DNA of 64,000 nt from Balneolaceae bacterium (GTDB lineage: Bacteria; Bacteroidota; Rhodothermia; Balneolales; Balneolaceae). Below are positions 1-64,000 of this stretch, in pieces. The notes under the pieces were generated by a model, which worked only from the letters and a program-made list of their open reading frames with translations, was not told the DNA's origin and searched no databases. Each line of letters starts with the position of its first letter. Positions within the stretch are counted from its first letter, which is position 1. A program made the translations under genes and the position numbers. The stretch is taken from contig CP030887.1 of NCBI GenBank assembly GCA_006969905.1, positions 1,656,001-1,720,000 of the forward strand, given 5' to 3'.

Positions 1-2
1 AA

Positions 3-404
3 GATTTGTTACAGGCCATAATAAGCATGCATGAATCGGCCTATAAATCTGTAAAGCTATCATGCGATATGGAGGCTTTTTCTTTAAGTATAGGGCAAGC
101 AATACCTGCATCCTTACTGCTCAATGAACTTATAGTGAACTCATTTAAACATGCATTTACCGAGCAGAAGAAAGGTGAAATTGTGGTAAATGGCAGAGAA
201 GTAAATTCAAAAGTGATTATTGAAATAAGCGATAATGGAAAAGGCGTAACCCAGGAAGACTTCTTTCAATCAAAATCTCTGGGCTCAACCCTTATAGACA
301 CATTAATAGGTCAGCTTGATGGCAATTTAGAAGTACTGCCAAATGACAAAGCCGGAAAAGGAACCACGTTCAGGCTTGAGTTTAAGAAAGACCTAACCAT
401 GTAA
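3..404 (+). CDS. Histidine kinase, C-terminal ATPase part (5' end outside window)
   Basis: The reading frame is open to the left edge, so only the C-terminal part of a sensor kinase is present. It shows the HATPase_c signature: an N-box (LLLNELIVNSFKHAF), a G1 box (DNGKGV) and a G2-like LGSTLIDTLIGQLDG. The wording closely matches the end of the kinase at 5310-8351, so it is probably also a HisKA_2/HWE-type kinase that autophosphorylates a histidine lying outside the window. Its stop overlaps the end of the convergent AlkD-like gene by about 12 bp. The sensor domain is unknown. Confidence 0.85.
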   Translation, partial: DLLQAIISMHESAYKSVKLSCDMEAFSLSIGQAIPASLLLNELIVNSFKHAFTEQKKGEIVVNGREVNSKVIIEISDNGKGVTQEDFFQSKSLGSTLIDTLIGQLDGNLEVLPNDKAGKGTTFRLEFKKDLTM

Positions 405-1091
405 ATAATGCTTTCGTAAAGGCTCGTCAAACTTTTCTATAGCATACCGGAGCATGGTTCGGGGCATATTTTTGAAATGTTGATCGAGGAATTGAGTTTC
501 TAAATCCAAGTTACGGTTCCCGATTTCCCTCAGCATCCAGCCTACTGCTTTATGGATCAGGTCATGATCATCATTCAGAAGGAGTTCTGCAATTTTCAAT
601 GCATCTTTGAAATCATCTCTTTTAATGAAATGATAGCAGGTAATCATAGCTATTCTTTTTTCCCAGAGATTCTCAGATTGAGCTAATTCATATAATAAGT
701 CTCTTTCCTTATTGAAAAGAAATCTTCCAAGAATTTGATGGCACGAACTGTCTACAATATCCCAGTTATTTACATACCGGAGGTTTTTCAGGTAAAACTG
801 TACAACCTCCTCAAACACATGTTCATTTGCTTTCTCAACTTTATATACAAGCAGCATTACCGCAGTTAACCGGGCTTCATGATATTTGTTTTGGAGAAGT
901 TTTTGCACCTCATCGAGTTCCATGTTTTTAAACTTCCTGGCAACTTTCCTTTGGTTAGGCACTGTAATGCCCAGAAACTTATCCCCTTCTCCATATTCAC
1001 CTGGCCCTGATTTAAAGAAACGTTTTGAATGTTCTGCCTTTGCAGGATTAGAATAAGATTTAAGCTCAGAAAAGGCTTCTTTGAAACTCAT
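393..1091 (-). CDS. AlkD-like DNA alkylation repair protein
   Basis: About 232 residues, all alpha-helical, matching the DNA alkylation repair (AlkD/HEAT-like) family. These glycosylases remove alkylated purines without base flipping. Recognisable stretches are FLGITVPNQRKVARKF near the N-terminus, NNWDIVDSSCHQILG in the middle and HDLIHKAVGWMLREIG near the end, where family members carry the catalytic Asp/Trp surface. I chose the ATG at 1091, giving MSFKEAF; it overlaps the stop of the upstream DUF3667 gene as ATGA, which suggests translational coupling. A longer reading from 1154 lies inside the upstream gene and is less likely. Confidence 0.85.
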   Translation of the reverse strand: MSFKEAFSELKSYSNPAKAEHSKRFFKSGPGEYGEGDKFLGITVPNQRKVARKFKNMELDEVQKLLQNKYHEARLTAVMLLVYKVEKANEHVFEEVVQFYLKNLRYVNNWDIVDSSCHQILGRFLFNKERDLLYELAQSENLWEKRIAMITCYHFIKRDDFKDALKIAELLLNDDHDLIHKAVGWMLREIGNRNLDLETQFLDQHFKNMPRTMLRYAIEKFDEPLRKHYLHG

Positions 1092-1828
1092 AACCCAAAA
1101 GTTAATACTATAAAACGAGCAATAAACTGGCTGATGATGACATATAAAAGCCAACCAAGTATCGCAGTGAAGAAAGCTTTTATGATTCGCAGGAATAAAT
1201 TTCCCTTATGAAAACTGACCATCACATACATAGGGTAAAAAATGAGTACCAGGTAGTTCAGAAGGAAAAAATATGGGGAGATAACAGAAGCACCGGTTAT
1301 AAAAATAGAGAAAAAAATGTATTGAGCAGTGATAAAAAATCCCAGTGCCAAATACTCAACAAAATAATAGCCTGCTTTTCGATTAAATAGCTTATTGAAT
1401 AAGGCTAATGTAAGTGCATAATTGACAAGAAAAATGTTTATATGTTTCGAAAAAAACTGGGAAGCTTTTGTTGCCGGGCTATCAGGGTTTGGCATTTCTC
1501 GTGCACCAATAGCCTGGCTGAATGTCTCAATCGGATCAAAGTCAGTAACAGATTTAAGGATCAGGTAAATAGCAAGCACCAGGATATAATACCGAAAAGG
1601 GTGGGAGTAGGATTTTCGTTTTCCTGATATGTATTCACGAACTAGTTTGCCGGGATTCGTAATCATTCCTTTGATTGTACGGAAAAGAGGAGCATCGAAA
1701 TCAAAATAATGTTCCAGTACATCCCGGGCAGATTCTCTGAATACTATTCGGCCTTCGTTTGTTTTTTGTCCACAATTAGGGCAAAAATTTCCTTCATATT
1801 GAGCCTCGCAGTTCTTGCAAATAATCAT
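1088..1828 (-). CDS. DUF3667 family zinc-ribbon membrane protein
   Basis: 246 residues. The N-terminus holds a compact four-cysteine zinc ribbon (C4, C7, C16, C19, as CKNCEAQYEGNFCPNCGQ), then the conserved DUF3667 block around FDFDAPLFRTIKGM and the arginine/lysine-rich YISGKRKSYSHPFRYY. Several hydrophobic transmembrane segments follow, with an LVLAIYLIL helix and later aromatic-rich helices. The function of DUF3667 is unknown; the family is common in Bacteroidota. The gene is first in a two-gene unit with the AlkD-like gene, overlapping it by 4 bp. Confidence 0.8.
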   Translation of the reverse strand: MIICKNCEAQYEGNFCPNCGQKTNEGRIVFRESARDVLEHYFDFDAPLFRTIKGMITNPGKLVREYISGKRKSYSHPFRYYILVLAIYLILKSVTDFDPIETFSQAIGAREMPNPDSPATKASQFFSKHINIFLVNYALTLALFNKLFNRKAGYYFVEYLALGFFITAQYIFFSIFITGASVISPYFFLLNYLVLIFYPMYVMVSFHKGNLFLRIIKAFFTAILGWLLYVIISQFIARFIVLTFGL

Positions 1829-1842
1829 GCGTCAATATAAAA

Positions 1843-1864
1843 AAAGCCCTTAAAAAAGAGCTTT
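1843..1864 (-). terminator. Rho-independent terminator after the amidohydrolase gene
   Basis: Read on the minus strand, AAAGCTCTT pairs with AAGGGCTTT (one G-T pair) across a four-base loop and is followed by a run of seven T. It lies between the 1884 stop and the start of the next minus-strand gene. Confidence 0.7.
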
Positions 1865-1883
1865 AAATAAAAAGGGATTAAAA

Positions 1884-4800
1884 TTACTGTTTACTAAAAC
1901 ATGAACATTGCAATCCTGCAGCTTCAAGAGTAATGGCATGCCAGTCAAATTCATCTCCGTACGAATTATTCTCCCACCAGAATGGAAGCCGCTCTTTCAT
2001 TTGGTTTCCTGTTTCATTCATTGTGGCAGCATCAAACAGCCGCCCGTTTACCATAGTGTAGCGTACAGAATTTGTATTCCGGATATTCTCTAATGGGTTG
2101 GCATTCAGCACTATTAAATCGGCTAACTTGCCTACTTCCAAAGATCCAATGTCATCATCAAGCCCGAGATAATGAGCTCCATTCAGGGTAGCTGCCCGCA
2201 ATGCTTCCATATTGGTCATGCCGCCCTGGCTAAGTGCCCAAAGCTCCCAATGTGCGCCTAACCCCTGTAGCTGTCCATGAGCGCCCAGGTTAACCTTCAC
2301 TCCGGCATCGGTTAGTTGTTTGGAAGTCTCTGACGTAAGGATATGACCATTTTCATATTCTTCATCCGGTATCATAGTTCTGTGCCTGGAACGGGGATCT
2401 ATCACACCTCTGGGAGTGAAAGAAAGTAGTTTTTTGTCCTCCCAAACATTGGTTTTTTGATAAAAATAGTATTCGCCACTTACACTTCCATAATTCACCA
2501 AATGAGTAGGTGTATACCCGGTTTTACTGGCACTCCACAACTCCAGTACATCTTTATAAACAGGAACTACAGGGATATTATGTTCGATGCCCGTATGTCC
2601 ATCAAGTATCATACTCATATTGTGGAAGAAAAAGGACCCACCTTCGGGAACCACCAACATTTCCAGTTCTTTGGCTGCTTTTATCACTTGCTGGCGTTGT
2701 TCTCTTCGCGGTTGATTGTAGCTTTTTACAGAGGACGCCCCAAAAGCCTTGGTTCTTTTAAGGGCAAAAAGTGCATCATCATAATTATTTATTACTGCCT
2801 TAAAAGCTCCATCAGCACCATAAAGAATTACTCCGGTAGAATACACTCTTGGGCCAACCATATTTCCGGCTTTTATAGCTTCAGAATGAGAGAAAATCAT
2901 CTCGGTATTAGAAGACGGGTCGTGTGCAGTAGTAACCCCATAAGCTACATTGGCAAAATATTCCCATTGTTGCTGCGGGCTTAATCCCAGGCGGAAATTA
3001 CCCAGGTGAGCATGTACATCAACTATACCCGGCATAATGGTTTTACCTGAAGCATCGATTACCTTAGCATTATCAGGAATGGATACATTTGTGCCGATTG
3101 CCCTGATCTTATTGCCATCAACAACGATAGTTCCGTTTTCAATAACCTCGTTTCCTTTCATAGTAATGATACGGGCATTAGTAAATGCAATAGAACCTTC
3201 AGGAACATAAGTATCCAGCTCAAGCCCAATGCTTAAACCTGTTTTGGGTGGTTCGGGTAAACTGTCAGGCGCTCCTTCAACAAATGTAAATGCATTTTTA
3301 AGGTCCAGGGAAAAATATTCTTCTCCAAGGGTCCAATGCAGTTTTTTGCTGTCTCCAGACCAGTGCATGTGGTAACCCCCTTCACTGGCAACTTTAGCAA
3401 CAGGTATAGCTTTTGTTGAGGGTGAAAGCTCAATGCTTTTTCCTGTCTTGGGCATGGGTGCCAGGTACACTTTATATAGATTAGAAAAGGCTATCCATTT
3501 ATTATCGGGGCTTGGTACAAACTCATGTCCGTATTTTGAGGTAAAATGGGTTTGTTCATCTTCACCACGCAGGTTAACACTCCGGTATGTTTTGTCAATA
3601 GCACCAAAAATATACCCTCCGGTTTGGTAGAAAATACGATCTCCTTCAGCATTAAAACGGGGAAAGAACCCGCTACTTACGATCTTAGTTGATTTTCCTC
3701 CTTTTGCTGGTATGGTATAAATTCCGGGATTTACTGTATAAGCAAACCCCTGTTGTCCATTTCCACCTTCTTTTCGGTATACAATGGTTTTACCATCAGG
3801 GGAGAAAGAGGGTTCTCTGTAAATGCCTTTTTTAGTAGTGAGTTTAGCGGGCTTGGCATTTCGTTTACTTATTTCCAGTAGGTTTAGAGCTCCCATTTCA
3901 ACATCACTCCAGCTAACATAGGCCAGGTATTTGCCATCAGGTGAAAAGGTCGGATCAAATTCAAAATCCAAAGTCTTGGTAAGGCGCTCAGGCTTTCCAT
4001 TTGGCAACGATTTTTTCCAGAGATACCCAACAGCGTTAAAAACAAGCGTCTTGCCATCAGGAGAAGTGATGGCGTTACGAATAGCACGTGCAGTAAACTT
4101 TTCAGGGGCTACATTCTGCTTATACCGAACGGCTTCAACAATTTCATGGCTGGATTCTGCTTCAAATGGAATAATGGATGAAGCTCCCGTTTCAACATTT
4201 ATTTTATTGATTTTCCCATTTGCCCAAATCACAATGTTTTTACCGTCAGGCATCCAGTTAAAATTGGTATACACCCCAAAAATTGCCCAGGCTTCCTGTT
4301 GGTCTTTACTGAGGTTTTGGAAAACAGGTTTTTCTATACCACTTTCTATATCTCTTATATAGAGCACTGATTTGGTTCTTACGCGGCGAACAAAAGCCAT
4401 GCGCGTACCATCAGGAGATATTTGGGGGCGGGCGGCTCCGCCACCGCCTCCGGTAATGGTTTCAATATCTCCTTTTTCACGGTCGTATCTTCGAATTACA
4501 TAAATCTGGCTGTTAGGATCTTTATTGTATTGAAAAAATCCGCCCGGATAATTGTCCTCGCTGTAATATACATACCTTCCATCAGGTGAAATTGAGGGTT
4601 CTCCAATATCTTGTTGGGCATTTTTCTTCTCGACAAGTTGAATTCCCGATCCGCCACTTTTGTGGTACATCCATATTTCACCGGCCCCTAAAGAGCGTGT
4701 TGAAGAAAAATGTTTTTTTGCAATGATGTATTCTCCATCAGGAGTCCAAATTGCGTTATTTAATAACCTGAAGCTTTCTTTAGTAATTTGAGAAGCATTC

Positions 4801-5153
4801 TCGCCATCCGAATCCATTACCCAGATGTTATCTCCTCCTCCTGCATCACTGGTAAATGAAATGTGTTTTCCATCCGGGCTGAAACGGGGCTGTACTTCAA
4901 AGGCATGCCCGCCGCGTAGTAATGTAGCTTTGCCACCGGAAGCTGGCATCATGTAGATATCACCTAAAAGATCAAAAACAATATGTTTTCCATCCGGGCT
5001 TACGTCAAGGTTCATCCATGTACCTTCATCTGTGGTGAAGGTAAGAGAGGAGGTTTCTCCCAGATCAGGGTTGGATACATCCCATGTATCCTGGGAAACT
5101 GACCACTGGCTTAAAAAAAGAAGGAGAGTAATTGTACAAAAAAACTTCATCAA
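1884..5153 (-). CDS. Secreted beta-propeller amidohydrolase
   Basis: 1089 residues with a signal peptide at the N-terminus (ending near WSVSQ). Residues of about 40-620 form TolB/PD40-like propeller blades, seen as recurring SPDGKH/SPDGKYLAY motifs. From about 650 there is a metal-dependent amidohydrolase of the imidazolonepropionase/dipeptidase type: a start strand (NGTIVVDGNKIRAIG), the VDVHAHLG metal motif near residue 713, GIEHN, and the C-terminal GKLADLIVLNANPLENI. The family hydrolyses cyclic amide or peptide-like substrates; the actual substrate is unknown. The fusion is recurrent in Bacteroidota and probably works in the periplasm or outside. It stands alone and is divergent from the kinase at 5310. 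Confidence 0.85.
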   Translation of the reverse strand: MMKFFCTITLLLFLSQWSVSQDTWDVSNPDLGETSSLTFTTDEGTWMNLDVSPDGKHIVFDLLGDIYMMPASGGKATLLRGGHAFEVQPRFSPDGKHISFTSDAGGGDNIWVMDSDGENASQITKESFRLLNNAIWTPDGEYIIAKKHFSSTRSLGAGEIWMYHKSGGSGIQLVEKKNAQQDIGEPSISPDGRYVYYSEDNYPGGFFQYNKDPNSQIYVIRRYDREKGDIETITGGGGGAARPQISPDGTRMAFVRRVRTKSVLYIRDIESGIEKPVFQNLSKDQQEAWAIFGVYTNFNWMPDGKNIVIWANGKINKINVETGASSIIPFEAESSHEIVEAVRYKQNVAPEKFTARAIRNAITSPDGKTLVFNAVGYLWKKSLPNGKPERLTKTLDFEFDPTFSPDGKYLAYVSWSDVEMGALNLLEISKRNAKPAKLTTKKGIYREPSFSPDGKTIVYRKEGGNGQQGFAYTVNPGIYTIPAKGGKSTKIVSSGFFPRFNAEGDRIFYQTGGYIFGAIDKTYRSVNLRGEDEQTHFTSKYGHEFVPSPDNKWIAFSNLYKVYLAPMPKTGKSIELSPSTKAIPVAKVASEGGYHMHWSGDSKKLHWTLGEEYFSLDLKNAFTFVEGAPDSLPEPPKTGLSIGLELDTYVPEGSIAFTNARIITMKGNEVIENGTIVVDGNKIRAIGTNVSIPDNAKVIDASGKTIMPGIVDVHAHLGNFRLGLSPQQQWEYFANVAYGVTTAHDPSSNTEMIFSHSEAIKAGNMVGPRVYSTGVILYGADGAFKAVINNYDDALFALKRTKAFGASSVKSYNQPRREQRQQVIKAAKELEMLVVPEGGSFFFHNMSMILDGHTGIEHNIPVVPVYKDVLELWSASKTGYTPTHLVNYGSVSGEYYFYQKTNVWEDKKLLSFTPRGVIDPRSRHRTMIPDEEYENGHILTSETSKQLTDAGVKVNLGAHGQLQGLGAHWELWALSQGGMTNMEALRAATLNGAHYLGLDDDIGSLEVGKLADLIVLNANPLENIRNTNSVRYTMVNGRLFDAATMNETGNQMKERLPFWWENNSYGDEFDWHAITLEAAGLQCSCFSKQ

Positions 5154-5309
5154 AACTAAGGTTTGTTATTGGTGGTTGATAATAAGCCTTGTCAGCCTTT
5201 TTTATTAAATGTTTGTAGATTTTTACATCATCCCAGTAACCTTAAGGACATCTAATTTAGATAAGCCAATAAATTTCTGATATTAAGGTATCAGTTTAAG
5301 GACGAAGGA

Positions 5310-8300
5310 GTGATTGTAAAAAAACTAATACTTTGGGGTATTCTGGCGATGCTATGCACTAATGTGTATGGCCAGAAGTATAACATAAAAACGTATTCGG
5401 TAAATGAAGGTTTGCCCTCCAGCCAGGTTTTTGATGTCCATTTAGATGACAATGGTATTGTCTGGTTTGGTACCGCATATGGGCTGGTTAAGTTTGATGG
5501 GTATAATTACGAGACTTTTGACAAGAAGAATGGGCTGAGAGATGAATTTATCTATGAAATTTTCGAAGATTCTGAACAGAATATCTGGGTTTCCACAGAA
5601 GCCGGAGGAGTTGCTCTTTTTCAATCGGATAGCCTGATTTATTTAGAATCACTTGCAAGATTGGATGGTAAAACCATTCAAAAAATTATCGAGTCTCCAA
5701 GCAATGAGCTGTGGTTTGGGAGCTATGAAGAGGGAATTATAGTATGGAATAAAGAAGATTCTGCATTCAGAGAAATCAGTATGAATGAAGGACTTCCCGA
5801 CACAACGATATGGGATATATACTTTGATGATGAGGGCAAAGCCTGGATTGGAACCTGGGAAGGGGTAAGCATTTATGAAGAGGGAAAGGGTGTTACTAAA
5901 GTTCTTACGGAAGCAGATGGATTAAGTGGTTATGCTGCTTACCAGGTTTTTGAAGCAAGCGACGGCCGTAAATGGATTCCTACAAGTGACGGCGTAAGTA
6001 TTATTAATAAAGACTTCAGCATAGAAGTTATCAAAGACCTTGACGGACATAAGTTAGACTATGTGTATAATATTTCGGAAGGTGATGACGGTTTAATTTG
6101 GATTGGAACAGAAAGAAAAGGACTGTTCTGGTATCATCCCGGCACAAGAGAGTCTACCCATATAAGTAAAAAGAATGGATTAAGCAGTAATTATATCTAC
6201 CGGCTGATTAAAGCAACTGACGGCACTATCTGGGTAGCAACCGATGGAAACGGGGTAAGTATTTTTAAAGACAAGCGCTTTACATTTTTTGACTCGGGAA
6301 CCCCATTCGGGTTTAATGCAGTTTTTGGAAGTCTTGTAGCTGAAGACGGTACACTCTGGTTTGGGGTAGATAATGGGTTATCAAAATATAAAAACGGAGA
6401 GTTTACATTCTTTCCTTTACCACCAGCCAAATATTTTGAACAAGAAATATGGGATATAGAAGAACTGCCTAATGGAAACTTGCTCCTGCTTACTTATGAC
6501 TTTGGAGTTATTGAATTTGATGGATCTGAGTTCAGTGATTATGTATTCAAAGAAAAACTTCCCAGTTACTATGTAAACGATATTTTAATTGACGGAGAAA
6601 GTATCTGGTTGGCTGTAGAAGATGGCATCATAAAATATGAAAAAGGAAAATTTGAGAAGTTTTCGCCGCCAAAAGAAGAGGGATATTGGTCAGCTTATAC
6701 AAATGTAGTCGAAAAAGACCGTACGGGAAATTTTTGGTTAGGTACTGAAAACGGTCTGGCATATTTTGATGGAAAAGAATTTACTTTTTACAGAGAGGAA
6801 GAGGGCTTAAAAAGTATCACCGTAAATGAAATCAAAGAAGACGCTTTTGGAAATATATGGATTGGTACCAATAAAGGCCTCTCTGTAATTGAGCAGGAGG
6901 ATATTGCCTCTAAAGAGAAAAAGGTGACCAGCTTTGATTCAGAAGATGTGTTTTTGAACGAAACTATATTTTTACAATTTGATGCTAAAGGAGGTTTATG
7001 GCAGGGTACTAATGGCGGGGTGAACTATTATAATCTTACAAATTGGTACGATGGGGGAGAAATATCTAAAATTTATTTTCCATTGCAAGATTACGGAAAA
7101 GGTGTGGAAATGAACGGGGGCTCCAGCCTGATGGACAAAGATAAGAATCTTTGGTTTGGGACTGCCAGCAAAGGGCTAATTAAGTATAATACCAATGAGG
7201 GAAGTTCTTTTCCGACAACAGCTGAACCTCCCAAAACATATATAAGATCAGTTTTAGCAAATGGTGATGTTGTTTTTGAGCAAAGAATTGGCGAACAAAT
7301 TCCTGGTAGCATTGAATTAGACTATGAGGAAAATAACCTGGAGATTCATTTTGCGGCGGTAAACTTTAAGGATCCGTACCGCATTCTCTACAAATATCGA
7401 CTTAAAGGTTTTGAAGAAAAGTGGCGCACTGAATTTGATGCTAATGAAGTAATTTATACGAGCCTGCCGGCCGGAACGTATGATTTTGAAGTAATGGCAA
7501 AATCGGTTAAGTCAGATTGGGGAACCGTTCCAGCCACAATTAAATTAACTATCGATAAACCTATATGGCTTTCCAATAGCTTCTTTTTTATGGTAGCAAT
7601 TACCCTGCTTGGTTTAATGATCCTTTATATAAATGTTCGTTTAAACATGGTAGAAAAACAAAAGCTCAAAAAGCTTGTAGACGAACAAACTAAAGATCTT
7701 ATTAATGCACTTGGTGAAAAAGAAGCATTAATCAAGGAAGTTCACCACAGGGTAAAGAACAACCTAGCGGTAATTTCGGGCTTATTTGAACTGCAAATTT
7801 GGAAGTCAAAAAATGACGCAGTTTCAAAAATCTTAAGGAACAGCCAATTAAGAATTCGTTCTATGTCAATTATCCATGAGCAGCTGTATCAGAGCGAGAG
7901 CCTTTCGAAAATTGGGTTTAAAAGATATATGGAGAACCTTATTTCAGCAATTACTGCTTCTATGGATTCAGATGAAATTGATATTGCTGTTGAAAGTGAG
8001 ATTGATGATGCTATCCATCTTACTATTACACAGGCAGTACCGTGCGGTTTAATAATGAATGAATTACTTAGCAATGCATATGAACATGCCTTTGTTTATA
8101 GATCCTCAGGAAAGATTACCATATCTATAACGCAGGAAAAAGGGAATAAAATTAGAATAATTGTTCAGGACAATGGAGTTGGTATCCCCCCTGAAAAGAT
8201 AGGCGGCACTAAAGATTCATTAGGAATGACTCTTGTAAACACATTAGTTCAACAGCTAAAGGGAGAGATTGGATACCTTAATGAAAGAGGGTCAAAGTTC

Positions 8301-8351
8301 GTAATCACATTTGAAAAAGATAAGTTTAACGTGGGTTTTATTGATAAATAA
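5310..8351 (+). CDS. Propeller sensor histidine kinase (Reg_prop/Y_Y_Y/HisKA_2)
   Basis: 1013 residues. A signal peptide is followed by many two-component regulator propeller blades (recurring IWFGT..GL and DG.IWVAT motifs) to about residue 620, then a Y_Y_Y-type beta domain (YKYRLKGFEEKW), one transmembrane helix near 752-775 and a short coiled linker. The HisKA_2 box HHRVKNNLAVISG has candidate phospho-accepting His812/813; the HATPase_c domain has an N-box LIMNELLSNAYEHAF near 914 and a DNGVGIPP G1 box. No receiver or DNA-binding domain is fused, so a separate response regulator is expected. The start is GTG, preceded by AAGGA at 5298-5302. The ligand is unknown; oligosaccharides are typical for relatives. 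Confidence 0.88.
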   Translation: MIVKKLILWGILAMLCTNVYGQKYNIKTYSVNEGLPSSQVFDVHLDDNGIVWFGTAYGLVKFDGYNYETFDKKNGLRDEFIYEIFEDSEQNIWVSTEAGGVALFQSDSLIYLESLARLDGKTIQKIIESPSNELWFGSYEEGIIVWNKEDSAFREISMNEGLPDTTIWDIYFDDEGKAWIGTWEGVSIYEEGKGVTKVLTEADGLSGYAAYQVFEASDGRKWIPTSDGVSIINKDFSIEVIKDLDGHKLDYVYNISEGDDGLIWIGTERKGLFWYHPGTRESTHISKKNGLSSNYIYRLIKATDGTIWVATDGNGVSIFKDKRFTFFDSGTPFGFNAVFGSLVAEDGTLWFGVDNGLSKYKNGEFTFFPLPPAKYFEQEIWDIEELPNGNLLLLTYDFGVIEFDGSEFSDYVFKEKLPSYYVNDILIDGESIWLAVEDGIIKYEKGKFEKFSPPKEEGYWSAYTNVVEKDRTGNFWLGTENGLAYFDGKEFTFYREEEGLKSITVNEIKEDAFGNIWIGTNKGLSVIEQEDIASKEKKVTSFDSEDVFLNETIFLQFDAKGGLWQGTNGGVNYYNLTNWYDGGEISKIYFPLQDYGKGVEMNGGSSLMDKDKNLWFGTASKGLIKYNTNEGSSFPTTAEPPKTYIRSVLANGDVVFEQRIGEQIPGSIELDYEENNLEIHFAAVNFKDPYRILYKYRLKGFEEKWRTEFDANEVIYTSLPAGTYDFEVMAKSVKSDWGTVPATIKLTIDKPIWLSNSFFFMVAITLLGLMILYINVRLNMVEKQKLKKLVDEQTKDLINALGEKEALIKEVHHRVKNNLAVISGLFELQIWKSKNDAVSKILRNSQLRIRSMSIIHEQLYQSESLSKIGFKRYMENLISAITASMDSDEIDIAVESEIDDAIHLTITQAVPCGLIMNELLSNAYEHAFVYRSSGKITISITQEKGNKIRIIVQDNGVGIPPEKIGGTKDSLGMTLVNTLVQQLKGEIGYLNERGSKFVITFEKDKFNVGFIDK

Positions 8352-8368
8352 AAGGCACACTTTTATTT
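8346..8368. terminator. Bidirectional terminator shared by two convergent stops
   Basis: AAATAAAAG at 8346-8354 pairs perfectly with CTTTTATTT at 8360-8368 around GCACA. The stem contains both stop codons: the kinase TAA (8349-8351) and the TAA of the minus-strand crotonase (8363-8365). A/T-rich flanks give U-runs on both strands. Confidence 0.65.
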
Positions 8369-9124
8369 CTTTTTGAACTGCGTAATGAAGTTTTTTGTGT
8401 AGTCAGAAAGCACTAACCTACCACTAACCTCAGCCCGTTGTTCCAGCAAATCATCCCAGTGCTCGGTACCTTTCCATAAAACCAGTTTCAATTCCTGCAT
8501 GGCTTCCGGACTGCTTTTTGATAACTGAATTGCAAGAGTCTCCACAGCAGAATCGAGTTCTTCAGTAGTTTCAAATTCCTGATTAAATAGTCCTTTTTGA
8601 GTAGCCCAGGTAGAATCGTACCAGTTAGTAGCATCAACCGCCATTGCTGAAAAAGCAGAAGTTCCAACTGCCCGTTCTACAGCAGGGCCAACCACAAACG
8701 GCCCAATTCCAAGTGCCAGTTCACTAAGCTTTACCGAGGCACCTTTTTTTGCAAAGGTATAATCTCCGGCAGAAGCAATCCCAACACCTCCACCAACAGT
8801 TTTACCATGCACTCTCACTATGATGAGTTTGGGACAAGTACGCATTGCATTTAAAACCAGAGCAAAGCCCATGAAAAATTGCTTGCCTGTATCGAAGTCT
8901 TCAATAGCAATCAATTCATCAAAAGAAGCTCCGGCGCAAAACGCCCCTTCTCCCGAACTCTTAATTACAATTACTTTTATTTCATTATTGTTACCAGCAT
9001 CATCTATAGTATTAGCCAGTTTTCTGAGAATAGCTCCTGGGAGAGAGTTTCCTTTTGGATGGGAGAACTCAATAGTTCCGATGTTGCTGGTGATAGCTAA
9101 TTCGACATTTCCGTTAGAGGACAT
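8363..9124 (-). CDS. Enoyl-CoA hydratase/isomerase family protein at the end of the paa operon
   Basis: 253 residues, crotonase fold. Oxyanion-hole motifs are visible (GAFCAGASFDEL and HGKTVGGGVGIASAGDYTF). Of the two catalytic glutamates of classical enoyl-CoA hydratase, the second is kept (in VKLSELALG), but the first position, after GGGV, is Gly. Position in the cluster suggests a PaaF-like role (hydration of 2,3-dehydroadipyl-CoA), but the missing Glu makes an isomerase or lyase activity possible. It is the last gene of the minus-strand paa operon. Its 5' leader carries the octamer array at 9139-9210, about 15 bp upstream of the ATG. Confidence 0.8.
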   Translation of the reverse strand: MSSNGNVELAITSNIGTIEFSHPKGNSLPGAILRKLANTIDDAGNNNEIKVIVIKSSGEGAFCAGASFDELIAIEDFDTGKQFFMGFALVLNAMRTCPKLIIVRVHGKTVGGGVGIASAGDYTFAKKGASVKLSELALGIGPFVVGPAVERAVGTSAFSAMAVDATNWYDSTWATQKGLFNQEFETTEELDSAVETLAIQLSKSSPEAMQELKLVLWKGTEHWDDLLEQRAEVSGRLVLSDYTKNFITQFKKK

Positions 9125-9138
9125 ATTTGTTAGTTTTT

Positions 9139-9210
9139 CAGGAGTTCAGGAGTTCAGGAGTTCAGGAGTTCAGGAGTTCAGGAGTTCAGGAGTTCAGGAG
9201 TTCAGGATTG
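9139..9210 (+). repeat. 8-bp tandem array, left arm of four-helix module 1
   Basis: Eight perfect copies of CAGGAGTT run from 9139 to 9202 and are followed by one variant copy, CAGGATTG. The array lies between the crotonase start and the four-helix gene and supplies that gene's last codons and TGA stop. An octamer shifts through all reading frames. It corresponds to the heptad arrays at the other modules. Copy number could vary by slippage. Confidence 0.95.
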
Positions 9211-9550
9211 ACCTCCCGTAGCTTGAAAGCATTTTACTTACTTCTTCAAGAAGATTATTTAAGCTTTCGGTTGAGCCATATCCTAAATCTTGAGCGAGTA
9301 TAAGGTAATATCGACATTCTTCCAATGAGCCTTGTGCTATATTCATAAATCTTGCTTTGTCTTTTCTACCTCTTTTTTTGAATCCTTCAGCTATGTTAGC
9401 GGCTATTGAAACAGATGCTCTTCGATATTGTGAAGTCAGCCCATAAAGTTCTTCTTTAGGAAAACCTTTTGTGTAGGTATAACTTTCAAGTACAAATTGA
9501 TGTGCTTTTTGCCAAACTAAAAGGTCTTTAAATGTTTTAGCTGGTTTCAT
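9194..9550 (-). CDS. Four-helix bundle protein, S23/Avd family (module 1)
   Basis: 118 residues from the ATG that gives MKPAKTFKDLLVWQKA. It has the family pattern: an LVWQKA N-terminal helix, FPKEELYGLTSQYRRASVSI, then SIAANIAEG, a basic KKRGRKDK stretch and a GSLEECRYYL helix. Relatives are encoded inside 23S rRNA intervening sequences (S23, TIGR02436) and include the Avd accessory protein of diversity-generating retroelements; the fold is a pentameric basic four-helix bundle thought to bind nucleic acid. The C-terminus (SILNS and stop) is written by the adjacent octamer array. It sits between paaZ and the crotonase gene, codirectional with the operon. Confidence 0.85.
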   Translation of the reverse strand: MKPAKTFKDLLVWQKAHQFVLESYTYTKGFPKEELYGLTSQYRRASVSIAANIAEGFKKRGRKDKARFMNIAQGSLEECRYYLILAQDLGYGSTESLNNLLEEVSKMLSSYGRSILNS

Positions 9551-9613
9551 GGTATAAAAGTTGATTTCAGAATTACTCAAGTAAGACAGGTTCAAAGCAA
9601 TTCCTTACAAAAT

Positions 9614-9649
9614 TTATCTGAAAACTGTTACGCTGAATTCTGACTACTG
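9614..9649 (-). repeat. Heptad array, right arm of four-helix module 1
   Basis: On the minus strand from 9649 down, units begin with CAG every seven bases (for example CAGTAGT, then CAGAATT), with one eight-base unit (CAGCGTAA). The array begins two bases after the paaZ stop codon and reads toward the four-helix gene, opposite to the octamer arm on its other side. Confidence 0.7.
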
Positions 9650-9650
9650 G

Positions 9651-11726
9651 TTAAACCAAATCGATATCCAGTTTATTCTTTCTTTTAACCAAAGTTAAGA
9701 TGGTGTATTCAGCTACTAAAATCTCGTCCTGATTTTTTACTTCTACATCCCAATAAACAACACCAAACGGAAATAAATCGCCTTCCCGTTGTTGTCGAAC
9801 TGTTTTTCGCTTTACAATTAGCTTGGTCGTGATGGTATCTCCGGGTGCAACAGGTGCAAGAAAAGAAAGACTTTCAAGCCCGTAGTTCAATAATACTGGG
9901 CCTTCATCCGGGTGAACAAACTGACCAGCAGCAGCAGATAATACAAAATAACCATGAGCTACTATTTTACCGAACAGAGATCTTGAAGCGGCATCCGGAT
10001 CAGTATGAGCATAAAAGTGATCCCCAGAAAGGTTGGCAAAATCTTCTACATCTTTATCTGTAACAGTTCGTGGTTCCGATAAAAGAGACTGACCAACTTC
10101 CAATTCCTCAAAGTGCATTTGAAATGGATGTTTTGGAGCTTCTTTGGTTTCAGCACCTTTAATATGTTGCTGAACAATATTCATCAAAGTAGTAGGAGAT
10201 CCTTGCAGAGCTATGCGTTGCATATTGTGGAGTACCGCTCGTGCTCCACCAAGCTCTTCGCCACCACCGGCACGCCCAGGTCCACCATGAACCATATGCG
10301 GCATTGGGGAGCCATGCCCGGTAGATTCTCCTGCTGAATTTCTGTTGATGACCATAAAACGACCGTGGTAAGGAGCACATCCTAAAGTGATTTCAGCGGC
10401 CACATCATCATCAGCTGTGAACAAAGAGGCCACCAATGAGCCATCCGCTTTATTTGCTATTTTAATTGCTTCCCGAACAGAATCATACGGCATAATAGTA
10501 GTCATAGGCCCGAATGCCTCGACTTCATGTACTTTGTCAACTTTTATAGGTTGATGACAAACCAAAACTTTTGGACTTGTAAAGGCTCCTTCGTGAATTC
10601 CATTTGAATACACAGTTTCTGTTACATCTTCTAAAACAGCCAATTGTTCATCAAATCGTTCTGCTTGCAGGCTTGAAGCAAGCGGCCCCATCCGTGTTTC
10701 TTTTTGAGTTGGATCACCGATCGTCGTTTTAGATAAGAAATTTTTTAGAGCCTCAGATACATCCTCAACTCTTTTTCTGGGAACGATGGTTCTTCGTATA
10801 GCTGTACATTTCTGGCCTGTTTTAACGGTCATTTCCATCCCAACTTCTTTGATGAATAACCCAAATTCTTCCATGTCGGGAGTAACATCAGGGCCAAGAA
10901 TAGAAGCGTTCAGGGAATCGGCTTCCATATTAAACTGAACGGAATTATCAACAATATTAGGATGTGACTTCAATTTCTTTCCGGTTGTTGCCGATCCGGT
11001 GAAGGAAACAGAATCCTGGCTATTCAAATGATCAAGAAGATCGCCGGGTTTGTCAGCAGCAATGAATTGTACACTTCCTCCCGGAAGAATTTCAGATTCA
11101 ACTATATCTTTGAATACTTCATAAGCAAGATAAGAGCCAACGGGAGAAGGTTTAACGATGCATGGGAGCCCAGCCATAATAGCCGGTGCCAGTTTTTCTA
11201 CCATTCCCCAAACAGGGAAGTTAAAAGCATTAATGTGAACGGCTATTCCATGCTTAGGAACACAAATGTGTTGTCCCACAAAAGTTCCACCTCTGGACAA
11301 CCTCTCCGTTCCGCCTTCTACATGAAAGGGGAGGTCGGAAAGCTCTCTTCTTGCTTTACTTGAAAGAACAAACATGGAACCAAAACCACCTTCAATGTCA
11401 ATCCAGGAATCCTTTCTGGTAGCACCAGTATGAGAAGAAAGCTCATAGTACTTTTCCTTTCGGTCCATCAAGTAAGCAGCGAGGAATTTGATTTTGAAGG
11501 CTCTTTGATGGATGGATAATTTCCTTAATTCAGGTCCGGCAACTGACCGCCCATAATCGAGTGCCGATTTATAATCTATTACCGTATCAACTAATGTGGC
11601 AACAGTACTGCCATCAATCGCACTGATCAAATCTGATTCAGAACCTTCAGTTAACCATTTGCCTTGTATATAACTCTTTACTCGTTTACCGTTACTCGTT
11701 TCTTCTGTCTTTTTTTTGGTTGACAT
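9651..11726 (-). CDS. paaZ: PaaZ: oxepin-CoA hydrolase / semialdehyde dehydrogenase
   Basis: 691 residues, close to the usual 680 or so. The N-terminal aldehyde dehydrogenase domain oxidises 3-oxo-5,6-dehydrosuberyl-CoA semialdehyde: candidate catalytic Glu268 (FNMEADSLN) and nucleophile Cys307 (KTGQKCTAIRR). The C-terminal MaoC-like (R)-hydratase (about 535-690, with NLSGDHFYAHTDP) opens the oxepin-CoA ring. The normal family N-terminus corresponds to KSYIQGKW; here about 16 extra residues (MSTKKKTEETSNGKRV) precede it, and much of that stretch coincides with a heptad array (11670-11704). A real start nearer KSYIQG cannot be excluded, but no other good start codon is seen. The gene follows four-helix module 2. 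Confidence 0.92.
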   Translation of the reverse strand: MSTKKKTEETSNGKRVKSYIQGKWLTEGSESDLISAIDGSTVATLVDTVIDYKSALDYGRSVAGPELRKLSIHQRAFKIKFLAAYLMDRKEKYYELSSHTGATRKDSWIDIEGGFGSMFVLSSKARRELSDLPFHVEGGTERLSRGGTFVGQHICVPKHGIAVHINAFNFPVWGMVEKLAPAIMAGLPCIVKPSPVGSYLAYEVFKDIVESEILPGGSVQFIAADKPGDLLDHLNSQDSVSFTGSATTGKKLKSHPNIVDNSVQFNMEADSLNASILGPDVTPDMEEFGLFIKEVGMEMTVKTGQKCTAIRRTIVPRKRVEDVSEALKNFLSKTTIGDPTQKETRMGPLASSLQAERFDEQLAVLEDVTETVYSNGIHEGAFTSPKVLVCHQPIKVDKVHEVEAFGPMTTIMPYDSVREAIKIANKADGSLVASLFTADDDVAAEITLGCAPYHGRFMVINRNSAGESTGHGSPMPHMVHGGPGRAGGGEELGGARAVLHNMQRIALQGSPTTLMNIVQQHIKGAETKEAPKHPFQMHFEELEVGQSLLSEPRTVTDKDVEDFANLSGDHFYAHTDPDAASRSLFGKIVAHGYFVLSAAAGQFVHPDEGPVLLNYGLESLSFLAPVAPGDTITTKLIVKRKTVRQQREGDLFPFGVVYWDVEVKNQDEILVAEYTILTLVKRKNKLDIDLV
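11670..11704 (-). repeat. Heptad array inside the paaZ 5' coding end (left arm of module 2)
   Basis: On the minus strand five consecutive seven-base units run from 11704 to 11670, for example GAGTAAC and GAGTAAA, one of them deviating as GGTAAAC. They form codons of the extra PaaZ N-terminus. The inner part is inverted relative to 12124-12133: TACTCGTTTC at 11693-11702 pairs perfectly with GAAACGAGTA there. Units read away from the four-helix gene, unlike modules 1, 3 and 4. Confidence 0.65.
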
Positions 11727-11728
11727 AA

Positions 11729-12094
11729 TTATGATTGTGTTCTTTCTACAGACTGAATAAAGAGATTCAGTTTCTTTCCAAGTTTATCATTTACCTCAAT
11801 TAGTTCAAGGTAAAGTTCTTTGTTTTTAAGAGATTGTGTTTCATATAAAGAATCCAAATGATCTCTGGTCTCATCATTGGAAGCTAATGCAAAAATCAAA
11901 AACCGAATGTATTCCTTTTTATAAGTTCTTCGACCATAGCCTTCCACAATGTTTGATCTCACAGATTTCGAAGATCTTCTTATTTGACTTCCGGTCTCAT
12001 ATAGCTCAAACTTTGGAAGTTTTAAACTCATTTCATGAATTTTATTCGATTGCTCTTTTGCAAGCTGCCATATTTCAGAATTTCTATAACTCAT
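11729..12094 (-). CDS. Four-helix bundle protein, S23/Avd family (module 2)
   Basis: 121 residues. The family core is present but divergent: an [16 protein letters not shown] helix, [20 protein letters not shown] and NIVEGYGRR, a [14 protein letters not shown] helix and a C-terminal [13 protein letters not shown]. It is the least similar of the four copies, lacking the GS..E.ET stretch of copies 3 and 4. A nucleic-acid binding role is inferred from family only. It lies between a gene of unknown function (12139-12585) and paaZ, ending two bases before the paaZ start, so it is translated within the paa transcript. Confidence 0.8.
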
Positions 12095-12118
12095 AAAATT
12101 GAATTAAACACAAAAAAA

Positions 12119-12154
12119 GACGAGAAACGAGTAGCCAGCTACGAGTTTTTCTCG
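12119..12154 (-). terminator. Hairpin with T-tract at the module 2 right arm (possible attenuator)
   Basis: Read on the minus strand, CGAGAAA..CTCGTAGC folds against GCTACTCGTTTCTCG (two mismatches and a two-base bulge) and is followed by TC and a run of seven T. This is the shape of an intrinsic terminator, inside the operon just after the stop of the 12139 gene and before four-helix gene 2. It may lower expression of paaZ and later genes. It also coincides with the heptad array at 12122-12149. Confidence 0.45.
12122..12149 (+). repeat. Heptad array, right arm of module 2
   Basis: Four in-phase seven-base units from 12122, such as GAGAAAC, GAGTAGC and, last, GAGTTTT. The array overlaps the C-terminal codons and TAG stop of the 12139-12585 gene, so it also writes that protein's last residues (GEKNS). 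Confidence 0.65.
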
Positions 12155-12585
12155 CCTAATCTTTTTGGGTGGTTATCTGCTTCCTGTAACTCGTCAAAAG
12201 CCTTTTGAAAGTTTTTCATGAGCTCCATGTATTGCTGAGAACTTTCTTCCCGATCCTCAATTTTCCTGCTTCTTAAACTTTCATTCTCCGCGCACCTGAT
12301 AAAGCGCCAAAACTCAAACTCAACCAAAAGATCATTTTCAAATTCCAAATAAATCATCCCGTTTTCATTTACTGATCTGAATTTAAATCTGGCCGAGGCG
12401 TATCCGGTAACGGGAGATGTGCCATTCGACATGTAAAGGTTTAAATCTTTTGTAGTCACTTTAACATAACCAATAGCTTTAGCAATGTTCCAGCAATGGA
12501 TGATGTCCCCTTCACGCCAGTGCAGAATTTCGGGATACCAAGTATGAGGTGGTTTGCCCTTTTTTTTATTTCTGAACAAGCCCAT
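12139..12585 (-). CDS. Unknown protein, tandem paralog A in the paa operon
   Basis: 148 residues; I do not recognise the family. It shares with the neighbouring 12587-13015 gene an N-terminus of basic residues followed by WYPEILHWREGD, a central beta-rich region with an FEFWRFIRC motif, and a C-terminal helix with SSQQYMELMKNFQKAFDELQE. No signal peptide or membrane helix, so probably cytoplasmic. The C-terminal tail is encoded by the heptad array at 12122-12149. It is two bases from its paralog. Either a domain binding a paa protein or an inserted accessory pair is possible; nothing in the sequence decides. Confidence 0.7.
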   Translation of the reverse strand: MGLFRNKKKGKPPHTWYPEILHWREGDIIHCWNIAKAIGYVKVTTKDLNLYMSNGTSPVTGYASARFKFRSVNENGMIYLEFENDLLVEFEFWRFIRCAENESLRSRKIEDREESSQQYMELMKNFQKAFDELQEADNHPKRLGEKNS

Positions 12586-12586
12586 T

Positions 12587-13015
12587 TTATTTGAGTAAAT
12601 TTTTTGTTTTATCGGATTCTTCCAGCTCGTGATAAGCTTTTTGAAAGGTATTAATTAACTCCATGTATTCTTTTGAGGATTTTAAATCCTGCTCTATAGA
12701 GCGATCTCTAAGGCTTAGATTAATGGCATTCTTGATAAATTTTTTGAATTGAATCTTATATAAGCGACCTGAATCTTTTTCTGCAATAATGATAAACCCC
12801 CGGTCTGTTATACCTTTATACAAATACACATTTGTAGGAATAGCATCTTTATCAATTATTGCATCAATACGAAGCATTAAATTTTGAATGTAATTATTGT
12901 ATTCTACTTCACCATAGTCAATGCTTCTTATCTCATCACCTTCTTTCCAGTGTAAAATTTCTGGATACCATACATGTGGTGCTTTTCCTGCTTTTTTTAT
13001 CTTAAACGAGCCCAT
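12587..13015 (-). CDS. Unknown protein, tandem paralog B in the paa operon
   Basis: 142 residues, paralogous to the 12139-12585 product: KIKKAGKAPHVWYPEILHWKEGD at the N-terminus (about residues 5-27) and SSKEYMELINTFQKAYHELEE at the C-terminus (about 114-134), with a more divergent middle. Predicted soluble. It lies four bases after paaY and two before paralog A, so the pair is cotranscribed with the phenylacetate genes. The conserved ends and variable middle suggest a domain with two fixed surfaces; the function is unknown. Confidence 0.7.
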   Translation of the reverse strand: MGSFKIKKAGKAPHVWYPEILHWKEGDEIRSIDYGEVEYNNYIQNLMLRIDAIIDKDAIPTNVYLYKGITDRGFIIIAEKDSGRLYKIQFKKFIKNAINLSLRDRSIEQDLKSSKEYMELINTFQKAYHELEESDKTKNLLK

Positions 13016-13019
13016 TTTT

Positions 13020-13616
13020 CTATTTCTTTTGATTGCCCCAGGTTCTGTATTCCACTTCCTGATCTTTTCTATTCTCAGGAATCTCCCTTAACGGCTCACA
13101 TTCCTTCAGCGTTTCGTGTAACTCTTTGGGTAATCGCTGGTACCATCCTGTACCTTCTGCTTTCCATTTCAGCATTTCATCTGATACATCTTTAACTATC
13201 TTTGCAGGATTTCCAACAACTACTTTTCTGTCCGGGATTTCGGTTCCTTCTTTCACAAAAGCTAATGCACCAATAATTGATCCGGCTCCAACCACTACGT
13301 TATCCATTACAACGGCATTCATACCAATAAGACAGTTTTCTTTAAGGTGAGCACCATGAATCACAGCTCCATGACCAACGTGAGCACCTTCTTCAAGAAT
13401 AACGGTAACCCCGGGAAACATATGAATGGTACAATTCTCCTGGACATTACACCCGCCTTTAATCACAATCTTGCCCCAGTCACCACGAATTGCTGCGCCC
13501 GGACCGATATATACATCTTTACCGATAATAACATTACCTGTAACAGCGGCTAATGGATGTACATAAGCGCTTTCGTCGATAACTGGTTTATATCCTTTAT
13601 ACTCGTAAATGGCCAT
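13020..13616 (-). CDS. paaY: PaaY-type hexapeptide-repeat thioesterase
   Basis: 198 residues forming a left-handed beta-helix of hexapeptide repeats (for example IGKDVYIGPGAAIRGDWG, GHGAVIHGA). It belongs to the gamma-carbonic-anhydrase-like family; the metal-site histidines lie around TIHMFPG and GHGAVIHG. The C-terminal helix and tail (MLKWKAEGTGWYQRLPKE) match PaaY, which hydrolyses stalled CoA thioesters that would otherwise inhibit phenylacetate breakdown. It is placed between paaJ and the two unknown paralogs with a 3-bp gap to paaJ. Confidence 0.9.
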   Translation of the reverse strand: MAIYEYKGYKPVIDESAYVHPLAAVTGNVIIGKDVYIGPGAAIRGDWGKIVIKGGCNVQENCTIHMFPGVTVILEEGAHVGHGAVIHGAHLKENCLIGMNAVVMDNVVVGAGSIIGALAFVKEGTEIPDRKVVVGNPAKIVKDVSDEMLKWKAEGTGWYQRLPKELHETLKECEPLREIPENRKDQEVEYRTWGNQKK

Positions 13617-13619
13617 TGA

Positions 13620-14828
13620 TTATACTTTCTCCAAAATAACAGCAAATCCCTGACCAACTCCTACACATAAAGTACAGAGCGCATACTTAGCGTTCTCTTT
13701 TTCATGGAGTTCGATAGTTGCTGTTTGCAGTAAGCGTTGCCCGGTCATACCCAGCGGGTGACCAATAGCTATAGCACCTCCATTTGGATTCAACCGCGAG
13801 TCATTATCTTCCAAGCCTAGCATTCTGGTTACACCCAACGATTGACCTGCAAAAGCTTCATTAAGCTCAATGATATCCATATCGTTTAAATTAAGTCCTG
13901 CTCGATTCATTACTTTGTTAGTAGCCTCAACAGGTCCAAGTCCCATAATTCGAGGTTCAATTCCAGAAACCGCAGAAGCAACAATTCGGGACTTTGGTTT
14001 CAAATGGTATTTCTTAACGCCTGAATCTGAAGCTACTAATAAAGCTCCGGCACCATCATTTAACCCGGAAGCATTTCCAGCTGTAACCGAGCCATCTTTT
14101 CGAAAAGCCGGACGAAGTTTTCCAAGTATTTCCGGGGTCGAATCTGGTCGCATAAATTCATCATGCTCAAAAATAATCGGATCACCTTTTCTTTGTGGAA
14201 TCTCTACCTTTACAATTTCTTTTGCCAATCGGCCTGAATCTCTGGCTGCTCCCGCTTTTTGTTGGCTCCATGCTGCGAATTTGTCCTGATCTTCACGGGA
14301 GATATTATGCATTTTAACCACATTCTCTGCGGTCATTCCCATGCCATCTGTTCCATACATCTCATGCATTTTTGGGTTCACAAATCGCCATCCAAACGTA
14401 GAGTCGTGCATCTGGTTTGTTCCGGACCATGGAGTGTTTCCTTTACCTAACACAATTGGACCTCTTGTCATGTGTTCCACGCCACCAGTTATAAACAGAT
14501 CACCTTCTCCGGCTTTTATCGCATGGTATGCCTTGATGGTTGCACTCATTCCGGAAGCACATAACCGGTTCACGGTTTCTCCAGGCACAGAAACAGGCAG
14601 TCCTGCTAACAAAGCAGCCATTCGGGCTACATTCCTGTTATCCTCACCAGCTTGATTGGCACATCCGAAGATTACATCTTCAACAGCGGCCGGATCAATC
14701 TCAGGATTTCTTTTTAACAGTTCTTTGATTGGTATGGCTGCCAAATCATCTGCTCTGACAGATGAAAGGGAACCTTTCAGTTTCCCGATTGGAGTTCTGA
14801 TTCCATCAATGATATACGCTTCGCTCAT
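13620..14828 (-). CDS. paaJ: 3-oxoadipyl-CoA thiolase (PaaJ/PcaF family)
   Basis: 402 residues, full-length thiolase. The acylated cysteine is Cys90 (NRLCASGM); the C-terminal GHPLGMTG histidine and CVGVGQG cysteine motifs are intact. The PcaF/PaaJ-like insertion HDSTFGWRFVNPKM separates it from ordinary acetyl-CoA acetyltransferases. It cleaves 3-oxoadipyl-CoA to succinyl-CoA and acetyl-CoA and the earlier dehydrosuberyl intermediate, the last steps of the pathway. The heptad array 14831-14872 begins two bases upstream of its ATG. Confidence 0.92.
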   Translation of the reverse strand: MSEAYIIDGIRTPIGKLKGSLSSVRADDLAAIPIKELLKRNPEIDPAAVEDVIFGCANQAGEDNRNVARMAALLAGLPVSVPGETVNRLCASGMSATIKAYHAIKAGEGDLFITGGVEHMTRGPIVLGKGNTPWSGTNQMHDSTFGWRFVNPKMHEMYGTDGMGMTAENVVKMHNISREDQDKFAAWSQQKAGAARDSGRLAKEIVKVEIPQRKGDPIIFEHDEFMRPDSTPEILGKLRPAFRKDGSVTAGNASGLNDGAGALLVASDSGVKKYHLKPKSRIVASAVSGIEPRIMGLGPVEATNKVMNRAGLNLNDMDIIELNEAFAGQSLGVTRMLGLEDNDSRLNPNGGAIAIGHPLGMTGQRLLQTATIELHEKENAKYALCTLCVGVGQGFAVILEKV

Positions 14829-14830
14829 AA

Positions 14831-14872
14831 TAGTAATGAGTAATTAGATTTTAGTATTTAGTTTAAAGAATT
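14831..14872 (+). repeat. Heptad array, left arm of four-helix module 3
   Basis: Six perfectly phased seven-base units, each with AG at positions two and three (first TAGTAAT, third TAGATTT, last AAGAATT). The last units cover the stop codon (14858-14860) and final codons of the four-helix gene. The stretch 14839-14856 is the exact reverse complement of 15221-15238. Confidence 0.9.
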
Positions 14873-15208
14873 TGAAAGAGAATAAATCATTTTCTGAATT
14901 TCATTTATTGATTCAGAAAGTTGATCTAGTATACTATTATCAATAAAGCCTAAATTTTTGGAAATAGTTAATTGAGTTTCCAATTCTGAGCAAGAACCAT
15001 AAACATAATTAAGAAATAGCTTGAACTCTTTTTTTGAATTTCTTCCAGCTCCTTCTGCTACATTGGAACTAATTGAAACAACACTCCTTCTAATTTGTGA
15101 TGTTATTCCAAACTTTTCTTCTTGCGGAAAGTTTTTAGTAGCCGAATAAACTTCAGTGGCAAGTTCTACTGCTTTTTGCCAGACTTTCAATTCCTTAAAC
15201 TGGTGCAC
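14858..15208 (-). CDS. Four-helix bundle protein, S23/Avd family (module 3)
   Basis: 116 residues from a GTG start (MHQFKELKVWQKAVEL). A textbook family member: ELKVWQKAVELATEVY, FPQEEKFGITSQIRRSVVSI, SSNVAEGAGRNSKKEFKLFL, then GSCSELETQLTISKNLGF and a final INEIQKMIYSL helix. Closest in the window to copy 4. Basic surface residues fit nucleic-acid binding, as proposed for Avd; this is family knowledge, not seen here. It sits between paaI and paaJ, codirectional, enclosed by a perfect 18-bp inverted repeat. Confidence 0.88.
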   Translation of the reverse strand: MHQFKELKVWQKAVELATEVYSATKNFPQEEKFGITSQIRRSVVSISSNVAEGAGRNSKKEFKLFLNYVYGSCSELETQLTISKNLGFIDNSILDQLSESINEIQKMIYSLSNSLN

Positions 15209-15211
15209 TTA

Positions 15212-15246
15212 TATACTCCATACTAAAATCTAATTACTAACATCTA
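15212..15246 (-). repeat. Heptad array, right arm of four-helix module 3
   Basis: On the minus strand five phased units run from 15246 to 15212 (first TAGATGT, third TAGATTT, last GAGTATA) toward the four-helix start codon. The first TAG is the stop codon of paaI (15244-15246). Contains the 15221-15238 half of the perfect inverted repeat. Confidence 0.9.
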
Positions 15247-15651
15247 CCACTTACCAGTTCTGTAAACGGTGCCGCGAAAATCGGCTACCAAATCATCATG
15301 TTGATTAATAACTCTGATCTTATAGACACCAATAGTTTTTCCGTTTTGAATTTCTTCTGTTTCGGCAATTAGTGTATCGCCGACTTCTACCTTTTTGGTG
15401 TAATTGATATTGTTTTCCAGAGCAACAGAGACTGAACCTCTCGAATTTGAAGCAAAAGCCAGAGCACTGTCCGCTAAGGAAAAAGTAATACCACCATGAC
15501 AAATACCAAAACCATTACACATTTCTTCTCTGATCTTGATCGACAATTTAATGTACCCTGATTTAAATCCTTCAACTTCAATCCCCATCCATTGGGAGAA
15601 TGAATCTTTCTCAAACATTGAGTCTATAATTTGATCAGCTTTTTTATCCAT
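15244..15651 (-). CDS. paaI: PaaI-type hotdog thioesterase
   Basis: 135 residues, single hotdog domain. The active-site region GICHGGITFSLADSALAFASNS (about residues 49-70) contains the HGG motif and the acidic residue on the long helix used by PaaI. It hydrolyses ring-hydroxylated phenylacetyl-CoA or other stalled thioesters and frees CoA. Its TAG stop is the first triplet of the heptad array of module 3, and a gene-less inverted heptad pair lies just upstream of its start. Confidence 0.9.
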   Translation of the reverse strand: MDKKADQIIDSMFEKDSFSQWMGIEVEGFKSGYIKLSIKIREEMCNGFGICHGGITFSLADSALAFASNSRGSVSVALENNINYTKKVEVGDTLIAETEEIQNGKTIGVYKIRVINQHDDLVADFRGTVYRTGKW

Positions 15652-15656
15652 AAAAC

Positions 15657-15692
15657 TAGTTTGAAAGTATCCAGTTTTCAGAATTCAGTTAA
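15657..15692 (+). repeat. Heptad array, left half of a gene-less inverted pair
   Basis: Units of seven with AG at positions two and three: after an eight-base TAGTTTGA come AAGTATC, CAGTTTT and two more. 15672-15690 is an exact 19-bp reverse complement of 15700-15718, separated by nine bases. No T-tract follows on the minus strand, so it is not an obvious terminator. Confidence 0.85.
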
Positions 15693-15697
15693 ATATC

Positions 15698-15726
15698 ATA
15701 ACTGAATTCTGAAAACTGACTCACTG
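15698..15726 (-). repeat. Heptad array, right half of a gene-less inverted pair
   Basis: On the minus strand an eight-base unit (CAGTGAGT) and three seven-base units (CAGTTTT and two others) run from 15726 to 15698, two bases after the paaH stop. Partner of the array at 15657-15692. Confidence 0.85.
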
Positions 15727-15727
15727 A

Positions 15728-16891
15728 TTACTTCCTCTCCCTCACTTTTCTTTTCAATAATGGATTAGGTCGATATCTGTCTTCCTGGTATTCATCGTAC
15801 AAAGCATTCATTCTTTCCAGGACTGTCTCTAAACCGATCTCTTCAGCCCAGGCAAGTAACCCCTTAGGATAATTGACTCCGTTTTGCATGGCAAGGTCTA
15901 CATCCTTAGCTGAACCGATATTCATAAATACGGCATCGAACGCTTCATTGATGAGCATCACTAAAATACGGTGTAGGATTTCCTGTCCAAGCTCTTCATC
16001 AGTTTTTGGGTCACTATTTTTGGCGTCTTCACCATAATTATAGAATCCTTTGCCTGATTTTCTTCCCAGCCATCCTGCTTCTACTAACCGCTTTTGAGTA
16101 AACGAAGGTTTAAAACGTGGATCATAATAAAACTCTCTAAATACCGAACTGGTCACTTCGTAATTCACATCATGGCCAATTAAATCCATTAACTCGAAAG
16201 GTCCCATTCGGAAACCGCCAAGTTCTTTCATTGCCCAATCGATGGTTGGCACATCTGCAATACCTTCTTCAAGAATCCGAAGGGCTTCAGAATAAAAAGG
16301 TCGGGCTACACGATTCACTATAAATCCGGGAGTATCTTTGGCTAACACGGTAATCTTTTCCCAACCCGAAATAAATTCTTTTGTTGAAGTAGCTAATTCC
16401 AAATTCGTAGCAACCCCGGGAATGATCTCAACCAGCTTCATAAGGGGTGCAGGATTGAAAAAATGTACCCCTAAAAATCGTTCTGGTTTTTTAAGTGCTG
16501 AAGAAATGGATGCAATAGAAAGGGAAGAAGTATTGGAAGCCAGAATACAATCTTTAGGAATTATAGCCTCCAATCTTTGAAAAGCATCTTTTTTGATATC
16601 GATATTCTCAATAATGGCTTCGATCACAAAGCCACATTTTCCAAAATCGGTAATGTTATCTGGAAAATGAATACGTCCAAGAATACCATCAACTTCATCT
16701 TGGCTCATTCTTCCTTTTTCCACCTGGCGGTTCAGAATCTTCTCTAACCCTGCTTTGGCTTTCGGAAGCTGTTCTGGATATGCATCATATAAATATACAT
16801 CATGTCCATTCGTAGCCGCAATTTGAGCAATTCCGGTACCCATAGTTCCCGCACCAATGATTCCTACTACAGTATTTTTGTCTAAGCTCAT
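15728..16891 (-). CDS. paaH: 3-hydroxyacyl-CoA dehydrogenase (PaaH)
   Basis: 387 residues. The N-terminal Rossmann domain has GIIGAGTMGTGIAQIA for NAD binding; the catalytic region contains GVHFFNPAPLMKLVEII. The 3HCDH C-terminal domain follows (GFIVNRVARPFYSEALRI, GPFELMDLIGHDVNYEV) with a partial second copy at the end. It oxidises 3-hydroxyadipyl-CoA to 3-oxoadipyl-CoA. It is shorter than the E. coli protein (about 475), mainly because the second C-terminal repeat is reduced. The start overlaps the stop of the DUF4260 gene by 4 bp. Confidence 0.9.
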   Translation of the reverse strand: MSLDKNTVVGIIGAGTMGTGIAQIAATNGHDVYLYDAYPEQLPKAKAGLEKILNRQVEKGRMSQDEVDGILGRIHFPDNITDFGKCGFVIEAIIENIDIKKDAFQRLEAIIPKDCILASNTSSLSIASISSALKKPERFLGVHFFNPAPLMKLVEIIPGVATNLELATSTKEFISGWEKITVLAKDTPGFIVNRVARPFYSEALRILEEGIADVPTIDWAMKELGGFRMGPFELMDLIGHDVNYEVTSSVFREFYYDPRFKPSFTQKRLVEAGWLGRKSGKGFYNYGEDAKNSDPKTDEELGQEILHRILVMLINEAFDAVFMNIGSAKDVDLAMQNGVNYPKGLLAWAEEIGLETVLERMNALYDEYQEDRYRPNPLLKRKVRERK

Positions 16892-17250
16892 GTACTCTTG
16901 TTTCCTATTATTCCTAAATGTGTGTTATGGAAGTCATCAAAATATTTCAATCCATATCCAAAAACTCGATCAAAAGCAGAATGACCGACAAAAACAATTC
17001 CAATACCAAGCAACCATTCTATTTCAGCAAAATATCCTGCTAAAGTAATAAACAACCACACGCCTTTATGGTGCATGAAATTATAGAAAATCGCTCCTGT
17101 TTTAGGATTGATTGCATATCCTAAAAAGGCAATGTCAGGCACAAAAAATAGTCCGGCGTAAAAAACCCAGGAAAGCTCAGTAACAAGTGAGAATAAGAAT
17201 ACAGATGCTCCAAAAAGTATAAGCTCCTCTAAGGTGAGTAGGTACTTCAT
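16888..17250 (-). CDS. DUF4260 family small membrane protein
   Basis: 120 residues with three or four hydrophobic helices (LILFGASVFLFSLV, WLFITLAGYFAEIEWL, LLGIGIVFVGHSAFDR) and the family-typical ends FVPDIAFLGYAINPK and HSAFDRVFGYGLKYFDDFHNTHLG. DUF4260 has no known function. The gene overlaps paaH by 4 bp and shares one base with the paaG stop (TAATG), so it is translated as part of the paa operon, though it has no known role in the pathway. Confidence 0.8.
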   Translation of the reverse strand: MKYLLTLEELILFGASVFLFSLVTELSWVFYAGLFFVPDIAFLGYAINPKTGAIFYNFMHHKGVWLFITLAGYFAEIEWLLGIGIVFVGHSAFDRVFGYGLKYFDDFHNTHLGIIGNKST

Positions 17251-18041
17251 TACTTGCCTTTGAACTGTGGTGCTCTTTTCTCTAGAAAAGCAGCCACACC
17301 TTCATGATAATCTTCTGTGCTTCCGGCTTCTGCCTGCAGATCAGCTTCCAGATTCAATTGAGTTTCTAAATCATTACTGAAACCTGCATTAAATCCTTTT
17401 TTTGTTAATCCATATCCTCTGGTAGGCATTTGAGCAAACTTCTCACAAAGTAACATAGCTTCATTCATTAGTTCATCTGCAGAAACTGATTTGTAGATCA
17501 TTCCTATTGCTACAGCTTCCGGACCTTTAACCGGTCGTCCTGTAAATGTAAGTTCAGTGGCTCTTGCTAAACCAATTAAGCGAGGAAGAAAATAAGTTCC
17601 TCCACTATCAGGAATTAAACCAATGTTAGAAAAAGACTGAATAAATTTGGCGTCTTCAGAGGCGATAACCATATCACAGGCTAACGCGATATTAGCCCCG
17701 GCTCCGGCAGCTGTGCCATTTACAGCACAAATTACCGGCTTCTCAAGATTGCGAATAGCTTTGATGATCGGATTATAGGTGCGGTGTACAACCTCACTTA
17801 ACTTACGGTTTGGATCCTTGGCGATCTCCGTTACTTCCTGTAAATCCTGTCCGGCGCAAAAAGCCCTTCCATTTCCTGTAAGTAGCACACATCGAATATC
17901 AGCGTTGGTTTCAGCTTCCCGAAAGGCGGATTGCACTTCTTCAGCCATAGCGTAATTAAAGCTGTTTAGTACATCAGGGCGATTAAGCATGATTGTTAAA
18001 ACACCATCACTCAGGGTCTTTTCTATAAATTGTTCACTCAT
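17250..18041 (-). CDS. paaG: Ring-1,2-epoxyphenylacetyl-CoA isomerase (PaaG)
   Basis: 263 residues, crotonase fold, same length as E. coli PaaG. Oxyanion-hole motifs GRAFCAGQDLQEV and NGTAAGAGANIALACD are present. Instead of the hydratase glutamate pair it has the isomerase Asp in SNIGLIPDSGGTYFLPRLIG, as in PaaG, which converts the epoxide to the seven-membered oxepin-CoA. The last part (GYGLTKKGFNAGFSNDLETQL) is also PaaG-like. It is four bases after paaD. Confidence 0.92.
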   Translation of the reverse strand: MSEQFIEKTLSDGVLTIMLNRPDVLNSFNYAMAEEVQSAFREAETNADIRCVLLTGNGRAFCAGQDLQEVTEIAKDPNRKLSEVVHRTYNPIIKAIRNLEKPVICAVNGTAAGAGANIALACDMVIASEDAKFIQSFSNIGLIPDSGGTYFLPRLIGLARATELTFTGRPVKGPEAVAIGMIYKSVSADELMNEAMLLCEKFAQMPTRGYGLTKKGFNAGFSNDLETQLNLEADLQAEAGSTEDYHEGVAAFLEKRAPQFKGK

Positions 18042-18044
18042 TGA

Positions 18045-18551
18045 TCAAATGCACTTAAAATGTTCGAATGGTTGATGACAGGAATTACAAAAGTATTGTG
18101 CTTTACAGGCAGTGGATCCAAACTGGCTTTGTAACTCGGTTTCAAAAGAATCACATAAGGGGCACGGAACTATTTTTGTGCCTGATATTGATTTCAGGAA
18201 ATCTTCTTCGCTGGTAGTTTTTTCAGGTGGGGCAATTCCAAAATCCTTGAGCTTGATTTTGGCTTCATCTGTCATCCAATCTGTAGTCCAGGTTTGGCTG
18301 AAATCCAGTTTTACATCAAAATTAGAGACACCTTTTTCAACCAGTTTTTCCTTCACCATTTTTTCTATAGCGTCCATTGCCGGGCAGCCAGAATAGGTAG
18401 GCGTGATAAATACGGTAACTTTATCTCCTTCAATAGAAACACCTCGTGCAATTCCCATCTCAATGATATTGAGTACAGGAATTTCGGGATCGGTAACCTC
18501 TTGTAAGTAATCCCAAATTTGCTGCTCAATATATAGCGTTTTTGTAGACAT
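18045..18551 (-). CDS. paaD: Phenylacetyl-CoA epoxidase subunit PaaD
   Basis: 168 residues. The N-terminal MIP18/DUF59 domain has VTDPEIPVLNIIEMGI and ITPTYSGCPAMDAIE. The C-terminus carries a zinc-ribbon-like set of cysteines (CPLCDS, CKAQYFCNSCHQPF) typical of PaaD. PaaD is needed for assembling the metal or Fe-S parts of the epoxidase PaaABCE rather than for catalysis. The 84-bp gap to paaC is unusual for this operon and is filled by inverted heptad arrays. Confidence 0.93.
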   Translation of the reverse strand: MSTKTLYIEQQIWDYLQEVTDPEIPVLNIIEMGIARGVSIEGDKVTVFITPTYSGCPAMDAIEKMVKEKLVEKGVSNFDVKLDFSQTWTTDWMTDEAKIKLKDFGIAPPEKTTSEEDFLKSISGTKIVPCPLCDSFETELQSQFGSTACKAQYFCNSCHQPFEHFKCI

Positions 18552-18555
18552 TAAA

Positions 18556-18590
18556 TAGTATTGAGATGTTAGTACTTAGTATCGAGAGTT
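18556..18590 (+). repeat. Heptad array between paaD and paaC, left half
   Basis: Five in-phase seven-base units (first TAGTATT, second GAGATGT, last GAGAGTT). 18570-18583 is an exact reverse complement of 18619-18632; the 35 bases between hold no gene. Confidence 0.85.
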
Positions 18591-18604
18591 GTTTAAGCTG
18601 TGCT

Positions 18605-18632
18605 GAATCTAACATCTAGATACTAAGTACTA
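18605..18632 (-). repeat. Heptad array between paaD and paaC, right half
   Basis: On the minus strand four phased units run from 18632 to 18605 (first TAGTACT, last TAGATTC), starting three bases after the paaC stop. The units TAGTACT, TAGTATC and TAGATGT also occur, in part, in the partner array and in the module 3 arms. Confidence 0.85.
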
Positions 18633-18635
18633 TTG

Positions 18636-19415
18636 TTATTTCCAATCAGCTTCAGGATGAGAGCGCCTCAGAAACTGCAATTGCGTGAGTATTAATCCAA
18701 GGTGCTCGGTGTGCATCCCATTCCGGCTGCCACTTATCATGTACTGATCCCAATCGGGTATCGTAAGAGTGGCTTCCGTTAAAGTATCTTCTACAAATTT
18801 CTTCCAGTCATCTTTAAAAGAGTTCACATCTGCTCCATTTCCGCTAGCTATCATTATTTCATCAACGTCATCGGTATAAAATAGCTCATCTACATACATC
18901 CAAACTTCATCAAATGCATTTTGTATTCGTTCATGGCTTTCTTCGGTTCCATCTCCCAACCTTAGTACCCAGTCTCTTGAATGCCGTAAATGGTACTTAA
19001 TTTCTTTAAGGTGCTTGTTGATCATACCCCTGAACTGCTCATCTTTTGCATTTTTCAGAAGCTCATATTGATAATAACTGAACGAACTGAACAGGAAGTG
19101 GCGTGCAATAGTAAAGCCGAAATCACCTTTTGGTAGCTCGCAAAGCTGAAGATTTGTAAACTCATAGTCATCACGGAAATAAGCAAAGTAATCATCATCA
19201 TGGCCTTTATCCTCTATTTGCGCAGCATAAGCATATAGTGCCGAACTATGACCAATCAGGTCGAGGGCTATATTTGCCAGGGCGAGGTCTTCTTCCAAAA
19301 CGGGGCCATGGCCACACCATTCTGAAACCCTTTGCCCCAGGATTAACCGGTCATCTGCCAATCGAAGCAGGTATTTCAAAAATGCTTTTTGGGTTGTTAA
19401 GGTATCTGTACTCAT
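18636..19415 (-). CDS. paaC: Phenylacetyl-CoA epoxidase structural subunit PaaC
   Basis: 259 residues of ferritin-like helices. Recognisable PaaC stretches are LADDRLILGQRVSEWCGHGPVLEEDLALANIALDLIG at the N-terminus (about residues 16-52), HFLFSSFSYYQYELL and HLKEIKYHLRHSRDWVLRLGDGT. PaaC is the non-metal partner that stabilises PaaA in the (AC)2 core. The start overlaps the paaB stop by 4 bp (ATGA). Confidence 0.95.
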   Translation of the reverse strand: MSTDTLTTQKAFLKYLLRLADDRLILGQRVSEWCGHGPVLEEDLALANIALDLIGHSSALYAYAAQIEDKGHDDDYFAYFRDDYEFTNLQLCELPKGDFGFTIARHFLFSSFSYYQYELLKNAKDEQFRGMINKHLKEIKYHLRHSRDWVLRLGDGTEESHERIQNAFDEVWMYVDELFYTDDVDEIMIASGNGADVNSFKDDWKKFVEDTLTEATLTIPDWDQYMISGSRNGMHTEHLGLILTQLQFLRRSHPEADWK

Positions 19416-19711
19416 GATCTTTTCTTTACTGCCCTGGGTACAGAATAAAACTGGGGATGGCGATAAGGTTTATCAGATGCAGGATCGAAGAAAGGCCCCA
19501 TATCTTCAGGTGTAGATGCGGTAATCTGGTTGGAGGGCACTACCCAGATTCCAATTCCTTCATTTCTTCTCGCGTATGCATCCCGAGCATTTTGTAACGC
19601 ATTTTCTGCATCAGCAGCATGCAAACTACCCGCATGCTCGTAGGGCTTGCCATTGTTGGGCTGGTAAAAGACCTCCCACAGAGGCCAATCTTTTTCGTTT
19701 TTTTCGCTCAT
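19412..19711 (-). CDS. paaB: Phenylacetyl-CoA epoxidase subunit PaaB
   Basis: 99 residues, usual PaaB size. Typical pieces are WPLWEVFYQPNNGKPYEHAG, HAADAENALQNARDAYARR and IWVVPSNQITAS. PaaB bridges the (AC)2 heterodimers in the epoxidase complex. Between it and paaA lies an 89-bp gap containing a REP-like inverted repeat. Confidence 0.95.
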   Translation of the reverse strand: MSEKNEKDWPLWEVFYQPNNGKPYEHAGSLHAADAENALQNARDAYARRNEGIGIWVVPSNQITASTPEDMGPFFDPASDKPYRHPQFYSVPRAVKKRS

Positions 19712-19729
19712 TCAAGTAAATATTAATTC

Positions 19730-19792
19730 GTCATCCTGAACTCGCTTCAGGATCTTGTGGTGGTAGAGATGCTGAATCAAGTTCAGCATGAC
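19730..19792. repeat. REP-like double hairpin between paaA and paaB
   Basis: Two 26-base units, 19730-19755 and 19767-19792, are inverted relative to each other (about 20 of 26 positions agree). Each is itself a hairpin (CCTGAA with TTCAGG; GCTGAA with TTCAGC), and GTCAT and AGATC-type ends mark the borders. This resembles the dispersed CTGAAC..TTCAG elements found in many Bacteroidota and other genomes. It differs from the heptad arrays in unit and shape. Confidence 0.8.
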
Positions 19793-19800
19793 TTTAAGGT

Positions 19801-20745
19801 CTAAGAAGCCTGTTCCCGGCTTAATTTCTTTTTCCGTGCATAAGCCTGTGCAGCCTTACGTACCCAGGCTCCATTCTCATGAGCTTCTCTTCTGGCCTTC
19901 ATCCGCTCACGGTTCATTACTCCGTTTCCTTGTACTACATCCCAGAACTCGTCCCATGGAATATCACCATAATCCCAATGCCCTGTTTCCTGGTTAAACT
20001 TTAAATCAGGATCAGGCAGCGTGATATTTACAGCTTCAGCTTCCATGACCGTTCGATCAATAAAATGCTGGCGAAGCTCATCATTGGTATTCAGTTTTAC
20101 TTTCCATTTAATAAGCTCGGCACTATTTGGTGAGTCAGAATCGCTGGGGCCAAACATCATTAAAGTAGGCCACCAGAATCTGTTTACAGCATCCTGCACC
20201 ATTTTACGTTGAGCAGGGGTGCCACTTGCCAGTTTGGCTACCATTTCATATCCCTGCTTTTTGTGAAAACTTTCTTCCCTGCAAATTCTGATATTTGCAC
20301 GCGAATAAGGCCCGTACGAAGATTGGGCAAGTTTGGTCTGATTTACAATAGCAGCGCCATCAACAAGCCAGCCAATTACACATACATCTGCATAGCTTAA
20401 GGTTGGGTAATTAAAAATACTGGAGTATTTGGCACTTCCATACAAATATTGATCAATTAAATCTGCCCGGCTTACCCCTAAAGTTTCAATCGCGCTGTAT
20501 AGGTATAAACCATGTCCGGCTTCATCCTGAACTTTAGCCAGCAAAACCAATTTCCTTTTTAAAGAAGGAGCTCTTCCAATCCAATTTCCCTCGGGCAGCA
20601 TCCCGACAATTTCGGAATGAGCATGCTGACTTCCCATTCGAATAATTTGCTGGCGATATCGATCCGGCATCCAGTCTTTCGGTTCTATTTTTTCACCGGC
20701 ATCAATTCTTGCCTGAAAATTGTCTAATTGCTGTTGCGTTTCCAT
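19801..20745 (-). CDS. paaA: Phenylacetyl-CoA epoxidase catalytic subunit PaaA
   Basis: 314 residues. The diiron carboxylate ligands are visible in two E..H motifs: [17 protein letters not shown] and [18 protein letters not shown]-terminal [20 protein letters not shown] and C-terminal [15 protein letters not shown] are also typical. It performs the 1,2-epoxidation of phenylacetyl-CoA. It is the first gene of the operon. The reductase PaaE and the ligase PaaK are not in this window, so they must be encoded elsewhere or replaced. Confidence 0.96.
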
Positions 20746-20763
20746 AGTAGAGTTTATTAGGAT

Positions 20764-20777
20764 TGAAAGCGCTTTTC
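20764..20777. promoter_or_regulatory. LacI/cre-like palindrome upstream of paaA
   Basis: TGAAAGCGCTTTTC, 19 bp upstream of the paaA ATG, contains the palindromic core AAAGCGCTTT. The 13-base word is the same as that upstream of the T9SS gene (53291-53303). The position fits an operator or catabolite site; no regulator gene is next to it. Confidence 0.35.
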
Positions 20778-20915
20778 TAACTTTTAAATGTAACCATTTG
20801 ATGACTTAGAATCATTCGTAAAAACTTTTAAACCTTTGTAAATAGCTTTTTTGCCGGAATGCAATTATAATTCGGGCTGTTATTTTTTGGCAAATAAAAA
20901 CTATGAATAATTAAA

Positions 20916-21611
20916 GTGCGATTAAATAAAAGTCATTTCAATTTGATCATAAAGTATTCATTCTTTGTGGCATTTATAGTGGGTTTAACCGCTTGTTCTT
21001 CAGGTTCAAAGATGATGAGCGAATCAAAACCGGATAATCCTGCAAAACAAGCGGAGCTTGAAGAACTTTTTTGGGCAAGGCAGGACAGCGCAAGAATGAA
21101 TTTTACACAGGCTGATGTGGATTTCATGATCGGTATGATTGGGCATCATGCACAAGCTTTAATAATGTCGGATTTGGCCCCGAAAAACGGAGCAAGTGAA
21201 GCTGTTCAAACACTGGCATCCCGAATTATTAATGCCCAGAAAGATGAAATAGCTACCATGCAAACATGGCTAAAGGATAGGGGACAACCTGTACCCGAGA
21301 TACATATTGAAGGCCTTATGCTTATGATTCATGGTGCAGGCCATCATAATCATATGGATCATACAAACATGCCGGGGATGCTTTCCCAGGAACAACTAAA
21401 TGAACTTGGAGCAGCTAAAGGAGAGGATTTTGACCATTTATTTCTCAAATATATGATAGATCATCATGAAGGTGCGGTCATAATGGTAGATAACCTTTTT
21501 GCTACTGATGGAGCTGCTTTAGATGATGCTATTTTTAAACTGGCTTCTGATATACAAGCTGAACAAAGAACGGAAATTGCCAGAATGCGATTTATGCTGA
21601 ATACTATGTAG
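20916..21611 (+). CDS. DUF305 lipoprotein, possibly copper-binding
   Basis: 231 residues from a GTG start. A lipobox (VGLTACSS) indicates a lipoprotein. Two DUF305 halves are visible, with paired His/Met motifs MIGMIGHHAQALIMSD and YMIDHHEGAVIMVDNLF; between them is an unusually His/Met-rich stretch (HGAGHHNHMDHTNMPGM). DUF305 proteins such as cyanobacterial CopM bind copper; this is family knowledge. It is followed 77 bp later by an LVIVD protein, a pairing that suggests a shared unit. Confidence 0.85.
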   Translation: MRLNKSHFNLIIKYSFFVAFIVGLTACSSGSKMMSESKPDNPAKQAELEELFWARQDSARMNFTQADVDFMIGMIGHHAQALIMSDLAPKNGASEAVQTLASRIINAQKDEIATMQTWLKDRGQPVPEIHIEGLMLMIHGAGHHNHMDHTNMPGMLSQEQLNELGAAKGEDFDHLFLKYMIDHHEGAVIMVDNLFATDGAALDDAIFKLASDIQAEQRTEIARMRFMLNTM

Positions 21612-21688
21612 TATTCCCTGTTGCTTTATTTTAAACAAACTTTACCACAGCAAAAAAGCTGACTAAACATTAATACATAATACTAAGA

Positions 21689-23677
21689 ATGAAAAAATTG
21701 AATCTAATGGGTTATGTGGTGCTTACCATAAGTATAGTAACCATTGCATGTACTTCTTCTTCAAAATTGGATGTGGATTATATGCCACCTTCCATATCAC
21801 CAAAAACTATGAATAGTGTTGATGCTCCAAGCCCTGATCCCAGAGAAGGATTAGGTGCCGGACTTTTTGATGCCGAAGAAGCTATCTGGAACCTTGAAAT
21901 GCTTTCTCAAACCCCACCCCCTGAGAATTTTGTGGGTGTTACCAATTCTGATCTCGCTTTTAAAGATAATTATGTATTTCAAGGTAATTATAATGGTGTG
22001 ATTGTGTGGGATGTAAGCAATCCGGCTGAACCAGAGTTAGTAGTGGATTACTTATGCCCGGCTTCTCAAAGTGATGTATCGGTTTATGGTAACTTATTAT
22101 TTGTTTCGGGAGAAGGATTGGGTGGCCGTTTGGACTGCGGTACTGAAGGTGTACAAGAGAGAGTGAGTGAAGAACGCTTGCGTGGTATCCGCATATTCGA
22201 TATCACCAATGTCGAAGAACCAAAGTACATTTCAAATGTACAAACCTGTAGAGGATCACATACTCATTCGGTACTTAAAGATCCTGAAGACGATGAGAAT
22301 GTATACATTTATGTTTCAGGTTCAGCTCCAGTTCGTCCTGAAGAAGAACTTCCGGGGTGCTCAAACGATTTTCCGGAAGATGATCCTAATTCAGCACTAT
22401 TCCGAATTGAGGTAATAAAAGTTCCTCTTGATAACCCGGAGGCAGCAGCAATTGTAAGTTCTCCCCGTATTTTTGATGACTTGGAAAAAGCACCTCAGCA
22501 TGGTTTAACTGAAGCAGATAAAATTCGTTTTAAGGAATTGGAAGCGGAAGGAAAATTTCCTGTGGTTTTGGAAACAATTGTAGGGCCGTTTTTAATTCTT
22601 GCCCGCCCTGAAATGGTTTCTCGTGAACTCACAAAAATCGTTGAAGAAAGAGGTGGAGAAGGAGAACCAACTTTAGCAGATAGTGCGCTCCTACGCCAAA
22701 AGCTACCGGACATTATGAAAGCAATGATGGGTGGAGGTGATGAAAGAGGGCCGGATCAATGCCATGATATAACACTTTATCCTGAGATAGGACTTGCGGG
22801 AGGGGCATGTGAAGGTTATGGTTTGTTGCTGGATATTAGTGATCCTGTAAACCCTGTTCGAATTGATGCAGTTGCAGATTCTAATTTCTCTTACTGGCAT
22901 TCAGCTACTTTCAGTAACGATGGGAAAGAAATCCTTTTTACTGATGAATGGGGCGGAGGCGGTCAGCCCAAGTGTCGTGATACCGATCCTAAGGAATGGG
23001 GAGCAAATGCTTTATTTAGTATTACAGATGATAAAAAAATGAAATTTGAGAGTTATTATAAGTTACCTGCGGCACAAACTGTTCAAGAAAACTGTGTGGC
23101 CCATAATGGTTCTTTGATACCTGTGCCAGATCGCAATATTATGATACAATCATGGTACCAGGGAGGAATTTCCCTCTTTGACTGGACAGATCCTGCAAAC
23201 CCTGTTGAGATTGGATTCCATGACCGGGGACCAACTAATCCCGAGCGTATGGCGAGTGGTGGAAGCTGGTCGGTATATTGGTATAATGGTTTGATTGTGA
23301 ACTCAGAAATTGCCCGTGGTTTAGATATTTTCAAGTTGACCCCAAGCCCATATATCACAGAAAATGAGATTGCAGCAGCTAATACCGTGGTTCTGGATTA
23401 CCTGAATGCACAAGGCCACCCGATGTTTAAATGGCCGTCCACATTTGCGCTTGCAAAAGCTTATGTTGATCAACTAGAACGCGGTAATGCATTGAACGCC
23501 TCAACGCTAGATAATATGCGCAGGGAGATACACAGAGCTGAGCACGGTTCTTCTAAAGATCGTAGCAAAGTGCTAAAAGCCCTTGCAAGTACGGTTGAAA
23601 ATCAGGCAAGCGGATCGGTACATGCCGAAAAAATGAACAAGCTTGCCGGAACCCTCAAAGACCTCGCTTCCATGTAA
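21689..23677 (+). CDS. LVIVD-repeat lipoprotein
   Basis: 662 residues. The lipoprotein signal ends at ITIAC-type residues (TIACTSSS). Propeller-like LVIVD repeats follow, recognisable as GVIVWDVSNPAEPELV, IRIFDITNVEEPKYIS, LLDISDPVNPVRID and ISLFDWTDPANPVEIG. Conserved histidines lie in RGSHTHSV, QCHDI and VAHNGSL. The C-terminal 120 residues are helical (LAKAYVDQLERGN). Function unknown; such proteins often appear beside DUF305. A strong terminator follows at 23705. Confidence 0.8.
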   Translation: MKKLNLMGYVVLTISIVTIACTSSSKLDVDYMPPSISPKTMNSVDAPSPDPREGLGAGLFDAEEAIWNLEMLSQTPPPENFVGVTNSDLAFKDNYVFQGNYNGVIVWDVSNPAEPELVVDYLCPASQSDVSVYGNLLFVSGEGLGGRLDCGTEGVQERVSEERLRGIRIFDITNVEEPKYISNVQTCRGSHTHSVLKDPEDDENVYIYVSGSAPVRPEEELPGCSNDFPEDDPNSALFRIEVIKVPLDNPEAAAIVSSPRIFDDLEKAPQHGLTEADKIRFKELEAEGKFPVVLETIVGPFLILARPEMVSRELTKIVEERGGEGEPTLADSALLRQKLPDIMKAMMGGGDERGPDQCHDITLYPEIGLAGGACEGYGLLLDISDPVNPVRIDAVADSNFSYWHSATFSNDGKEILFTDEWGGGGQPKCRDTDPKEWGANALFSITDDKKMKFESYYKLPAAQTVQENCVAHNGSLIPVPDRNIMIQSWYQGGISLFDWTDPANPVEIGFHDRGPTNPERMASGGSWSVYWYNGLIVNSEIARGLDIFKLTPSPYITENEIAAANTVVLDYLNAQGHPMFKWPSTFALAKAYVDQLERGNALNASTLDNMRREIHRAEHGSSKDRSKVLKALASTVENQASGSVHAEKMNKLAGTLKDLASM

Positions 23678-23704
23678 TCCTGGAAAGCAGGTTCAAAAAT
23701 TTTT

Positions 23705-23746
23705 ACCCTGATCTGGAGATTTGGCTGATAATTTCCGGGTCAGGGT
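23705..23746 (+). terminator. Rho-independent terminator after the LVIVD gene
   Basis: ACCCTGATCTGG at 23705-23716 pairs with CCGGGTCAGGGT at 23735-23746 (12 pairs, two of them G-T), followed by six T. Confidence 0.85.
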
Positions 23747-23818
23747 TTTTTGCTTTTACTATTGCTCTCTATCATTCAGCTCAACATATTCCTTTATTCT
23801 ACTAACTTACCCTATGTC

Positions 23819-25165
23819 ATGAAGAAAAGTATTCTCTGCATTATTTTTTTGTTAACCAGCACGTTTTTGTATGCACAAAGCTACCCGGAAATTTTACCCA
23901 TGAAAGAAAGAGCAAGGGTAATAAATGAGCTTCTGGAAGATAAAGTTAACACAGTACTGCCTGATTTAATGCGAGAGCAAGGCATTGATATGTGGCTGGT
24001 AATTTCAAGAGAATATAATGAAGACCCGGTTATAGAAACCTTACTGCCCGCAACATGGCTGGCTGCCCGGCGCAGAACCATTTTAGTTATGTATGATAAA
24101 GGAGGGGATAAAGGGGTAGAAACCCTTGCAGTTGCAAGGTATGATGTTGGGAGTACATTCAAAAAAGCCTGGGATAAGGAAAAAGAACCCAATCAATGGA
24201 AACGGCTAGCCGAAATAATTGCAGAACGTGACCCCCAAAAAATAGGGATCAATAAATCAAAAGCCTTTGGGTTGGCTGATGGTATAGTTGCCACAGATTT
24301 GGAAGAACTGAAAGAAGCCATCGGTAAGAAATATTCAGATCGTATTGTATCGGCTGAATATCTTGCAATTGGCTGGCTGGAAACCCGCACTGAAAAGGAA
24401 ATGACCATTTACCCGAACATTGTTCGAATAGCCCATGAGATTATTTCAGAAGGTTTTTCAGAATCGGTGATTCAACCCGGGGTTACTACAACTGAAGATG
24501 TAATTTGGTGGTACAGAGAAAAAATAAGAGAGCTAAAGCTGCAAACCTGGTTTCACCCAAGTGTGTCAATTCAAAGAGCTGATCCTGAGTCATTTGATCA
24601 TTTGCGTACTTTTGACAGTAGGCCGGGAAATAACATTATTATGCCCGGTGATTTGCTTCATGTGGATTTCGGTATTACCTATCTGAGATTAAATACGGAT
24701 ACACAACAACACGCCTATATTCTCCGGCCTGGGGAAACAGAAGTGCCGGGTTATCTTCAACAGGCATTTAAGAATGCCAGCCGGCTGCAAGACATCTTCA
24801 CCAATAACTTTAAAGAAGGAAGAACCGGAAACGAAGTGCTGAAAATGTCGAGAGAACAGGCAATTGCAGAGGGCATAAAGCCCTCTATTTATACTCATCC
24901 GATAGGATATTACGGTCATGCTGCAGGCACTACGTTAGGAATGTGGGATGCACAGGGCGGAGTACCGGTAAAGGGGGACTATCCGCTTCACTTAAATACA
25001 GCATATTCTATTGAGCTAAATGCAGCTACCTATATCGAACAGTGGGGCAAAGAAATTCGAATCATGTTAGAGGAAGATGCCTTTTTTGATGAATCCGGAG
25101 TTTGGTATATAAACGGACGGCAAAAAGAAATAATGAGCATACCCAGAATCCCAGCGCAACAATAA
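23819..25165 (+). CDS. Secreted M24 family aminopeptidase-like protein
   Basis: 448 residues from the ATG at 23819, which directly gives a good signal peptide (MKKSILCIIFLLTSTFLYAQ); an upstream in-frame ATG at 23750 lies in terminator DNA. The C-terminal half has the pita-bread fold of creatinase/prolidase: HVDFGI (metal Asp), THPIGYYGHAAGT (His) and IELNAAT / IRIMLEEDAFF (Glu). The N-terminal creatinase-like domain starts ILPMKERARVINELLEDK. It likely cleaves Xaa-Pro peptides in the periplasm, though a non-canonical metal site in LHVDFGI may change activity. Confidence 0.82.
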   Translation: MKKSILCIIFLLTSTFLYAQSYPEILPMKERARVINELLEDKVNTVLPDLMREQGIDMWLVISREYNEDPVIETLLPATWLAARRRTILVMYDKGGDKGVETLAVARYDVGSTFKKAWDKEKEPNQWKRLAEIIAERDPQKIGINKSKAFGLADGIVATDLEELKEAIGKKYSDRIVSAEYLAIGWLETRTEKEMTIYPNIVRIAHEIISEGFSESVIQPGVTTTEDVIWWYREKIRELKLQTWFHPSVSIQRADPESFDHLRTFDSRPGNNIIMPGDLLHVDFGITYLRLNTDTQQHAYILRPGETEVPGYLQQAFKNASRLQDIFTNNFKEGRTGNEVLKMSREQAIAEGIKPSIYTHPIGYYGHAAGTTLGMWDAQGGVPVKGDYPLHLNTAYSIELNAATYIEQWGKEIRIMLEEDAFFDESGVWYINGRQKEIMSIPRIPAQQ

Positions 25166-25195
25166 TACTTACAAGAGAAAAGAAAGAGTTCTGAT

Positions 25196-25825
25196 TTGAA
25201 TATATACCCACTCATCTTATTCGTCATAATTTTTATTCTTAAAGATTCTACCACACCTGTTTTGGCTCAAGATGATCGCCATCAGTTTACGATATCTGCA
25301 ATAGCAAGTTCTGATGCTCTATCTAAATATTACATCTACCGAATAGATAGCTTTTCAGAGGAGTACACTGAAAATGGAGGTCAGGGTTTTGGATTGGGCT
25401 ACTCTTTTACTGTATTTCCCTTTATGAGCGTTGAATATGGATTAGAAAGAATAGACTATAACGGAATTGACACTCACATTGATCGAAGAGTTTCATTTAA
25501 AGATACCTATCATTTGATAGGGGTTAAGTTTCATTCAAACAAATCAAGAACCGAATTAGGTTTAAGCTTGAGTTATATTTTTTCAAACTCAGACATAGAA
25601 TATGAAGCGGATCCATATACAAATGATTTAACTGGCAGAGGCAGGGGAATAAGATTAGGGGGCAGTGTTACTTATTACTTTATGAAACATGCCGGTTTAA
25701 GGTTGGAAACAGATGCTCGGGTACTGGGAAACGATTATGATGATTCTGGGAGTAGTAGCTTTGATATCACGCAAATGGGAGGGTACGGTGTCTTTCTAAA
25801 AGCATCACTTGTATTCAGAATTTAG
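25196..25825 (+). CDS. Small outer membrane beta-barrel protein
   Basis: 209 residues from a TTG start. A signal peptide (LILFVIIFILKDSTTPVLAQ) is followed by alternating beta strands (GFGLGYSFTVFPFMSVEYGLE, RTELGLSLSYIFS) and a C-terminal aromatic strand ending LKASLVFRI, as in outer membrane barrels. No specific family recognised. It begins 30 bp after the M24 gene and may be cotranscribed with it. Confidence 0.65.
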   Translation: MNIYPLILFVIIFILKDSTTPVLAQDDRHQFTISAIASSDALSKYYIYRIDSFSEEYTENGGQGFGLGYSFTVFPFMSVEYGLERIDYNGIDTHIDRRVSFKDTYHLIGVKFHSNKSRTELGLSLSYIFSNSDIEYEADPYTNDLTGRGRGIRLGGSVTYYFMKHAGLRLETDARVLGNDYDDSGSSSFDITQMGGYGVFLKASLVFRI

Positions 25826-25897
25826 AAAGCGCAACAATAACCTAATTTGTTCGCTAAAAGGTTCTCTTTATCTTTGTGGTCAAAATGAGAAGGGTTT

Positions 25898-27793
25898 ATG
25901 CAGAAGAAGAGAATCATATTATTACTCATACTGAGTATTACGTTAAGTTCGGGGTGGTTATCAGCCCAGCATGGAGAAAGAAAAAGTATTGAGCAGCTAC
26001 AATCAGAGCTTTTGGAGCAGGTTGGTGCAAAACGTATCCATACACTTCACGCATTGGCGAGTAGTATCCGCTACCAGGATTCAGAACTTGCAATGGAATA
26101 TATCGATGAAGCCTATGATTTGTCTGTCGCTATAGGGAATGATACGTTGAAGGCAGAAAGCCTGTATCGAAAAGGGTCAGTCTTTGTGATTAAAGGAAAA
26201 CAGCTGGAAGCTATTGATAATTATATTGAAGCCCGGCAAGGTTTCAATGAACTTGGGTTTCTGGAAAGAGAAGTCAGGGTAATTCAATCAATGGCTTCCA
26301 CCTATATGGAAATCGGACAATATGAAGAAGCTTCGAAATTATACTTTAAAGCTTTGGAGTATAGTGAAGAACTTGGAGATGAAATAGGAGAAGTATTTTC
26401 ATTAACGCGCCTTGGAATGGTTCAGCAAAACCTGGGTGAATATGGAATAGCACAAAGATTTTTGCATGATGCTATTGATAAGGCAAGGGAGATCGGTGAT
26501 TGGGGTGGCGAGTCGATTGCATTGGCAGAAGCGGGGCTATTAGAAGAGAAAATGGGAAACCCTGATAAGGCTATTGAATATTATCAAAATACAATCTCCA
26601 TTTTTAATGAGAAGAATATTCAGCATGGAGTTCCCGGATTGCTTAACAGTATTGCCATGCTTTATAAAGATGAAGACAAACTGAATGAAGCTTTGGCTAT
26701 AAGTTTACAGGCAGTAGGCATTGCAGACTCTTTGGGTAATAAGTTGTTGGTTACCGAGGCCATGAGACAATTATCTGTTATTTATAATGCGACAGGTGAT
26801 TTTCAAAAAGGAATAGAAACGCTCGAAGAAGCTCTTTCCATAGCCGAACAATCCGGCATAACAAGCTCTTCACTATTACTGATGAATATGCTGTCTGGTT
26901 CGTATTTAGAATCAGGCAATCTTGGACGTGCGAAAGAAGTAAGTATAAAAGCCCGGAATATTGCTTTCGAAAACCGGGATTGGAATGCAGCTAAAAAAGC
27001 CCTGGAAGTTTTGATTGAGAGTGAATTGGCTCTCAATAATTTTGAAGATGCCTTTGAGCATCAACAGGAACTTTTATCTGTAAAGGATTCGATTATTGAT
27101 AAGGAACGCACCCGTAGTATTCTTGAGTTTGAAGCCCGGTACAGGATCAATCAAAAAGAAAAGGAAATAGCTTTGCTCCAGGCAGAAAATGAAAAGCGAG
27201 CTATTGTACAGGCAACTCTCGGAGGAGGAATTCTTCTGTTGTTGATTTTAGCTTTTCTTGCTTTGAGGAGCCAACGCCTGAAAATAAAATCAGGTAAAGC
27301 CGAACTGGAGCTGTCAAACCTAAAGCACAAAAAGCTGGAGCAGGATCTGGAGTTTAAGAACAAGCAGTTGACAACCCAAAGTCTCAATATGGTTCAGAAA
27401 AATGAGATGATGGAAGAACTCAGGGAAAAAGTGGAGAACATCAAAAAAGAAGGCGGCTCCAAAGAGTTAAATAGTCTTGCACACTTAGTGGATTACAGTT
27501 TTAGCCTCGATGAAGATTGGAAACAGTTTCAAATGCATTTTGAAGAAGTTCATTCAGGTTTCTACCACATTTTGAAAGAACGCTATCCTGATCTTACCCC
27601 TAACGAAATGAGGCTTTCCGCATTAGTTAAGTTAAACCTGTCTATAAAAGAGATGGCAGCTATAATGGGTATTTCGCCTGATAGCGTAAAAACTGCACGA
27701 TACCGGCTAAGAAAAAAGCTTGAACTGAACACCGAAGAGAACCTTACAGACTTCATGCTGGCATTAGAAAAAGCATCCTTTCAGGAAGTTTAA
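25898..27793 (+). CDS. TPR sensor with C-terminal LuxR-like HTH
   Basis: 631 residues. Signal peptide, then about ten TPR motifs (for example LETRLGMVQQNLGEYGIAQ-type helices) to residue 420, a transmembrane helix around 437-455 (GGGILLLLILAFLAL), a coiled coil, and a C-terminal helix-turn-helix (LTPNEMRLSALVKLNLSIKE, then AAIMGISPDSVKTARYRLRKK). This is the Bacteroidota membrane-anchored regulator type; it joins protein-protein sensing outside to DNA binding inside. Its target is unknown; the downstream TPR protein is a candidate partner. Confidence 0.82.
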   Translation: MQKKRIILLLILSITLSSGWLSAQHGERKSIEQLQSELLEQVGAKRIHTLHALASSIRYQDSELAMEYIDEAYDLSVAIGNDTLKAESLYRKGSVFVIKGKQLEAIDNYIEARQGFNELGFLEREVRVIQSMASTYMEIGQYEEASKLYFKALEYSEELGDEIGEVFSLTRLGMVQQNLGEYGIAQRFLHDAIDKAREIGDWGGESIALAEAGLLEEKMGNPDKAIEYYQNTISIFNEKNIQHGVPGLLNSIAMLYKDEDKLNEALAISLQAVGIADSLGNKLLVTEAMRQLSVIYNATGDFQKGIETLEEALSIAEQSGITSSSLLLMNMLSGSYLESGNLGRAKEVSIKARNIAFENRDWNAAKKALEVLIESELALNNFEDAFEHQQELLSVKDSIIDKERTRSILEFEARYRINQKEKEIALLQAENEKRAIVQATLGGGILLLLILAFLALRSQRLKIKSGKAELELSNLKHKKLEQDLEFKNKQLTTQSLNMVQKNEMMEELREKVENIKKEGGSKELNSLAHLVDYSFSLDEDWKQFQMHFEEVHSGFYHILKERYPDLTPNEMRLSALVKLNLSIKEMAAIMGISPDSVKTARYRLRKKLELNTEENLTDFMLALEKASFQEV

Positions 27794-27979
27794 AGCCCCG
27801 TATTTAACATATTTCGCTCAATCTTTTTGGGTTGTTCACCTGATGTTCACATCTATCCCCTAGGGCCTGTACACGTAATGTCTACGTAAGGAGGGGAAAC
27901 GCCACCGGTCTTATAGCGTAACTTTGACAGCACAGAAAAACTGTCAGGAACAACACATAAAAATAAGACAAAAGACAAG

Positions 27980-29659
27980 TTGATGCATAGCATACTACAA
28001 CATTCAGTAAAAGGAGTAATCTTACTGTTCTTGTTTACACAAGTAATAAGATCACAACCGTTTCAGGGAGAGAAAATATTTCCTGAACAAATAGCACCTC
28101 TTTTAGAGGGAATGGGAACTCAATATTTTGATATCACATCAGATAATGAATTAGCCCATATTTTTTTCAACCAAGCTGTTGCCCTTACTTTCGGGTTTAA
28201 TCACCTGGAAGCTGGCAGGTCATATAAACAGGTTTCATTGCTTGATACTACCTCCGGGATAGCTTATTGGGGTCAGGCCCTGGTTTTGGGGCCAAATATC
28301 AATGTCGGTATGGAAACTGACGCAGTGAAACCGGCTTATGAGGCCATTCAAAAAGCCTTGGAACTTAAAAGCTATGAGTCAGCCAAGGAGCAGGCACTGA
28401 TAGAAGCGCTCGCATTTCGTTATTCGAAAGATGAAACCCTGTCAGACAGGGCACAGCTTGATCTTGCGTATGCTGACGCTATGAGAAAAGTAGCAGAACA
28501 ATTTCCCGATGATCCGGATGTGGCTACCTTTCTTGCTGAAGCATTAATGGTAATTCATGCCTGGGATTATTGGGAGGGTGACGGCCGCCCAAAGGAATGG
28601 ACGCCTGAAATTGTACAGGTTTTGGAAAGTGCGCTTGCCAAACATCCCGATCATCCCGGTTTGATTCATTACTATATCCATGCGGTAGAAGCTTCAAAAC
28701 GCCCGGGAAGGGCTCTTTCAGGTGCAAAAAAGTTGGGAGATTTGATTCCGGGATCAGGCCATATTGTTCATATGCCTTCGCATGTATACATCCGAACAGG
28801 ACTTTATCACGAAGGTTCTTTGGCAAATGAGCAAGCCATTATAGTAGATAACGATTACATAACCCAATGCAGGCAGCAAGGTATCTATCCGTTAGCTTAT
28901 GTGCCTCATAACCGTCATTTTTTATGGGCTACAGCCACACTCGAAGGAGCATCAGTAAAAGCCATAATGGCAGCGAAGCACATGGCTGATCATATTGATC
29001 AGAAATTAATGAGGGAGCCCGGGCTAAGCACTCTCCAACACTTTTGGATAACGCCTGTCTATGCGTATGTCAAATTCGGAAAGTGGGATAAGATCCTTTC
29101 CTTCCCGAAACCGGAAAAGGATTTGATATATCCGCTTAGTATTTGGCATTACGCAAGAGGAATGGCCTATACATCAAAAGGAGAGCTTAAAAAAGCACGT
29201 AAGGAACTTTCAACGTTAACAAGCATGTCCAGGAAAGAAGAGTTGAGAGATATCAACGTTTGGGAAATCAATGAAGCTTATGATGTAGTACGGATTGCAG
29301 TGCTTAGTCTGGAAGGAGAGATAGAAGCAAAAGCCAAAAACTATGATACAGCTATTGCCAGATTGAGAGAGGCAGCTGCGCTGGAAGACCGGCTTAATTA
29401 CAATGAACCTTCCGACTGGCATTCCCCGGTTCGGTTAACATTGGGTGCGGTACTTATGGAAGCCGGTAAGTATAAGGAGGCCGAAAAAGCTTACCTGGAA
29501 GATTTAGAAACTTTTCCCGAAAACGGCTGGTCTCTTTACGGGTTATATAAAAGCTTATTAAAACAAGAGAGAATACAAGAAGCTGTACAAGTAGAGCAGA
29601 GATTTACAAAAGCCTGGAAATGGGCTGATGTAAAATTAAAAAGTTCAAGAGTTCTTTAA
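27980..29659 (+). CDS. Secreted tetratricopeptide repeat protein
   Basis: 559 residues. N-terminal signal peptide, then helical repeats with FFNQAVALTFGFNHLEA, YWGQALVLGPNINVGM, LIHYYIHAVEASKRPGRA and HMPSHVYIRTGLYHEG. This conserved His/Tyr-rich pattern marks a widespread but uncharacterised TPR family; the end has ordinary TPRs (GAVLMEAGKYKEAEKAY). No enzymatic motif seen. The 186-bp gap before it holds no gene I can support. A terminator for it lies at 29699. Confidence 0.75.
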   Translation: MMHSILQHSVKGVILLFLFTQVIRSQPFQGEKIFPEQIAPLLEGMGTQYFDITSDNELAHIFFNQAVALTFGFNHLEAGRSYKQVSLLDTTSGIAYWGQALVLGPNINVGMETDAVKPAYEAIQKALELKSYESAKEQALIEALAFRYSKDETLSDRAQLDLAYADAMRKVAEQFPDDPDVATFLAEALMVIHAWDYWEGDGRPKEWTPEIVQVLESALAKHPDHPGLIHYYIHAVEASKRPGRALSGAKKLGDLIPGSGHIVHMPSHVYIRTGLYHEGSLANEQAIIVDNDYITQCRQQGIYPLAYVPHNRHFLWATATLEGASVKAIMAAKHMADHIDQKLMREPGLSTLQHFWITPVYAYVKFGKWDKILSFPKPEKDLIYPLSIWHYARGMAYTSKGELKKARKELSTLTSMSRKEELRDINVWEINEAYDVVRIAVLSLEGEIEAKAKNYDTAIARLREAAALEDRLNYNEPSDWHSPVRLTLGAVLMEAGKYKEAEKAYLEDLETFPENGWSLYGLYKSLLKQERIQEAVQVEQRFTKAWKWADVKLKSSRVL

Positions 29660-29698
29660 TTCATACACAGACCCCCAAAGAGAGAGAAACATATAAAG

Positions 29699-29735
29699 CC
29701 CATGCCATGAAAACTGGTATGGGTTTTATTTTTTA
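29699..29735 (+). terminator. Rho-independent terminator after the TPR gene
   Basis: CCCATGCCA at 29699-29707 pairs with TGGTATGGG at 29715-29723 (one G-T pair), followed by a T-rich tract that reaches into the end of the convergent thioesterase gene. Confidence 0.8.
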
Positions 29736-30157
29736 TTTACTACCGCTAAGGTACATCTCGAAGAGCAGACCAGCTTTCCTTTTTCTTCTGTAATACTTGT
29801 TTCCCAAACCTGTACTCTTTTTCCTATGTGTACCGGGGTTGCTGTGCCTGTTATTTTACTTCCCTTTTTAACAGATCTAATATGATTGGCATTGATTTCA
29901 ATTCCCACTACGTTTTTATCCAAAGAATCTAACAGAAACCACCCACCTACAGAGGCGAGAGTCTCGGCCAGAACAACAGATGCTCCACCATGAAGTATCC
30001 CAAAAGGCTGAATGGTGTTTTCATCCACGGGCATTGTAGCAATAATTTTCTCATCTGAGATATGCTCAAATTGTATCCCCAAGGCGTGGCCCATATGTTT
30101 TTGGCTGAAGTTAAAGTAGATTTTTGCCTTTTCTTTTAATGATTCCTGAATAAACAT
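29726..30157 (-). CDS. Hotdog thioesterase (MenI/YdiI/PaaI-like)
   Basis: 143 residues, one hotdog domain. The active-site stretch is QPFGILHGGASVVLAETLASVG with the HGG motif and catalytic Glu, as in MenI/YdiI-type acyl-CoA thioesterases. Substrate unknown. It is divergent from the acyl-CoA ligase at 30269, and its position next to the beta-oxidation operon suggests a role in CoA recycling; the separate paaI gene argues against it being the phenylacetate enzyme. Confidence 0.85.
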   Translation of the reverse strand: MFIQESLKEKAKIYFNFSQKHMGHALGIQFEHISDEKIIATMPVDENTIQPFGILHGGASVVLAETLASVGGWFLLDSLDKNVVGIEINANHIRSVKKGSKITGTATPVHIGKRVQVWETSITEEKGKLVCSSRCTLAVVNKK

Positions 30158-30268
30158 GAACAGTTTTTTGCTTAACAGCGTTAAGTTTCTAAATTATATG
30201 CTTAGTTGCTTTCAAATGTACGCTGAAAGTGTAACTTACCAAAAAGCGATAATTAACCATTCCATATT

Positions 30269-32056
30269 ATGAAGTATAGCTCCGAAACAATTCCTGATAT
30301 TATTGAAGCAGGGATCAAGAAGAATACTACTGGTAAGTTTTCTGCTGTGAAAAGAAATGGGGAATGGATTGAAACCAGCATTGAAGATTTTAAGGACAAG
30401 GCAAAATTTCTTGGATTGGGATTATATGAACTTGGCGTTCGAAAAGGTGACCGTGTTTCGGTTCATTCAGAAAACAGTACAGAATGGTTGATTTGCGACC
30501 AGGCAACACTTTCCATTGGGGCTGTAAATGTTGCGGTGTATACTACTCAACCCGGCGATCAGATTAAGTACATCTTGGAAAACTCAGAGGCCAAAATTCA
30601 CATTGTTTCTAATGAAGAACTATTTGCAGAAACTAAACCTCTGATAAAAGAAATAAAGACTGTTCAGGCCATTATCTCTATCCAACCCACAAGCCATGAT
30701 AAGGTGAAAGGGTTTGAAGAAGTAATAGAAATGGGCAAAAAACTGGATGAAAAAGAACCTGGTTTGTACGATCGGCTTAAATCAGAAATTGAACCCGAAG
30801 ACCTGGCAAACATTAATTACACATCAGGAACTACAGGGATTCCAAAAGGGGTAATGCTCACACATAAAAACATTGCTTCAAATGTATTAGGGTCTTTTCA
30901 GCGTATGCCATTTGTAGGGAATATGCCGGATGACCCAAAAGTGCTCTCGTTTCTTCCCCTGGCTCACATGCTGGAACGTATAGCTTCTTATGTATATATC
31001 TTTACAGGGGTGCCGGTTTATTACATAGAAGATGTAAATGATATCAGAACCGATTTTGTAACTATCAAGCCAATTTATTTTTCTACGGTACCCAGGCTAC
31101 TGGAAAAAATAATGGCAGGAATTAAAGTAAAAGGGCAGGAACTCTCAGGGGCTAAAAAGAGGCTCTATTACTGGTCTATACATTTGGCCGAAAATTATGA
31201 CCCGGAAAATCCACCAAAAGGAATTGATAAACTCAAGTTTAAAGTGGCCGATAAACTAGTCTACTCAAAAGTAAGGGATGGCCTGGGAGGAAGGCTAATT
31301 GGTATGGCTGTGGGTGGAGCTGCATTATCTGAGCCTGTAATGCGGTTTTTCAATGGTGTTGGTTTTAAATGCGGGCAAGGGTATGGGTTAACAGAAACCT
31401 CCCCTGTACTTACGGGCAGTAAAGCTGATTGGATCAGAATTGGCTCGGCAGGATTACCCATTGATGAAGTAGAACTTAAAATTGCTGAAGATGGTGAGGT
31501 TTTGGCAAAAGGGCCGAATATCATGAAAGGATATTACAAAATGCCTGAAAAAACAGCAGAAGTATTTACCGAAGACGGATGGTTTTGTACAGGAGATATC
31601 GGCCATATTGATGAAGATGGATGGTTATTTATCACCGATAGAAAGAAATCGCTCTTCAAGCTTTCCACGGGTAAATATGTGGCTCCTCAGCCCATTGAAA
31701 ATGCTTTAATCAATAGCGGTTTTATAGACCAGGCTATGGTAGTGGGTTCGGAGGAAAAGTTCTGCGCAGCTATTATCATACCCGATTGGAAAAACATGGA
31801 AAAAAGGTTTGAGCGGTTTGGCTATATACTTCCCGGAGAAAAGAGGATAGAAAGCAAGCATGTTATTTCCCGGATTCAAAAAGAGGTAGATAAAGTAAAT
31901 AAGAAGTTACCTCACTGGGAAAAAGTAAAAAAGTTTGTATTGCTCGAAGAGCCTTTTACCATAGAAAAGGGAGAGTTGACTGCAAAGATGAGTGTAAGGA
32001 GATCAGGAGTTATGAGAAACCATAAAGAACTAATTGAAAGTATTTATCAAGATTAA
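30269..32056 (+). CDS. Long-chain fatty acid-CoA ligase
   Basis: 595 residues, ANL superfamily. AMP-binding motif YTSGTTGIPKGVMLTH is near residue 186; GYGLTETSP and GEVLAKGPNIMKGYYKM follow, then the TGDIGHIDEDGWLFITDRKK hinge. The C-terminal lysine region (KVKKFVLLEEPFTIEKGELT) matches the FadD/ACSL15-like class. It activates fatty acids to acyl-CoA and is the first gene of the beta-oxidation operon, three bases from fadN. Confidence 0.88.
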   Translation: MKYSSETIPDIIEAGIKKNTTGKFSAVKRNGEWIETSIEDFKDKAKFLGLGLYELGVRKGDRVSVHSENSTEWLICDQATLSIGAVNVAVYTTQPGDQIKYILENSEAKIHIVSNEELFAETKPLIKEIKTVQAIISIQPTSHDKVKGFEEVIEMGKKLDEKEPGLYDRLKSEIEPEDLANINYTSGTTGIPKGVMLTHKNIASNVLGSFQRMPFVGNMPDDPKVLSFLPLAHMLERIASYVYIFTGVPVYYIEDVNDIRTDFVTIKPIYFSTVPRLLEKIMAGIKVKGQELSGAKKRLYYWSIHLAENYDPENPPKGIDKLKFKVADKLVYSKVRDGLGGRLIGMAVGGAALSEPVMRFFNGVGFKCGQGYGLTETSPVLTGSKADWIRIGSAGLPIDEVELKIAEDGEVLAKGPNIMKGYYKMPEKTAEVFTEDGWFCTGDIGHIDEDGWLFITDRKKSLFKLSTGKYVAPQPIENALINSGFIDQAMVVGSEEKFCAAIIIPDWKNMEKRFERFGYILPGEKRIESKHVISRIQKEVDKVNKKLPHWEKVKKFVLLEEPFTIEKGELTAKMSVRRSGVMRNHKELIESIYQD

Positions 32057-32059
32057 AAT

Positions 32060-34414
32060 ATGGGCAATAACAGAAGAATCCGAAAAGTAGCCGTACTTGG
32101 ATCAGGAGTTATGGGTAGTCAAATTGCGGCTCATTGTATAAATGCGGGCCTTGAGGTTATTTTGCTTGACCTTAAAAGTGATGATCCAAAACTCCCTGAT
32201 AAAATAGCCGAAGAGAGTGTTCAGAAAATACTAAAAATGAAGCCTGCTCCTTTTGCACTCCCTGAGTTTGCTTCGAGAATAAAACCGGGTAATTTTGAGG
32301 ACGATCTTCATCTGCTTGCAGATTGTGACTGGATATGTGAGGTTATTATTGAGCATATGGACATCAAAAAAAACATGATGTCGAAGATTGAAAACATTCG
32401 GAAACCGGGTGCAATCGTGAGTTCAAACACTTCCGGCTTACCCATATCTGAAATCAGTGAAGATTGTGGTGAGGATTTTAAAAAACACTTTTTAGGCACG
32501 CACTTCTTTAATCCTCCAAGGTATATGAAATTGTTGGAGGTTATTCCCACGCAGCACACTTTGCCTGAGATTTCCTGCTTTATGCATGGCTTTTGCGAAA
32601 GAGTACTTGGTAAAGGAGTTGTGCTTTGTAAAGACACTCCAAACTTTATTGCAAACAGGATTGGTATTTTTTCTATCGGTAGCATGATGCCCTATTTTTT
32701 TAATGGAGATTTCAGGGCTGAAGAAATCGATTTACTTACAGGAACCTTAACAGGGTATTCAAAAGCAGCCACATTTAGAACAGCTGATATGGCGGGTCTT
32801 GATGTAACACTTCATGTGGCTAATAACATTATACCTTCCATTCCCAAAGATGAGAAAAACGAAATATTTGATTTACCGGAACCATTCAAAAAAATGGTTG
32901 AGTCAGGCATTATAGGTAATAAAGCCGGGCAAGGATTCTACAAAAAAGTTCAGCAGGGAAGTAAAAGAGAGTTTCTGGTAATTAACTCAGACACTTTAGA
33001 ATATGAATCCCAGGAAGAGTTGGACGATCCGGTAATTGCTGAAGCAAGGAAAATTAGAAGCACACCGGAAAGATTAAAGTTCTTAGCATTTACTGAAGGC
33101 AGAGTTGGGCAATTTATCTGGGAAACCCAGCGAGAGTTATTGCTATATGCTGCAAACCGGGTCCCTGAGATTTCCGATAATCCTCAGGATGTAGACAGAG
33201 CGATGAAGTGGGGTTTTAACTGGCAGCTGGGGCCATTTGAGCGGTGGGATGCACTGGGAATAGATGCAGTAATAAAAAGAGTGAAAAATGAAGGAATAGA
33301 GATTCCGCCATTAATTTCTGAAATGAAAGAGGCGGGAATTACTTCATTCTACAAAGAGGGAAAGGTATATGATCCTGTTTCAAAATCATACAAAGATGAA
33401 AATCCTTCCGCTGCCGGAGAAGTCAGGATATCTTCATTAAGGAAAGAGAAGAAGCCAGTTATGGAAAATGACTCTGCTGCTTTGCATGATATCGGAGACG
33501 GAGTTGCTTTATTTGAATTCAAAACTAAGAATGCAACACTTGGTTTTGAGCTGGTCCAGTCATTGGAAAAATCACTTGATTTGGTCGAAAAAGATTTTGC
33601 TGCAATGGTGATTTCTCATGATGGTGAAAACTTTGCTTATGGTGCCAATCTTATGGAGGCAATACAGGCAAACCAGTCAGGAGATTGGGAAAAAGTTGTG
33701 GAAGCTGTTACCGGATTTCAAAGAACAGCAGTTAAACTAAGGTATGCACCTTTTCCTGTAGTGGCCGCTCCCTTCGGAAGAACGCTGGGTGGAGGCACAG
33801 AATTTTGTTTGTATTCAGATAAAGTAGTAGCTCATCATGAGCTATACATGGGATTAGTAGAAGTGGGCGTGGGATTGATTCCGGCCGGTGGAGGAACTAC
33901 TGAGCTATTAAAACGGGCTATGAATAAACTTGATGGCGCGGCTGATCCGCTTCCGTTTATTCGGGAAGCATTCAAAACTATGGGGATGGCTACTGTATCT
34001 GATAGTGCTCATAAAGCAAGAGAATTAGGCTTTTTGAGACAATCAGATATTATCGTAATGAATAGAGATTTGCTCATCAATGTGGCAAAGAAAGAAGCCA
34101 TAGCATTGGTAAGCTCTGGTTATCAGCCGCCTGCAAAAACGGATATCAAAGTACTCGGTGAAACTGCTTTGAGTGCTATGAAACTGATGCTTTATGTAAT
34201 GCATAAGTCTAAGTTTATAACTGATTATGACAGGGTAGTAGTTGAGCGATTAGCTTTTGTACTTGCAGGGGGAGATTTAAGTGAAGCCCAGGAGGTGCCT
34301 GAAGAGTATCTGTTGAAACTGGAAAGAGATACCATCCTTGAATGTTTAAAAGATGAAAGAACAATTGCCCGGATGGAACACATGTTGAAAACCGGAAAAC
34401 CATTGAGGAATTAG
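32060..34414 (+). CDS. fadN: FadN-like 3-hydroxyacyl-CoA dehydrogenase / enoyl-CoA hydratase
   Basis: 784 residues. Domain order is dehydrogenase first (VAVLGSGVMGSQIAAH; THFFNPPRYMKLLEVIP) and crotonase last (about 470-680, APFGRTLGGGTEFCLYSD and GLVEVGVGLIPAGGG, with both hydratase glutamates kept). This order is that of Bacillus FadN rather than E. coli FadB. It carries out the two middle steps of beta-oxidation. The stop TAG (34412-34414) is inside a heptad array, and the adjoining thiolase is separated from it by four-helix module 4. Confidence 0.88.
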   Translation: MGNNRRIRKVAVLGSGVMGSQIAAHCINAGLEVILLDLKSDDPKLPDKIAEESVQKILKMKPAPFALPEFASRIKPGNFEDDLHLLADCDWICEVIIEHMDIKKNMMSKIENIRKPGAIVSSNTSGLPISEISEDCGEDFKKHFLGTHFFNPPRYMKLLEVIPTQHTLPEISCFMHGFCERVLGKGVVLCKDTPNFIANRIGIFSIGSMMPYFFNGDFRAEEIDLLTGTLTGYSKAATFRTADMAGLDVTLHVANNIIPSIPKDEKNEIFDLPEPFKKMVESGIIGNKAGQGFYKKVQQGSKREFLVINSDTLEYESQEELDDPVIAEARKIRSTPERLKFLAFTEGRVGQFIWETQRELLLYAANRVPEISDNPQDVDRAMKWGFNWQLGPFERWDALGIDAVIKRVKNEGIEIPPLISEMKEAGITSFYKEGKVYDPVSKSYKDENPSAAGEVRISSLRKEKKPVMENDSAALHDIGDGVALFEFKTKNATLGFELVQSLEKSLDLVEKDFAAMVISHDGENFAYGANLMEAIQANQSGDWEKVVEAVTGFQRTAVKLRYAPFPVVAAPFGRTLGGGTEFCLYSDKVVAHHELYMGLVEVGVGLIPAGGGTTELLKRAMNKLDGAADPLPFIREAFKTMGMATVSDSAHKARELGFLRQSDIIVMNRDLLINVAKKEAIALVSSGYQPPAKTDIKVLGETALSAMKLMLYVMHKSKFITDYDRVVVERLAFVLAGGDLSEAQEVPEEYLLKLERDTILECLKDERTIARMEHMLKTGKPLRN

Positions 34415-34439
34415 TTTTGAGCTTTGAGAAATGAGAAAG
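34405..34439 (+). repeat. Heptad array, left arm of four-helix module 4
   Basis: Five in-phase seven-base units from GAGGAAT (34405) through TAGTTTT to GAGAAAG. The array overlaps the last codons and TAG stop of fadN and the ATG of the four-helix gene (34431). It is inverted to the arm at 34781-34808: 20 of 26 aligned positions agree. Confidence 0.85.
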
Positions 34440-34784
34440 TATAAAGATTTAATTATTTGGCAAAGATCGGTTGAATTTGCCACTTCAATATATAGGGTTA
34501 CATCTGAATTTCCTTCAGAAGAAAAATATGGACTTATTAGCCAAATGAGACGTTGCTCAGTTTCAATTCCATCAAATATTGCTGAAGGAGCAGGTAGAAG
34601 TTCAGATAAAGAGTACCAAAGATTTTTGGATATAGCGTATGGATCTGCTTATGAACTTGAAACTCAAATTTTCATCTCCTCTAATCTGGGATTTATTGAC
34701 CCAGATGATTTTGAAATATTGACAAGCGAGATTAATGAAATTCAGAAAATGATTTTTTCATTTAATAGAAAACTAAAAGAATAG
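34431..34784 (+). CDS. Four-helix bundle protein, S23/Avd family (module 4)
   Basis: 117 residues. Family core: LIIWQRSVEFATSIY, FPSEEKYGLISQMRRCSVSI, SNIAEGAGRSSDKEYQRFL, GSAYELETQIFISSNLGF and INEIQKMIFSF. About half identical to copy 3, whose junction is in a different operon on the other strand. It is codirectional with fadN and fadA; start and stop codons both fall inside the flanking heptad arrays. Confidence 0.88.
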   Translation: MRKYKDLIIWQRSVEFATSIYRVTSEFPSEEKYGLISQMRRCSVSIPSNIAEGAGRSSDKEYQRFLDIAYGSAYELETQIFISSNLGFIDPDDFEILTSEINEIQKMIFSFNRKLKE

Positions 34785-34808
34785 CTCATTGCTCAAACCT
34801 CAAATCTT
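34781..34808 (-). repeat. Heptad array, right arm of four-helix module 4
   Basis: On the minus strand four phased units run from 34808 to 34781 (AAGATTT, GAGGTTT and two more), toward the gene. It begins on the four-helix stop codon and ends 12 bp before the thiolase start. Confidence 0.85.
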
Positions 34809-34820
34809 AGAACTGTTGAA

Positions 34821-36002
34821 ATGAAAGAAGCATATATAGTTGCAGCTTCACGCACTGCCTGTGGAAAAGCCAATAAGGGTTCACTTCGGTTTTCCCGGCC
34901 AGATTCATTGGGGGGAGCGGTAGTTAAAGATCTTTTGAAAAGAGCTCCCGGAGTGCAACCCAGTATGATCGATGATGTAATAATGGGATGTGCCTTCCCT
35001 GAAGCTTCTCAGGGATTGAACATAGCTAAACAAGTAGCTGCACTAGGTGGATTGCCAGAGTCTGTTCCGGGTGTAACTGTGAACAGATTTTGTTCTTCAG
35101 GACTTCAAACCATTGCGATGGCCGCAGAGCGGATTATGGTTGGCGCAGCAGACGTAATAATAGCAGGAGGAGTGGAATCAATGTCGCTGGTTCCTATGGG
35201 AGGAATGTCAGTTCAACCAAATCCTGAATTGGTTGACAACAATCCTGAAATCTATATCAGTATGGGATTGACTGCTGAAAATGTAGCTCAAAAGTATGGA
35301 GTGAATAGGGAAGATCAGGATGAATTTGCTTATCAAAGTCATCAAAGAGCTATATCAGCATGGGAAAGCGGGAAGTTTGATTCACAAATAACACCTATAG
35401 AAGTAGTTGAGAAAAAAGTAAGTGCAGAAGGCGAGATTATTGAAGAACACTTTACCTTCAAAAAAGATGAAGGGCCAAGAGCAGATACTTCGACAGAAAT
35501 TCTTGGAAAGCTTCGCCCGGTTTTCAAAATGGGTGGTTCAGTCACAGCAGGGAATTCATCTCAAATAAATGATGCAGCTGCCGGAGTGATCGTAATGAGT
35601 GGTGAAAAAGTAAAAGAATTGGGACTAAACCCGATAGCCAGATATGTAGGGTTTTCAGTTGCTGGCGTAGCTCCCGAACTGATGGGCATCGGGCCGGTAG
35701 AAGCTATTCCGAAAGTACTCAGGTTGTCAGGCTTATCTTTAAGCGATATGGATATAATTGAATTAAACGAGGCATTTGCTGCACAGGCTTTAGCTGTTAT
35801 AAGAGAACTTGGAATTGACCGGGAAATCACTAATGTAAATGGAGGTGCCATTGCGATGGGACACTCTCTGGGTTGTACCGGCGCAAAGTTGACCACTCAA
35901 ATACTTCATGAAATGCAGCTTCGAAAATCGAAATACGGAATGGTAACTATGTGTATTGGTGGCGGGATGGGAGCTGCCGGAATTTTTGAGAACTTGAGTT
36001 GA
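34821..36002 (+). CDS. fadA: Acetyl-CoA C-acyltransferase (thiolase, FadA-like)
   Basis: 393 residues. Nucleophile Cys91 (NRFCSSGL), the NEAFAAQAL loop, GHSLGCTGAKL histidine and CIGGGMGAAG cysteine motifs are all present. Catalyses the final cleavage of beta-oxidation. Follows fadN as in Bacillus-type fadNA operons, but with a four-helix gene in between. It is distinct from the paaJ thiolase, lacking the STFGWRF-type insertion. Confidence 0.9.
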   Translation: MKEAYIVAASRTACGKANKGSLRFSRPDSLGGAVVKDLLKRAPGVQPSMIDDVIMGCAFPEASQGLNIAKQVAALGGLPESVPGVTVNRFCSSGLQTIAMAAERIMVGAADVIIAGGVESMSLVPMGGMSVQPNPELVDNNPEIYISMGLTAENVAQKYGVNREDQDEFAYQSHQRAISAWESGKFDSQITPIEVVEKKVSAEGEIIEEHFTFKKDEGPRADTSTEILGKLRPVFKMGGSVTAGNSSQINDAAAGVIVMSGEKVKELGLNPIARYVGFSVAGVAPELMGIGPVEAIPKVLRLSGLSLSDMDIIELNEAFAAQALAVIRELGIDREITNVNGGAIAMGHSLGCTGAKLTTQILHEMQLRKSKYGMVTMCIGGGMGAAGIFENLS

Positions 36003-36035
36003 TAAAATAGATTTTAACCCACTTTAAGGAAGCAA

Positions 36036-36893
36036 ATGTTTACTAAGGATACACTTTCAGGGAAAACTATACTAATAACAGGTGGAGGCAGCGGTCTTGG
36101 GCTTGCTATGGCCAAAGGTTTTATTGCCAATGGTGCCAATATCGCAATTTGTGGAAGAACAGAAGAAAAGCTTCAAAAAGCGATTGAAGAAATTAAAACA
36201 GAGGGTGGGGAGACTTCGCAAGCAAAGTATTATACATGTGATGTGAGGGATCATGAGGCTGTTAAGAAGATGGTTGCAGAAATAGTAACGGATTTTGGAT
36301 CGATGGAGGGTTTGGTGAACAACGCTGCCGGTAACTTTCTTTCTGCATCCGAAGACCTGACCCCAGGAGGTTTCAAAGCCATTATTGATATAGTTCTTCA
36401 TGGCAGTTTCAATTGTACACACGCTTTTGGGAATTACCTCATCGATAACAAAAAAGAAGGTTCAATTCTTAACATCGTAACTACCTATGCTGAATCAACG
36501 GGTTGTGCTTTCGTACTGCCATCAGCTTGCAGCAAGGCAGGAGTTCTTGCGATGACACGGTCTTTAGCTTTTGAATGGGCTGAGTATGGAATTAGGGTTA
36601 ATGCCATTGCCCCAGGACCCTTTCCCACAAAAGGAGCCTGGTCAAGATTAGTTCCAGATAAAGTGATCGAAAAAATGTTCATCAAAAAAAATCCGATGAA
36701 GCGGTACGGTGAGCATGATGAACTTGCAAATTTAGCTACTTTCCTAATGTCAGATATGGCACCCTATATAACCGGGGAAAGTGTTGTAATAGACGGAGGA
36801 GAAAGACTGCAAGCCGGGCAGTTCAATTTCATTAACGATTTAATGTCCCGCAAGAAATTGAAAGCAGCATTTAAAGCAATGAAACCAAAGTAA
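36036..36893 (+). CDS. 2,4-dienoyl-CoA reductase-like SDR
   Basis: 285 residues, classical Rossmann SDR with TGGGSGLGLAMAKGF at the N-terminus and NNAAGNF in the middle. The usual YxxxK motif is replaced by SxxxK (PSACSKAGVLAMTRSLAFEW), the arrangement of mitochondrial DECR1-type 2,4-dienoyl-CoA reductases, in which Ser and Lys contact the substrate. The ending GESVVIDGGERLQAGQFNF also fits. It would allow unsaturated fatty acids to enter beta-oxidation. Last gene of the operon, 33 bp after fadA. Confidence 0.85.
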   Translation: MFTKDTLSGKTILITGGGSGLGLAMAKGFIANGANIAICGRTEEKLQKAIEEIKTEGGETSQAKYYTCDVRDHEAVKKMVAEIVTDFGSMEGLVNNAAGNFLSASEDLTPGGFKAIIDIVLHGSFNCTHAFGNYLIDNKKEGSILNIVTTYAESTGCAFVLPSACSKAGVLAMTRSLAFEWAEYGIRVNAIAPGPFPTKGAWSRLVPDKVIEKMFIKKNPMKRYGEHDELANLATFLMSDMAPYITGESVVIDGGERLQAGQFNFINDLMSRKKLKAAFKAMKPK

Positions 36894-36897
36894 TATT

Positions 36898-37059
36898 CTA
36901 GATAAGAATAACCAGGTTACCAATCAGCACCATTAATGCAATAAGCATATAATAAAACCTTTTTACTGCTTTGTCGGGCTTATGCAGCCCCAGTACATTC
37001 TTGAATAAATAGTGGTTAAGACCACGCTTATAGTACTTTTCAAATAATATGGCTTTCAT
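36898..37059 (-). CDS. Small single-span membrane protein (53 aa)
   Basis: A 53-residue open frame, MKAILFEKYYKRGLNHYLFK at the start, then a basic segment and one C-terminal hydrophobic helix (YYMLIALMVLIGNLVILI) as the last 18 residues. AGGGGG precedes the ATG by about six bases. No family recognised. It follows the 37082-37480 gene by 22 bp on the same strand and could be its partner. Coding nature rests on the ribosome-binding site and clean membrane helix. Confidence 0.5.
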   Translation of the reverse strand: MKAILFEKYYKRGLNHYLFKNVLGLHKPDKAVKRFYYMLIALMVLIGNLVILI

Positions 37060-37081
37060 AATAGCCCCCTACTGAAATCAA

Positions 37082-37480
37082 TCAGTTTTTAGTTTCAGCT
37101 AATTGCTTTTCAAGAGCAATAATGCGGCTTTCCAAATTTCGGATAGTGATCTGGTTCTGATCAACTCTGATACGCTCACCATTTACATTAGTCTCAACCC
37201 AAATTTGAACGCCTTTTTCGTACTTAATTCGTGTTAAAACAATACTAGACTGATGTTCATATAGTAACCAGATACCATGAGGAAGAAGTTTTTCGCCATC
37301 AACCCAATACATGCCTTTTTGAACAATGAATCCAAGATCATCTACTATCTGAACAGAATAGAGCTCTTCAGAAACTTTGGTAATCTTTTTTTGATGATTT
37401 GCATCAGTAACATTGTGTTGAGCAGTTGCTGCAAAAGCGAATGCAAGTAAAAGTACGGTGATTGATAATAGCTTTTTCAT
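37082..37480 (-). CDS. Unknown secreted protein with C-terminal coiled coil
   Basis: 132 residues from the ATG giving MKKLLSITVLLLAFAFAATAQ, a clear signal peptide. The mature part has beta-rich stretches (EELYSVQIVDDLGFIVQKGMYWVDGEKLLP) and GIWLLYE, resembling MORN-like or toxin-antitoxin-like secreted proteins only loosely, and ends in a coiled-coil helix (TIRNLESRIIALEKQLAET). Function unknown. Single gene or paired with the 53-aa ORF downstream. Confidence 0.65.
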   Translation of the reverse strand: MKKLLSITVLLLAFAFAATAQHNVTDANHQKKITKVSEELYSVQIVDDLGFIVQKGMYWVDGEKLLPHGIWLLYEHQSSIVLTRIKYEKGVQIWVETNVNGERIRVDQNQITIRNLESRIIALEKQLAETKN

Positions 37481-37543
37481 AATTCTTCCCATTAAATGAT
37501 CTACTCAATGTTACCAAATTGTTAACAAAAAGTAAATATAATG

Positions 37544-38398
37544 TTATGAGAATTGTTGAAGCCGCTGTTCTACCTTCTGAACCTGTACTGCCAGCTGAAG
37601 GGCATCATAACTGGTATAAGCTGTTTCTCTATTGATTTGTATAGACTTAAGGAATAATAATGCCGCCTTTTCTGCAGCAGTAGAGGGGTCAAAAACCTGC
37701 TTCCCAAAGAATAAATGCCCGCCATCATTTAATCTGCCTATACGGATAGTCTGAGAGGGGACATCACAGTCTAAAACCTCATTCCGGCTGGATACCAGAC
37801 GATGCTGAATGTTTGTTTGCGCACCTCCATAAACAAAAATGGAAGCACTAGACCCATTATCAAAGCGAAGAAAAAGGTGAAGTGAAATTGGATTATCATG
37901 ATCTAATCGAGCTTCCTTAGCTTCAATATGATGAACGCCACTGTCAATCCATTTTAAGCAGATTCCCAGTTCGTCAATCCATAAATGACGAAACTCTTCT
38001 TTCAAATCAACAAAATGTGATCTTACAACCTGTCGGGTTATATGGATAAAACTTGGTTTAGAAATCTTATCCATCATCCATTGTGTAGCCGGGGCAAGAG
38101 AAGGCCAATGCGAGAACTGTACGTACACCCCTGCTTCTTTAGCAGCACGATGTACTTTTTCCAGTTTTTGTATATCTGTTGGTTGTTTACTGATTAAAAA
38201 ACTATTAAGCCCCCTTTGAATAGCTTCTAACAACTGATCCAGATTAGCCTCTGTGTCATTTAGTATAAAACAGGCATCTGTATTTTCTAATTTCTGTAAT
38301 GATGGAGCAAGATCAACTTGTTTAACTATAGCATGAGGGCGTAAGTGCTTTTCCCATGCTACCGCTCTTTTTGCATCACCAACAATACCAACTTTCAT
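37544..38398 (-). CDS. Gfo/Idh/MocA-like oxidoreductase (short form)
   Basis: 284 residues. N-terminal nucleotide-binding-like half (MKVGIVGDAKRAVAWEKHL; FILNDTEANLDQLLEAI; FLISKQPTDIQKLEKVHRAAKEAGVYVQFSHWPSLAP) and a shortened C-terminal beta half (SISLHLFLRFDNGSSASIFVYGGA). The usual GxGxxG and EKP motifs are changed (KQP), so it may not be catalytic. Substrate unknown. Independent of the larger Gfo/Idh gene at 51042. Confidence 0.7.
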   Translation of the reverse strand: MKVGIVGDAKRAVAWEKHLRPHAIVKQVDLAPSLQKLENTDACFILNDTEANLDQLLEAIQRGLNSFLISKQPTDIQKLEKVHRAAKEAGVYVQFSHWPSLAPATQWMMDKISKPSFIHITRQVVRSHFVDLKEEFRHLWIDELGICLKWIDSGVHHIEAKEARLDHDNPISLHLFLRFDNGSSASIFVYGGAQTNIQHRLVSSRNEVLDCDVPSQTIRIGRLNDGGHLFFGKQVFDPSTAAEKAALLFLKSIQINRETAYTSYDALQLAVQVQKVEQRLQQFS

Positions 38399-38476
38399 AT
38401 CAATTATAATTAATTGGTATTAAGATGCTAAGGTGGTGTGTCTTTTACAACTCTTCTTGATGAAAGCAGGCTAAAC

Positions 38477-38656
38477 TTAATCGGGCATAACAACGGCAAG
38501 AATAAAATAAGCAAGAATGGCAAAACCATAAGTGAAAGCCAGAATTACAAATAGAATTCTTACAATGGTAGCATCCCAGCCTAAATATTCTGCAAGCCCT
38601 CCACAAACACCGGCGAGCATTTTGTCCTTGCTTGATTTTTTCAATTTTGCAGGCAT
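38477..38656 (-). CDS. PspC domain protein
   Basis: 59 residues from MPAKLKKSSKDKML. One PspC domain: CGGLAEYLGWDATIVRILFV followed by a transmembrane helix AFTYGFAILAYFILAVVMPD. Membrane stress-associated family; here a stand-alone single-domain form. A start ten residues upstream is possible. Confidence 0.85.
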   Translation of the reverse strand: MPAKLKKSSKDKMLAGVCGGLAEYLGWDATIVRILFVILAFTYGFAILAYFILAVVMPD

Positions 38657-38730
38657 AAGTACAAATTTGGTTATAATCGAAAGCACGCTACGCAGGTGAT
38701 TGTAAGAAGTTTCAAGAGGAGATATAATTT

Positions 38731-40386
38731 CTAGTTAATAGTAATTTTTTTGTTGTGAAAGTCTTCGTATCCGATATAAGACACTCTAACATCATATTCC
38801 TTTCTTTCTAAATCAGTTATCGTGGCAATTCCATCTGTTCCGGTTGCAGTTCCTAAGTTAATATTTGTAAGAGTAACATTAGCATCTGCTAACGGAGCAC
38901 CATTTTCTTGAGTTACTTTAACTGTTAAAACACCATCAGAGCTTTCCAGAAAATCAACAAATAATGGCTTCTTAATAAGTTTCACATCATTGAAAGATTG
39001 GGATTGAGAGTCACTTAGTTTGAATATTATTGGTAAAGAGAATTGAACATCAACAGGCTCACCACGTTGCACTCCAGGATGAAATTTAGCTTCTTTAACT
39101 GCTCTTAAGGCTTCTTCATCACAGCCATAACCAATTCCTCTTATTATTTTTGGGTTTTGTACATCTCCGTTTTTGTCAACTATAAATTGGAGGACTACAC
39201 GCCCTTCGATTTTGTTTTCTAAAGCCTTCTCAGGGTACGAGATTTTACTTTGCAAAGATTTTAATCCTCCAATTAGCTCCGGCTGTTGCTCTACAACCAC
39301 AAACACATCAGCAGCAGGAGTTTGTGCATTATTGGATAGATTTGATTTAGGAGTTAATACCTGTTCAGGTTGTTCTATTTCAGAAATATCTGATTCTTTT
39401 AAATCAGAACAAGAAATAGGGATTGTAACAATGATTAGAGTTAGCAAAAGAAATAGAAAACTGTTTTTTAAAGAGGTTGTTTCAGGTTTATGGTGCTTCA
39501 TGACTTTAATACGATGTTTTAAGGTTGATTGATTTTGTGCCATATACAGGTAAAGGTCATTAACTCTGGTGCGCTGTAGAGTTAATTCAAAAAGTATATC
39601 TGCATAATTTTTGGGAGATATATCAGTAATGCTAAGCAAGTGCTGGTCACACGATATTTCCCGGTAAATCTCTGTTTCTTTATGTGCAAATAGAACCAGA
39701 GGATGAAACCAGAATAAAGAGCGGATCACAGACAGCCCGATTTGAAATAAATAATCCCCTCTTTCTATATGTATAAGCTCATGGTTGATAGCAACCTTCA
39801 TCTTTTTGGGGTCACTTTTCATGGAAGTCGGAAGCACTATTACAGGGTTTTTCCAACCAAAAGTAAAAGGCACAAAAAGATGTTCCTGGAAAGCCAGTCG
39901 AACTTTCATAGCTGTGCCATTTATATATTCCGTTTGCTTAAGATTTGAATACAGCAATCGAAGCTGGTAAAAATTATATAAAAGCTTAAGGAGGAGCATA
40001 AAGCCTGTAACAAGAAGAAGTGAGGTAACTAGACCTACAAGAAAATTAGCTTCCAACCAATCAGGTTGAAAAATAGGTTCTGATGATTGAGTTAAAGTCT
40101 GGTTAGAGATTGGATTCTCAACTATAAAAAAGGCTCCGGATGTTTTTTCGCCTGCAGAAAGTGAAGAAGTGATTTGGTTATAGATCAAAGATGAAATAAT
40201 TCCAACCGGAAGGGCAAAGAGTGTAGCTAAACGCAAATGGTAATGGTATAGTGGATTCAAAGATTGAGCCCATTTTAATACCAGGAAAACCAAGGACGCT
40301 GCCAGTGACCACATAATAACCGGGAACCAAATAAAATCTATTGCAGTTGCCCCAAAAGATTGGAAAAATTCGAAGAGCTCCTTCAT
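38731..40386 (-). CDS. M56 (BlaR1-like) membrane peptidase with TonB_C and CarboxypepD domains
   Basis: 551 residues, from the ATG at 40386 with GGAGG just upstream. Several N-terminal transmembrane helices surround an M56 zinc-protease motif (NHELIHIERGD) near residue 210. A fifth helix near 310 is followed by periplasmic parts: a TonB_C domain (LENKIEGRVVLQFIVDKNGD, LPIIFKL) and a terminal CarboxypepD_reg-like domain (VTQENGAPLADANVTLTN). In relatives the M56 protein senses a signal and inactivates BlaI. Adjacent to blaI, with which it overlaps by ending frames only. Confidence 0.82.
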   Translation of the reverse strand: MKELFEFFQSFGATAIDFIWFPVIMWSLAASLVFLVLKWAQSLNPLYHYHLRLATLFALPVGIISSLIYNQITSSLSAGEKTSGAFFIVENPISNQTLTQSSEPIFQPDWLEANFLVGLVTSLLLVTGFMLLLKLLYNFYQLRLLYSNLKQTEYINGTAMKVRLAFQEHLFVPFTFGWKNPVIVLPTSMKSDPKKMKVAINHELIHIERGDYLFQIGLSVIRSLFWFHPLVLFAHKETEIYREISCDQHLLSITDISPKNYADILFELTLQRTRVNDLYLYMAQNQSTLKHRIKVMKHHKPETTSLKNSFLFLLLTLIIVTIPISCSDLKESDISEIEQPEQVLTPKSNLSNNAQTPAADVFVVVEQQPELIGGLKSLQSKISYPEKALENKIEGRVVLQFIVDKNGDVQNPKIIRGIGYGCDEEALRAVKEAKFHPGVQRGEPVDVQFSLPIIFKLSDSQSQSFNDVKLIKKPLFVDFLESSDGVLTVKVTQENGAPLADANVTLTNINLGTATGTDGIATITDLERKEYDVRVSYIGYEDFHNKKITIN

Positions 40387-40387
40387 A

Positions 40388-40765
40388 TCATTCCTCCATT
40401 TTGTCAATTAGTTTTTTGATTTCCAGCAGTTCTTCTTCAGAAATATTTTCTCTTTGAACCAGCGTTTGTATTAAAGCAGAAGTGGAACCTTTAAATACTT
40501 TGTCAATTAAGCCGTGCACAAGATTTGACTGTACATCTTCAGGGTTTTTGGCCGCACTATACACGTAAGTGGCTCCATCTTTTCTATATTTGAGGTACCC
40601 TTTGTCATTAAGATTTTTCATAATCGTCATTACAGTGGTGTAGGCTACTTTTCTTTTCTTTAAAATTAGTTCCTGTACTTGGGAAACGGTGGCTTCTTTT
40701 AAATCCCAAACATGGTGAAGGATTTCCATTTCTGTTTCACCCAGAGGGGTAAGCGATTTTTTCAT
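40388..40765 (-). CDS. blaI: BlaI/MecI family repressor
   Basis: 125 residues. Winged helix: LGETEMEILHHVWDLKEATVSQVQEL, then KRKVAYTTVMTIMKNLNDKGYL with the recognition helix, and a dimerising C-terminal helix (FKGSTSALIQTLVQRENISEEEL). First gene of the two-gene blaI-M56 unit. A perfect dyad 18 bp upstream (40783-40802) is its likely own operator. What it controls beyond itself is not visible; no beta-lactamase is in the window. Confidence 0.88.
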   Translation of the reverse strand: MKKSLTPLGETEMEILHHVWDLKEATVSQVQELILKKRKVAYTTVMTIMKNLNDKGYLKYRKDGATYVYSAAKNPEDVQSNLVHGLIDKVFKGSTSALIQTLVQRENISEEELLEIKKLIDKMEE

Positions 40766-40782
40766 ATTAATACGATTTAGTT

Positions 40783-40802
40783 AATACTAATATAATAGTA
40801 TT
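40783..40802. promoter_or_regulatory. Putative BlaI operator
   Basis: AATACTA at 40783-40789 and TAGTATT at 40796-40802 are exact inverted halves with a six-base spacer, upstream of blaI. BlaI/MecI sites typically hold TACTA/TAGTA-like half-sites, so autoregulation is likely. Confidence 0.65.
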
Positions 40803-40963
40803 TAGTAAAACATCAATACTCTCAAAGAAATTTTTAAACACCTGATGTACTTCAATTAGAGGAACTTGTTTAAAAAAGGGCAAGTATCACATCTTTATGT
40901 AATGGTTGGAAACGAAGCTACGTGTTAAAATCAAAGCAGTATCTAAATCAAAAGGAGCGGGTC

Positions 40964-41653
40964 ATGAAAAAAGTAATACTGTCATTCGGGATTTTAATCT
41001 TTTCATTGGGTTTATCAAATGCCCAACCATTTAACATAGAACTTAACTTTGCAGCAGGTACACCCCAGGGTACTTTTATGCAAGAACTTGACAGAAACTC
41101 CTATGGTTTGGATATGGCTTTTACTTATCAAATTCCCTACTCATTTATACATATTGGAGCAGGGCTTACTTACCAGAATTTTGGGTGGAGTGAACGCCGG
41201 GAAAACTTTTATGGAATTCCTGAGGTAGACCTGAGGGTACGTACCACAAATAATATGGTAACCCCTCATTTACTGATGAGATTAGAATCGCCATTTGGCA
41301 CGTTCAGGCCATTTGTTGAAGGAACCATAGGGTTTAACTATTTATACACTGAAAGTTCTCTGCTTGATGATTGGGAAGAAGATGATTTAGCCAGCAGTAT
41401 CAATTACGATTATCTTACTTCCAGCTTCGGATTAGGAGGGGGGGCAAAAATTAAGCTTTATGACGGTTTTGATGATGATGGAGATTATTTCGGAATATCT
41501 TTGATCGTAAAAAGCAGGCTTACTTTGGGTGGTGAAGCTCTTTACCTGAAGGAGGGAGATCTTGAACGAACAGACGATGGCCTTAACCTTAATATCAGGC
41601 AATCAAGAACAGATTTGACTACCTTTAATATTGGGGTTGTCTTTAATTTTTGA
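40964..41653 (+). CDS. Outer membrane beta-barrel protein
   Basis: 229 residues from the ATG at 40964, preceded by AAAGGAG; an in-frame GTG upstream is not needed. Signal peptide (MKKVILSFGILIFSLGLSNAQ), then barrel strands (FNIELNFAAGTPQG, FGLGGGAKIKLY, LIVKSRLTLGGEALYL) and a C-terminal aromatic strand (TFNIGVVFNF). Resembles OmpW/porin-family small barrels of Bacteroidota. A terminator follows at 41671. Confidence 0.75.
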   Translation: MKKVILSFGILIFSLGLSNAQPFNIELNFAAGTPQGTFMQELDRNSYGLDMAFTYQIPYSFIHIGAGLTYQNFGWSERRENFYGIPEVDLRVRTTNNMVTPHLLMRLESPFGTFRPFVEGTIGFNYLYTESSLLDDWEEDDLASSINYDYLTSSFGLGGGAKIKLYDGFDDDGDYFGISLIVKSRLTLGGEALYLKEGDLERTDDGLNLNIRQSRTDLTTFNIGVVFNF

Positions 41654-41670
41654 AGCCAAACAAATTACCC

Positions 41671-41705
41671 AAGCCTCTTTAATTAATTTTGAAGGGGCTT
41701 TTTTT
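41671..41705 (+). terminator. Rho-independent terminator after the barrel gene
   Basis: AAGCCTCTT at 41671-41679 pairs with AAGGGGCTT at 41692-41700 (one G-T pair) and is followed by seven T counted from the end of the stem. Confidence 0.8.
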
Positions 41706-41761
41706 ATGGAATTTGATCCCATCGATATAGGTTAGTATGTAGAATCTATTGATCAATAAAA

Positions 41762-43240
41762 ATGAAAAATATAAACAGCTATCGAAAGTTTGAACGCAAC
41801 AACAGTCAGCCCAACGAAAATGGAGAGTATGTTCTGTACTGGATGCAAATAAATCGACGCTTCGAGTACAATTATGCGTTGGAATTTGCCGTTGCCTGGG
41901 CAAATAAACTAAATAAGCCGCTACTGATTTATGAGGGTTTGAATATAGATTACCCATGGGCTTGTGACCGATTCCATCATTTTATAATGCAAGGGATGGA
42001 GGAAAATACATCCTATGCTGAGCAGAAAGGCCTCAATTTTTTTAGATATGTAGAACCAAAGAAAGGGGATGGGAAAGGACTCATATACCAATTAGCCGAA
42101 AAATCCTGTATGGTAATTTCAGATGAGTATCCTGTTTTTATCATTCGAACACACAACGAAAAGGTAGCTGGTAAACTGGAAGTACCTTACATAACGGTAG
42201 ACTCCAATGGATTGATCCCGTTAGGAATAACAGATAAGGATCCTTATTCGGCATATCTTTTCAGGAAAACAATGCAGAAGCATTTCAAAGAAGCATATAC
42301 CAATCCACCAAAGAAGAACCCACTAAATGATCTGAAAAATCACTCTGAAGTTGATCTGCCTGATTCAATAATCAAAAAGAAAGCAAATACTGAGAAGATG
42401 TTTGAAGACATCAAAACGGCTATTTCTCAGCTTGATATTAATCATGATGTAGGTGTGATTGACATGGATGGGACAAGGCAAGCTGCTTTAGGTAAGCTGG
42501 GGCATTTTATTGGTCATAGTTTAAAAGAGTATGATGATAAACGGAATCATCCCGATGAAAAGAAAACAAGTGGGTTAAGTCCCTGGCTCCACTTTGGCAA
42601 AATAAGTGCTTATGAAATTGTTAAAACAGTTTTAGACCATCAACCCGACAATTGGGATTTAGATCAGATTACACCAAACGGTGGAAAAAACACTGGTTTT
42701 TTTAACGGTGATGAAAGTATACAAAGCTTCCTGGACGAGGTTATAACCTGGAGAGAAGTGGGTTTTCATTATGCTCATCATGTCGATAATTATGACAAAT
42801 TTGAGTCTCTGCCGGATTGGGCACTTGAAACGATGAAAGATCACGAAAATGACGAAAGGGATTATGTTTACAGCTATGAAGAACTGGAGCAATCCAAAAC
42901 CCATGATGAAATATGGAATGCTGCACAAACACAACTTCGGGAAGAGGGCATTATTCATAATTACCTCCGAATGTTATGGGGAAAAAAGGTTATTGAATGG
43001 ACTCCGGATCATAAAACTGCATTGGAATATTTGATTGAGTTAAATAACAAATTTGCAATTGATGGTAGAGATCCAAACAGCTATTCGGGGATATTTTGGT
43101 GTTTTGGTAGGTTTGATCGGGCCTGGCAGGAGCGCGAAATTTTTGGCAAACTGCGCTATATGACAAGTGAAAGCACCCGCAAAAAAGTAAAACTCAAACA
43201 ATATCTGGCAAAATACGGGAACCAAAAATCATTGATGTAA
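41762..43240 (+). CDS. DNA photolyase, class II type
   Basis: 492 residues. N-terminal photolyase alpha/beta domain (YVLYWMQINRRFEYNYALE), with the QxxRRxxxN start typical of class II CPD photolyases, then the helical FAD domain: WLHFGKISAYEIVKTVL, SFLDEVITWREVGFHYAHH, NYLRMLWGKKVIEWT and the C-terminal GRFDRAWQEREIFGKLRYM. Repairs cyclobutane pyrimidine dimers with blue light. Stands alone with the recombination factor gene rarA immediately after it. Confidence 0.88.
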   Translation: MKNINSYRKFERNNSQPNENGEYVLYWMQINRRFEYNYALEFAVAWANKLNKPLLIYEGLNIDYPWACDRFHHFIMQGMEENTSYAEQKGLNFFRYVEPKKGDGKGLIYQLAEKSCMVISDEYPVFIIRTHNEKVAGKLEVPYITVDSNGLIPLGITDKDPYSAYLFRKTMQKHFKEAYTNPPKKNPLNDLKNHSEVDLPDSIIKKKANTEKMFEDIKTAISQLDINHDVGVIDMDGTRQAALGKLGHFIGHSLKEYDDKRNHPDEKKTSGLSPWLHFGKISAYEIVKTVLDHQPDNWDLDQITPNGGKNTGFFNGDESIQSFLDEVITWREVGFHYAHHVDNYDKFESLPDWALETMKDHENDERDYVYSYEELEQSKTHDEIWNAAQTQLREEGIIHNYLRMLWGKKVIEWTPDHKTALEYLIELNNKFAIDGRDPNSYSGIFWCFGRFDRAWQEREIFGKLRYMTSESTRKKVKLKQYLAKYGNQKSLM

Positions 43241-43307
43241 GCCAATTGCAATTGCATTAAGGGAAAGGTTAACATATATTATACATATTTAATTACAAGC
43301 TTTTCTA

Positions 43308-44672
43308 ATGGATCTCTTTCAAGACAAGAACATCTCCGGATTCGCAGTTAACGAACCCAAACCAACCGGATATGATGAGCCCTTAGCCACCCGGATGAGG
43401 CCAGGTTCGCTGGAAGAGTTTATGGGCCAGGAGCATTTGGTAGGTGAAGGTAAAATGCTGCGAAGAATGATTGAAAGCGGAGTAATTGGCTCGCTCATTT
43501 TTTATGGTCCTCCCAGTTCAGGAAAAACTACGCTGGCACATGTTATTTCTAAAGAAGTAAAAGCAGCATTTGAAGTTATTAACGCTGTTTTGGATGGCAT
43601 CAAAGAATTGAGATCAGTAGTAAAGAAAGCGGAAAAACTACGAAAGCTGAATGGTCGTAAAACGATTTTATTTGTAGATGAGATCCATCGTTGGAATAAA
43701 GCCCAACAGGATGCACTTTTACCTCACCTCGAATCAGGTATTATCACCTTGGTAGGTGCCACAACAGAAAACCCGTTTTATTCATTGGTGAATCCATTGC
43801 TTTCCCGTTGCCAATTATTTGAGTTGTTTCCGCTTACTAAGCAAAATGTACAGCAGATGTTAGAGCGTGCAATCACTGATACAGAAAGGGGTTTGGGGAA
43901 AAAGGAAGTAGATGTTTCGGATGAAGCTATGGAGCATTTTTCGGAATATGCCGGAGGAGATATTCGCAATGCCCTGAATGCATTAGAAGTGGCCGTTCTT
44001 TCAAGCAAAGAGAATAAATCGGGTTTAATTCATATTGATCTTGAAATAGCTAAGGAAAGTATTCAGCGAAGGAATGTACGGTATGATCGTACCGGGGATG
44101 AACACTATCATTATGCTTCAGCTTTTATAAAATCGTTGAGAGGATCAGACCCGGATGCTGCTTTATACTGGATGAATGCTATGTTGGAAGGTGGTGATGA
44201 CCCGAATTTTATTTTTCGAAGGTTATTCATTTTTGCCAGTGAGGATATTGGGCTTGCTGAACCAAATGCAATTACGGTGGTGAATTCATGCCAGGAAGCT
44301 TTCATGAAATGTGGAATGCCTGAAGGGATGTATTTCCTGTCTCATGCGTGTTTATATCTCAGCATCTGTCCAAAAAGTAACAGTACCAAAGCCATCTTTG
44401 AAGCTAATAAAACAATTAAGGAGAAAGGGGTAGGAGAAGTGCCTGTCTATTTAAAAGATAAAACTGCAAATAAGCTGGCATCCCGGTTTCTGGATATAGA
44501 AAATGCCTCTAAAGATTATAAATATCCCCATGCGTATCCCAATCATTGGGTTGATCAGCAATATCTACCAAGATCTTTAAGGAATAGTACTTTCTATGAG
44601 GCTGGTACTGAGGGAAGGGAAAACCTGCTTTGGAAAAGGCTGGATGAAATAAAAAAAAGGAATGATACCTGA
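43308..44672 (+). CDS. rarA: RarA/MgsA replication-associated AAA ATPase
   Basis: 454 residues. The RarA hallmark RPGSLEEFMGQEHLVGEGK, Walker A FYGPPSSGKTTLAHV (Ser-Ser in place of Gly-Thr, near residue 66), Walker B ILFVDEIHRWNKAQQDALLPHLE and sensor GATTENPFYSLVNPLLSRC are present. The C-terminal MgsA/YrvN tetramer domain runs EHYHYASAFIKSLRGSDPDA, LYWMNAMLEGGDDPNFIFRRL, and so on. Acts at stalled replication forks. Follows the photolyase by 67 bp. Confidence 0.92.
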   Translation: MDLFQDKNISGFAVNEPKPTGYDEPLATRMRPGSLEEFMGQEHLVGEGKMLRRMIESGVIGSLIFYGPPSSGKTTLAHVISKEVKAAFEVINAVLDGIKELRSVVKKAEKLRKLNGRKTILFVDEIHRWNKAQQDALLPHLESGIITLVGATTENPFYSLVNPLLSRCQLFELFPLTKQNVQQMLERAITDTERGLGKKEVDVSDEAMEHFSEYAGGDIRNALNALEVAVLSSKENKSGLIHIDLEIAKESIQRRNVRYDRTGDEHYHYASAFIKSLRGSDPDAALYWMNAMLEGGDDPNFIFRRLFIFASEDIGLAEPNAITVVNSCQEAFMKCGMPEGMYFLSHACLYLSICPKSNSTKAIFEANKTIKEKGVGEVPVYLKDKTANKLASRFLDIENASKDYKYPHAYPNHWVDQQYLPRSLRNSTFYEAGTEGRENLLWKRLDEIKKRNDT

Positions 44673-44710
44673 TCAAAAATGTTTGCTTAACCAACTAAAT
44701 AGCAGACTTG

Positions 44711-45253
44711 ATGGATATAAAAATTATAAGTTCAACTGATCGTCCAAATTCCAACGCGCTTAAAGTATCAAACTATATATGCCGGCTTTATAATGACAGG
44801 GGTATGCAGGCCAAAGTAGTAAGCCTTCAGGATTTTCCTCTAGCGGATGTGATTGGAGGAAAATATGGGGCTGATATTCCCTCTGTCAAAAAATTTAATG
44901 ACCAAGTTATAGAAGCGGATGGACTGATATTTGTAATTCCGGAATACAATGGAGGCTTTCCCGGCATATTAAAGCTGTTCATTGATTACCTGCCGTTCCC
45001 CTCAGCATTTGAAAAAATGCCTATGGCTTTTATTGGGGAGTCTTCCGGTGCTTTTGGTTCTTTACGTCCCGTTGAGCAATTCCAGATGATAACTAACTAT
45101 CGAAATGCCCTCCAATTTCCAGAGCGGGTGTTTATTCCAAGAGTCGGGAAAGAGTTTGATGAAGAAACCGGGTTAACAGACGATTTCAAACAAAAACTGC
45201 TTGAAAGCCAGACTGACAATTTCATCAAGTTTGTAAAGGCCGTAAAAGACTAG
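44711..45253 (+). CDS. NADPH-dependent FMN reductase family protein
   Basis: 180 residues, flavodoxin-like fold. The N-terminal phosphate loop is IISSTDRPNSNALKV; the flavin-contact motif is FVIPEYNGGFPGILKLFIDYLP. These features fit the FMN_red family (ArsH/WrbA-like quinone or metal reductases). The start is the ATG at 44711, one codon inside the longest frame. Substrate unknown. Confidence 0.85.
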   Translation: MDIKIISSTDRPNSNALKVSNYICRLYNDRGMQAKVVSLQDFPLADVIGGKYGADIPSVKKFNDQVIEADGLIFVIPEYNGGFPGILKLFIDYLPFPSAFEKMPMAFIGESSGAFGSLRPVEQFQMITNYRNALQFPERVFIPRVGKEFDEETGLTDDFKQKLLESQTDNFIKFVKAVKD

Positions 45254-45254
45254 C

Positions 45255-45956
45255 CTATACTTTCAGCATGTACCCAACACCATGTAAGGTGATAAGGTAC
45301 TTCGGGTCATCCGGGTGGAGCTCTACTTTTGCACGTAGTTTAGAAATATGCACATCAACTGTCCGCGTATTGGTACTGTATTCGTATCGCCATACTTTTT
45401 CCAGTAACTCATCTCTTGAAACCGGATTTCCTGCATGGGATAACAGGTACCTGATAAGCTCAACCTCACGTGCTGTCAACTCAATAGTTTTATCTCCCGG
45501 ATGAATAACTTCACTTTCTGCCAGATCAATTTTTACTTCACCCAGTTGAAGAATATCCACTTCCCCGGTATTTGAATATGTGCCCGAACGTCTTAATCGT
45601 GCTTGTATACGGGCAAGAAGTTCCTTAACCCCGAAAGGCTTGGTTATATAATCATCAGCTCCCAGGTTCAGGCCTCGTACTTTATCAGGCTCCTGATCTT
45701 TTGCGGTAAGCATTATAACGGGAAATGTATACTTCAGGTCACGAATTTCCTGACAAATATCATACCCGCTTTTACCGGGAAGCATAATATCCAGAAGCAT
45801 AAGATCGGGCTTGTGCTCTTTAACCATTTCTACGGCATTATCTCCGTCTTCACTAATAAAAACGGTAAACCCTTCGCTTTCAAGTGTGTCACGTAGAGTA
45901 AAAACTAAACTCGGTTCATCTTCTACAACCAGAATCTTATTTTTTTTGTCAGGCAT
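45255..45956 (-). CDS. OmpR-family response regulator
   Basis: 233 residues from MPDKKNKILVVEDEPSLVF. Receiver domain with phospho-acceptor Asp in PDLMLLDIMLPGKSGYD, switch residues TAKD and TKPFGVKEL; C-terminal winged helix (ELTAREVELIRYLLSH; RTVDVHISKLRAKVE). Overlaps the end of the kinase gene by 8 bp, so the two form a classic pair. Confidence 0.92.
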   Translation of the reverse strand: MPDKKNKILVVEDEPSLVFTLRDTLESEGFTVFISEDGDNAVEMVKEHKPDLMLLDIMLPGKSGYDICQEIRDLKYTFPVIMLTAKDQEPDKVRGLNLGADDYITKPFGVKELLARIQARLRRSGTYSNTGEVDILQLGEVKIDLAESEVIHPGDKTIELTAREVELIRYLLSHAGNPVSRDELLEKVWRYEYSTNTRTVDVHISKLRAKVELHPDDPKYLITLHGVGYMLKV

Positions 45957-47652
45957 GGATAGTTCTTTCTTTGATTTGTTTTGCTGAAAGTACACCATTT
46001 TTTTGGGACTTCAACTTAATTTCTTGTTTGCCTAATACCGGAAAGCTGACAGAAAAAGTACTTCCTTTTCCATATTCACTTTCAATATGAATGCCCCCCC
46101 CGTTCAGTTCTACCAGGCTTTGTACAATACTTAGCCCAAGCCCATGGCCTTTGGTTCGGGCAACCAAAGAATCCTCAACCCGGTAAAACTTTTTGAAAAT
46201 ATTTTTAAGCTCTTTCTTTTCTATCCCCATTCCCTTGTCCTCAACCTGCAGAACCACATGTTCATTTTTTTGAAGTACTGATATTGATATTTCCTTGGTT
46301 TCAGTACTATACTTAATGGCATTTTCGGTAAGGTTGCTGATGATTGTTTCTATACTGCTTTTATCAACCTTAACAGCAGGGCAGTTTGCCTCAAAGCTAA
46401 AATTCAATGTAAATCCCTGGCTTTCAATATATCCCCGGTTTTGCTCTACATAGTTCCCAATAATCTCATGAAGTATATAAGGAGCCGTTTCAATAGGTGA
46501 GTGCCCTGAGTCATATTTGGCAACATCAAGCAGTTTTTCAATCATGCTTCTTAAGCGGATAGATTCCTCATAAATATGCTTTCCATATTGTTTTAATCGT
46601 TTTTCTTCAGTCACCCTTCCATCATAAATGTTTTCTCCAGCAGCCTGCATTACGGCAAGTGGGGTCTTCAGTTCATGGGTAACATTTGCAAGGAATCCAG
46701 CCTGACGTTGGGATAAGTTCCTTTCTCTTTGAGCCGTATAAAACATGAACAGTAAAGCCCCCAACAAAAATAAAACAGCAAAACCCAAGACGATCAGGTT
46801 TTTAACAAAACTATCCTGATAAGCAGTAGTGATGGGAGGGGTAAGGAAGGCGACTTTAAGATTCCAGTTATCAAACATGTCTCCCCTGAATCGCTTTCTA
46901 TGGTCAACCAGGTCATAATCAAAATCAATGCTTGGATCACTGGAAACCAGTACTTCATTTTTAACCCAATCATGCAGCCAAACTACATTGCCACTCTTGC
47001 TGCTGGGTTCAAAATAATCGGTTATTAGCGAGGCTATTAAATCATTGACTACATATTCCTTATTAATAATGAAGGTAAAGTATCCTATTACACGGTTTTC
47101 TGTCAGGTTTAATAAACCAATATTCATACTCCGGTGCGTATCAAATTCTACAATATTATTAAATCGATAATTGAAATCGTTAACCTGTATTCTTGCTTTA
47201 GTTCTAATTAAGCCAACACCATTGCATAGCAAAGAACTGTAAGTTTGGGTTTGCTCCATTTCAAAGGTACGGGTGTTGTAAGTATAAACCGTGGTATTAT
47301 CAATACAAGGATCTACAGATTCAGGAGTATAGTAGATGGTAGTAAAGAGTTTGTTGCTTGCAATATCTTTTAGGGTTTCGTCTATGTTATCAGGAAATCT
47401 ACCATACTGGTTTAATGAGTTTTCAAGAGGCTCAAGGTCGATCATAGTTAAACTTCTGAAGGGTTGATAAAGCACATTCCACACTTTTTGGGTGATTTCA
47501 TCTACCTTTTTTATTTGCCGTTCAGTTTCGCTTTCCGCCACTCGATCCCGAATATCATATAAAGAGTATACATTCATACCTGTGAGTGCAATAACTGCAA
47601 ACAGGCCGAGCATTAGTAAAGTCCAGCGGATAGCTCTATTTGTTATTAGCAT
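45949..47652 (-). CDS. Sensor histidine kinase
   Basis: 567 residues. Transmembrane helix near 12-32, a large periplasmic sensor region (to about 275), a second helix around 287-310, then HisKA with phospho-His in NVTHELKTPLAVMQAAG and HATPase_c (NLTENAIKYS, VEDKGMGIEKKELKNIFKKFYR, GHGLGLSIVQSLVELNGGG). A partner of the response regulator encoded just downstream. Signal unknown. Confidence 0.9.
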   Translation of the reverse strand: MLITNRAIRWTLLMLGLFAVIALTGMNVYSLYDIRDRVAESETERQIKKVDEITQKVWNVLYQPFRSLTMIDLEPLENSLNQYGRFPDNIDETLKDIASNKLFTTIYYTPESVDPCIDNTTVYTYNTRTFEMEQTQTYSSLLCNGVGLIRTKARIQVNDFNYRFNNIVEFDTHRSMNIGLLNLTENRVIGYFTFIINKEYVVNDLIASLITDYFEPSSKSGNVVWLHDWVKNEVLVSSDPSIDFDYDLVDHRKRFRGDMFDNWNLKVAFLTPPITTAYQDSFVKNLIVLGFAVLFLLGALLFMFYTAQRERNLSQRQAGFLANVTHELKTPLAVMQAAGENIYDGRVTEEKRLKQYGKHIYEESIRLRSMIEKLLDVAKYDSGHSPIETAPYILHEIIGNYVEQNRGYIESQGFTLNFSFEANCPAVKVDKSSIETIISNLTENAIKYSTETKEISISVLQKNEHVVLQVEDKGMGIEKKELKNIFKKFYRVEDSLVARTKGHGLGLSIVQSLVELNGGGIHIESEYGKGSTFSVSFPVLGKQEIKLKSQKNGVLSAKQIKERTIHA

Positions 47653-47756
47653 AACTTGAGATTCTTAAGAAAGAAAAATATAACAAAAAGACCCCTCTTC
47701 AATTTAATACTGGTAAAAATTCGTGAAGAGAAAAACTATTTAGATAAAGCAATTAA

Positions 47757-48137
47757 TCAGAGGCGCTCGAAATTTCTTTCAATAGACTCTTTGAGATCAT
47801 TAAACTCAATAGGTTTAACGAGGTAATCAATGTATTCGGTTTCTTTAGCTCGTTGAACATGATATGGATCAGAATTTCCGGTGATATAGATTACAGGAAC
47901 ATTTGAAAATTTTCTGATTTCAGACATGGCTTCAATACCATCCATATCGCCCTCTAAGGAAATATCCATTAAGATCAAATCGGGGTTGGTTCGTTTAGCT
48001 ACTTCAATAGCTGTTTTACCATATACTAATTCTCCCTCTGCAAAATATCCCAGCTTCTCTAAATAGCTTTCGTATAAAAGATTGAGGATAAGGTCATCCT
48101 CAACAATCATTACCGTTTTTTCCTTTTTCATATTCAT
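47757..48137 (-). CDS. Single-domain response regulator
   Basis: 126 residues from MNMKKEKTVMIVEDD. A receiver domain only: acidic pocket EDD, phospho-Asp in PDLILMDISLEGDMDG, TGNSD, and VKPIEFNDLKESIERNF. Such stand-alone receivers act with hybrid or HisKA_2 kinases, and this is a plausible partner for a kinase like that at 5310, though it is not adjacent. The start is uncertain; 48182 is the longest possibility. Confidence 0.85.
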   Translation of the reverse strand: MNMKKEKTVMIVEDDLILNLLYESYLEKLGYFAEGELVYGKTAIEVAKRTNPDLILMDISLEGDMDGIEAMSEIRKFSNVPVIYITGNSDPYHVQRAKETEYIDYLVKPIEFNDLKESIERNFERL

Positions 48138-48324
48138 ATCAAGCCATTTGTTCTTTGTATCCCGAGCGCCTAATAATAACACGATTCAGGATGAAAGGAA
48201 ATTGAATTAAAGAATACAAATTATACAAGAAAAAAATCTTGTTGCCATTAACAATCAAAAGCTCCGATAGAGATACTGAAAAATTTTACTTCAACTCAGA
48301 TTAGAATACCATTAACTATCATTT

Positions 48325-49626
48325 TTACGATAATGTGAATACTGCTTTATTCAGATTTTTTGAGTGTTGGTTTTTGAAGTAGATTATAGAAGCGATGGTA
48401 AGGATTGCTCCAAACAAAGTGGTGAAGTAGCAAAAGCTCACAAAAAAGTCGTACCAGCTCACATCGGCCTGTCCAAAGTTTTTGTATAAGAGAACGGTAA
48501 CACTGGAGAGATACCCGAACGAGTCAGCGATGTATATAAGAAAACCTGCATTGGCTAGTGTTTTGTAAGTAGCAATAAACCGGTCAAATAAAATGCAGTT
48601 AAACGGTACATAACCGAGATAAGAACCCAGCCCGACTGAAACCATCCATAAGTAGGCCGATATCAATCCGGCTTGAAATGCAAAAGTAGAAATACCAATT
48701 AATAAAATACCCCCAAGTACAATCCAGTGGTTTACCATCAGCGCTTTTTGGTTGTTCTTTATGAGCATAATGGAGGCCATTACAATTAAAACGATAAATG
48801 CTATGGGTACTTCTGTTTTTGTAAAAATGGCAGCATCATTTACGAACCCGACTGCTTCCAAAATTTCCAGTGCATAGTTATCGCGCAGGTCACGAAATGC
48901 TGTCAAAAACATATAGATTACCGTAAGCATTATAATGCCCCCGGCAAATTTTTTGAAAAATTCCCATCTTTCGCTTGAGCTCATTGGAATCCTTTTGGTT
49001 CTTTGGGCTTCATCAGAAGCGGAGGGAGGGGGAATCCTGTTGAGCATCCAAGTGAAAAAAATCAATGGGATCATAAAAATAGCACCTGTCCAGAAAGGCA
49101 TGGCAAACTCAGAAACTCCCCAATTCAGCATTAAATATTTGCCAATGCTCTTAACGAATCCTGAAGAAAAAATAAAACTCACACTTAAGCCGGCCCCCAG
49201 TAGCTCAGTATTTCTTCGTCCTTCCAAAAAGCTGAAAACCAGGCCCCAAATCATTCCGAGAGGTAAACCATTTAAGAAAAGAAAAATCAATTTATAGGGG
49301 GTAGGAGCTAACCAAAACCCAAGCAGGGCGAGTTCGGCAATTACCACTAAAATAAGTATTGAGATTGCTCTACGGTTAGCAGTCATCTCAGATACAACTT
49401 TTATACCAAGAAATTTGGAGATGGTATATCCAAAAATCTGAGAAATAATAAGCAACGTTTTTAACTCAATTCCCCAATAGGTAAGGTCTGCAAATGCTGC
49501 TGCAGTAAATGGCTTGCGAAAAGCATACATACAGGTATAGGTACAAAATGCAGCTACCATCGCATATAAAGAGAAAACAACTCCTCTGTTCTTATCGAGC
49601 CACCCTGTTATTGCTTTATTAACCAT
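48325..49626 (-). CDS. DUF5690 family MFS-like transporter
   Basis: 433 residues with about twelve transmembrane helices. Starts with the family pattern GVVFSLYAMVAAFCTYTCMY and AFRKPFTAAAFADLTYWGI; conserved GLPLGMIWGLVFSFLEGRRN is the intracellular loop. Major-facilitator-like; substrate unknown. It lies left of the tRNA fragment, on the inferred chromosomal side. Confidence 0.82.
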   Translation of the reverse strand: MVNKAITGWLDKNRGVVFSLYAMVAAFCTYTCMYAFRKPFTAAAFADLTYWGIELKTLLIISQIFGYTISKFLGIKVVSEMTANRRAISILILVVIAELALLGFWLAPTPYKLIFLFLNGLPLGMIWGLVFSFLEGRRNTELLGAGLSVSFIFSSGFVKSIGKYLMLNWGVSEFAMPFWTGAIFMIPLIFFTWMLNRIPPPSASDEAQRTKRIPMSSSERWEFFKKFAGGIIMLTVIYMFLTAFRDLRDNYALEILEAVGFVNDAAIFTKTEVPIAFIVLIVMASIMLIKNNQKALMVNHWIVLGGILLIGISTFAFQAGLISAYLWMVSVGLGSYLGYVPFNCILFDRFIATYKTLANAGFLIYIADSFGYLSSVTVLLYKNFGQADVSWYDFFVSFCYFTTLFGAILTIASIIYFKNQHSKNLNKAVFTLS

Positions 49627-49805
49627 GCAATTGATGCAAAGCCCGATCTGAAATTGAAAAGATTTTTCCAGGTTCTATTTCAATACTGCCCATTAAAGGA
49701 ATTAAGGTTAATTATGTTTCCCTGCGAAGCTTTAAGGTAATGGTAAATTTTCGCAGTTTGCAATTTACAGTAGCTACCCTGGGTTTTAACATAAAGTGGA
49801 AAACA

Positions 49806-49838
49806 AAAAAGCTCCTTATAAAAGTATAAGGAGCTTTT
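49806..49838 (-). terminator. Rho-independent terminator of the tRNA remnant
   Basis: Minus strand AAAAGCTCCTTATA folds with TATAAGGAGCTTTT around a four-base loop and ends in a T-run. It lies immediately after the tRNA 3' end, as a native tRNA terminator would. Confidence 0.85.
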
Positions 49839-49839
49839 G

Positions 49840-49889
49840 TACCGCAGGCCGGACTCGAACCGGCACTCGAATACTATTCGAATTGGATT
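49840..49889 (-). pseudogene. Truncated class II tRNA, 3' part only (tRNA-Leu-like)
   Basis: On the minus strand the remnant has a long variable-arm hairpin (CGAAT AGT ATTCG), a complete T-arm (GCCGG, loop TTCGAGT, CCGGC), acceptor 3' strand CTGCGGT and discriminator A. The 5' half (expected ACCGCAG or GCCGCAG, D-arm, anticodon) is absent; the ABC ATPase stop codon is where the anticodon arm should be. Long variable arm plus A discriminator fits Leu best. A 3' tRNA fragment like this is the usual scar of integration at a tRNA gene. Confidence 0.8.
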
Positions 49890-51021
49890 ACATAATCTCT
49901 TTACTTTCCAGATTGCATAAGTTGATCTCACTTTGTTTATCAAAAAAATGAATCTTTTTAGCATTTAAATAAATATTGGTTTTCTCACCCACTTTTAGCT
50001 CGGACTGGGGAGAGGTTTTTATTGTCCAGCTTAGATCGGTTTCAGGGCTTACATGAATCAAAGAGACATCCCCCATGTATTCAATAAAACTGATATTTAA
50101 AGGTGAATTCGATTCAATAAAGTTTTCATTTGGAGATAGATGAACTGAAATGTCTTCAGGTCGTATTCCTAAGATTAATTCCGTAGATAATAAATTCGGT
50201 ACTTCGGGAAGTAAAGCTGAATCTATCTCTATAAAAACAAACCCGGAGTTAGTCACAAACATAAATTTTCCATCAACTGATTTTATAAAGCCGGAAATGA
50301 AGTTCATTGTTGGGTTTCCGATAAATCCAGCCACAAAAAGATTGATCGGATTATTATAAACATTGAGAGGAGTGCCTAATTGTTGGATGACACCTTTGTT
50401 TATAATTGCAATCCGATCAGCCATTGTCATGGCTTCTACCTGATCGTGAGTTACATAAATGCTGGTTGCATTTTGATGTTTATGAATTTTTAGTAAATCC
50501 GTACGCATTTGAATGCGCAGTTTTGCATCAAGGTTACTAAGAGGTTCATCAAATAAAAATGCTTTGGGTTTTCTTACGATAGCTCTTCCAACAGCAATTC
50601 GTTGTTTTTGTCCTCCGGAAAGCTGTTTTGGTTTTCGTTCTAACAACTCACTAAGGCCTAACATTTTCGCAGTATCTCGTATCAGTCCATCATATTCCTT
50701 TTTTTTGGCGCCCATTATTTTCAATCCAAAAGCAAGATTTTCGTAGACACTCATGTGAGGGTAAAGAGCATAATTCTGGAAAACCATTGCCAGATTACGA
50801 TTCTTTGGAAGGACATCATTAATCACTTCTCCATCTATTGATATCGTACCCTGATCTATCGATTCCAAACCTGCAATCATTCTTAAAAGAGTAGATTTTC
50901 CACACCCGGAAGGCCCAACAAGAACCAGGAACTCACCTTTTGTAATTGATAAAGAGACCCCTTTTACTACTTCAGTTTTATCGTAGGATTTATAAACATC
51001 CTTAATTTCTATATTAGCCAT
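49888..51021 (-). CDS. Sugar ABC transporter ATPase (MsmX/UgpC/MalK type)
   Basis: 377 residues. Walker A GPSGCGKST at 36-44, Q-loop FQNYALYPHM, signature LSGGQKQR, Walker B AFLFDEPLSNLDA and H-loop YVTHDQVEAM. The C-terminal 140 residues form the OB/TOBE regulatory domain of the MalK/UgpC class, which energises carbohydrate importers. The solute-binding protein at 63126 is a fitting partner; permeases are not in the window and are expected to the right. Its end touches the tRNA remnant. Confidence 0.9.
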   Translation of the reverse strand: MANIEIKDVYKSYDKTEVVKGVSLSITKGEFLVLVGPSGCGKSTLLRMIAGLESIDQGTISIDGEVINDVLPKNRNLAMVFQNYALYPHMSVYENLAFGLKIMGAKKKEYDGLIRDTAKMLGLSELLERKPKQLSGGQKQRIAVGRAIVRKPKAFLFDEPLSNLDAKLRIQMRTDLLKIHKHQNATSIYVTHDQVEAMTMADRIAIINKGVIQQLGTPLNVYNNPINLFVAGFIGNPTMNFISGFIKSVDGKFMFVTNSGFVFIEIDSALLPEVPNLLSTELILGIRPEDISVHLSPNENFIESNSPLNISFIEYMGDVSLIHVSPETDLSWTIKTSPQSELKVGEKTNIYLNAKKIHFFDKQSEINLCNLESKEIM

Positions 51022-51041
51022 TATTTGTTTTGTAACGATTA

Positions 51042-52139
51042 TTAATGGAGGGTGGCACTGGCAGTTTGAGTTGCGATTTCAGCTATTTCAACAGCCTTGA
51101 GGGCGTCGTTAATAGTAACTCTATTTGTATGGGCCCGATCAATGATTTTTGTGTAAAAGTCTTCAAAGATTTTCTGTAATGCCAGGGAATACAATTGCGA
51201 TTTTGATAGTTCAGCTTTAAAACTCCCTTCTATAATTTTATTATAGTTGTAATTTTCCCCTCTGATCATCTTAGGTTGAACCCTTTTCTGTTTGGTTATA
51301 ACAAAACCCGGAAGAGCAGACAATTCGTAAATAAGTTCCTCATTGCTTAATGCAACGAAATTTCCTTCTTCGGGAATCCAGCCCTTTAAATCAAACTGTG
51401 CTGTCGAAAAAACAAAACGCATATTAGTTCTTTCAAATACGTTTGGACGGCTGAATGAATGTACGTGAGTAGCTAATAAGCCATTATTGTATTGTACATT
51501 TAGTGACATTCTATCCATTTGAAAAGCATTTCTTGAATCTGTGTATCCATCAATCTTTTTAACTTTAGGTGAATTACTAAACCAATGAACAATGTCAATA
51601 AAGTGAACAGCATGTTCAACTAGAATTCCCCCTGAAATACTTTGATCCCAAAACCAGTGTTCGGCTGGAAGTGTTTCATCCTGGGCGTAGTTCTCAACAA
51701 AGTATCGTTCAAAATTACCAAATAGATTTTTAGAGTGAAGATTTTGGAGAGTTTCCAGTATAGGATTAAACCGTTGCATGAAGTCAACCATCACTACACA
51801 ATTATATTTTATAGCCGCGTCTTTAATTGCTTTTGCTTCATCAAGAGATATTGCAATGGGTTTTTCCACCATTATATGCTTACCCCGTTTTAAAAAATGT
51901 AAAGCAATTTCAGAGTGTGAAGAAGGAGGGGTAGAAATAAGAACTGCATCTAATTCTGTTTCAATATCAAGATGTTTCCAGTTTCGGACAAAGCTTATCT
52001 GACCAGGAATAGTATTTTCATTTACATAGATATCTGCAATGGCTGTAACCTCAAAAAGCGATGAACCTGAAAGGGACTGATAAATAAAATTTCCAAATCC
52101 GCCAAAACCGATAATACCCAGTTTTATTTTTTGATGCAT
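51042..52139 (-). CDS. Gfo/Idh/MocA family sugar dehydrogenase
   Basis: 365 residues. N-terminal NAD-binding GIIGFGGFGNFIYQSL, then VEKPIAIS (EKP motif) near residue 92 and HFIDIVHWFSNSP in the second domain, with the conserved GILVEHAVHFIDIVH histidine. The product oxidises a sugar or cyclitol carbon. 20 bp upstream of the ABC ATPase gene and divergent from the LacI gene, so likely regulated by it. Confidence 0.85.
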   Translation of the reverse strand: MHQKIKLGIIGFGGFGNFIYQSLSGSSLFEVTAIADIYVNENTIPGQISFVRNWKHLDIETELDAVLISTPPSSHSEIALHFLKRGKHIMVEKPIAISLDEAKAIKDAAIKYNCVVMVDFMQRFNPILETLQNLHSKNLFGNFERYFVENYAQDETLPAEHWFWDQSISGGILVEHAVHFIDIVHWFSNSPKVKKIDGYTDSRNAFQMDRMSLNVQYNNGLLATHVHSFSRPNVFERTNMRFVFSTAQFDLKGWIPEEGNFVALSNEELIYELSALPGFVITKQKRVQPKMIRGENYNYNKIIEGSFKAELSKSQLYSLALQKIFEDFYTKIIDRAHTNRVTINDALKAVEIAEIATQTASATLH

Positions 52140-52187
52140 TTCATTTTCTCAAAGTGAAGTATTGACTTTTATATTTATTTCTATAAA

Positions 52188-52209
52188 TTTATCGAAGCGC
52201 TTCGATAAA
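52188..52209. promoter_or_regulatory. LacI-type operator, perfect 22-bp palindrome
   Basis: A perfect palindrome with core CGAAGCGCTTCG, located between the divergent dehydrogenase gene and the LacI gene. A TATAAA-like hexamer (52182-52187) abuts it, with TTGACT 14 bases further left, so bound repressor would block a promoter. The GCGC core fits LacI-family operators. Confidence 0.8.
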
Positions 52210-52223
52210 ACAAAAGAATTATT

Positions 52224-53273
52224 TTGAATACAGTAAAAGTAAAGAAAAAGGTAACCATAAAAGATGTGGCTGATCATGCAAACGCATCAACATCTACAGT
52301 ATCAATGGTTATTAATAATAAGGGGTATGTAAGCGATGAAAAAAGGAAAGACATACTCCATTCGATTAAGAAACTTGGATATGTACCCTCCGCATCTGCA
52401 AGGAATCTGGCTTCGAACAGAACCAATAATATTGGCTTTATACTAAGAGAATCACATTTTACGCTTAGTGAACCCTTTTATACACGTATATTTTTAGGGG
52501 CAGAGTTTGAGTCAAAAAAGCATAACTATTATGTGCTTTTAGCAACTATTTCTGATACTTATAAAAAAGAGGAAGATACACCCAGGCTCTTAAAAGAAAG
52601 AAATGTTGATGGAATAATTATTGCCGGAAAAGTAAGTGGGGAATTGCTAGAGGAGGTCGAAGAATCAGGTATTCCATTTGTTCTTGTTGACTATCAGTAT
52701 AAGTCTTTTCCTTATATATCGGTTGACAATAGAAATGCTTCTCTAGAAGCGGTTCGATACTTACTAAGTAAAGGCCATACTGAAATATCCTTTTTGGGAG
52801 CCGACCCTTATCACCCAAGTATATCAGAGCGATTAGAAGGGTTTCAACTGGGAATGCTTAAAGCTGGGTACAGTGATACTTCTAACTTGGTTTTTCTTGA
52901 TGAAGATGACTCTCCCACCTTACAAACAGGGTATAATTTAGGTGCGAAATTGTTTAAATCCGGAAAAAAACCAACAGCAGTATTCTGCGCAAACGATGCA
53001 ATGGCTATTGGTTTTATGAAGTATGCTGAACAGCACAAAATAAAAATACCGGAAGAAGTAGCAGTTGTAGGTTTTGATGATGTAGAAGGGGCTAAATTTT
53101 CGTCCCCTCCGCTTACTACAATAAGAGTTTTTAAAGAGCAATTTGGTGAGCTTGCACTTCGGTACCTCACAGAGATTTTAAATGACACTGGGAAGGATCT
53201 CTCATCAAAGTATGAGAGAGGCAATCATATGCTAACAGTTCCGACTGAACTGATAGTACGAGAATCGACGTAA
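52224..53273 (+). CDS. LacI family transcriptional regulator
   Basis: 349 residues from a TTG start (no better start before the helix-turn-helix). HTH: VTIKDVADHANASTSTVSMV with hinge GYVPSASARNLAS; periplasmic-binding-like effector domain (IGFILRESHF, VDGIIIAGKV, AVFCANDAMAIGFM, AVVGFDDVEGAKFSSPPLTTI). The effector should be a sugar. It lies next to its probable operator at 52188 and upstream of the T9SS gene, whose promoter carries a similar half-palindrome. Confidence 0.92.
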   Translation: MNTVKVKKKVTIKDVADHANASTSTVSMVINNKGYVSDEKRKDILHSIKKLGYVPSASARNLASNRTNNIGFILRESHFTLSEPFYTRIFLGAEFESKKHNYYVLLATISDTYKKEEDTPRLLKERNVDGIIIAGKVSGELLEEVEESGIPFVLVDYQYKSFPYISVDNRNASLEAVRYLLSKGHTEISFLGADPYHPSISERLEGFQLGMLKAGYSDTSNLVFLDEDDSPTLQTGYNLGAKLFKSGKKPTAVFCANDAMAIGFMKYAEQHKIKIPEEVAVVGFDDVEGAKFSSPPLTTIRVFKEQFGELALRYLTEILNDTGKDLSSKYERGNHMLTVPTELIVREST

Positions 53274-53292
53274 AAAAAATTAAGGAAAACTG

Positions 53293-53302
53293 AAAGCGCT
53301 TT
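53293..53302. promoter_or_regulatory. LacI-like operator upstream of the T9SS protein gene
   Basis: AAAGCGCTTT, a perfect 10-bp palindrome inside TGAAAGCGCTTTTA, about 55 bp before the ATG at 53358. It shares the AAGCGCTT core with the 22-bp operator, so the LacI protein may control both directions of the locus. Confidence 0.45.
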
Positions 53303-53357
53303 TATAAAGCATGTTATTGGGTTTCCCTAATAAAACATTAATAAAAAGTAGATCTCT

Positions 53358-56012
53358 ATGAAAACGTATACTAAGACATACTTGAGCATACTTTTACTAT
53401 CCATCTGTATGATGTCTGGTGCTGTATTTGCTCAAACTAATGTAAGTGCATTTTCACAAGCTGAGAGTATAAATCTCTTAAGTAATGGTGGATTTGAAGC
53501 GGAGACCCCGGCATACTGGACCCCGGAAGGAGCAGGAGCTGAATGGAGTGGTGAGCAGTACCGGACTCCGAGTTATAGTTTAAAACTAAGTGGCACAGGG
53601 GCCTCTTCATGGGCACAAGGCGAGGCCGTGCGTAATTGGGTAGCTGGGATTCCTGGCTCCGGCACCCCCGAAATCATAGTTGGAGGCTGGGTGTATGTAG
53701 ATGGAGTGAATACTAATCCGACCACCGATGCGGAGAAATTCCAATTGGTGTACGAATTCTTTGATGCGAATGAAAATGATGTACTGGGAGCCCCGGTAGT
53801 GCTGGATGTTCCCCAGGATGCAGCCAGTTCAGGCGGTTGGGTAGAACTCAGCAGTCTTTCTTTAGGAGCCATTACTTTGCCAAGTGAGCAGGCTGCAAAA
53901 AGCGTGCGCATCACCTTCCGAAAAGGAGCGGACGCCACCGGATCGGTATATCTGGAAGATATTTTTATCCGTGCAGCAGAAGGAGCTGAAGGCTGGCCGG
54001 GTGGTTGGTTCAATCCAAACATGGATATGAGCGATACCTGGTACTACTGGATTCCAGGTGGATTTGATCAAGGTGATCCGGATTGGCCGGATTCGTTGTC
54101 GTTTGCAATGACCCGTACGGATGCTGAAGCACATTCAGGAACCTATAGTGTTCGCATTGAGCAATTAGATCCTGCAGCGAGTGAAGCAGTGGCCATTAGT
54201 GATCGTGTACCCGTGGAAACAGGAGAGCCGGTACTGGTAAGCTATTGGGTGAAATATGAGAATGTACCGCACCCGGATAGTATTGGGAAGGCAGACAACA
54301 ATATTGGGATGACAGCGCTATGGTATAGCAGTCTGGAGTCCGGTGCAGCAGGATACAATGAGATCGGAGGGCTTGACATCCGGTTGAACGGAGATTACAA
54401 CTCAGGAGTAATTCCATTGGCGGAAAGGGTGGAAAATTCAGGCTGGACACAATATTCCTTCGTAGTGTACCCGCCAGAGAATGCGGTAGGTATGGAGCTT
54501 CGTCTTCGTTACTGGCATGCCTTTGAAGGGGTTACCTATTGGGACGATGTATTCATTGCTCCGGTATCTGATGTAACTGATGATTTAGATAATCTCTTAA
54601 GTAATGGTGGATTTGAAGCGGAGACCCCGGCATACTGGACCCCGGAAGGAGCAGGAGCTGAATGGAGTGGTGAGCAGTACCGGACTCCGAGTTATAGTTT
54701 AAAACTAAGTGGCACAGGGGCCTCTTCATGGGCACAAGGCGAGGCCGTGCGTAATTGGGTAGCTGGGATTCCTGGCTCCGGCACCCCCGAAATCATAGTT
54801 GGAGGCTGGGTGTATGTAGATGGAGTGAATACTAATCCGACCACCGATGCGGAGAAATTCCAATTGGTGTACGAATTCTTTGATGCGAATGAAAATGATG
54901 TACTGGGAGCCCCGGTAGTGCTGGATGTTCCCCAGGATGCAGCCAGTTCAGGCGGTTGGGTAGAACTCAGCAGTCTTTCTTTAGGAGCCATTACTTTGCC
55001 AAGTGAGCAGGCTGCAAAAAGCGTGCGCATCACCTTCCGAAAAGGAGCGGACGCCACCGGATCGGTATATCTGGAAGATATTTTTATCCGTGCAGCAGAA
55101 GGAGCTGAAGGCTGGCCGGGTGGTTGGTTCAATCCAAACATGGATATGAGCGATACCTGGTACTACTGGATTCCAGGTGGATTTGATCAAGGTGATCCGG
55201 ATTGGCCGGATTCGTTGTCGTTTGCAATGACCCGTACGGATGCTGAAGCACATTCAGGAACCTATAGTGTTCGCATTGAGCAATTAGATCCTGCAGCGAG
55301 TGAAGCAGTGGCCATTAGTGATCGTGTACCCGTGGAAACAGGAGAGCCGGTACTGGTAAGCTATTGGGTGAAATATGAGAATGTACCGCACCCGGATAGT
55401 ATTGGGAAGGCAGACAACAATATTGGGATGACAGCGCTATGGTATAGCAGTCTGGAGTCCGGTGCAGCAGGATACAATGAGATCGGAGGGCTTGACATCC
55501 GGTTGAACGGAGATTACAACTCAGGAGTAATTCCATTGGCGGAAAGGGTGGAAAATTCAGGCTGGACACAATATTCCTTCGTAGTGTACCCGCCAGAGAA
55601 TGCGGTAGGTATGGAGCTTCGTCTTCGTTACTGGCATGCCTTTGAAGGGGTTACCTATTGGGATGATGTAAGTATCGTGAGCCTTGGTGAGATAGAAGTC
55701 GGTCCTATTGTATCTAATGAAGATGAAACACAAGACGACCGTCCAAAACGTGTACTTCTAAAGCAAAACTACCCTAATCCATTTAACCCATCAACAACAA
55801 TAAGCTTTGAGCTTACACAGACAGATATTGTAAGTCTTGAAGTATTTAACGTGCTGGGGCAAAAAGTGGCAAGTATTATTACAAATACAAAAATGAGAAG
55901 TGGTAATCATAGCGTAAGATTTGATGCCATGAACTTAACTAGTGGAATCTACTTGTATCGATTATCGACGTCAGATTTCACAGAAGTAAAAAGAATGACA
56001 CTGATTAAGTAG
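53358..56012 (+). CDS. T9SS-secreted carbohydrate-binding-like protein with duplicated 373-residue unit
   Basis: 884 residues. Signal peptide (ends GAVFAQ), then two copies of a 373-residue unit (about 39-411 and 412-784), each made of two jelly-roll-like modules beginning LLSNGGFEAETPAYWT and MDMSDTWYYWIPGGFDQGD. The C-terminus has a linker and a T9SS type A sorting domain (KQNYPNPFNPSTTISFEL, EVFNVLGQKVA, GIYLYRL). Modules resemble CBM4/9-type binding domains; a glycan ligand is inferred. No catalytic domain. Codirectional with the TonB receptor after it. Confidence 0.88.
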   Translation: MKTYTKTYLSILLLSICMMSGAVFAQTNVSAFSQAESINLLSNGGFEAETPAYWTPEGAGAEWSGEQYRTPSYSLKLSGTGASSWAQGEAVRNWVAGIPGSGTPEIIVGGWVYVDGVNTNPTTDAEKFQLVYEFFDANENDVLGAPVVLDVPQDAASSGGWVELSSLSLGAITLPSEQAAKSVRITFRKGADATGSVYLEDIFIRAAEGAEGWPGGWFNPNMDMSDTWYYWIPGGFDQGDPDWPDSLSFAMTRTDAEAHSGTYSVRIEQLDPAASEAVAISDRVPVETGEPVLVSYWVKYENVPHPDSIGKADNNIGMTALWYSSLESGAAGYNEIGGLDIRLNGDYNSGVIPLAERVENSGWTQYSFVVYPPENAVGMELRLRYWHAFEGVTYWDDVFIAPVSDVTDDLDNLLSNGGFEAETPAYWTPEGAGAEWSGEQYRTPSYSLKLSGTGASSWAQGEAVRNWVAGIPGSGTPEIIVGGWVYVDGVNTNPTTDAEKFQLVYEFFDANENDVLGAPVVLDVPQDAASSGGWVELSSLSLGAITLPSEQAAKSVRITFRKGADATGSVYLEDIFIRAAEGAEGWPGGWFNPNMDMSDTWYYWIPGGFDQGDPDWPDSLSFAMTRTDAEAHSGTYSVRIEQLDPAASEAVAISDRVPVETGEPVLVSYWVKYENVPHPDSIGKADNNIGMTALWYSSLESGAAGYNEIGGLDIRLNGDYNSGVIPLAERVENSGWTQYSFVVYPPENAVGMELRLRYWHAFEGVTYWDDVSIVSLGEIEVGPIVSNEDETQDDRPKRVLLKQNYPNPFNPSTTISFELTQTDIVSLEVFNVLGQKVASIITNTKMRSGNHSVRFDAMNLTSGIYLYRLSTSDFTEVKRMTLIK
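53472..54543 (+). repeat. 1,072-bp repeat, copy 1
   Basis: Appears identical in every base to 54591-55662; the offset is 1,119 bp (373 codons), so the reading frame is kept. The first difference is a silent C/T in a GAC/GAT codon at 54544. Confidence 0.93.
54591..55662 (+). repeat. 1,072-bp repeat, copy 2
   Basis: Second copy of the unit at 53472-54543. The 47 bases between the copies complete the 1,119-bp period. Confidence 0.93.
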
Positions 56013-56036
56013 CACTTCTTCATGTTTATTATGTAT

Positions 56037-56070
56037 GGATCTCGGGCTGAATGCCCGGTGATCCTTTTTT
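56037..56070 (+). terminator. Rho-independent terminator after the T9SS gene
   Basis: GGATC, then CGGGC, loop TGAAT, GCCCG, then GATCC, followed by six T. It separates the T9SS gene from the TonB receptor gene. Confidence 0.85.
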
Positions 56071-56096
56071 AAAAACAATATCTGGGAAAAAGTAGT

Positions 56097-58766
56097 ATGC
56101 GGTTAGTTAGTCATATACTGATCATAATTGTTACAGCCACATTTCTTATAAATGCTACTAGGTATTTTGAAGCTGCCACAACAGGCAAAATTACCGGGCA
56201 GGTTACCGACTCTGAAACAGGAGAGACACTCCCTGGTGTAAATGTTGCTATTGTCGGAACCACGCAAGGTGCGGTAACTGATGCTGACGGCTATTACGTG
56301 ATTCTGAATGTTACTCCTGATACTTATGATTTGCAGGCCTCTTTCATTGGATTTAAAACAAAAATTATTCAGGATGTGAGAGTCAGAATCAATCAGACAA
56401 CCACTATTGATTTTGTTATGAGTGAAAGCGTGATAGAAGGAGAGGAGATTGTAGTAACTGCGGAAAGCCCTATTGTTCAAAGAGATCTAACTTCATCTAA
56501 AGCTTCCATTTCTTCCCAAGAAATGAAAATACTGCCCGTTGAGAGTTTTGACGAAGTGGTAAACCTTCAAGCAGGAGTGGTGGACGGCCACTTCCGAGGG
56601 GGAAGGATTGGGGAAGTTGCATACCTGGTTGATGGAATTCCTATAAATGATTCTTTTGATAATTCTTATGCCTACCAGGTAGAAAACAACTCCATCCAGG
56701 AAGTTGAAGTTATTTCAGGAACTTTTAACGCTGAATTTGGACAAGCTCAATCAGGAGTGGTTAATATTGTTACAAAAGACGGTGGAGAAAATTATGAAGG
56801 TAACTTCTCAATGTATGGTGGAGATTATATTACCACACGTGGTGATGTTTTTTCAAACAATAAGAGTATTTCCCCTCTTGATATCTATGATATACAGGGT
56901 TCATTAAGTGGTCCGGTTCCCGGGACAAGAAGCAAGTTGAGTTTCTTTATGTCAGGAAGAACGATCAATGATGAGGGGTACCTGTATGGTAGAAATATTG
57001 TTCGCCCGGTTTGGGAAAGTACAGATAGCGGGGAGTTTGTAACGATAGATGGAAGACAGGTATATGTTCCTCAATTAGGAGATAGCTCCTATTCTTCAAT
57101 GAACTGGAGTAAGCAGAATACTATTCAATTAAAGCTTACTTCATCTCATATTAAGGGGAATAAACTTTCGGTTACAGGTTTGTACCAAAATGATGAAGGG
57201 CAGAATTTCCGCCACTTATATCGTTATAACCCAGATGGAACACCAACTAATTATGGAGAATCCATTAGTATTAGCCTCGTTAACAACTATTTAATTAGCT
57301 CCAAGACATTTGTAAATCTTAAAGGTTCTTACTTCATAAACCGTAGTGAATCATATGTATATGAAGATCCTTTAGATCCAAGATACCCCAGAGATGATGC
57401 AGAAAGTTTTCTTGGTGGCAACTTCTCTTTTTTAAGAGGGGGTGCTGTGATGGAACATACAAATAGGGAGACAGGAACCTTACTGGCAGGCTTTGATATT
57501 ACCAGTCAGGTAAACCGACAGAACATGATAAAGGCGGGAGGATTGGTAAAACTTTACACCATACAGTTTCGAACTTTCGAAGTTTTAAATAACCCTTCAA
57601 CTGGTTTTGAACCTGCTATCCCTCCTGTAGGAACCCCGAATCATGTATATTTTGATGAAGGCCCTATTGAGGTAAGTGCCTATATCCAGGATAAAATGGA
57701 GTTCGACTATATGGTAGTCAACGTGGGACTTCGTTTTGACTATTTTGATGCAAATAGTAGTTTTCCGTCAGATTATGGCAGGCCAACTACTTCTGAAAAA
57801 GCAAGTACTTCACCAAACTGGCAAATATCCCCCCGTTTTGGGCTTGCTTATCCGATCACAGAAACAGGAGTGGTTCACGTTTCTTATGGTCATTTCTTCC
57901 AGGTACCATCATTTCAATTCCTATATATCAATCCCGATTTCACCTATAACCCCGAAGTGGGCATAAGCAGGGTATTTGGTAATCCTGATTTGAAACCACA
58001 GCAGACAACTTCTTATGAAATAGGTCTTCAGCAAGGGTTTAATGATATTCTCTCCGCGCAAATAACAGCATTCTACAAAGATATGAGAAACCTTTTGGGG
58101 ACCCGTTTCGAAACCATTCAGCCAGGTTTTGATGAACCTCATCCTTCTCAAAGGTATGCAAGATATATCAACACCGATTACGGGCAAACAAAAGGATTTA
58201 TTCTTAGCGTTGGAAGGAGAATGAGAAATAACTTTAGTTTTGATATTAACTATTCGCTTCAGTTTGCATCTGGTAATGCAAGTGATCCTCAATCCAGGGT
58301 GTTAGATGAATTAGCCGGAGAAGAAACCGAAAAGCAACTGGTTCCATTAGACTGGGATAGAAGACATCAACTGAATGCCAGTACCAGTTTTTTAACAAAG
58401 AATAACTGGGTATTGACTATTCTGGGGGAATATGGTTCAGGTTTTCCTTATACCCCATCTTTAGGGAACCAACGAACAGGCTTAGTAAACTCAGACAGAA
58501 AACCAACCTTTTTAAATTTTGATATGTTTGCTTCAAAGAGTTTCGATTTGAAAGGTAGTAATGCTAGTGTATTTGTAAGAGTCAATAATTTGTTTGATAC
58601 ACAAAATGAAACCGAAGTATATGAGCAAACCGGCAGGGCATTTCAAAATCTTCGATCTCAAACGGGTATTCCTCAGGGACTGAATTCAAAAGAGGAGTTT
58701 TTCTTTCGTCCGGATTTTTACTCAGCTCCCAGAAGAGTAACACTTGGTGTAACTATGAGTTTTTAA
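56097..58766 (+). CDS. TonB-dependent receptor with CarboxypepD_reg-like N-terminal domain
   Basis: 889 residues. Signal peptide, then the carboxypeptidase regulatory-like domain (TGKITGQVTDSETGETLPGV; GYYVILNVTPDTYDLQASFIG), a plug (residues about 120-230, AYLVDGIPINDSFDNSYAYQ; GQAQSGVVNIVTKDGGENYEG) and a 22-strand barrel ending in APRRVTLGVTMSF. Imports a large or scarce substrate, here most likely an oligosaccharide. First gene after the terminator of the T9SS gene; followed by 58789 at 22 bp spacing. No SusD gene adjoins it. Confidence 0.9.
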   Translation: MRLVSHILIIIVTATFLINATRYFEAATTGKITGQVTDSETGETLPGVNVAIVGTTQGAVTDADGYYVILNVTPDTYDLQASFIGFKTKIIQDVRVRINQTTTIDFVMSESVIEGEEIVVTAESPIVQRDLTSSKASISSQEMKILPVESFDEVVNLQAGVVDGHFRGGRIGEVAYLVDGIPINDSFDNSYAYQVENNSIQEVEVISGTFNAEFGQAQSGVVNIVTKDGGENYEGNFSMYGGDYITTRGDVFSNNKSISPLDIYDIQGSLSGPVPGTRSKLSFFMSGRTINDEGYLYGRNIVRPVWESTDSGEFVTIDGRQVYVPQLGDSSYSSMNWSKQNTIQLKLTSSHIKGNKLSVTGLYQNDEGQNFRHLYRYNPDGTPTNYGESISISLVNNYLISSKTFVNLKGSYFINRSESYVYEDPLDPRYPRDDAESFLGGNFSFLRGGAVMEHTNRETGTLLAGFDITSQVNRQNMIKAGGLVKLYTIQFRTFEVLNNPSTGFEPAIPPVGTPNHVYFDEGPIEVSAYIQDKMEFDYMVVNVGLRFDYFDANSSFPSDYGRPTTSEKASTSPNWQISPRFGLAYPITETGVVHVSYGHFFQVPSFQFLYINPDFTYNPEVGISRVFGNPDLKPQQTTSYEIGLQQGFNDILSAQITAFYKDMRNLLGTRFETIQPGFDEPHPSQRYARYINTDYGQTKGFILSVGRRMRNNFSFDINYSLQFASGNASDPQSRVLDELAGEETEKQLVPLDWDRRHQLNASTSFLTKNNWVLTILGEYGSGFPYTPSLGNQRTGLVNSDRKPTFLNFDMFASKSFDLKGSNASVFVRVNNLFDTQNETEVYEQTGRAFQNLRSQTGIPQGLNSKEEFFFRPDFYSAPRRVTLGVTMSF

Positions 58767-58788
58767 AAATATTAATAGTGATTAAAGA

Positions 58789-61700
58789 GTGAATATTAGA
58801 AATATCAAAATACGTTTAGCCTTTGCAGCCCTTGTTGGGTGTTTTTCATTTTTTGTTACTGATTTTGTAGTAGCACAAAATGATCTGGATAATGGTAGTA
58901 ACAGGTGGACGCAATGGGGAGTAATGGATGGAAACCGGGTTCGCACTCTTTTTTCCAATCATGGGGAAATTGCACGTTGGCCGGATCAGCCTTCCGGAGA
59001 GTGGCCCAAAGGGAGCGGGCATTCCTATGTAGATGGGGTTGCGTTTATTGTATCGGCGAAAACTAAAGATGCACAGGGAAATACCATAACTCCTATGTCA
59101 ACAAATTACCGGGAGTTTATTGATTTGGATCCTATAACCAAAATACCATGGGGTTTTGCCCCACTGTATGGATATTCAAACCCATTGCAGGAATCACCCG
59201 CCAGGAGTGATGATGAAAGAACATGGCCACAAATCTGGCCGGATAGGCCTGTAGATTGGGCGGGTCAGTGGAATGGATGGTTTGGAAGGGGTGTGTTTAA
59301 TGCTGATTTAGAAACTTATTTTGTATATGATGATGCCGAAGATAAAGAATGGACAAAAGCTCCTCACAATTTCTATCCTTGTACAGGAGATACTTCCAGG
59401 GGTGGGTTAGGGCTTCAAGTTAGAGCACGAGGCTTTCAATGGAACCATCCGTTGGCGCAGGATGTAATTTTTTGGTTATATGAAATTACCAATGAATGCG
59501 ATGTAGACTATGATGAAGTCTATTTCTCTCAATATATAGATTGGGGAGTTGGGGGCACTGACGATTCGGGGGATGATGAAGGAGCATACGATACTACCCT
59601 TGATATCGCATTTGCCTGGGATAATGATGGTGTAGGTTCTCCGGGTTTATGGGGGCCGGTAGGCACTGCAGGATATTCGTTTCTGGAATCTCCGGGCAAT
59701 TCCACTGATGGTATAGATAATGACGAAGATGGGATTATTGATGAACAAAGAGTTAGCGGAGCCGGGCAGCTTATCGAGGGGCAGGCTAACATAGCTAGTT
59801 ATGTACAGGCTAACTACGATCAGGCAAAGTTTGAAAGTTTTTATCTGCCATTAGAGCAAATGCCTGCATACCAGACAGGTGTATGGTGGACGGGAGATGA
59901 GGACATGGATTGGTTGGTTTATACTGATCTCAATGAGAATGGAATTTGGGATACCGGAGAACCTTTAAATAATGATGTAGGTATAGACGGTTTGGGGCCT
60001 AATCACCCCAATTATCCCGGAATAGATGAAGGTGAGGGAAATGGTAGACCAGATGAAGGAGAGCCAAACTTTGACGGTTTAGACAAAGATGAATCTGATC
60101 AGATTGGACTGACAGGATTCCAGGTATTTGATGTTCACCAATATCAACTAATCGATGATGAAGAGAATTTTGAACTTTTTTCGGAGGCGTTACCACCACT
60201 AGAAGATATTATACTGGAAGGAGGGCGGAATCTCGGTATGTTCTTTTCATCGGGATCATTCCCTTTAAAAGCAGGGCAAACAGAACGCTTCTCAATGGCG
60301 TTGGTATTTGCTGAAAGAGATTTTAATGATCCAAGAGATATTTCCAACTCTTCACTTGCGCGTAAAAAAGAAATTGTCCAGCAAATCTATAATGCGGACT
60401 ATCAATTTGCTCGTCCACCGGACAAATCAAACCTGACAGCAGTAGCAGGAGACGGGATGGTTACTTTGTATTGGGATGACAAAGCGGAGGCTTCTTATGA
60501 TCCTTTTTTAGGAGAATACGATTTTGAAGGATATCTCATCTATCGATCTACTGAACCAAACTTTGAAGAAAACCTGCTCATAACAGATGCTTATGGAAGT
60601 ACTATTTACCAGAAACCGCTTGCCCAGTTTGACCTTAAAAACGGAATTAAAGGACTTCACCCGGTTACCGTAAATGGTGTGCAATTTAACCTTGGCAATG
60701 ACAGTGGTCTGAGGCATAGCTATATAGATAGAGAGGTTATAAATGGACAAACTTATTACTATGCCTTGGTTCCATATGATCGTGGGTTCGTGGAACGTGA
60801 TCCGGACGGAAACTTTGTAGTAAGTGAAGACGGCAGAGTTAGAGGAATTTCTCCAAGTACTACCTCTTCAATTATCAAGAATGATGTAGCAGGGAATGTA
60901 AATGTAGATGTAAATACGGCTGTAGTTACTCCAAAAGCACCTTCTGCCGGGTATATTCCGCCAGAGATTGAGTTAGCTGAAACAGAAGTCTTAGGAACCG
61001 GTAGTATTTCGGTGAACATTTTATCATCAGGAACAGTGGTAGAAGGAAAAGAATATGTTTTAAGCTTTGAGAACGATTCTACCTGGCAAACTGAAATAAA
61101 TCCGGTGGTATCATTAACTACACCGGAACAAAGTGAACCTATCTTTACCGGAGCTCTTGAAGAAGGAACTATTCAGACTCCGTTAGCAGATGGTTTTTCA
61201 ATAGATATCCAGGGTCCGGCAGAAATTTCAATTATTGATAGTAGCATAGCATTTGTTGGAGAAGGAGGAAATTTTACGCCTTTAGTTGAACCTGCATCCA
61301 ATAATAGTCTGTTCGTCTCAAGGCACATCAGCTATCCTGCTGATTTTGAGATTCACTTCACTAGCGAAGTGTCAGATACTTCTATGAGAGTTGCTTTTGG
61401 AATGCAGGAGATACCAACCAATTTCTATATTGAGAATACGATTACAAGAGAAAGAGAACATTTTGCCATCATTGAAGATGTAGATGGCCTAAATAATGGG
61501 ATATACGATCATGGAGAGCTCATCGTGATTATTATGGGAACAGAACCAGGTTTGGAACCCCAATTTGCTGGTGGAAACTGGCTTTCCAGCTGGGCTATTC
61601 GTTTCATTCCTCCTGATCCTGTTCTTCAACCAGATTTAATTCCGGAGGCACCCGAAGCGGGTTCATCTTTTACTTTCGCTACTTCAAAACCGTTTCAAAA

Positions 61701-62079
61701 TAGTGACGAGTATAGATTTACAATGAAAGGTGGGGCTCTGGATAAAGAATTGGCAAAAGAAAGACTCAAAGACATAATGGTTGTTCCAAACCCGTATGTA
61801 GCCTCTAGTGATTTTGAACCGGCTAATACCTATCGGGCTGGTAGAGGTGAAAGGCGTATTTATTTTATGAATCTCCCTGCGAAATGCACCATAAGGATTT
61901 ATACGATAACAGGTCAGTTAGTCCAAACCTTATATCACGATTCTCCTATTGATGATGGTCAGGAACCTTGGGATCTGGTTACTAAGGACGGAATGAATCT
62001 GGCTTATGGAATATATGTCTTTCATGTTGAAGCAGATGGTATTGGAGAGACAACCGGAAGATTTGCAGTGATCAAATAA
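58789..62079 (+). CDS. Large T9SS-secreted protein with FN3-like parts
   Basis: 1096 residues from a GTG start. Signal peptide ends near VVAQ. N-terminal half is beta-rich with Trp-rich motifs and acidic, calcium-type stretches (GIDNDEDGIIDE; NENGIWDTGEPLNNDVG). A fibronectin-like part lies near residues 545-650 (NLTAVAGDGMVTLYWDD). The end is a T9SS sorting domain (MVVPNPYVASSDFEP; CTIRIYTITGQLVQTLYHDS; NLAYGIYVFHVEADG). Substrate or function unknown. Translated between the receptor and the PorV-like protein, so probably displayed on the surface. Confidence 0.8.
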   Translation: MNIRNIKIRLAFAALVGCFSFFVTDFVVAQNDLDNGSNRWTQWGVMDGNRVRTLFSNHGEIARWPDQPSGEWPKGSGHSYVDGVAFIVSAKTKDAQGNTITPMSTNYREFIDLDPITKIPWGFAPLYGYSNPLQESPARSDDERTWPQIWPDRPVDWAGQWNGWFGRGVFNADLETYFVYDDAEDKEWTKAPHNFYPCTGDTSRGGLGLQVRARGFQWNHPLAQDVIFWLYEITNECDVDYDEVYFSQYIDWGVGGTDDSGDDEGAYDTTLDIAFAWDNDGVGSPGLWGPVGTAGYSFLESPGNSTDGIDNDEDGIIDEQRVSGAGQLIEGQANIASYVQANYDQAKFESFYLPLEQMPAYQTGVWWTGDEDMDWLVYTDLNENGIWDTGEPLNNDVGIDGLGPNHPNYPGIDEGEGNGRPDEGEPNFDGLDKDESDQIGLTGFQVFDVHQYQLIDDEENFELFSEALPPLEDIILEGGRNLGMFFSSGSFPLKAGQTERFSMALVFAERDFNDPRDISNSSLARKKEIVQQIYNADYQFARPPDKSNLTAVAGDGMVTLYWDDKAEASYDPFLGEYDFEGYLIYRSTEPNFEENLLITDAYGSTIYQKPLAQFDLKNGIKGLHPVTVNGVQFNLGNDSGLRHSYIDREVINGQTYYYALVPYDRGFVERDPDGNFVVSEDGRVRGISPSTTSSIIKNDVAGNVNVDVNTAVVTPKAPSAGYIPPEIELAETEVLGTGSISVNILSSGTVVEGKEYVLSFENDSTWQTEINPVVSLTTPEQSEPIFTGALEEGTIQTPLADGFSIDIQGPAEISIIDSSIAFVGEGGNFTPLVEPASNNSLFVSRHISYPADFEIHFTSEVSDTSMRVAFGMQEIPTNFYIENTITREREHFAIIEDVDGLNNGIYDHGELIVIIMGTEPGLEPQFAGGNWLSSWAIRFIPPDPVLQPDLIPEAPEAGSSFTFATSKPFQNSDEYRFTMKGGALDKELAKERLKDIMVVPNPYVASSDFEPANTYRAGRGERRIYFMNLPAKCTIRIYTITGQLVQTLYHDSPIDDGQEPWDLVTKDGMNLAYGIYVFHVEADGIGETTGRFAVIK

Positions 62080-62087
62080 GGCAATCC

Positions 62088-63125
62088 ATGAAAGTAAAAA
62101 TCAAACTTATTAGTCTTTCAATGCTATCATTAATTGGAACAGTAATGCCAGGCAGAGTTTGGGCACAAAATGTTTCAAAAACAGGGACTACTGCTGCTGA
62201 GTTTCTTCAAATAGGAGTGGGAGGAAGAGCCAACGGAATGGGTAGTGCTTTTGTAGCTGTCTCTGACGATGCTTCCGCATTGTATTGGAATCCTGCCGGG
62301 ATTGCTTCCATTGAAAAAAACGAGATCACTTCAACGCATAGCGAATGGATTGTTGGATTAGATTTTAATCATGTAGGAGCAGTTTTCAATTTCGAGAAAA
62401 TAGGGAAGGTAGGCTTTGCCCTTACCATGTTGAGTGTTCCCGAGATGCTTGTACGAACCGAAGAATTCCAGGATGGAACCGGAGAGACATTTGATGCCGC
62501 TGATATTGCATTTGGTATTACCTACGCTTCCAGCGTGGGGGAAAGGTTTAGTGTTGGTGGCACCGTAAAATTCATTCAACAGAGAATCTGGCATACAAAA
62601 GCCAGGGCAATTGCTGTAGATTTGGGCACCAAATACAAAACAGATTTTTTGGGAGGTATGGTTATTGGAGCTACTATTTATAATTTTGGGAGTGATCTGA
62701 CAATGCAGGGGCGCGATTTACGAACTTTTGTTGATCCTGATCCTGTTAGTGAAGGAAATAATGATCGGGTTCCCGTCAATTTTGAGACTGACTCATGGAG
62801 CCTGCCTCTTAATTTCCAGTTTGGAGTAGCATTTGAGCCATTAAAAACTCCAATGCATAATATCCTGATAGCTATCGATGCTTTGCATCCAAGTTCGAAT
62901 TACGAAAGTGTGAATATTGGAGGAGAATATGGGTTTCAGGAAAGGGTATTTTTGAGAGGAGGATATGAAGCTATTTTTCTTGAGGATGTTGAGGCAGGGC
63001 TAAATGCAGGTTTAGGAGTACATCAAAAATTATCCAACGGTTTACTGGCCAAACTGAGCTATGGATATAAGTCTATGGGCAGACTGGGTAATGTCCACAC
63101 TCTAACTTTAGAAATGGGCTTTTGA
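62088..63125 (+). CDS. PorV/PorQ-like outer membrane protein
   Basis: 345 residues. Signal peptide, then the PorV N-terminus TGTTAAEFLQIGVGGRANG, SAFVAVSDDASALYWNPAGIA and barrel strands (VGFALTMLSVPEMLVRTEEF) up to the terminal LGNVHTLTLEMGF. PorV shuttles T9SS substrates to the attachment complex; this locus-specific copy is probably dedicated to the secreted proteins encoded next to it. The spacing to the preceding gene is 8 bp. Confidence 0.85.
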   Translation: MKVKIKLISLSMLSLIGTVMPGRVWAQNVSKTGTTAAEFLQIGVGGRANGMGSAFVAVSDDASALYWNPAGIASIEKNEITSTHSEWIVGLDFNHVGAVFNFEKIGKVGFALTMLSVPEMLVRTEEFQDGTGETFDAADIAFGITYASSVGERFSVGGTVKFIQQRIWHTKARAIAVDLGTKYKTDFLGGMVIGATIYNFGSDLTMQGRDLRTFVDPDPVSEGNNDRVPVNFETDSWSLPLNFQFGVAFEPLKTPMHNILIAIDALHPSSNYESVNIGGEYGFQERVFLRGGYEAIFLEDVEAGLNAGLGVHQKLSNGLLAKLSYGYKSMGRLGNVHTLTLEMGF

Positions 63126-64000
63126 TTGCAAGATTGTAAAAAAAATAGCATCCGCATTCGTATACAAAAGCCAGGTTTTCTTTGGTTGCTGGTAGGATGT
63201 CTTGCTCTGATGATTGGGTGTGCTAACGGAGAAGAGGAGAGGGTAGAGTCAGAACAACATCTAAAAACTATTACCTACTGGTCATCCCCAAACCCCCAGG
63301 AGTATGAATTAGCTAAGCAATTAGTAGAAGAATGGAATACGCAACAAAATGGGGTGCGAGTAAAACTGCAAGCTCTGCCAGCAGGCCAATCCAGTGAAGA
63401 AGTACTTCTTTCGGCAATGGTAGCCGGTACAACCCCTGATGTTTGTTCTAATATCTGGCCGGGCATCACTAACGATTTTATTCGTGCAAATGGGCTATAC
63501 GCGTTGGACTCATTTGAAGATTACGAGCAAGTAATGGGTGAACGGGTTCCTGAAGATATTCTTGAAAGTGTAAAGGCCAAAGATGGTCATACCTATCAGG
63601 TACCCTGGAAAACTAACCCGATTATGGCTCAATACAACACAAAAATATTTAGAGATGCGGGTATAGATGAGTTTCCTGAAACATATTCTGAATTTCTTGA
63701 GGCTGCATCAAAAATTACGAAAGATACTGATGGGGATGGAAGGGTAGATCAATGGATGGGCTACCGGGATATTCGTCCCATTTGGTGGCAACGTTACTAT
63801 GATTATTACACAAGCTATATCACTGCATCCGGCGGTAAGACACTGTTCTCCCAGGGGGAATTGAACATAGATGAACAAGCATCTAATGAAGTATTCCGGT
63901 TTTATCAACAAATGTATGAAAACGGGTACTTTCCTCAATCCACTATGCAAGGCAATGCATTTTTATATAACAGAATAGCAGTTGAATTTACGGGCCCCTG
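63126..64000 (+). CDS. Sugar ABC transporter solute-binding lipoprotein (3' end outside window)
   Basis: 291 complete codons from a TTG directly after the PorV stop (other starts are possible). Lipobox LALMIGC gives a lipoprotein; then TYWSSPNPQEYELAKQLVEE, a type I periplasmic-binding-like domain (VSAMVAGTTPDVCSNIWPGI; VPWKTNPIMAQYNTKIFRDAGI) and TKDTDGDGRVDQW. Resembles carbohydrate-binding proteins of MalE/UgpB class. Fits the MsmX/UgpC ATPase at 49888. Permeases are expected downstream. Confidence 0.85.
   Translation, partial: MQDCKKNSIRIRIQKPGFLWLLVGCLALMIGCANGEEERVESEQHLKTITYWSSPNPQEYELAKQLVEEWNTQQNGVRVKLQALPAGQSSEEVLLSAMVAGTTPDVCSNIWPGITNDFIRANGLYALDSFEDYEQVMGERVPEDILESVKAKDGHTYQVPWKTNPIMAQYNTKIFRDAGIDEFPETYSEFLEAASKITKDTDGDGRVDQWMGYRDIRPIWWQRYYDYYTSYITASGGKTLFSQGELNIDEQASNEVFRFYQQMYENGYFPQSTMQGNAFLYNRIAVEFTGP

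Follow-up and report, generated by a model that had tools for sequence, protein, structure and literature searches.

To our knowledge, S23p/IVP proteins, which are common, have no known function, and we are aware of no explanation for intergenic heptamer repeats, which have gone without one for decades. In 23S rRNA intervening sequences (IVSs) that carry an S23p ORF, as in Coxiella, Leptospira and Brucella, a PF05635 ORF lies in the loop of terminal inverted repeats (PMC4990558). In Coxiella, GACAGAT heptamers precede S23p, and the IVS has a 28-bp terminal stem and is excised by RNase III in vitro (PMC4990558). Otherwise, heptamer repeats and IVSs are described separately in the open-access literature (PMC4679880, PMC4692102, PMC4990558, PMC2700814), in which we found nothing that joins the two beyond the remark on Coxiella. 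Here, we describe an element with the same layout as these IVSs in a Balneola genome. Unlike them, it lies between the protein genes paaI and paaJ and not inside a 16S or 23S rRNA gene, and because of this location we treat it as IVS-like and do not file it as an rRNA IVS. Its ORF is under purifying selection, whereas the Coxiella S23p ORF has been described as decaying (PMC4990558).

The element between paaI and paaJ

The window, by which we mean the whole 64-kb stretch of DNA that was analysed, contains the focal element, its host genes and further IVP elements:

9194..9595, minus strand: third IVP gene of the paa operon, with an array of period 8 at 9121-9219
11729..12094, minus strand: second IVP gene of the paa operon, with period-7 arrays at 11668-11724 and 12106-12147
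13620..14828, minus strand: paaJ-like thiolase, downstream host gene (Pfam Thiolase_N/C)
14830..14870, plus strand: 3' array (inverted), six NAG heptads TAG, GAG, TAG, TAG, TAG, AAG, the inner two overlapping the ORF end (sequence and lag-7 statistics)
14839..14857, plus strand: arm of the exact 19-bp inverted repeat (repeat search and resampling)
14858..15208, minus strand: IVP/S23p gene, PF05635 (23S rRNA-intervening sequence protein), 116 aa, GTG start, four-helix-bundle family
15214..15248, minus strand: 5' array (gene sense), five NAG heptads GTAG, TTAG, TTAG, TTAG, GGAG in exact 7-nt phase (sequence and lag-7 statistics)
15220..15238, minus strand: partner arm of the exact 19-bp inverted repeat (repeat search and resampling)
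15244..15651, minus strand: paaI, hotdog-fold thioesterase, upstream host gene (Pfam 4HBT), its stop codon inside the array
15662..15733, no strand: gene-less heptad hairpin at the paaH-paaI junction, with a TTCAG-type word that is the same as in the third IVP element
34443..34757, plus strand: fourth IVP gene in the window (Pfam match range), with arrays at 34396-34460 and 34768-34822

The focal protein matches PF05635 over the whole domain and above the curated cut-off (E = 4e-40, 136.7 bits, profile positions 1-105 of 106). A phmmer search retrieved the structures 2GSC (2e-20) and 2RLD (2e-4), each with five chains, and the family has been crystallised as homopentamers (2GSC, 2RLD). For same-site IVP copies, dN/dS is 0.03-0.08 (Nei-Gojobori, only pairs with estimable synonymous divergence), which indicates that the protein is maintained by purifying selection. 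Besides PF05635, the single ORF gives a weak bAvd match, and no transposase, nuclease or recombinase family was found in the element with Pfam.

Sequence inspection and a repeat search place the exact inverted repeat at 14839-14857 and 15220-15238, within a wider arm pair (14839-14865 / 15212-15238) that matches at 24 of 27 bp. Exact inverted repeats of at least 18 bp occur twice in the real 64-kb window, as the focal repeat and as the gene-less hairpin at 15672-15720, and in none of 60 Markov-resampled 64-kb windows (loop of at most 600 bp). Both arrays also stand out by lag-7 identities, with 20 of 30 at 14831-14867 (P ~5e-4, shuffling) and 21 of 35 at 15212-15253 (P ~4.5e-4, shuffling). On the low side, the inward-reading strand carries six AG cores spaced exactly 7 nt apart (14832, 14839, 14846, 14853, 14860 and 14867), the last two of them within the stop and last codons of the IVP ORF. 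The high side has five on the minus strand (15244, 15237, 15230, 15223 and 15216), of which the first is supplied by the paaI stop TAG (15246-15244) and the last belongs to a Shine-Dalgarno-like GGAG just before the IVP GTG start.

The structural claims of the first-pass annotation, which had been made from the letters alone, hold up well. Its 18-bp exact inverted repeat (14839-14856 / 15221-15238) is real and one base longer than reported, and its six left and five right heptads in seven-base phase agree with the AG-core count. It had also read the paaI stop TAG as the first triplet of the right array and placed the stop of a four-helix gene inside the left array; the former does provide the core of the first heptad, and the left array does overlap the stop of the IVP gene. 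That the enclosed ORF is a real gene is confirmed by the PF05635 match and purifying selection.

Its relatives place the window in or near the genus Balneola. The genome has 11 IVP genes, four of them in this window, and at each of the 11 the ORF is bordered directly by inverted arrays of period 7 or, in some cases, 8. Conversely, all six period-7 arrays that reach the threshold within the window adjoin IVP genes. Gene-less hairpins were counted in the window and in fetched regions.

Several smaller features were seen in and around the operon. Period-8 arrays take the place of period-7 arrays at some IVP elements, as at 9121-9219 in the window and in the 8282-8605 region of L196, and the paaH-paaI junction in G001 and G002 has 8-nt GAGTTCAG units in differing number. 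Between paaY and paaZ (12139-13015) lie two paralogous small genes, without an assigned family and ~38% identical, with up to four copies in G007 and one in others.

Heptad arrays at IVP loci

IVP was found in 232 of 296 genomes sampled from the phylum, and the full comparison covers 326 IVP loci from several phyla, most of which have inverted period-7 (some period-8) arrays immediately outside the ORF. For the 163 loci from the window's phylum, autocorrelation is in excess at 7 and 14 only, by +0.070 upstream and +0.102 downstream in the immediate flanks, and there is no period-7 excess in their far flanks or in the ORF. Individually significant period-7 arrays were found upstream of 80 and downstream of 76 of these loci, and period-8 arrays at 26 and 20, with periods 5, 6 and 9 near background; about half of the single arrays thus fall short of individual significance. 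When the two flanks of a locus are compared in inverted orientation, 71% of the 163 loci score higher than the 95th percentile of pairs drawn across loci. The period-7 effect was seen again in two further sets. One comprised 40 additional Bacteroidota loci together with 25 loci of other phyla; the other, in which the excess was +0.108/+0.161, comprised 98 loci (Cyanobacteriota, Pseudomonadota, Nitrospirota and others). Avd genes, of a sister family, served as a control and had arrays in 0 of 19 and 0 of 18 cases, compared with 115 of 221 and 89 of 221 for IVP, in a control set that is small and includes some mis-called or redundant ORFs.

The arrays share the consensus TNAG(T/A)NN. At either end the AG is found on the strand that points towards the gene, and the wrong polarity is rarer. 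In-phase AG cores number three or more per 42 nt in 143 of 180 arrays, compared with 14 after shuffling, and the base preceding AG follows the order T > G > A > C in the first set. Among nonredundant, Bacteroidota-dominated loci, 59 of 100 runs of length 4-6 have exactly five consecutive NAG heptads (expectation 31%, P = 1e-8), in a test from which relatedness of the elements was removed only in part. In the other-phyla set the peak was not replicated (12 of 40, P = 0.62, strict AG count), and hence the match of five-unit runs to the IVP pentamer, noticed after seeing the data, is suggestive only. Left and right unit numbers are not correlated.

A second conserved piece, GTAAGGA-N about 12-GGTCTTAC, a possible hairpin, lies at 9581-9608 on the minus strand. 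It precedes 22 of the 163 IVP genes (including those of L009, L010, L047, L055, L086, L089, L151 and L166), among which the heptads differ considerably, and it follows none. On a Pseudanabaena plasmid (L267, 901-1260), an IVP gene sits between cas6 and cas4 with long AAAAGCT / CCAAAAG arrays on both sides.

The link to rRNA comes from a Pseudomonadota locus (L394), in which the IVP lies inside a 23S rRNA gene, the cmscan LSU match spanning it. Five heptads precede its ORF (TTCAGGA ATCAGAG TTCAGGA ATTAGGT ATCAGAA) and five follow it (TCTGATC CCTGATC CCTGACC TCTGATT CCTGA). Together with the Coxiella IVS, this five-plus-five arrangement indicates that the rRNA IVS and the operon element have one architecture in common; a search of 16 loci for further 23S-embedded IVPs found none. 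In two respects the comparison goes beyond the earlier annotation: the heptads belong to IVP genes generally, and the closest known relative of the element is the 23S rRNA intervening sequence.

The arms of an element match each other better than they match the arms of relatives, even among same-context loci (14.6-15.7 for own arms versus 9.6-12.9 for cross-arms), which indicates that the two ends change in concert. The focal RNA is predicted to fold with z = -6.1, and predicted minimum-free-energy pairs between arms number 30.5 for own arms versus 11 in swapped controls. At the focal site itself, the arms pair in silico about equally with a swapped partner array. Mismatched positions in the arms comprise 61 G-U wobbles versus 78 A-C mismatches; with no G-U excess, these counts lend no support to selection on an RNA stem, and we rejected it. 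The concerted arms may just as well have a cause at the DNA level.

Among 134 IVPs, 105 point the same way as both neighbours, and 16 run antisense to a pair of codirectional genes. When loci in different gene contexts are compared, the heptads are more similar the more identical the IVPs are, and none of 500 permutations gave as strong a relation. This co-variation is as expected if the arrays travel with the protein gene or are read by the protein, and it can also be plain co-inheritance.

Turnover at paa operon junctions

The junctions of the paa operon were read singly in 12 genomes, and elements of this kind have been gained, lost and swapped there, with neighbouring junctions taking other IVP types. 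At paaI-paaJ, a type A IVP (84-85% identical, TTAGTNN heptads) is found in G002, G003, G006 and G007 of the same genus, and copies at 68-78% in G010 and G028 of another genus. A type B IVP (~59%, TAAGATN heptads) occupies this junction in G001, G004 and G024, heptad hairpins without a gene in G009, G018 and G031, and the junction is empty in G005 (66 bp) and G014 (42 bp). At paaJ-paaY, one IVP type is present in G001, G002, G005 (with a stop), G006, G007 and G024, another in G003, an antisense IVP in G014 and a hairpin only in G010 and G028, while G000 and G004 are empty. Occupancy differs again at hypB-paaZ and paaZ-ech. A one-sided TTNAATT heptad array was also seen at the paaZ-ech junction (L191, L193, L194), where G002 differs from G001 and G007 by exactly three units (21 bp).

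G001 and G002 are closely related, with a synonymous difference of 0.25-0.28 in paaH, paaI and paaJ, yet their IVPs have a dN of 0.33. In G001 the swapped block, which resembles G004, begins ~35 bp ahead of the paaI stop and reaches the paaJ start, and short-tract homologous replacement explains this cassette swap best. The divergence of type A is about that of the neighbouring genes, and hence the focal copy is probably old and not a recent insertion. No near-identical recent copies were found among the 11 IVPs of this genome.

Near-identical IVP pairs within one genome were also considered as candidates for recent transposition, and they gave no clean event: L394/L395 reflect an rRNA operon duplication, L396/L397 a large duplication and the third case a repeat-rich Nitrospirota region. 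Around 1950-2480 of L392 and L393, from a Nitrospirota genome, an IVP pseudogene with heptads is present in duplicate; the surroundings are rich in repeats and possibly CRISPR-like.

These comparisons bear on the mobility that the first-pass annotation had proposed. Arms, heptads and gene do belong together as a single unit fitted to the paaI-paaJ junction, and such units come and go among relatives, but a recent or single mobile insertion at this site is not supported, given the same IVP type, with changed arms, at the same junction in G002, G003, G006, G007, G010 and G028, a finding that the annotation itself had named as counter-evidence. The drifted arms it expected of an old fixed structure were not what we saw, given that the arms changed together instead. 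The uninterrupted junction it had asked for does exist in relatives (G005 and G014), but no target-site duplication was recognised, as these empty sites and those at paaJ-paaY in G000 and G004 are too diverged or too short.

Explanations and known systems

We lean towards the explanation that the module is an IVS-type element between paa cistrons, consisting of one IVP/S23p gene and inverted TNAGNNN arrays as its ends, with the heptads read by an IVP ring. Judged by architecture, polarity and co-variation, the arrays are likely to be functional ends, and the simplest functional interpretation would be that the IVP ring reads them. The heptads would be candidate recognition sites of a ring-shaped IVP oligomer, with about one NAG heptad per subunit, comparable to TRAP and (G/U)AG. 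IVP bound at the 5' array, including the Shine-Dalgarno-like GGAG, could control its own translation, and binding to both arrays would mark the two ends of the element. In the transcript, the arms may pair and loop out the gene, as rRNA IVSs are removed by RNase III, and such predicted looping-out would allow operon junctions to tolerate the element. Spread would occur by rare insertion and by homologous replacement of the entire cassette.

A DNA-level mobile element is an alternative to which we give appreciable credence, though clearly less than an even chance. Here the arrays would be multi-site ends bound by IVP and moved by a host or trans-acting recombinase, gene-less hairpins would be non-autonomous derivatives and the RNA stem would have no role. 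The inverted-symmetric NAG polarity at both ends, the lack of G-U excess in the arms, gene-less hairpins at the same junctions and the repeated occupation of paaJ-paaY by different IVP types in both orientations all fit it. However, there is no transposase family, no target duplication was seen and the 11 IVPs include no near-identical recent copies; the strong sense bias (105 versus 16) is also unexpected, although selection for expression may explain it. Presence and absence in close species argue in turn against a non-mobile autoregulatory or operon-regulatory RNA-binding protein, with the 5' array as mRNA operator and the 3' array as its pairing partner. This is unlikely despite an array that adjoins the IVP start with GGAG inside its last heptad, (G/U)AG-rich triplets as in TRAP (PMC3913778), purifying selection on IVP and a predicted stem, given that the 3' array shows the polarity of the 5' array on the other strand and the wobble signal is missing.

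It is very improbable that ordinary slippage produced the arrays as simple sequence repeats, which would build up beside weakly constrained genes and have nothing to do with the protein. Copy number does vary by whole units (the 21 bp of G002 versus G001 and G007) and long perfect arrays occur, but only periods 7 (some 8) are enriched, on both sides, inverted, with one polarity and one core, the tested Avd genes have no arrays and units this degenerate are not the product of recent slippage. We give almost no weight to the idea that heptads place stop codons in three frames (7 being coprime to 3) and insulate the upstream host gene. Arrays do contain stops in all three frames more often than shuffled sequence does (0.57 versus 0.32) and the paaI stop lies inside one; however, triplets of any periodic array reach all frames, TAA is depleted and stop enrichment on the sense strand is no stronger than on the antisense strand, and we rejected this role on the stop-codon counts.

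Other origins were tried and rejected. Dependence on a reverse transcriptase, as in a diversity-generating retroelement, is at odds with the absence of RVT_1 from most Balneola genomes (six of eight), with IVP genes present in all of these. The gene-less hairpin gives only sub-threshold, meaningless microRNA matches to known RNA families, and a phage origin found no backing, with no protein match in 50,697 phage records.

Returning to the IVS-type element with a heptad-reading ring, a wider proposal would be that PF05635 proteins are sequence-reading rings, with one NAG heptad per subunit and arrays of about five, and that orphan heptads (STRRs, TAACTGA arrays and gene-less hairpins) come from a single widespread class of IVP elements, living in operons and rRNA genes, as their ends or remnants. 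We put this forward tentatively, as a little short of an even chance. If true, the rRNA intervening sequence would be one habitat of a general operon-dwelling element. Tying IVP proteins to heptamer repeats also gives both the same concrete question, namely whether the ring binds its own array.

Known systems share parts of this arrangement. TRAP is a ring protein that binds spaced (G/U)AG triplets, one per subunit, wrapped round the ring (PMC3913778); unlike IVP, for which binding is proposed by analogy, it is an unrelated protein, an 11-mer, and its triplets have 2-3 nt spacers. Omega/ParB of pSM19035 likewise uses unspaced 7-bp repeats, the parS heptads, with one protein unit each (PMC9499535), but it is a ribbon-helix-helix protein with the word WATCACW and a partition function (PMC9499535). 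Avd of diversity-generating retroelements (PF22296) belongs to a related four-helix-bundle family, by a weak profile match, but its partner is a reverse transcriptase and, unlike IVP, the tested Avd genes have no heptad arrays. Closest to the arrays themselves are the intergenic period-7 arrays of cyanobacterial STRRs, the G-rich heptamers of Xanthomonas and Nostoc (PMC4692102) and the TAACTGA repeats of Beggiatoaceae (PMC4679880), which sometimes form inverted pairs or hairpins and often lie near start codons (PMC4692102, PMC4679880). As in STRR-type repeats, the focal arrays are tandem 7-nt units in intergenic DNA, with degenerate units in phase. These repeats have been described without a link to IVP, whereas the focal arrays are the ends of a gene-bearing element.
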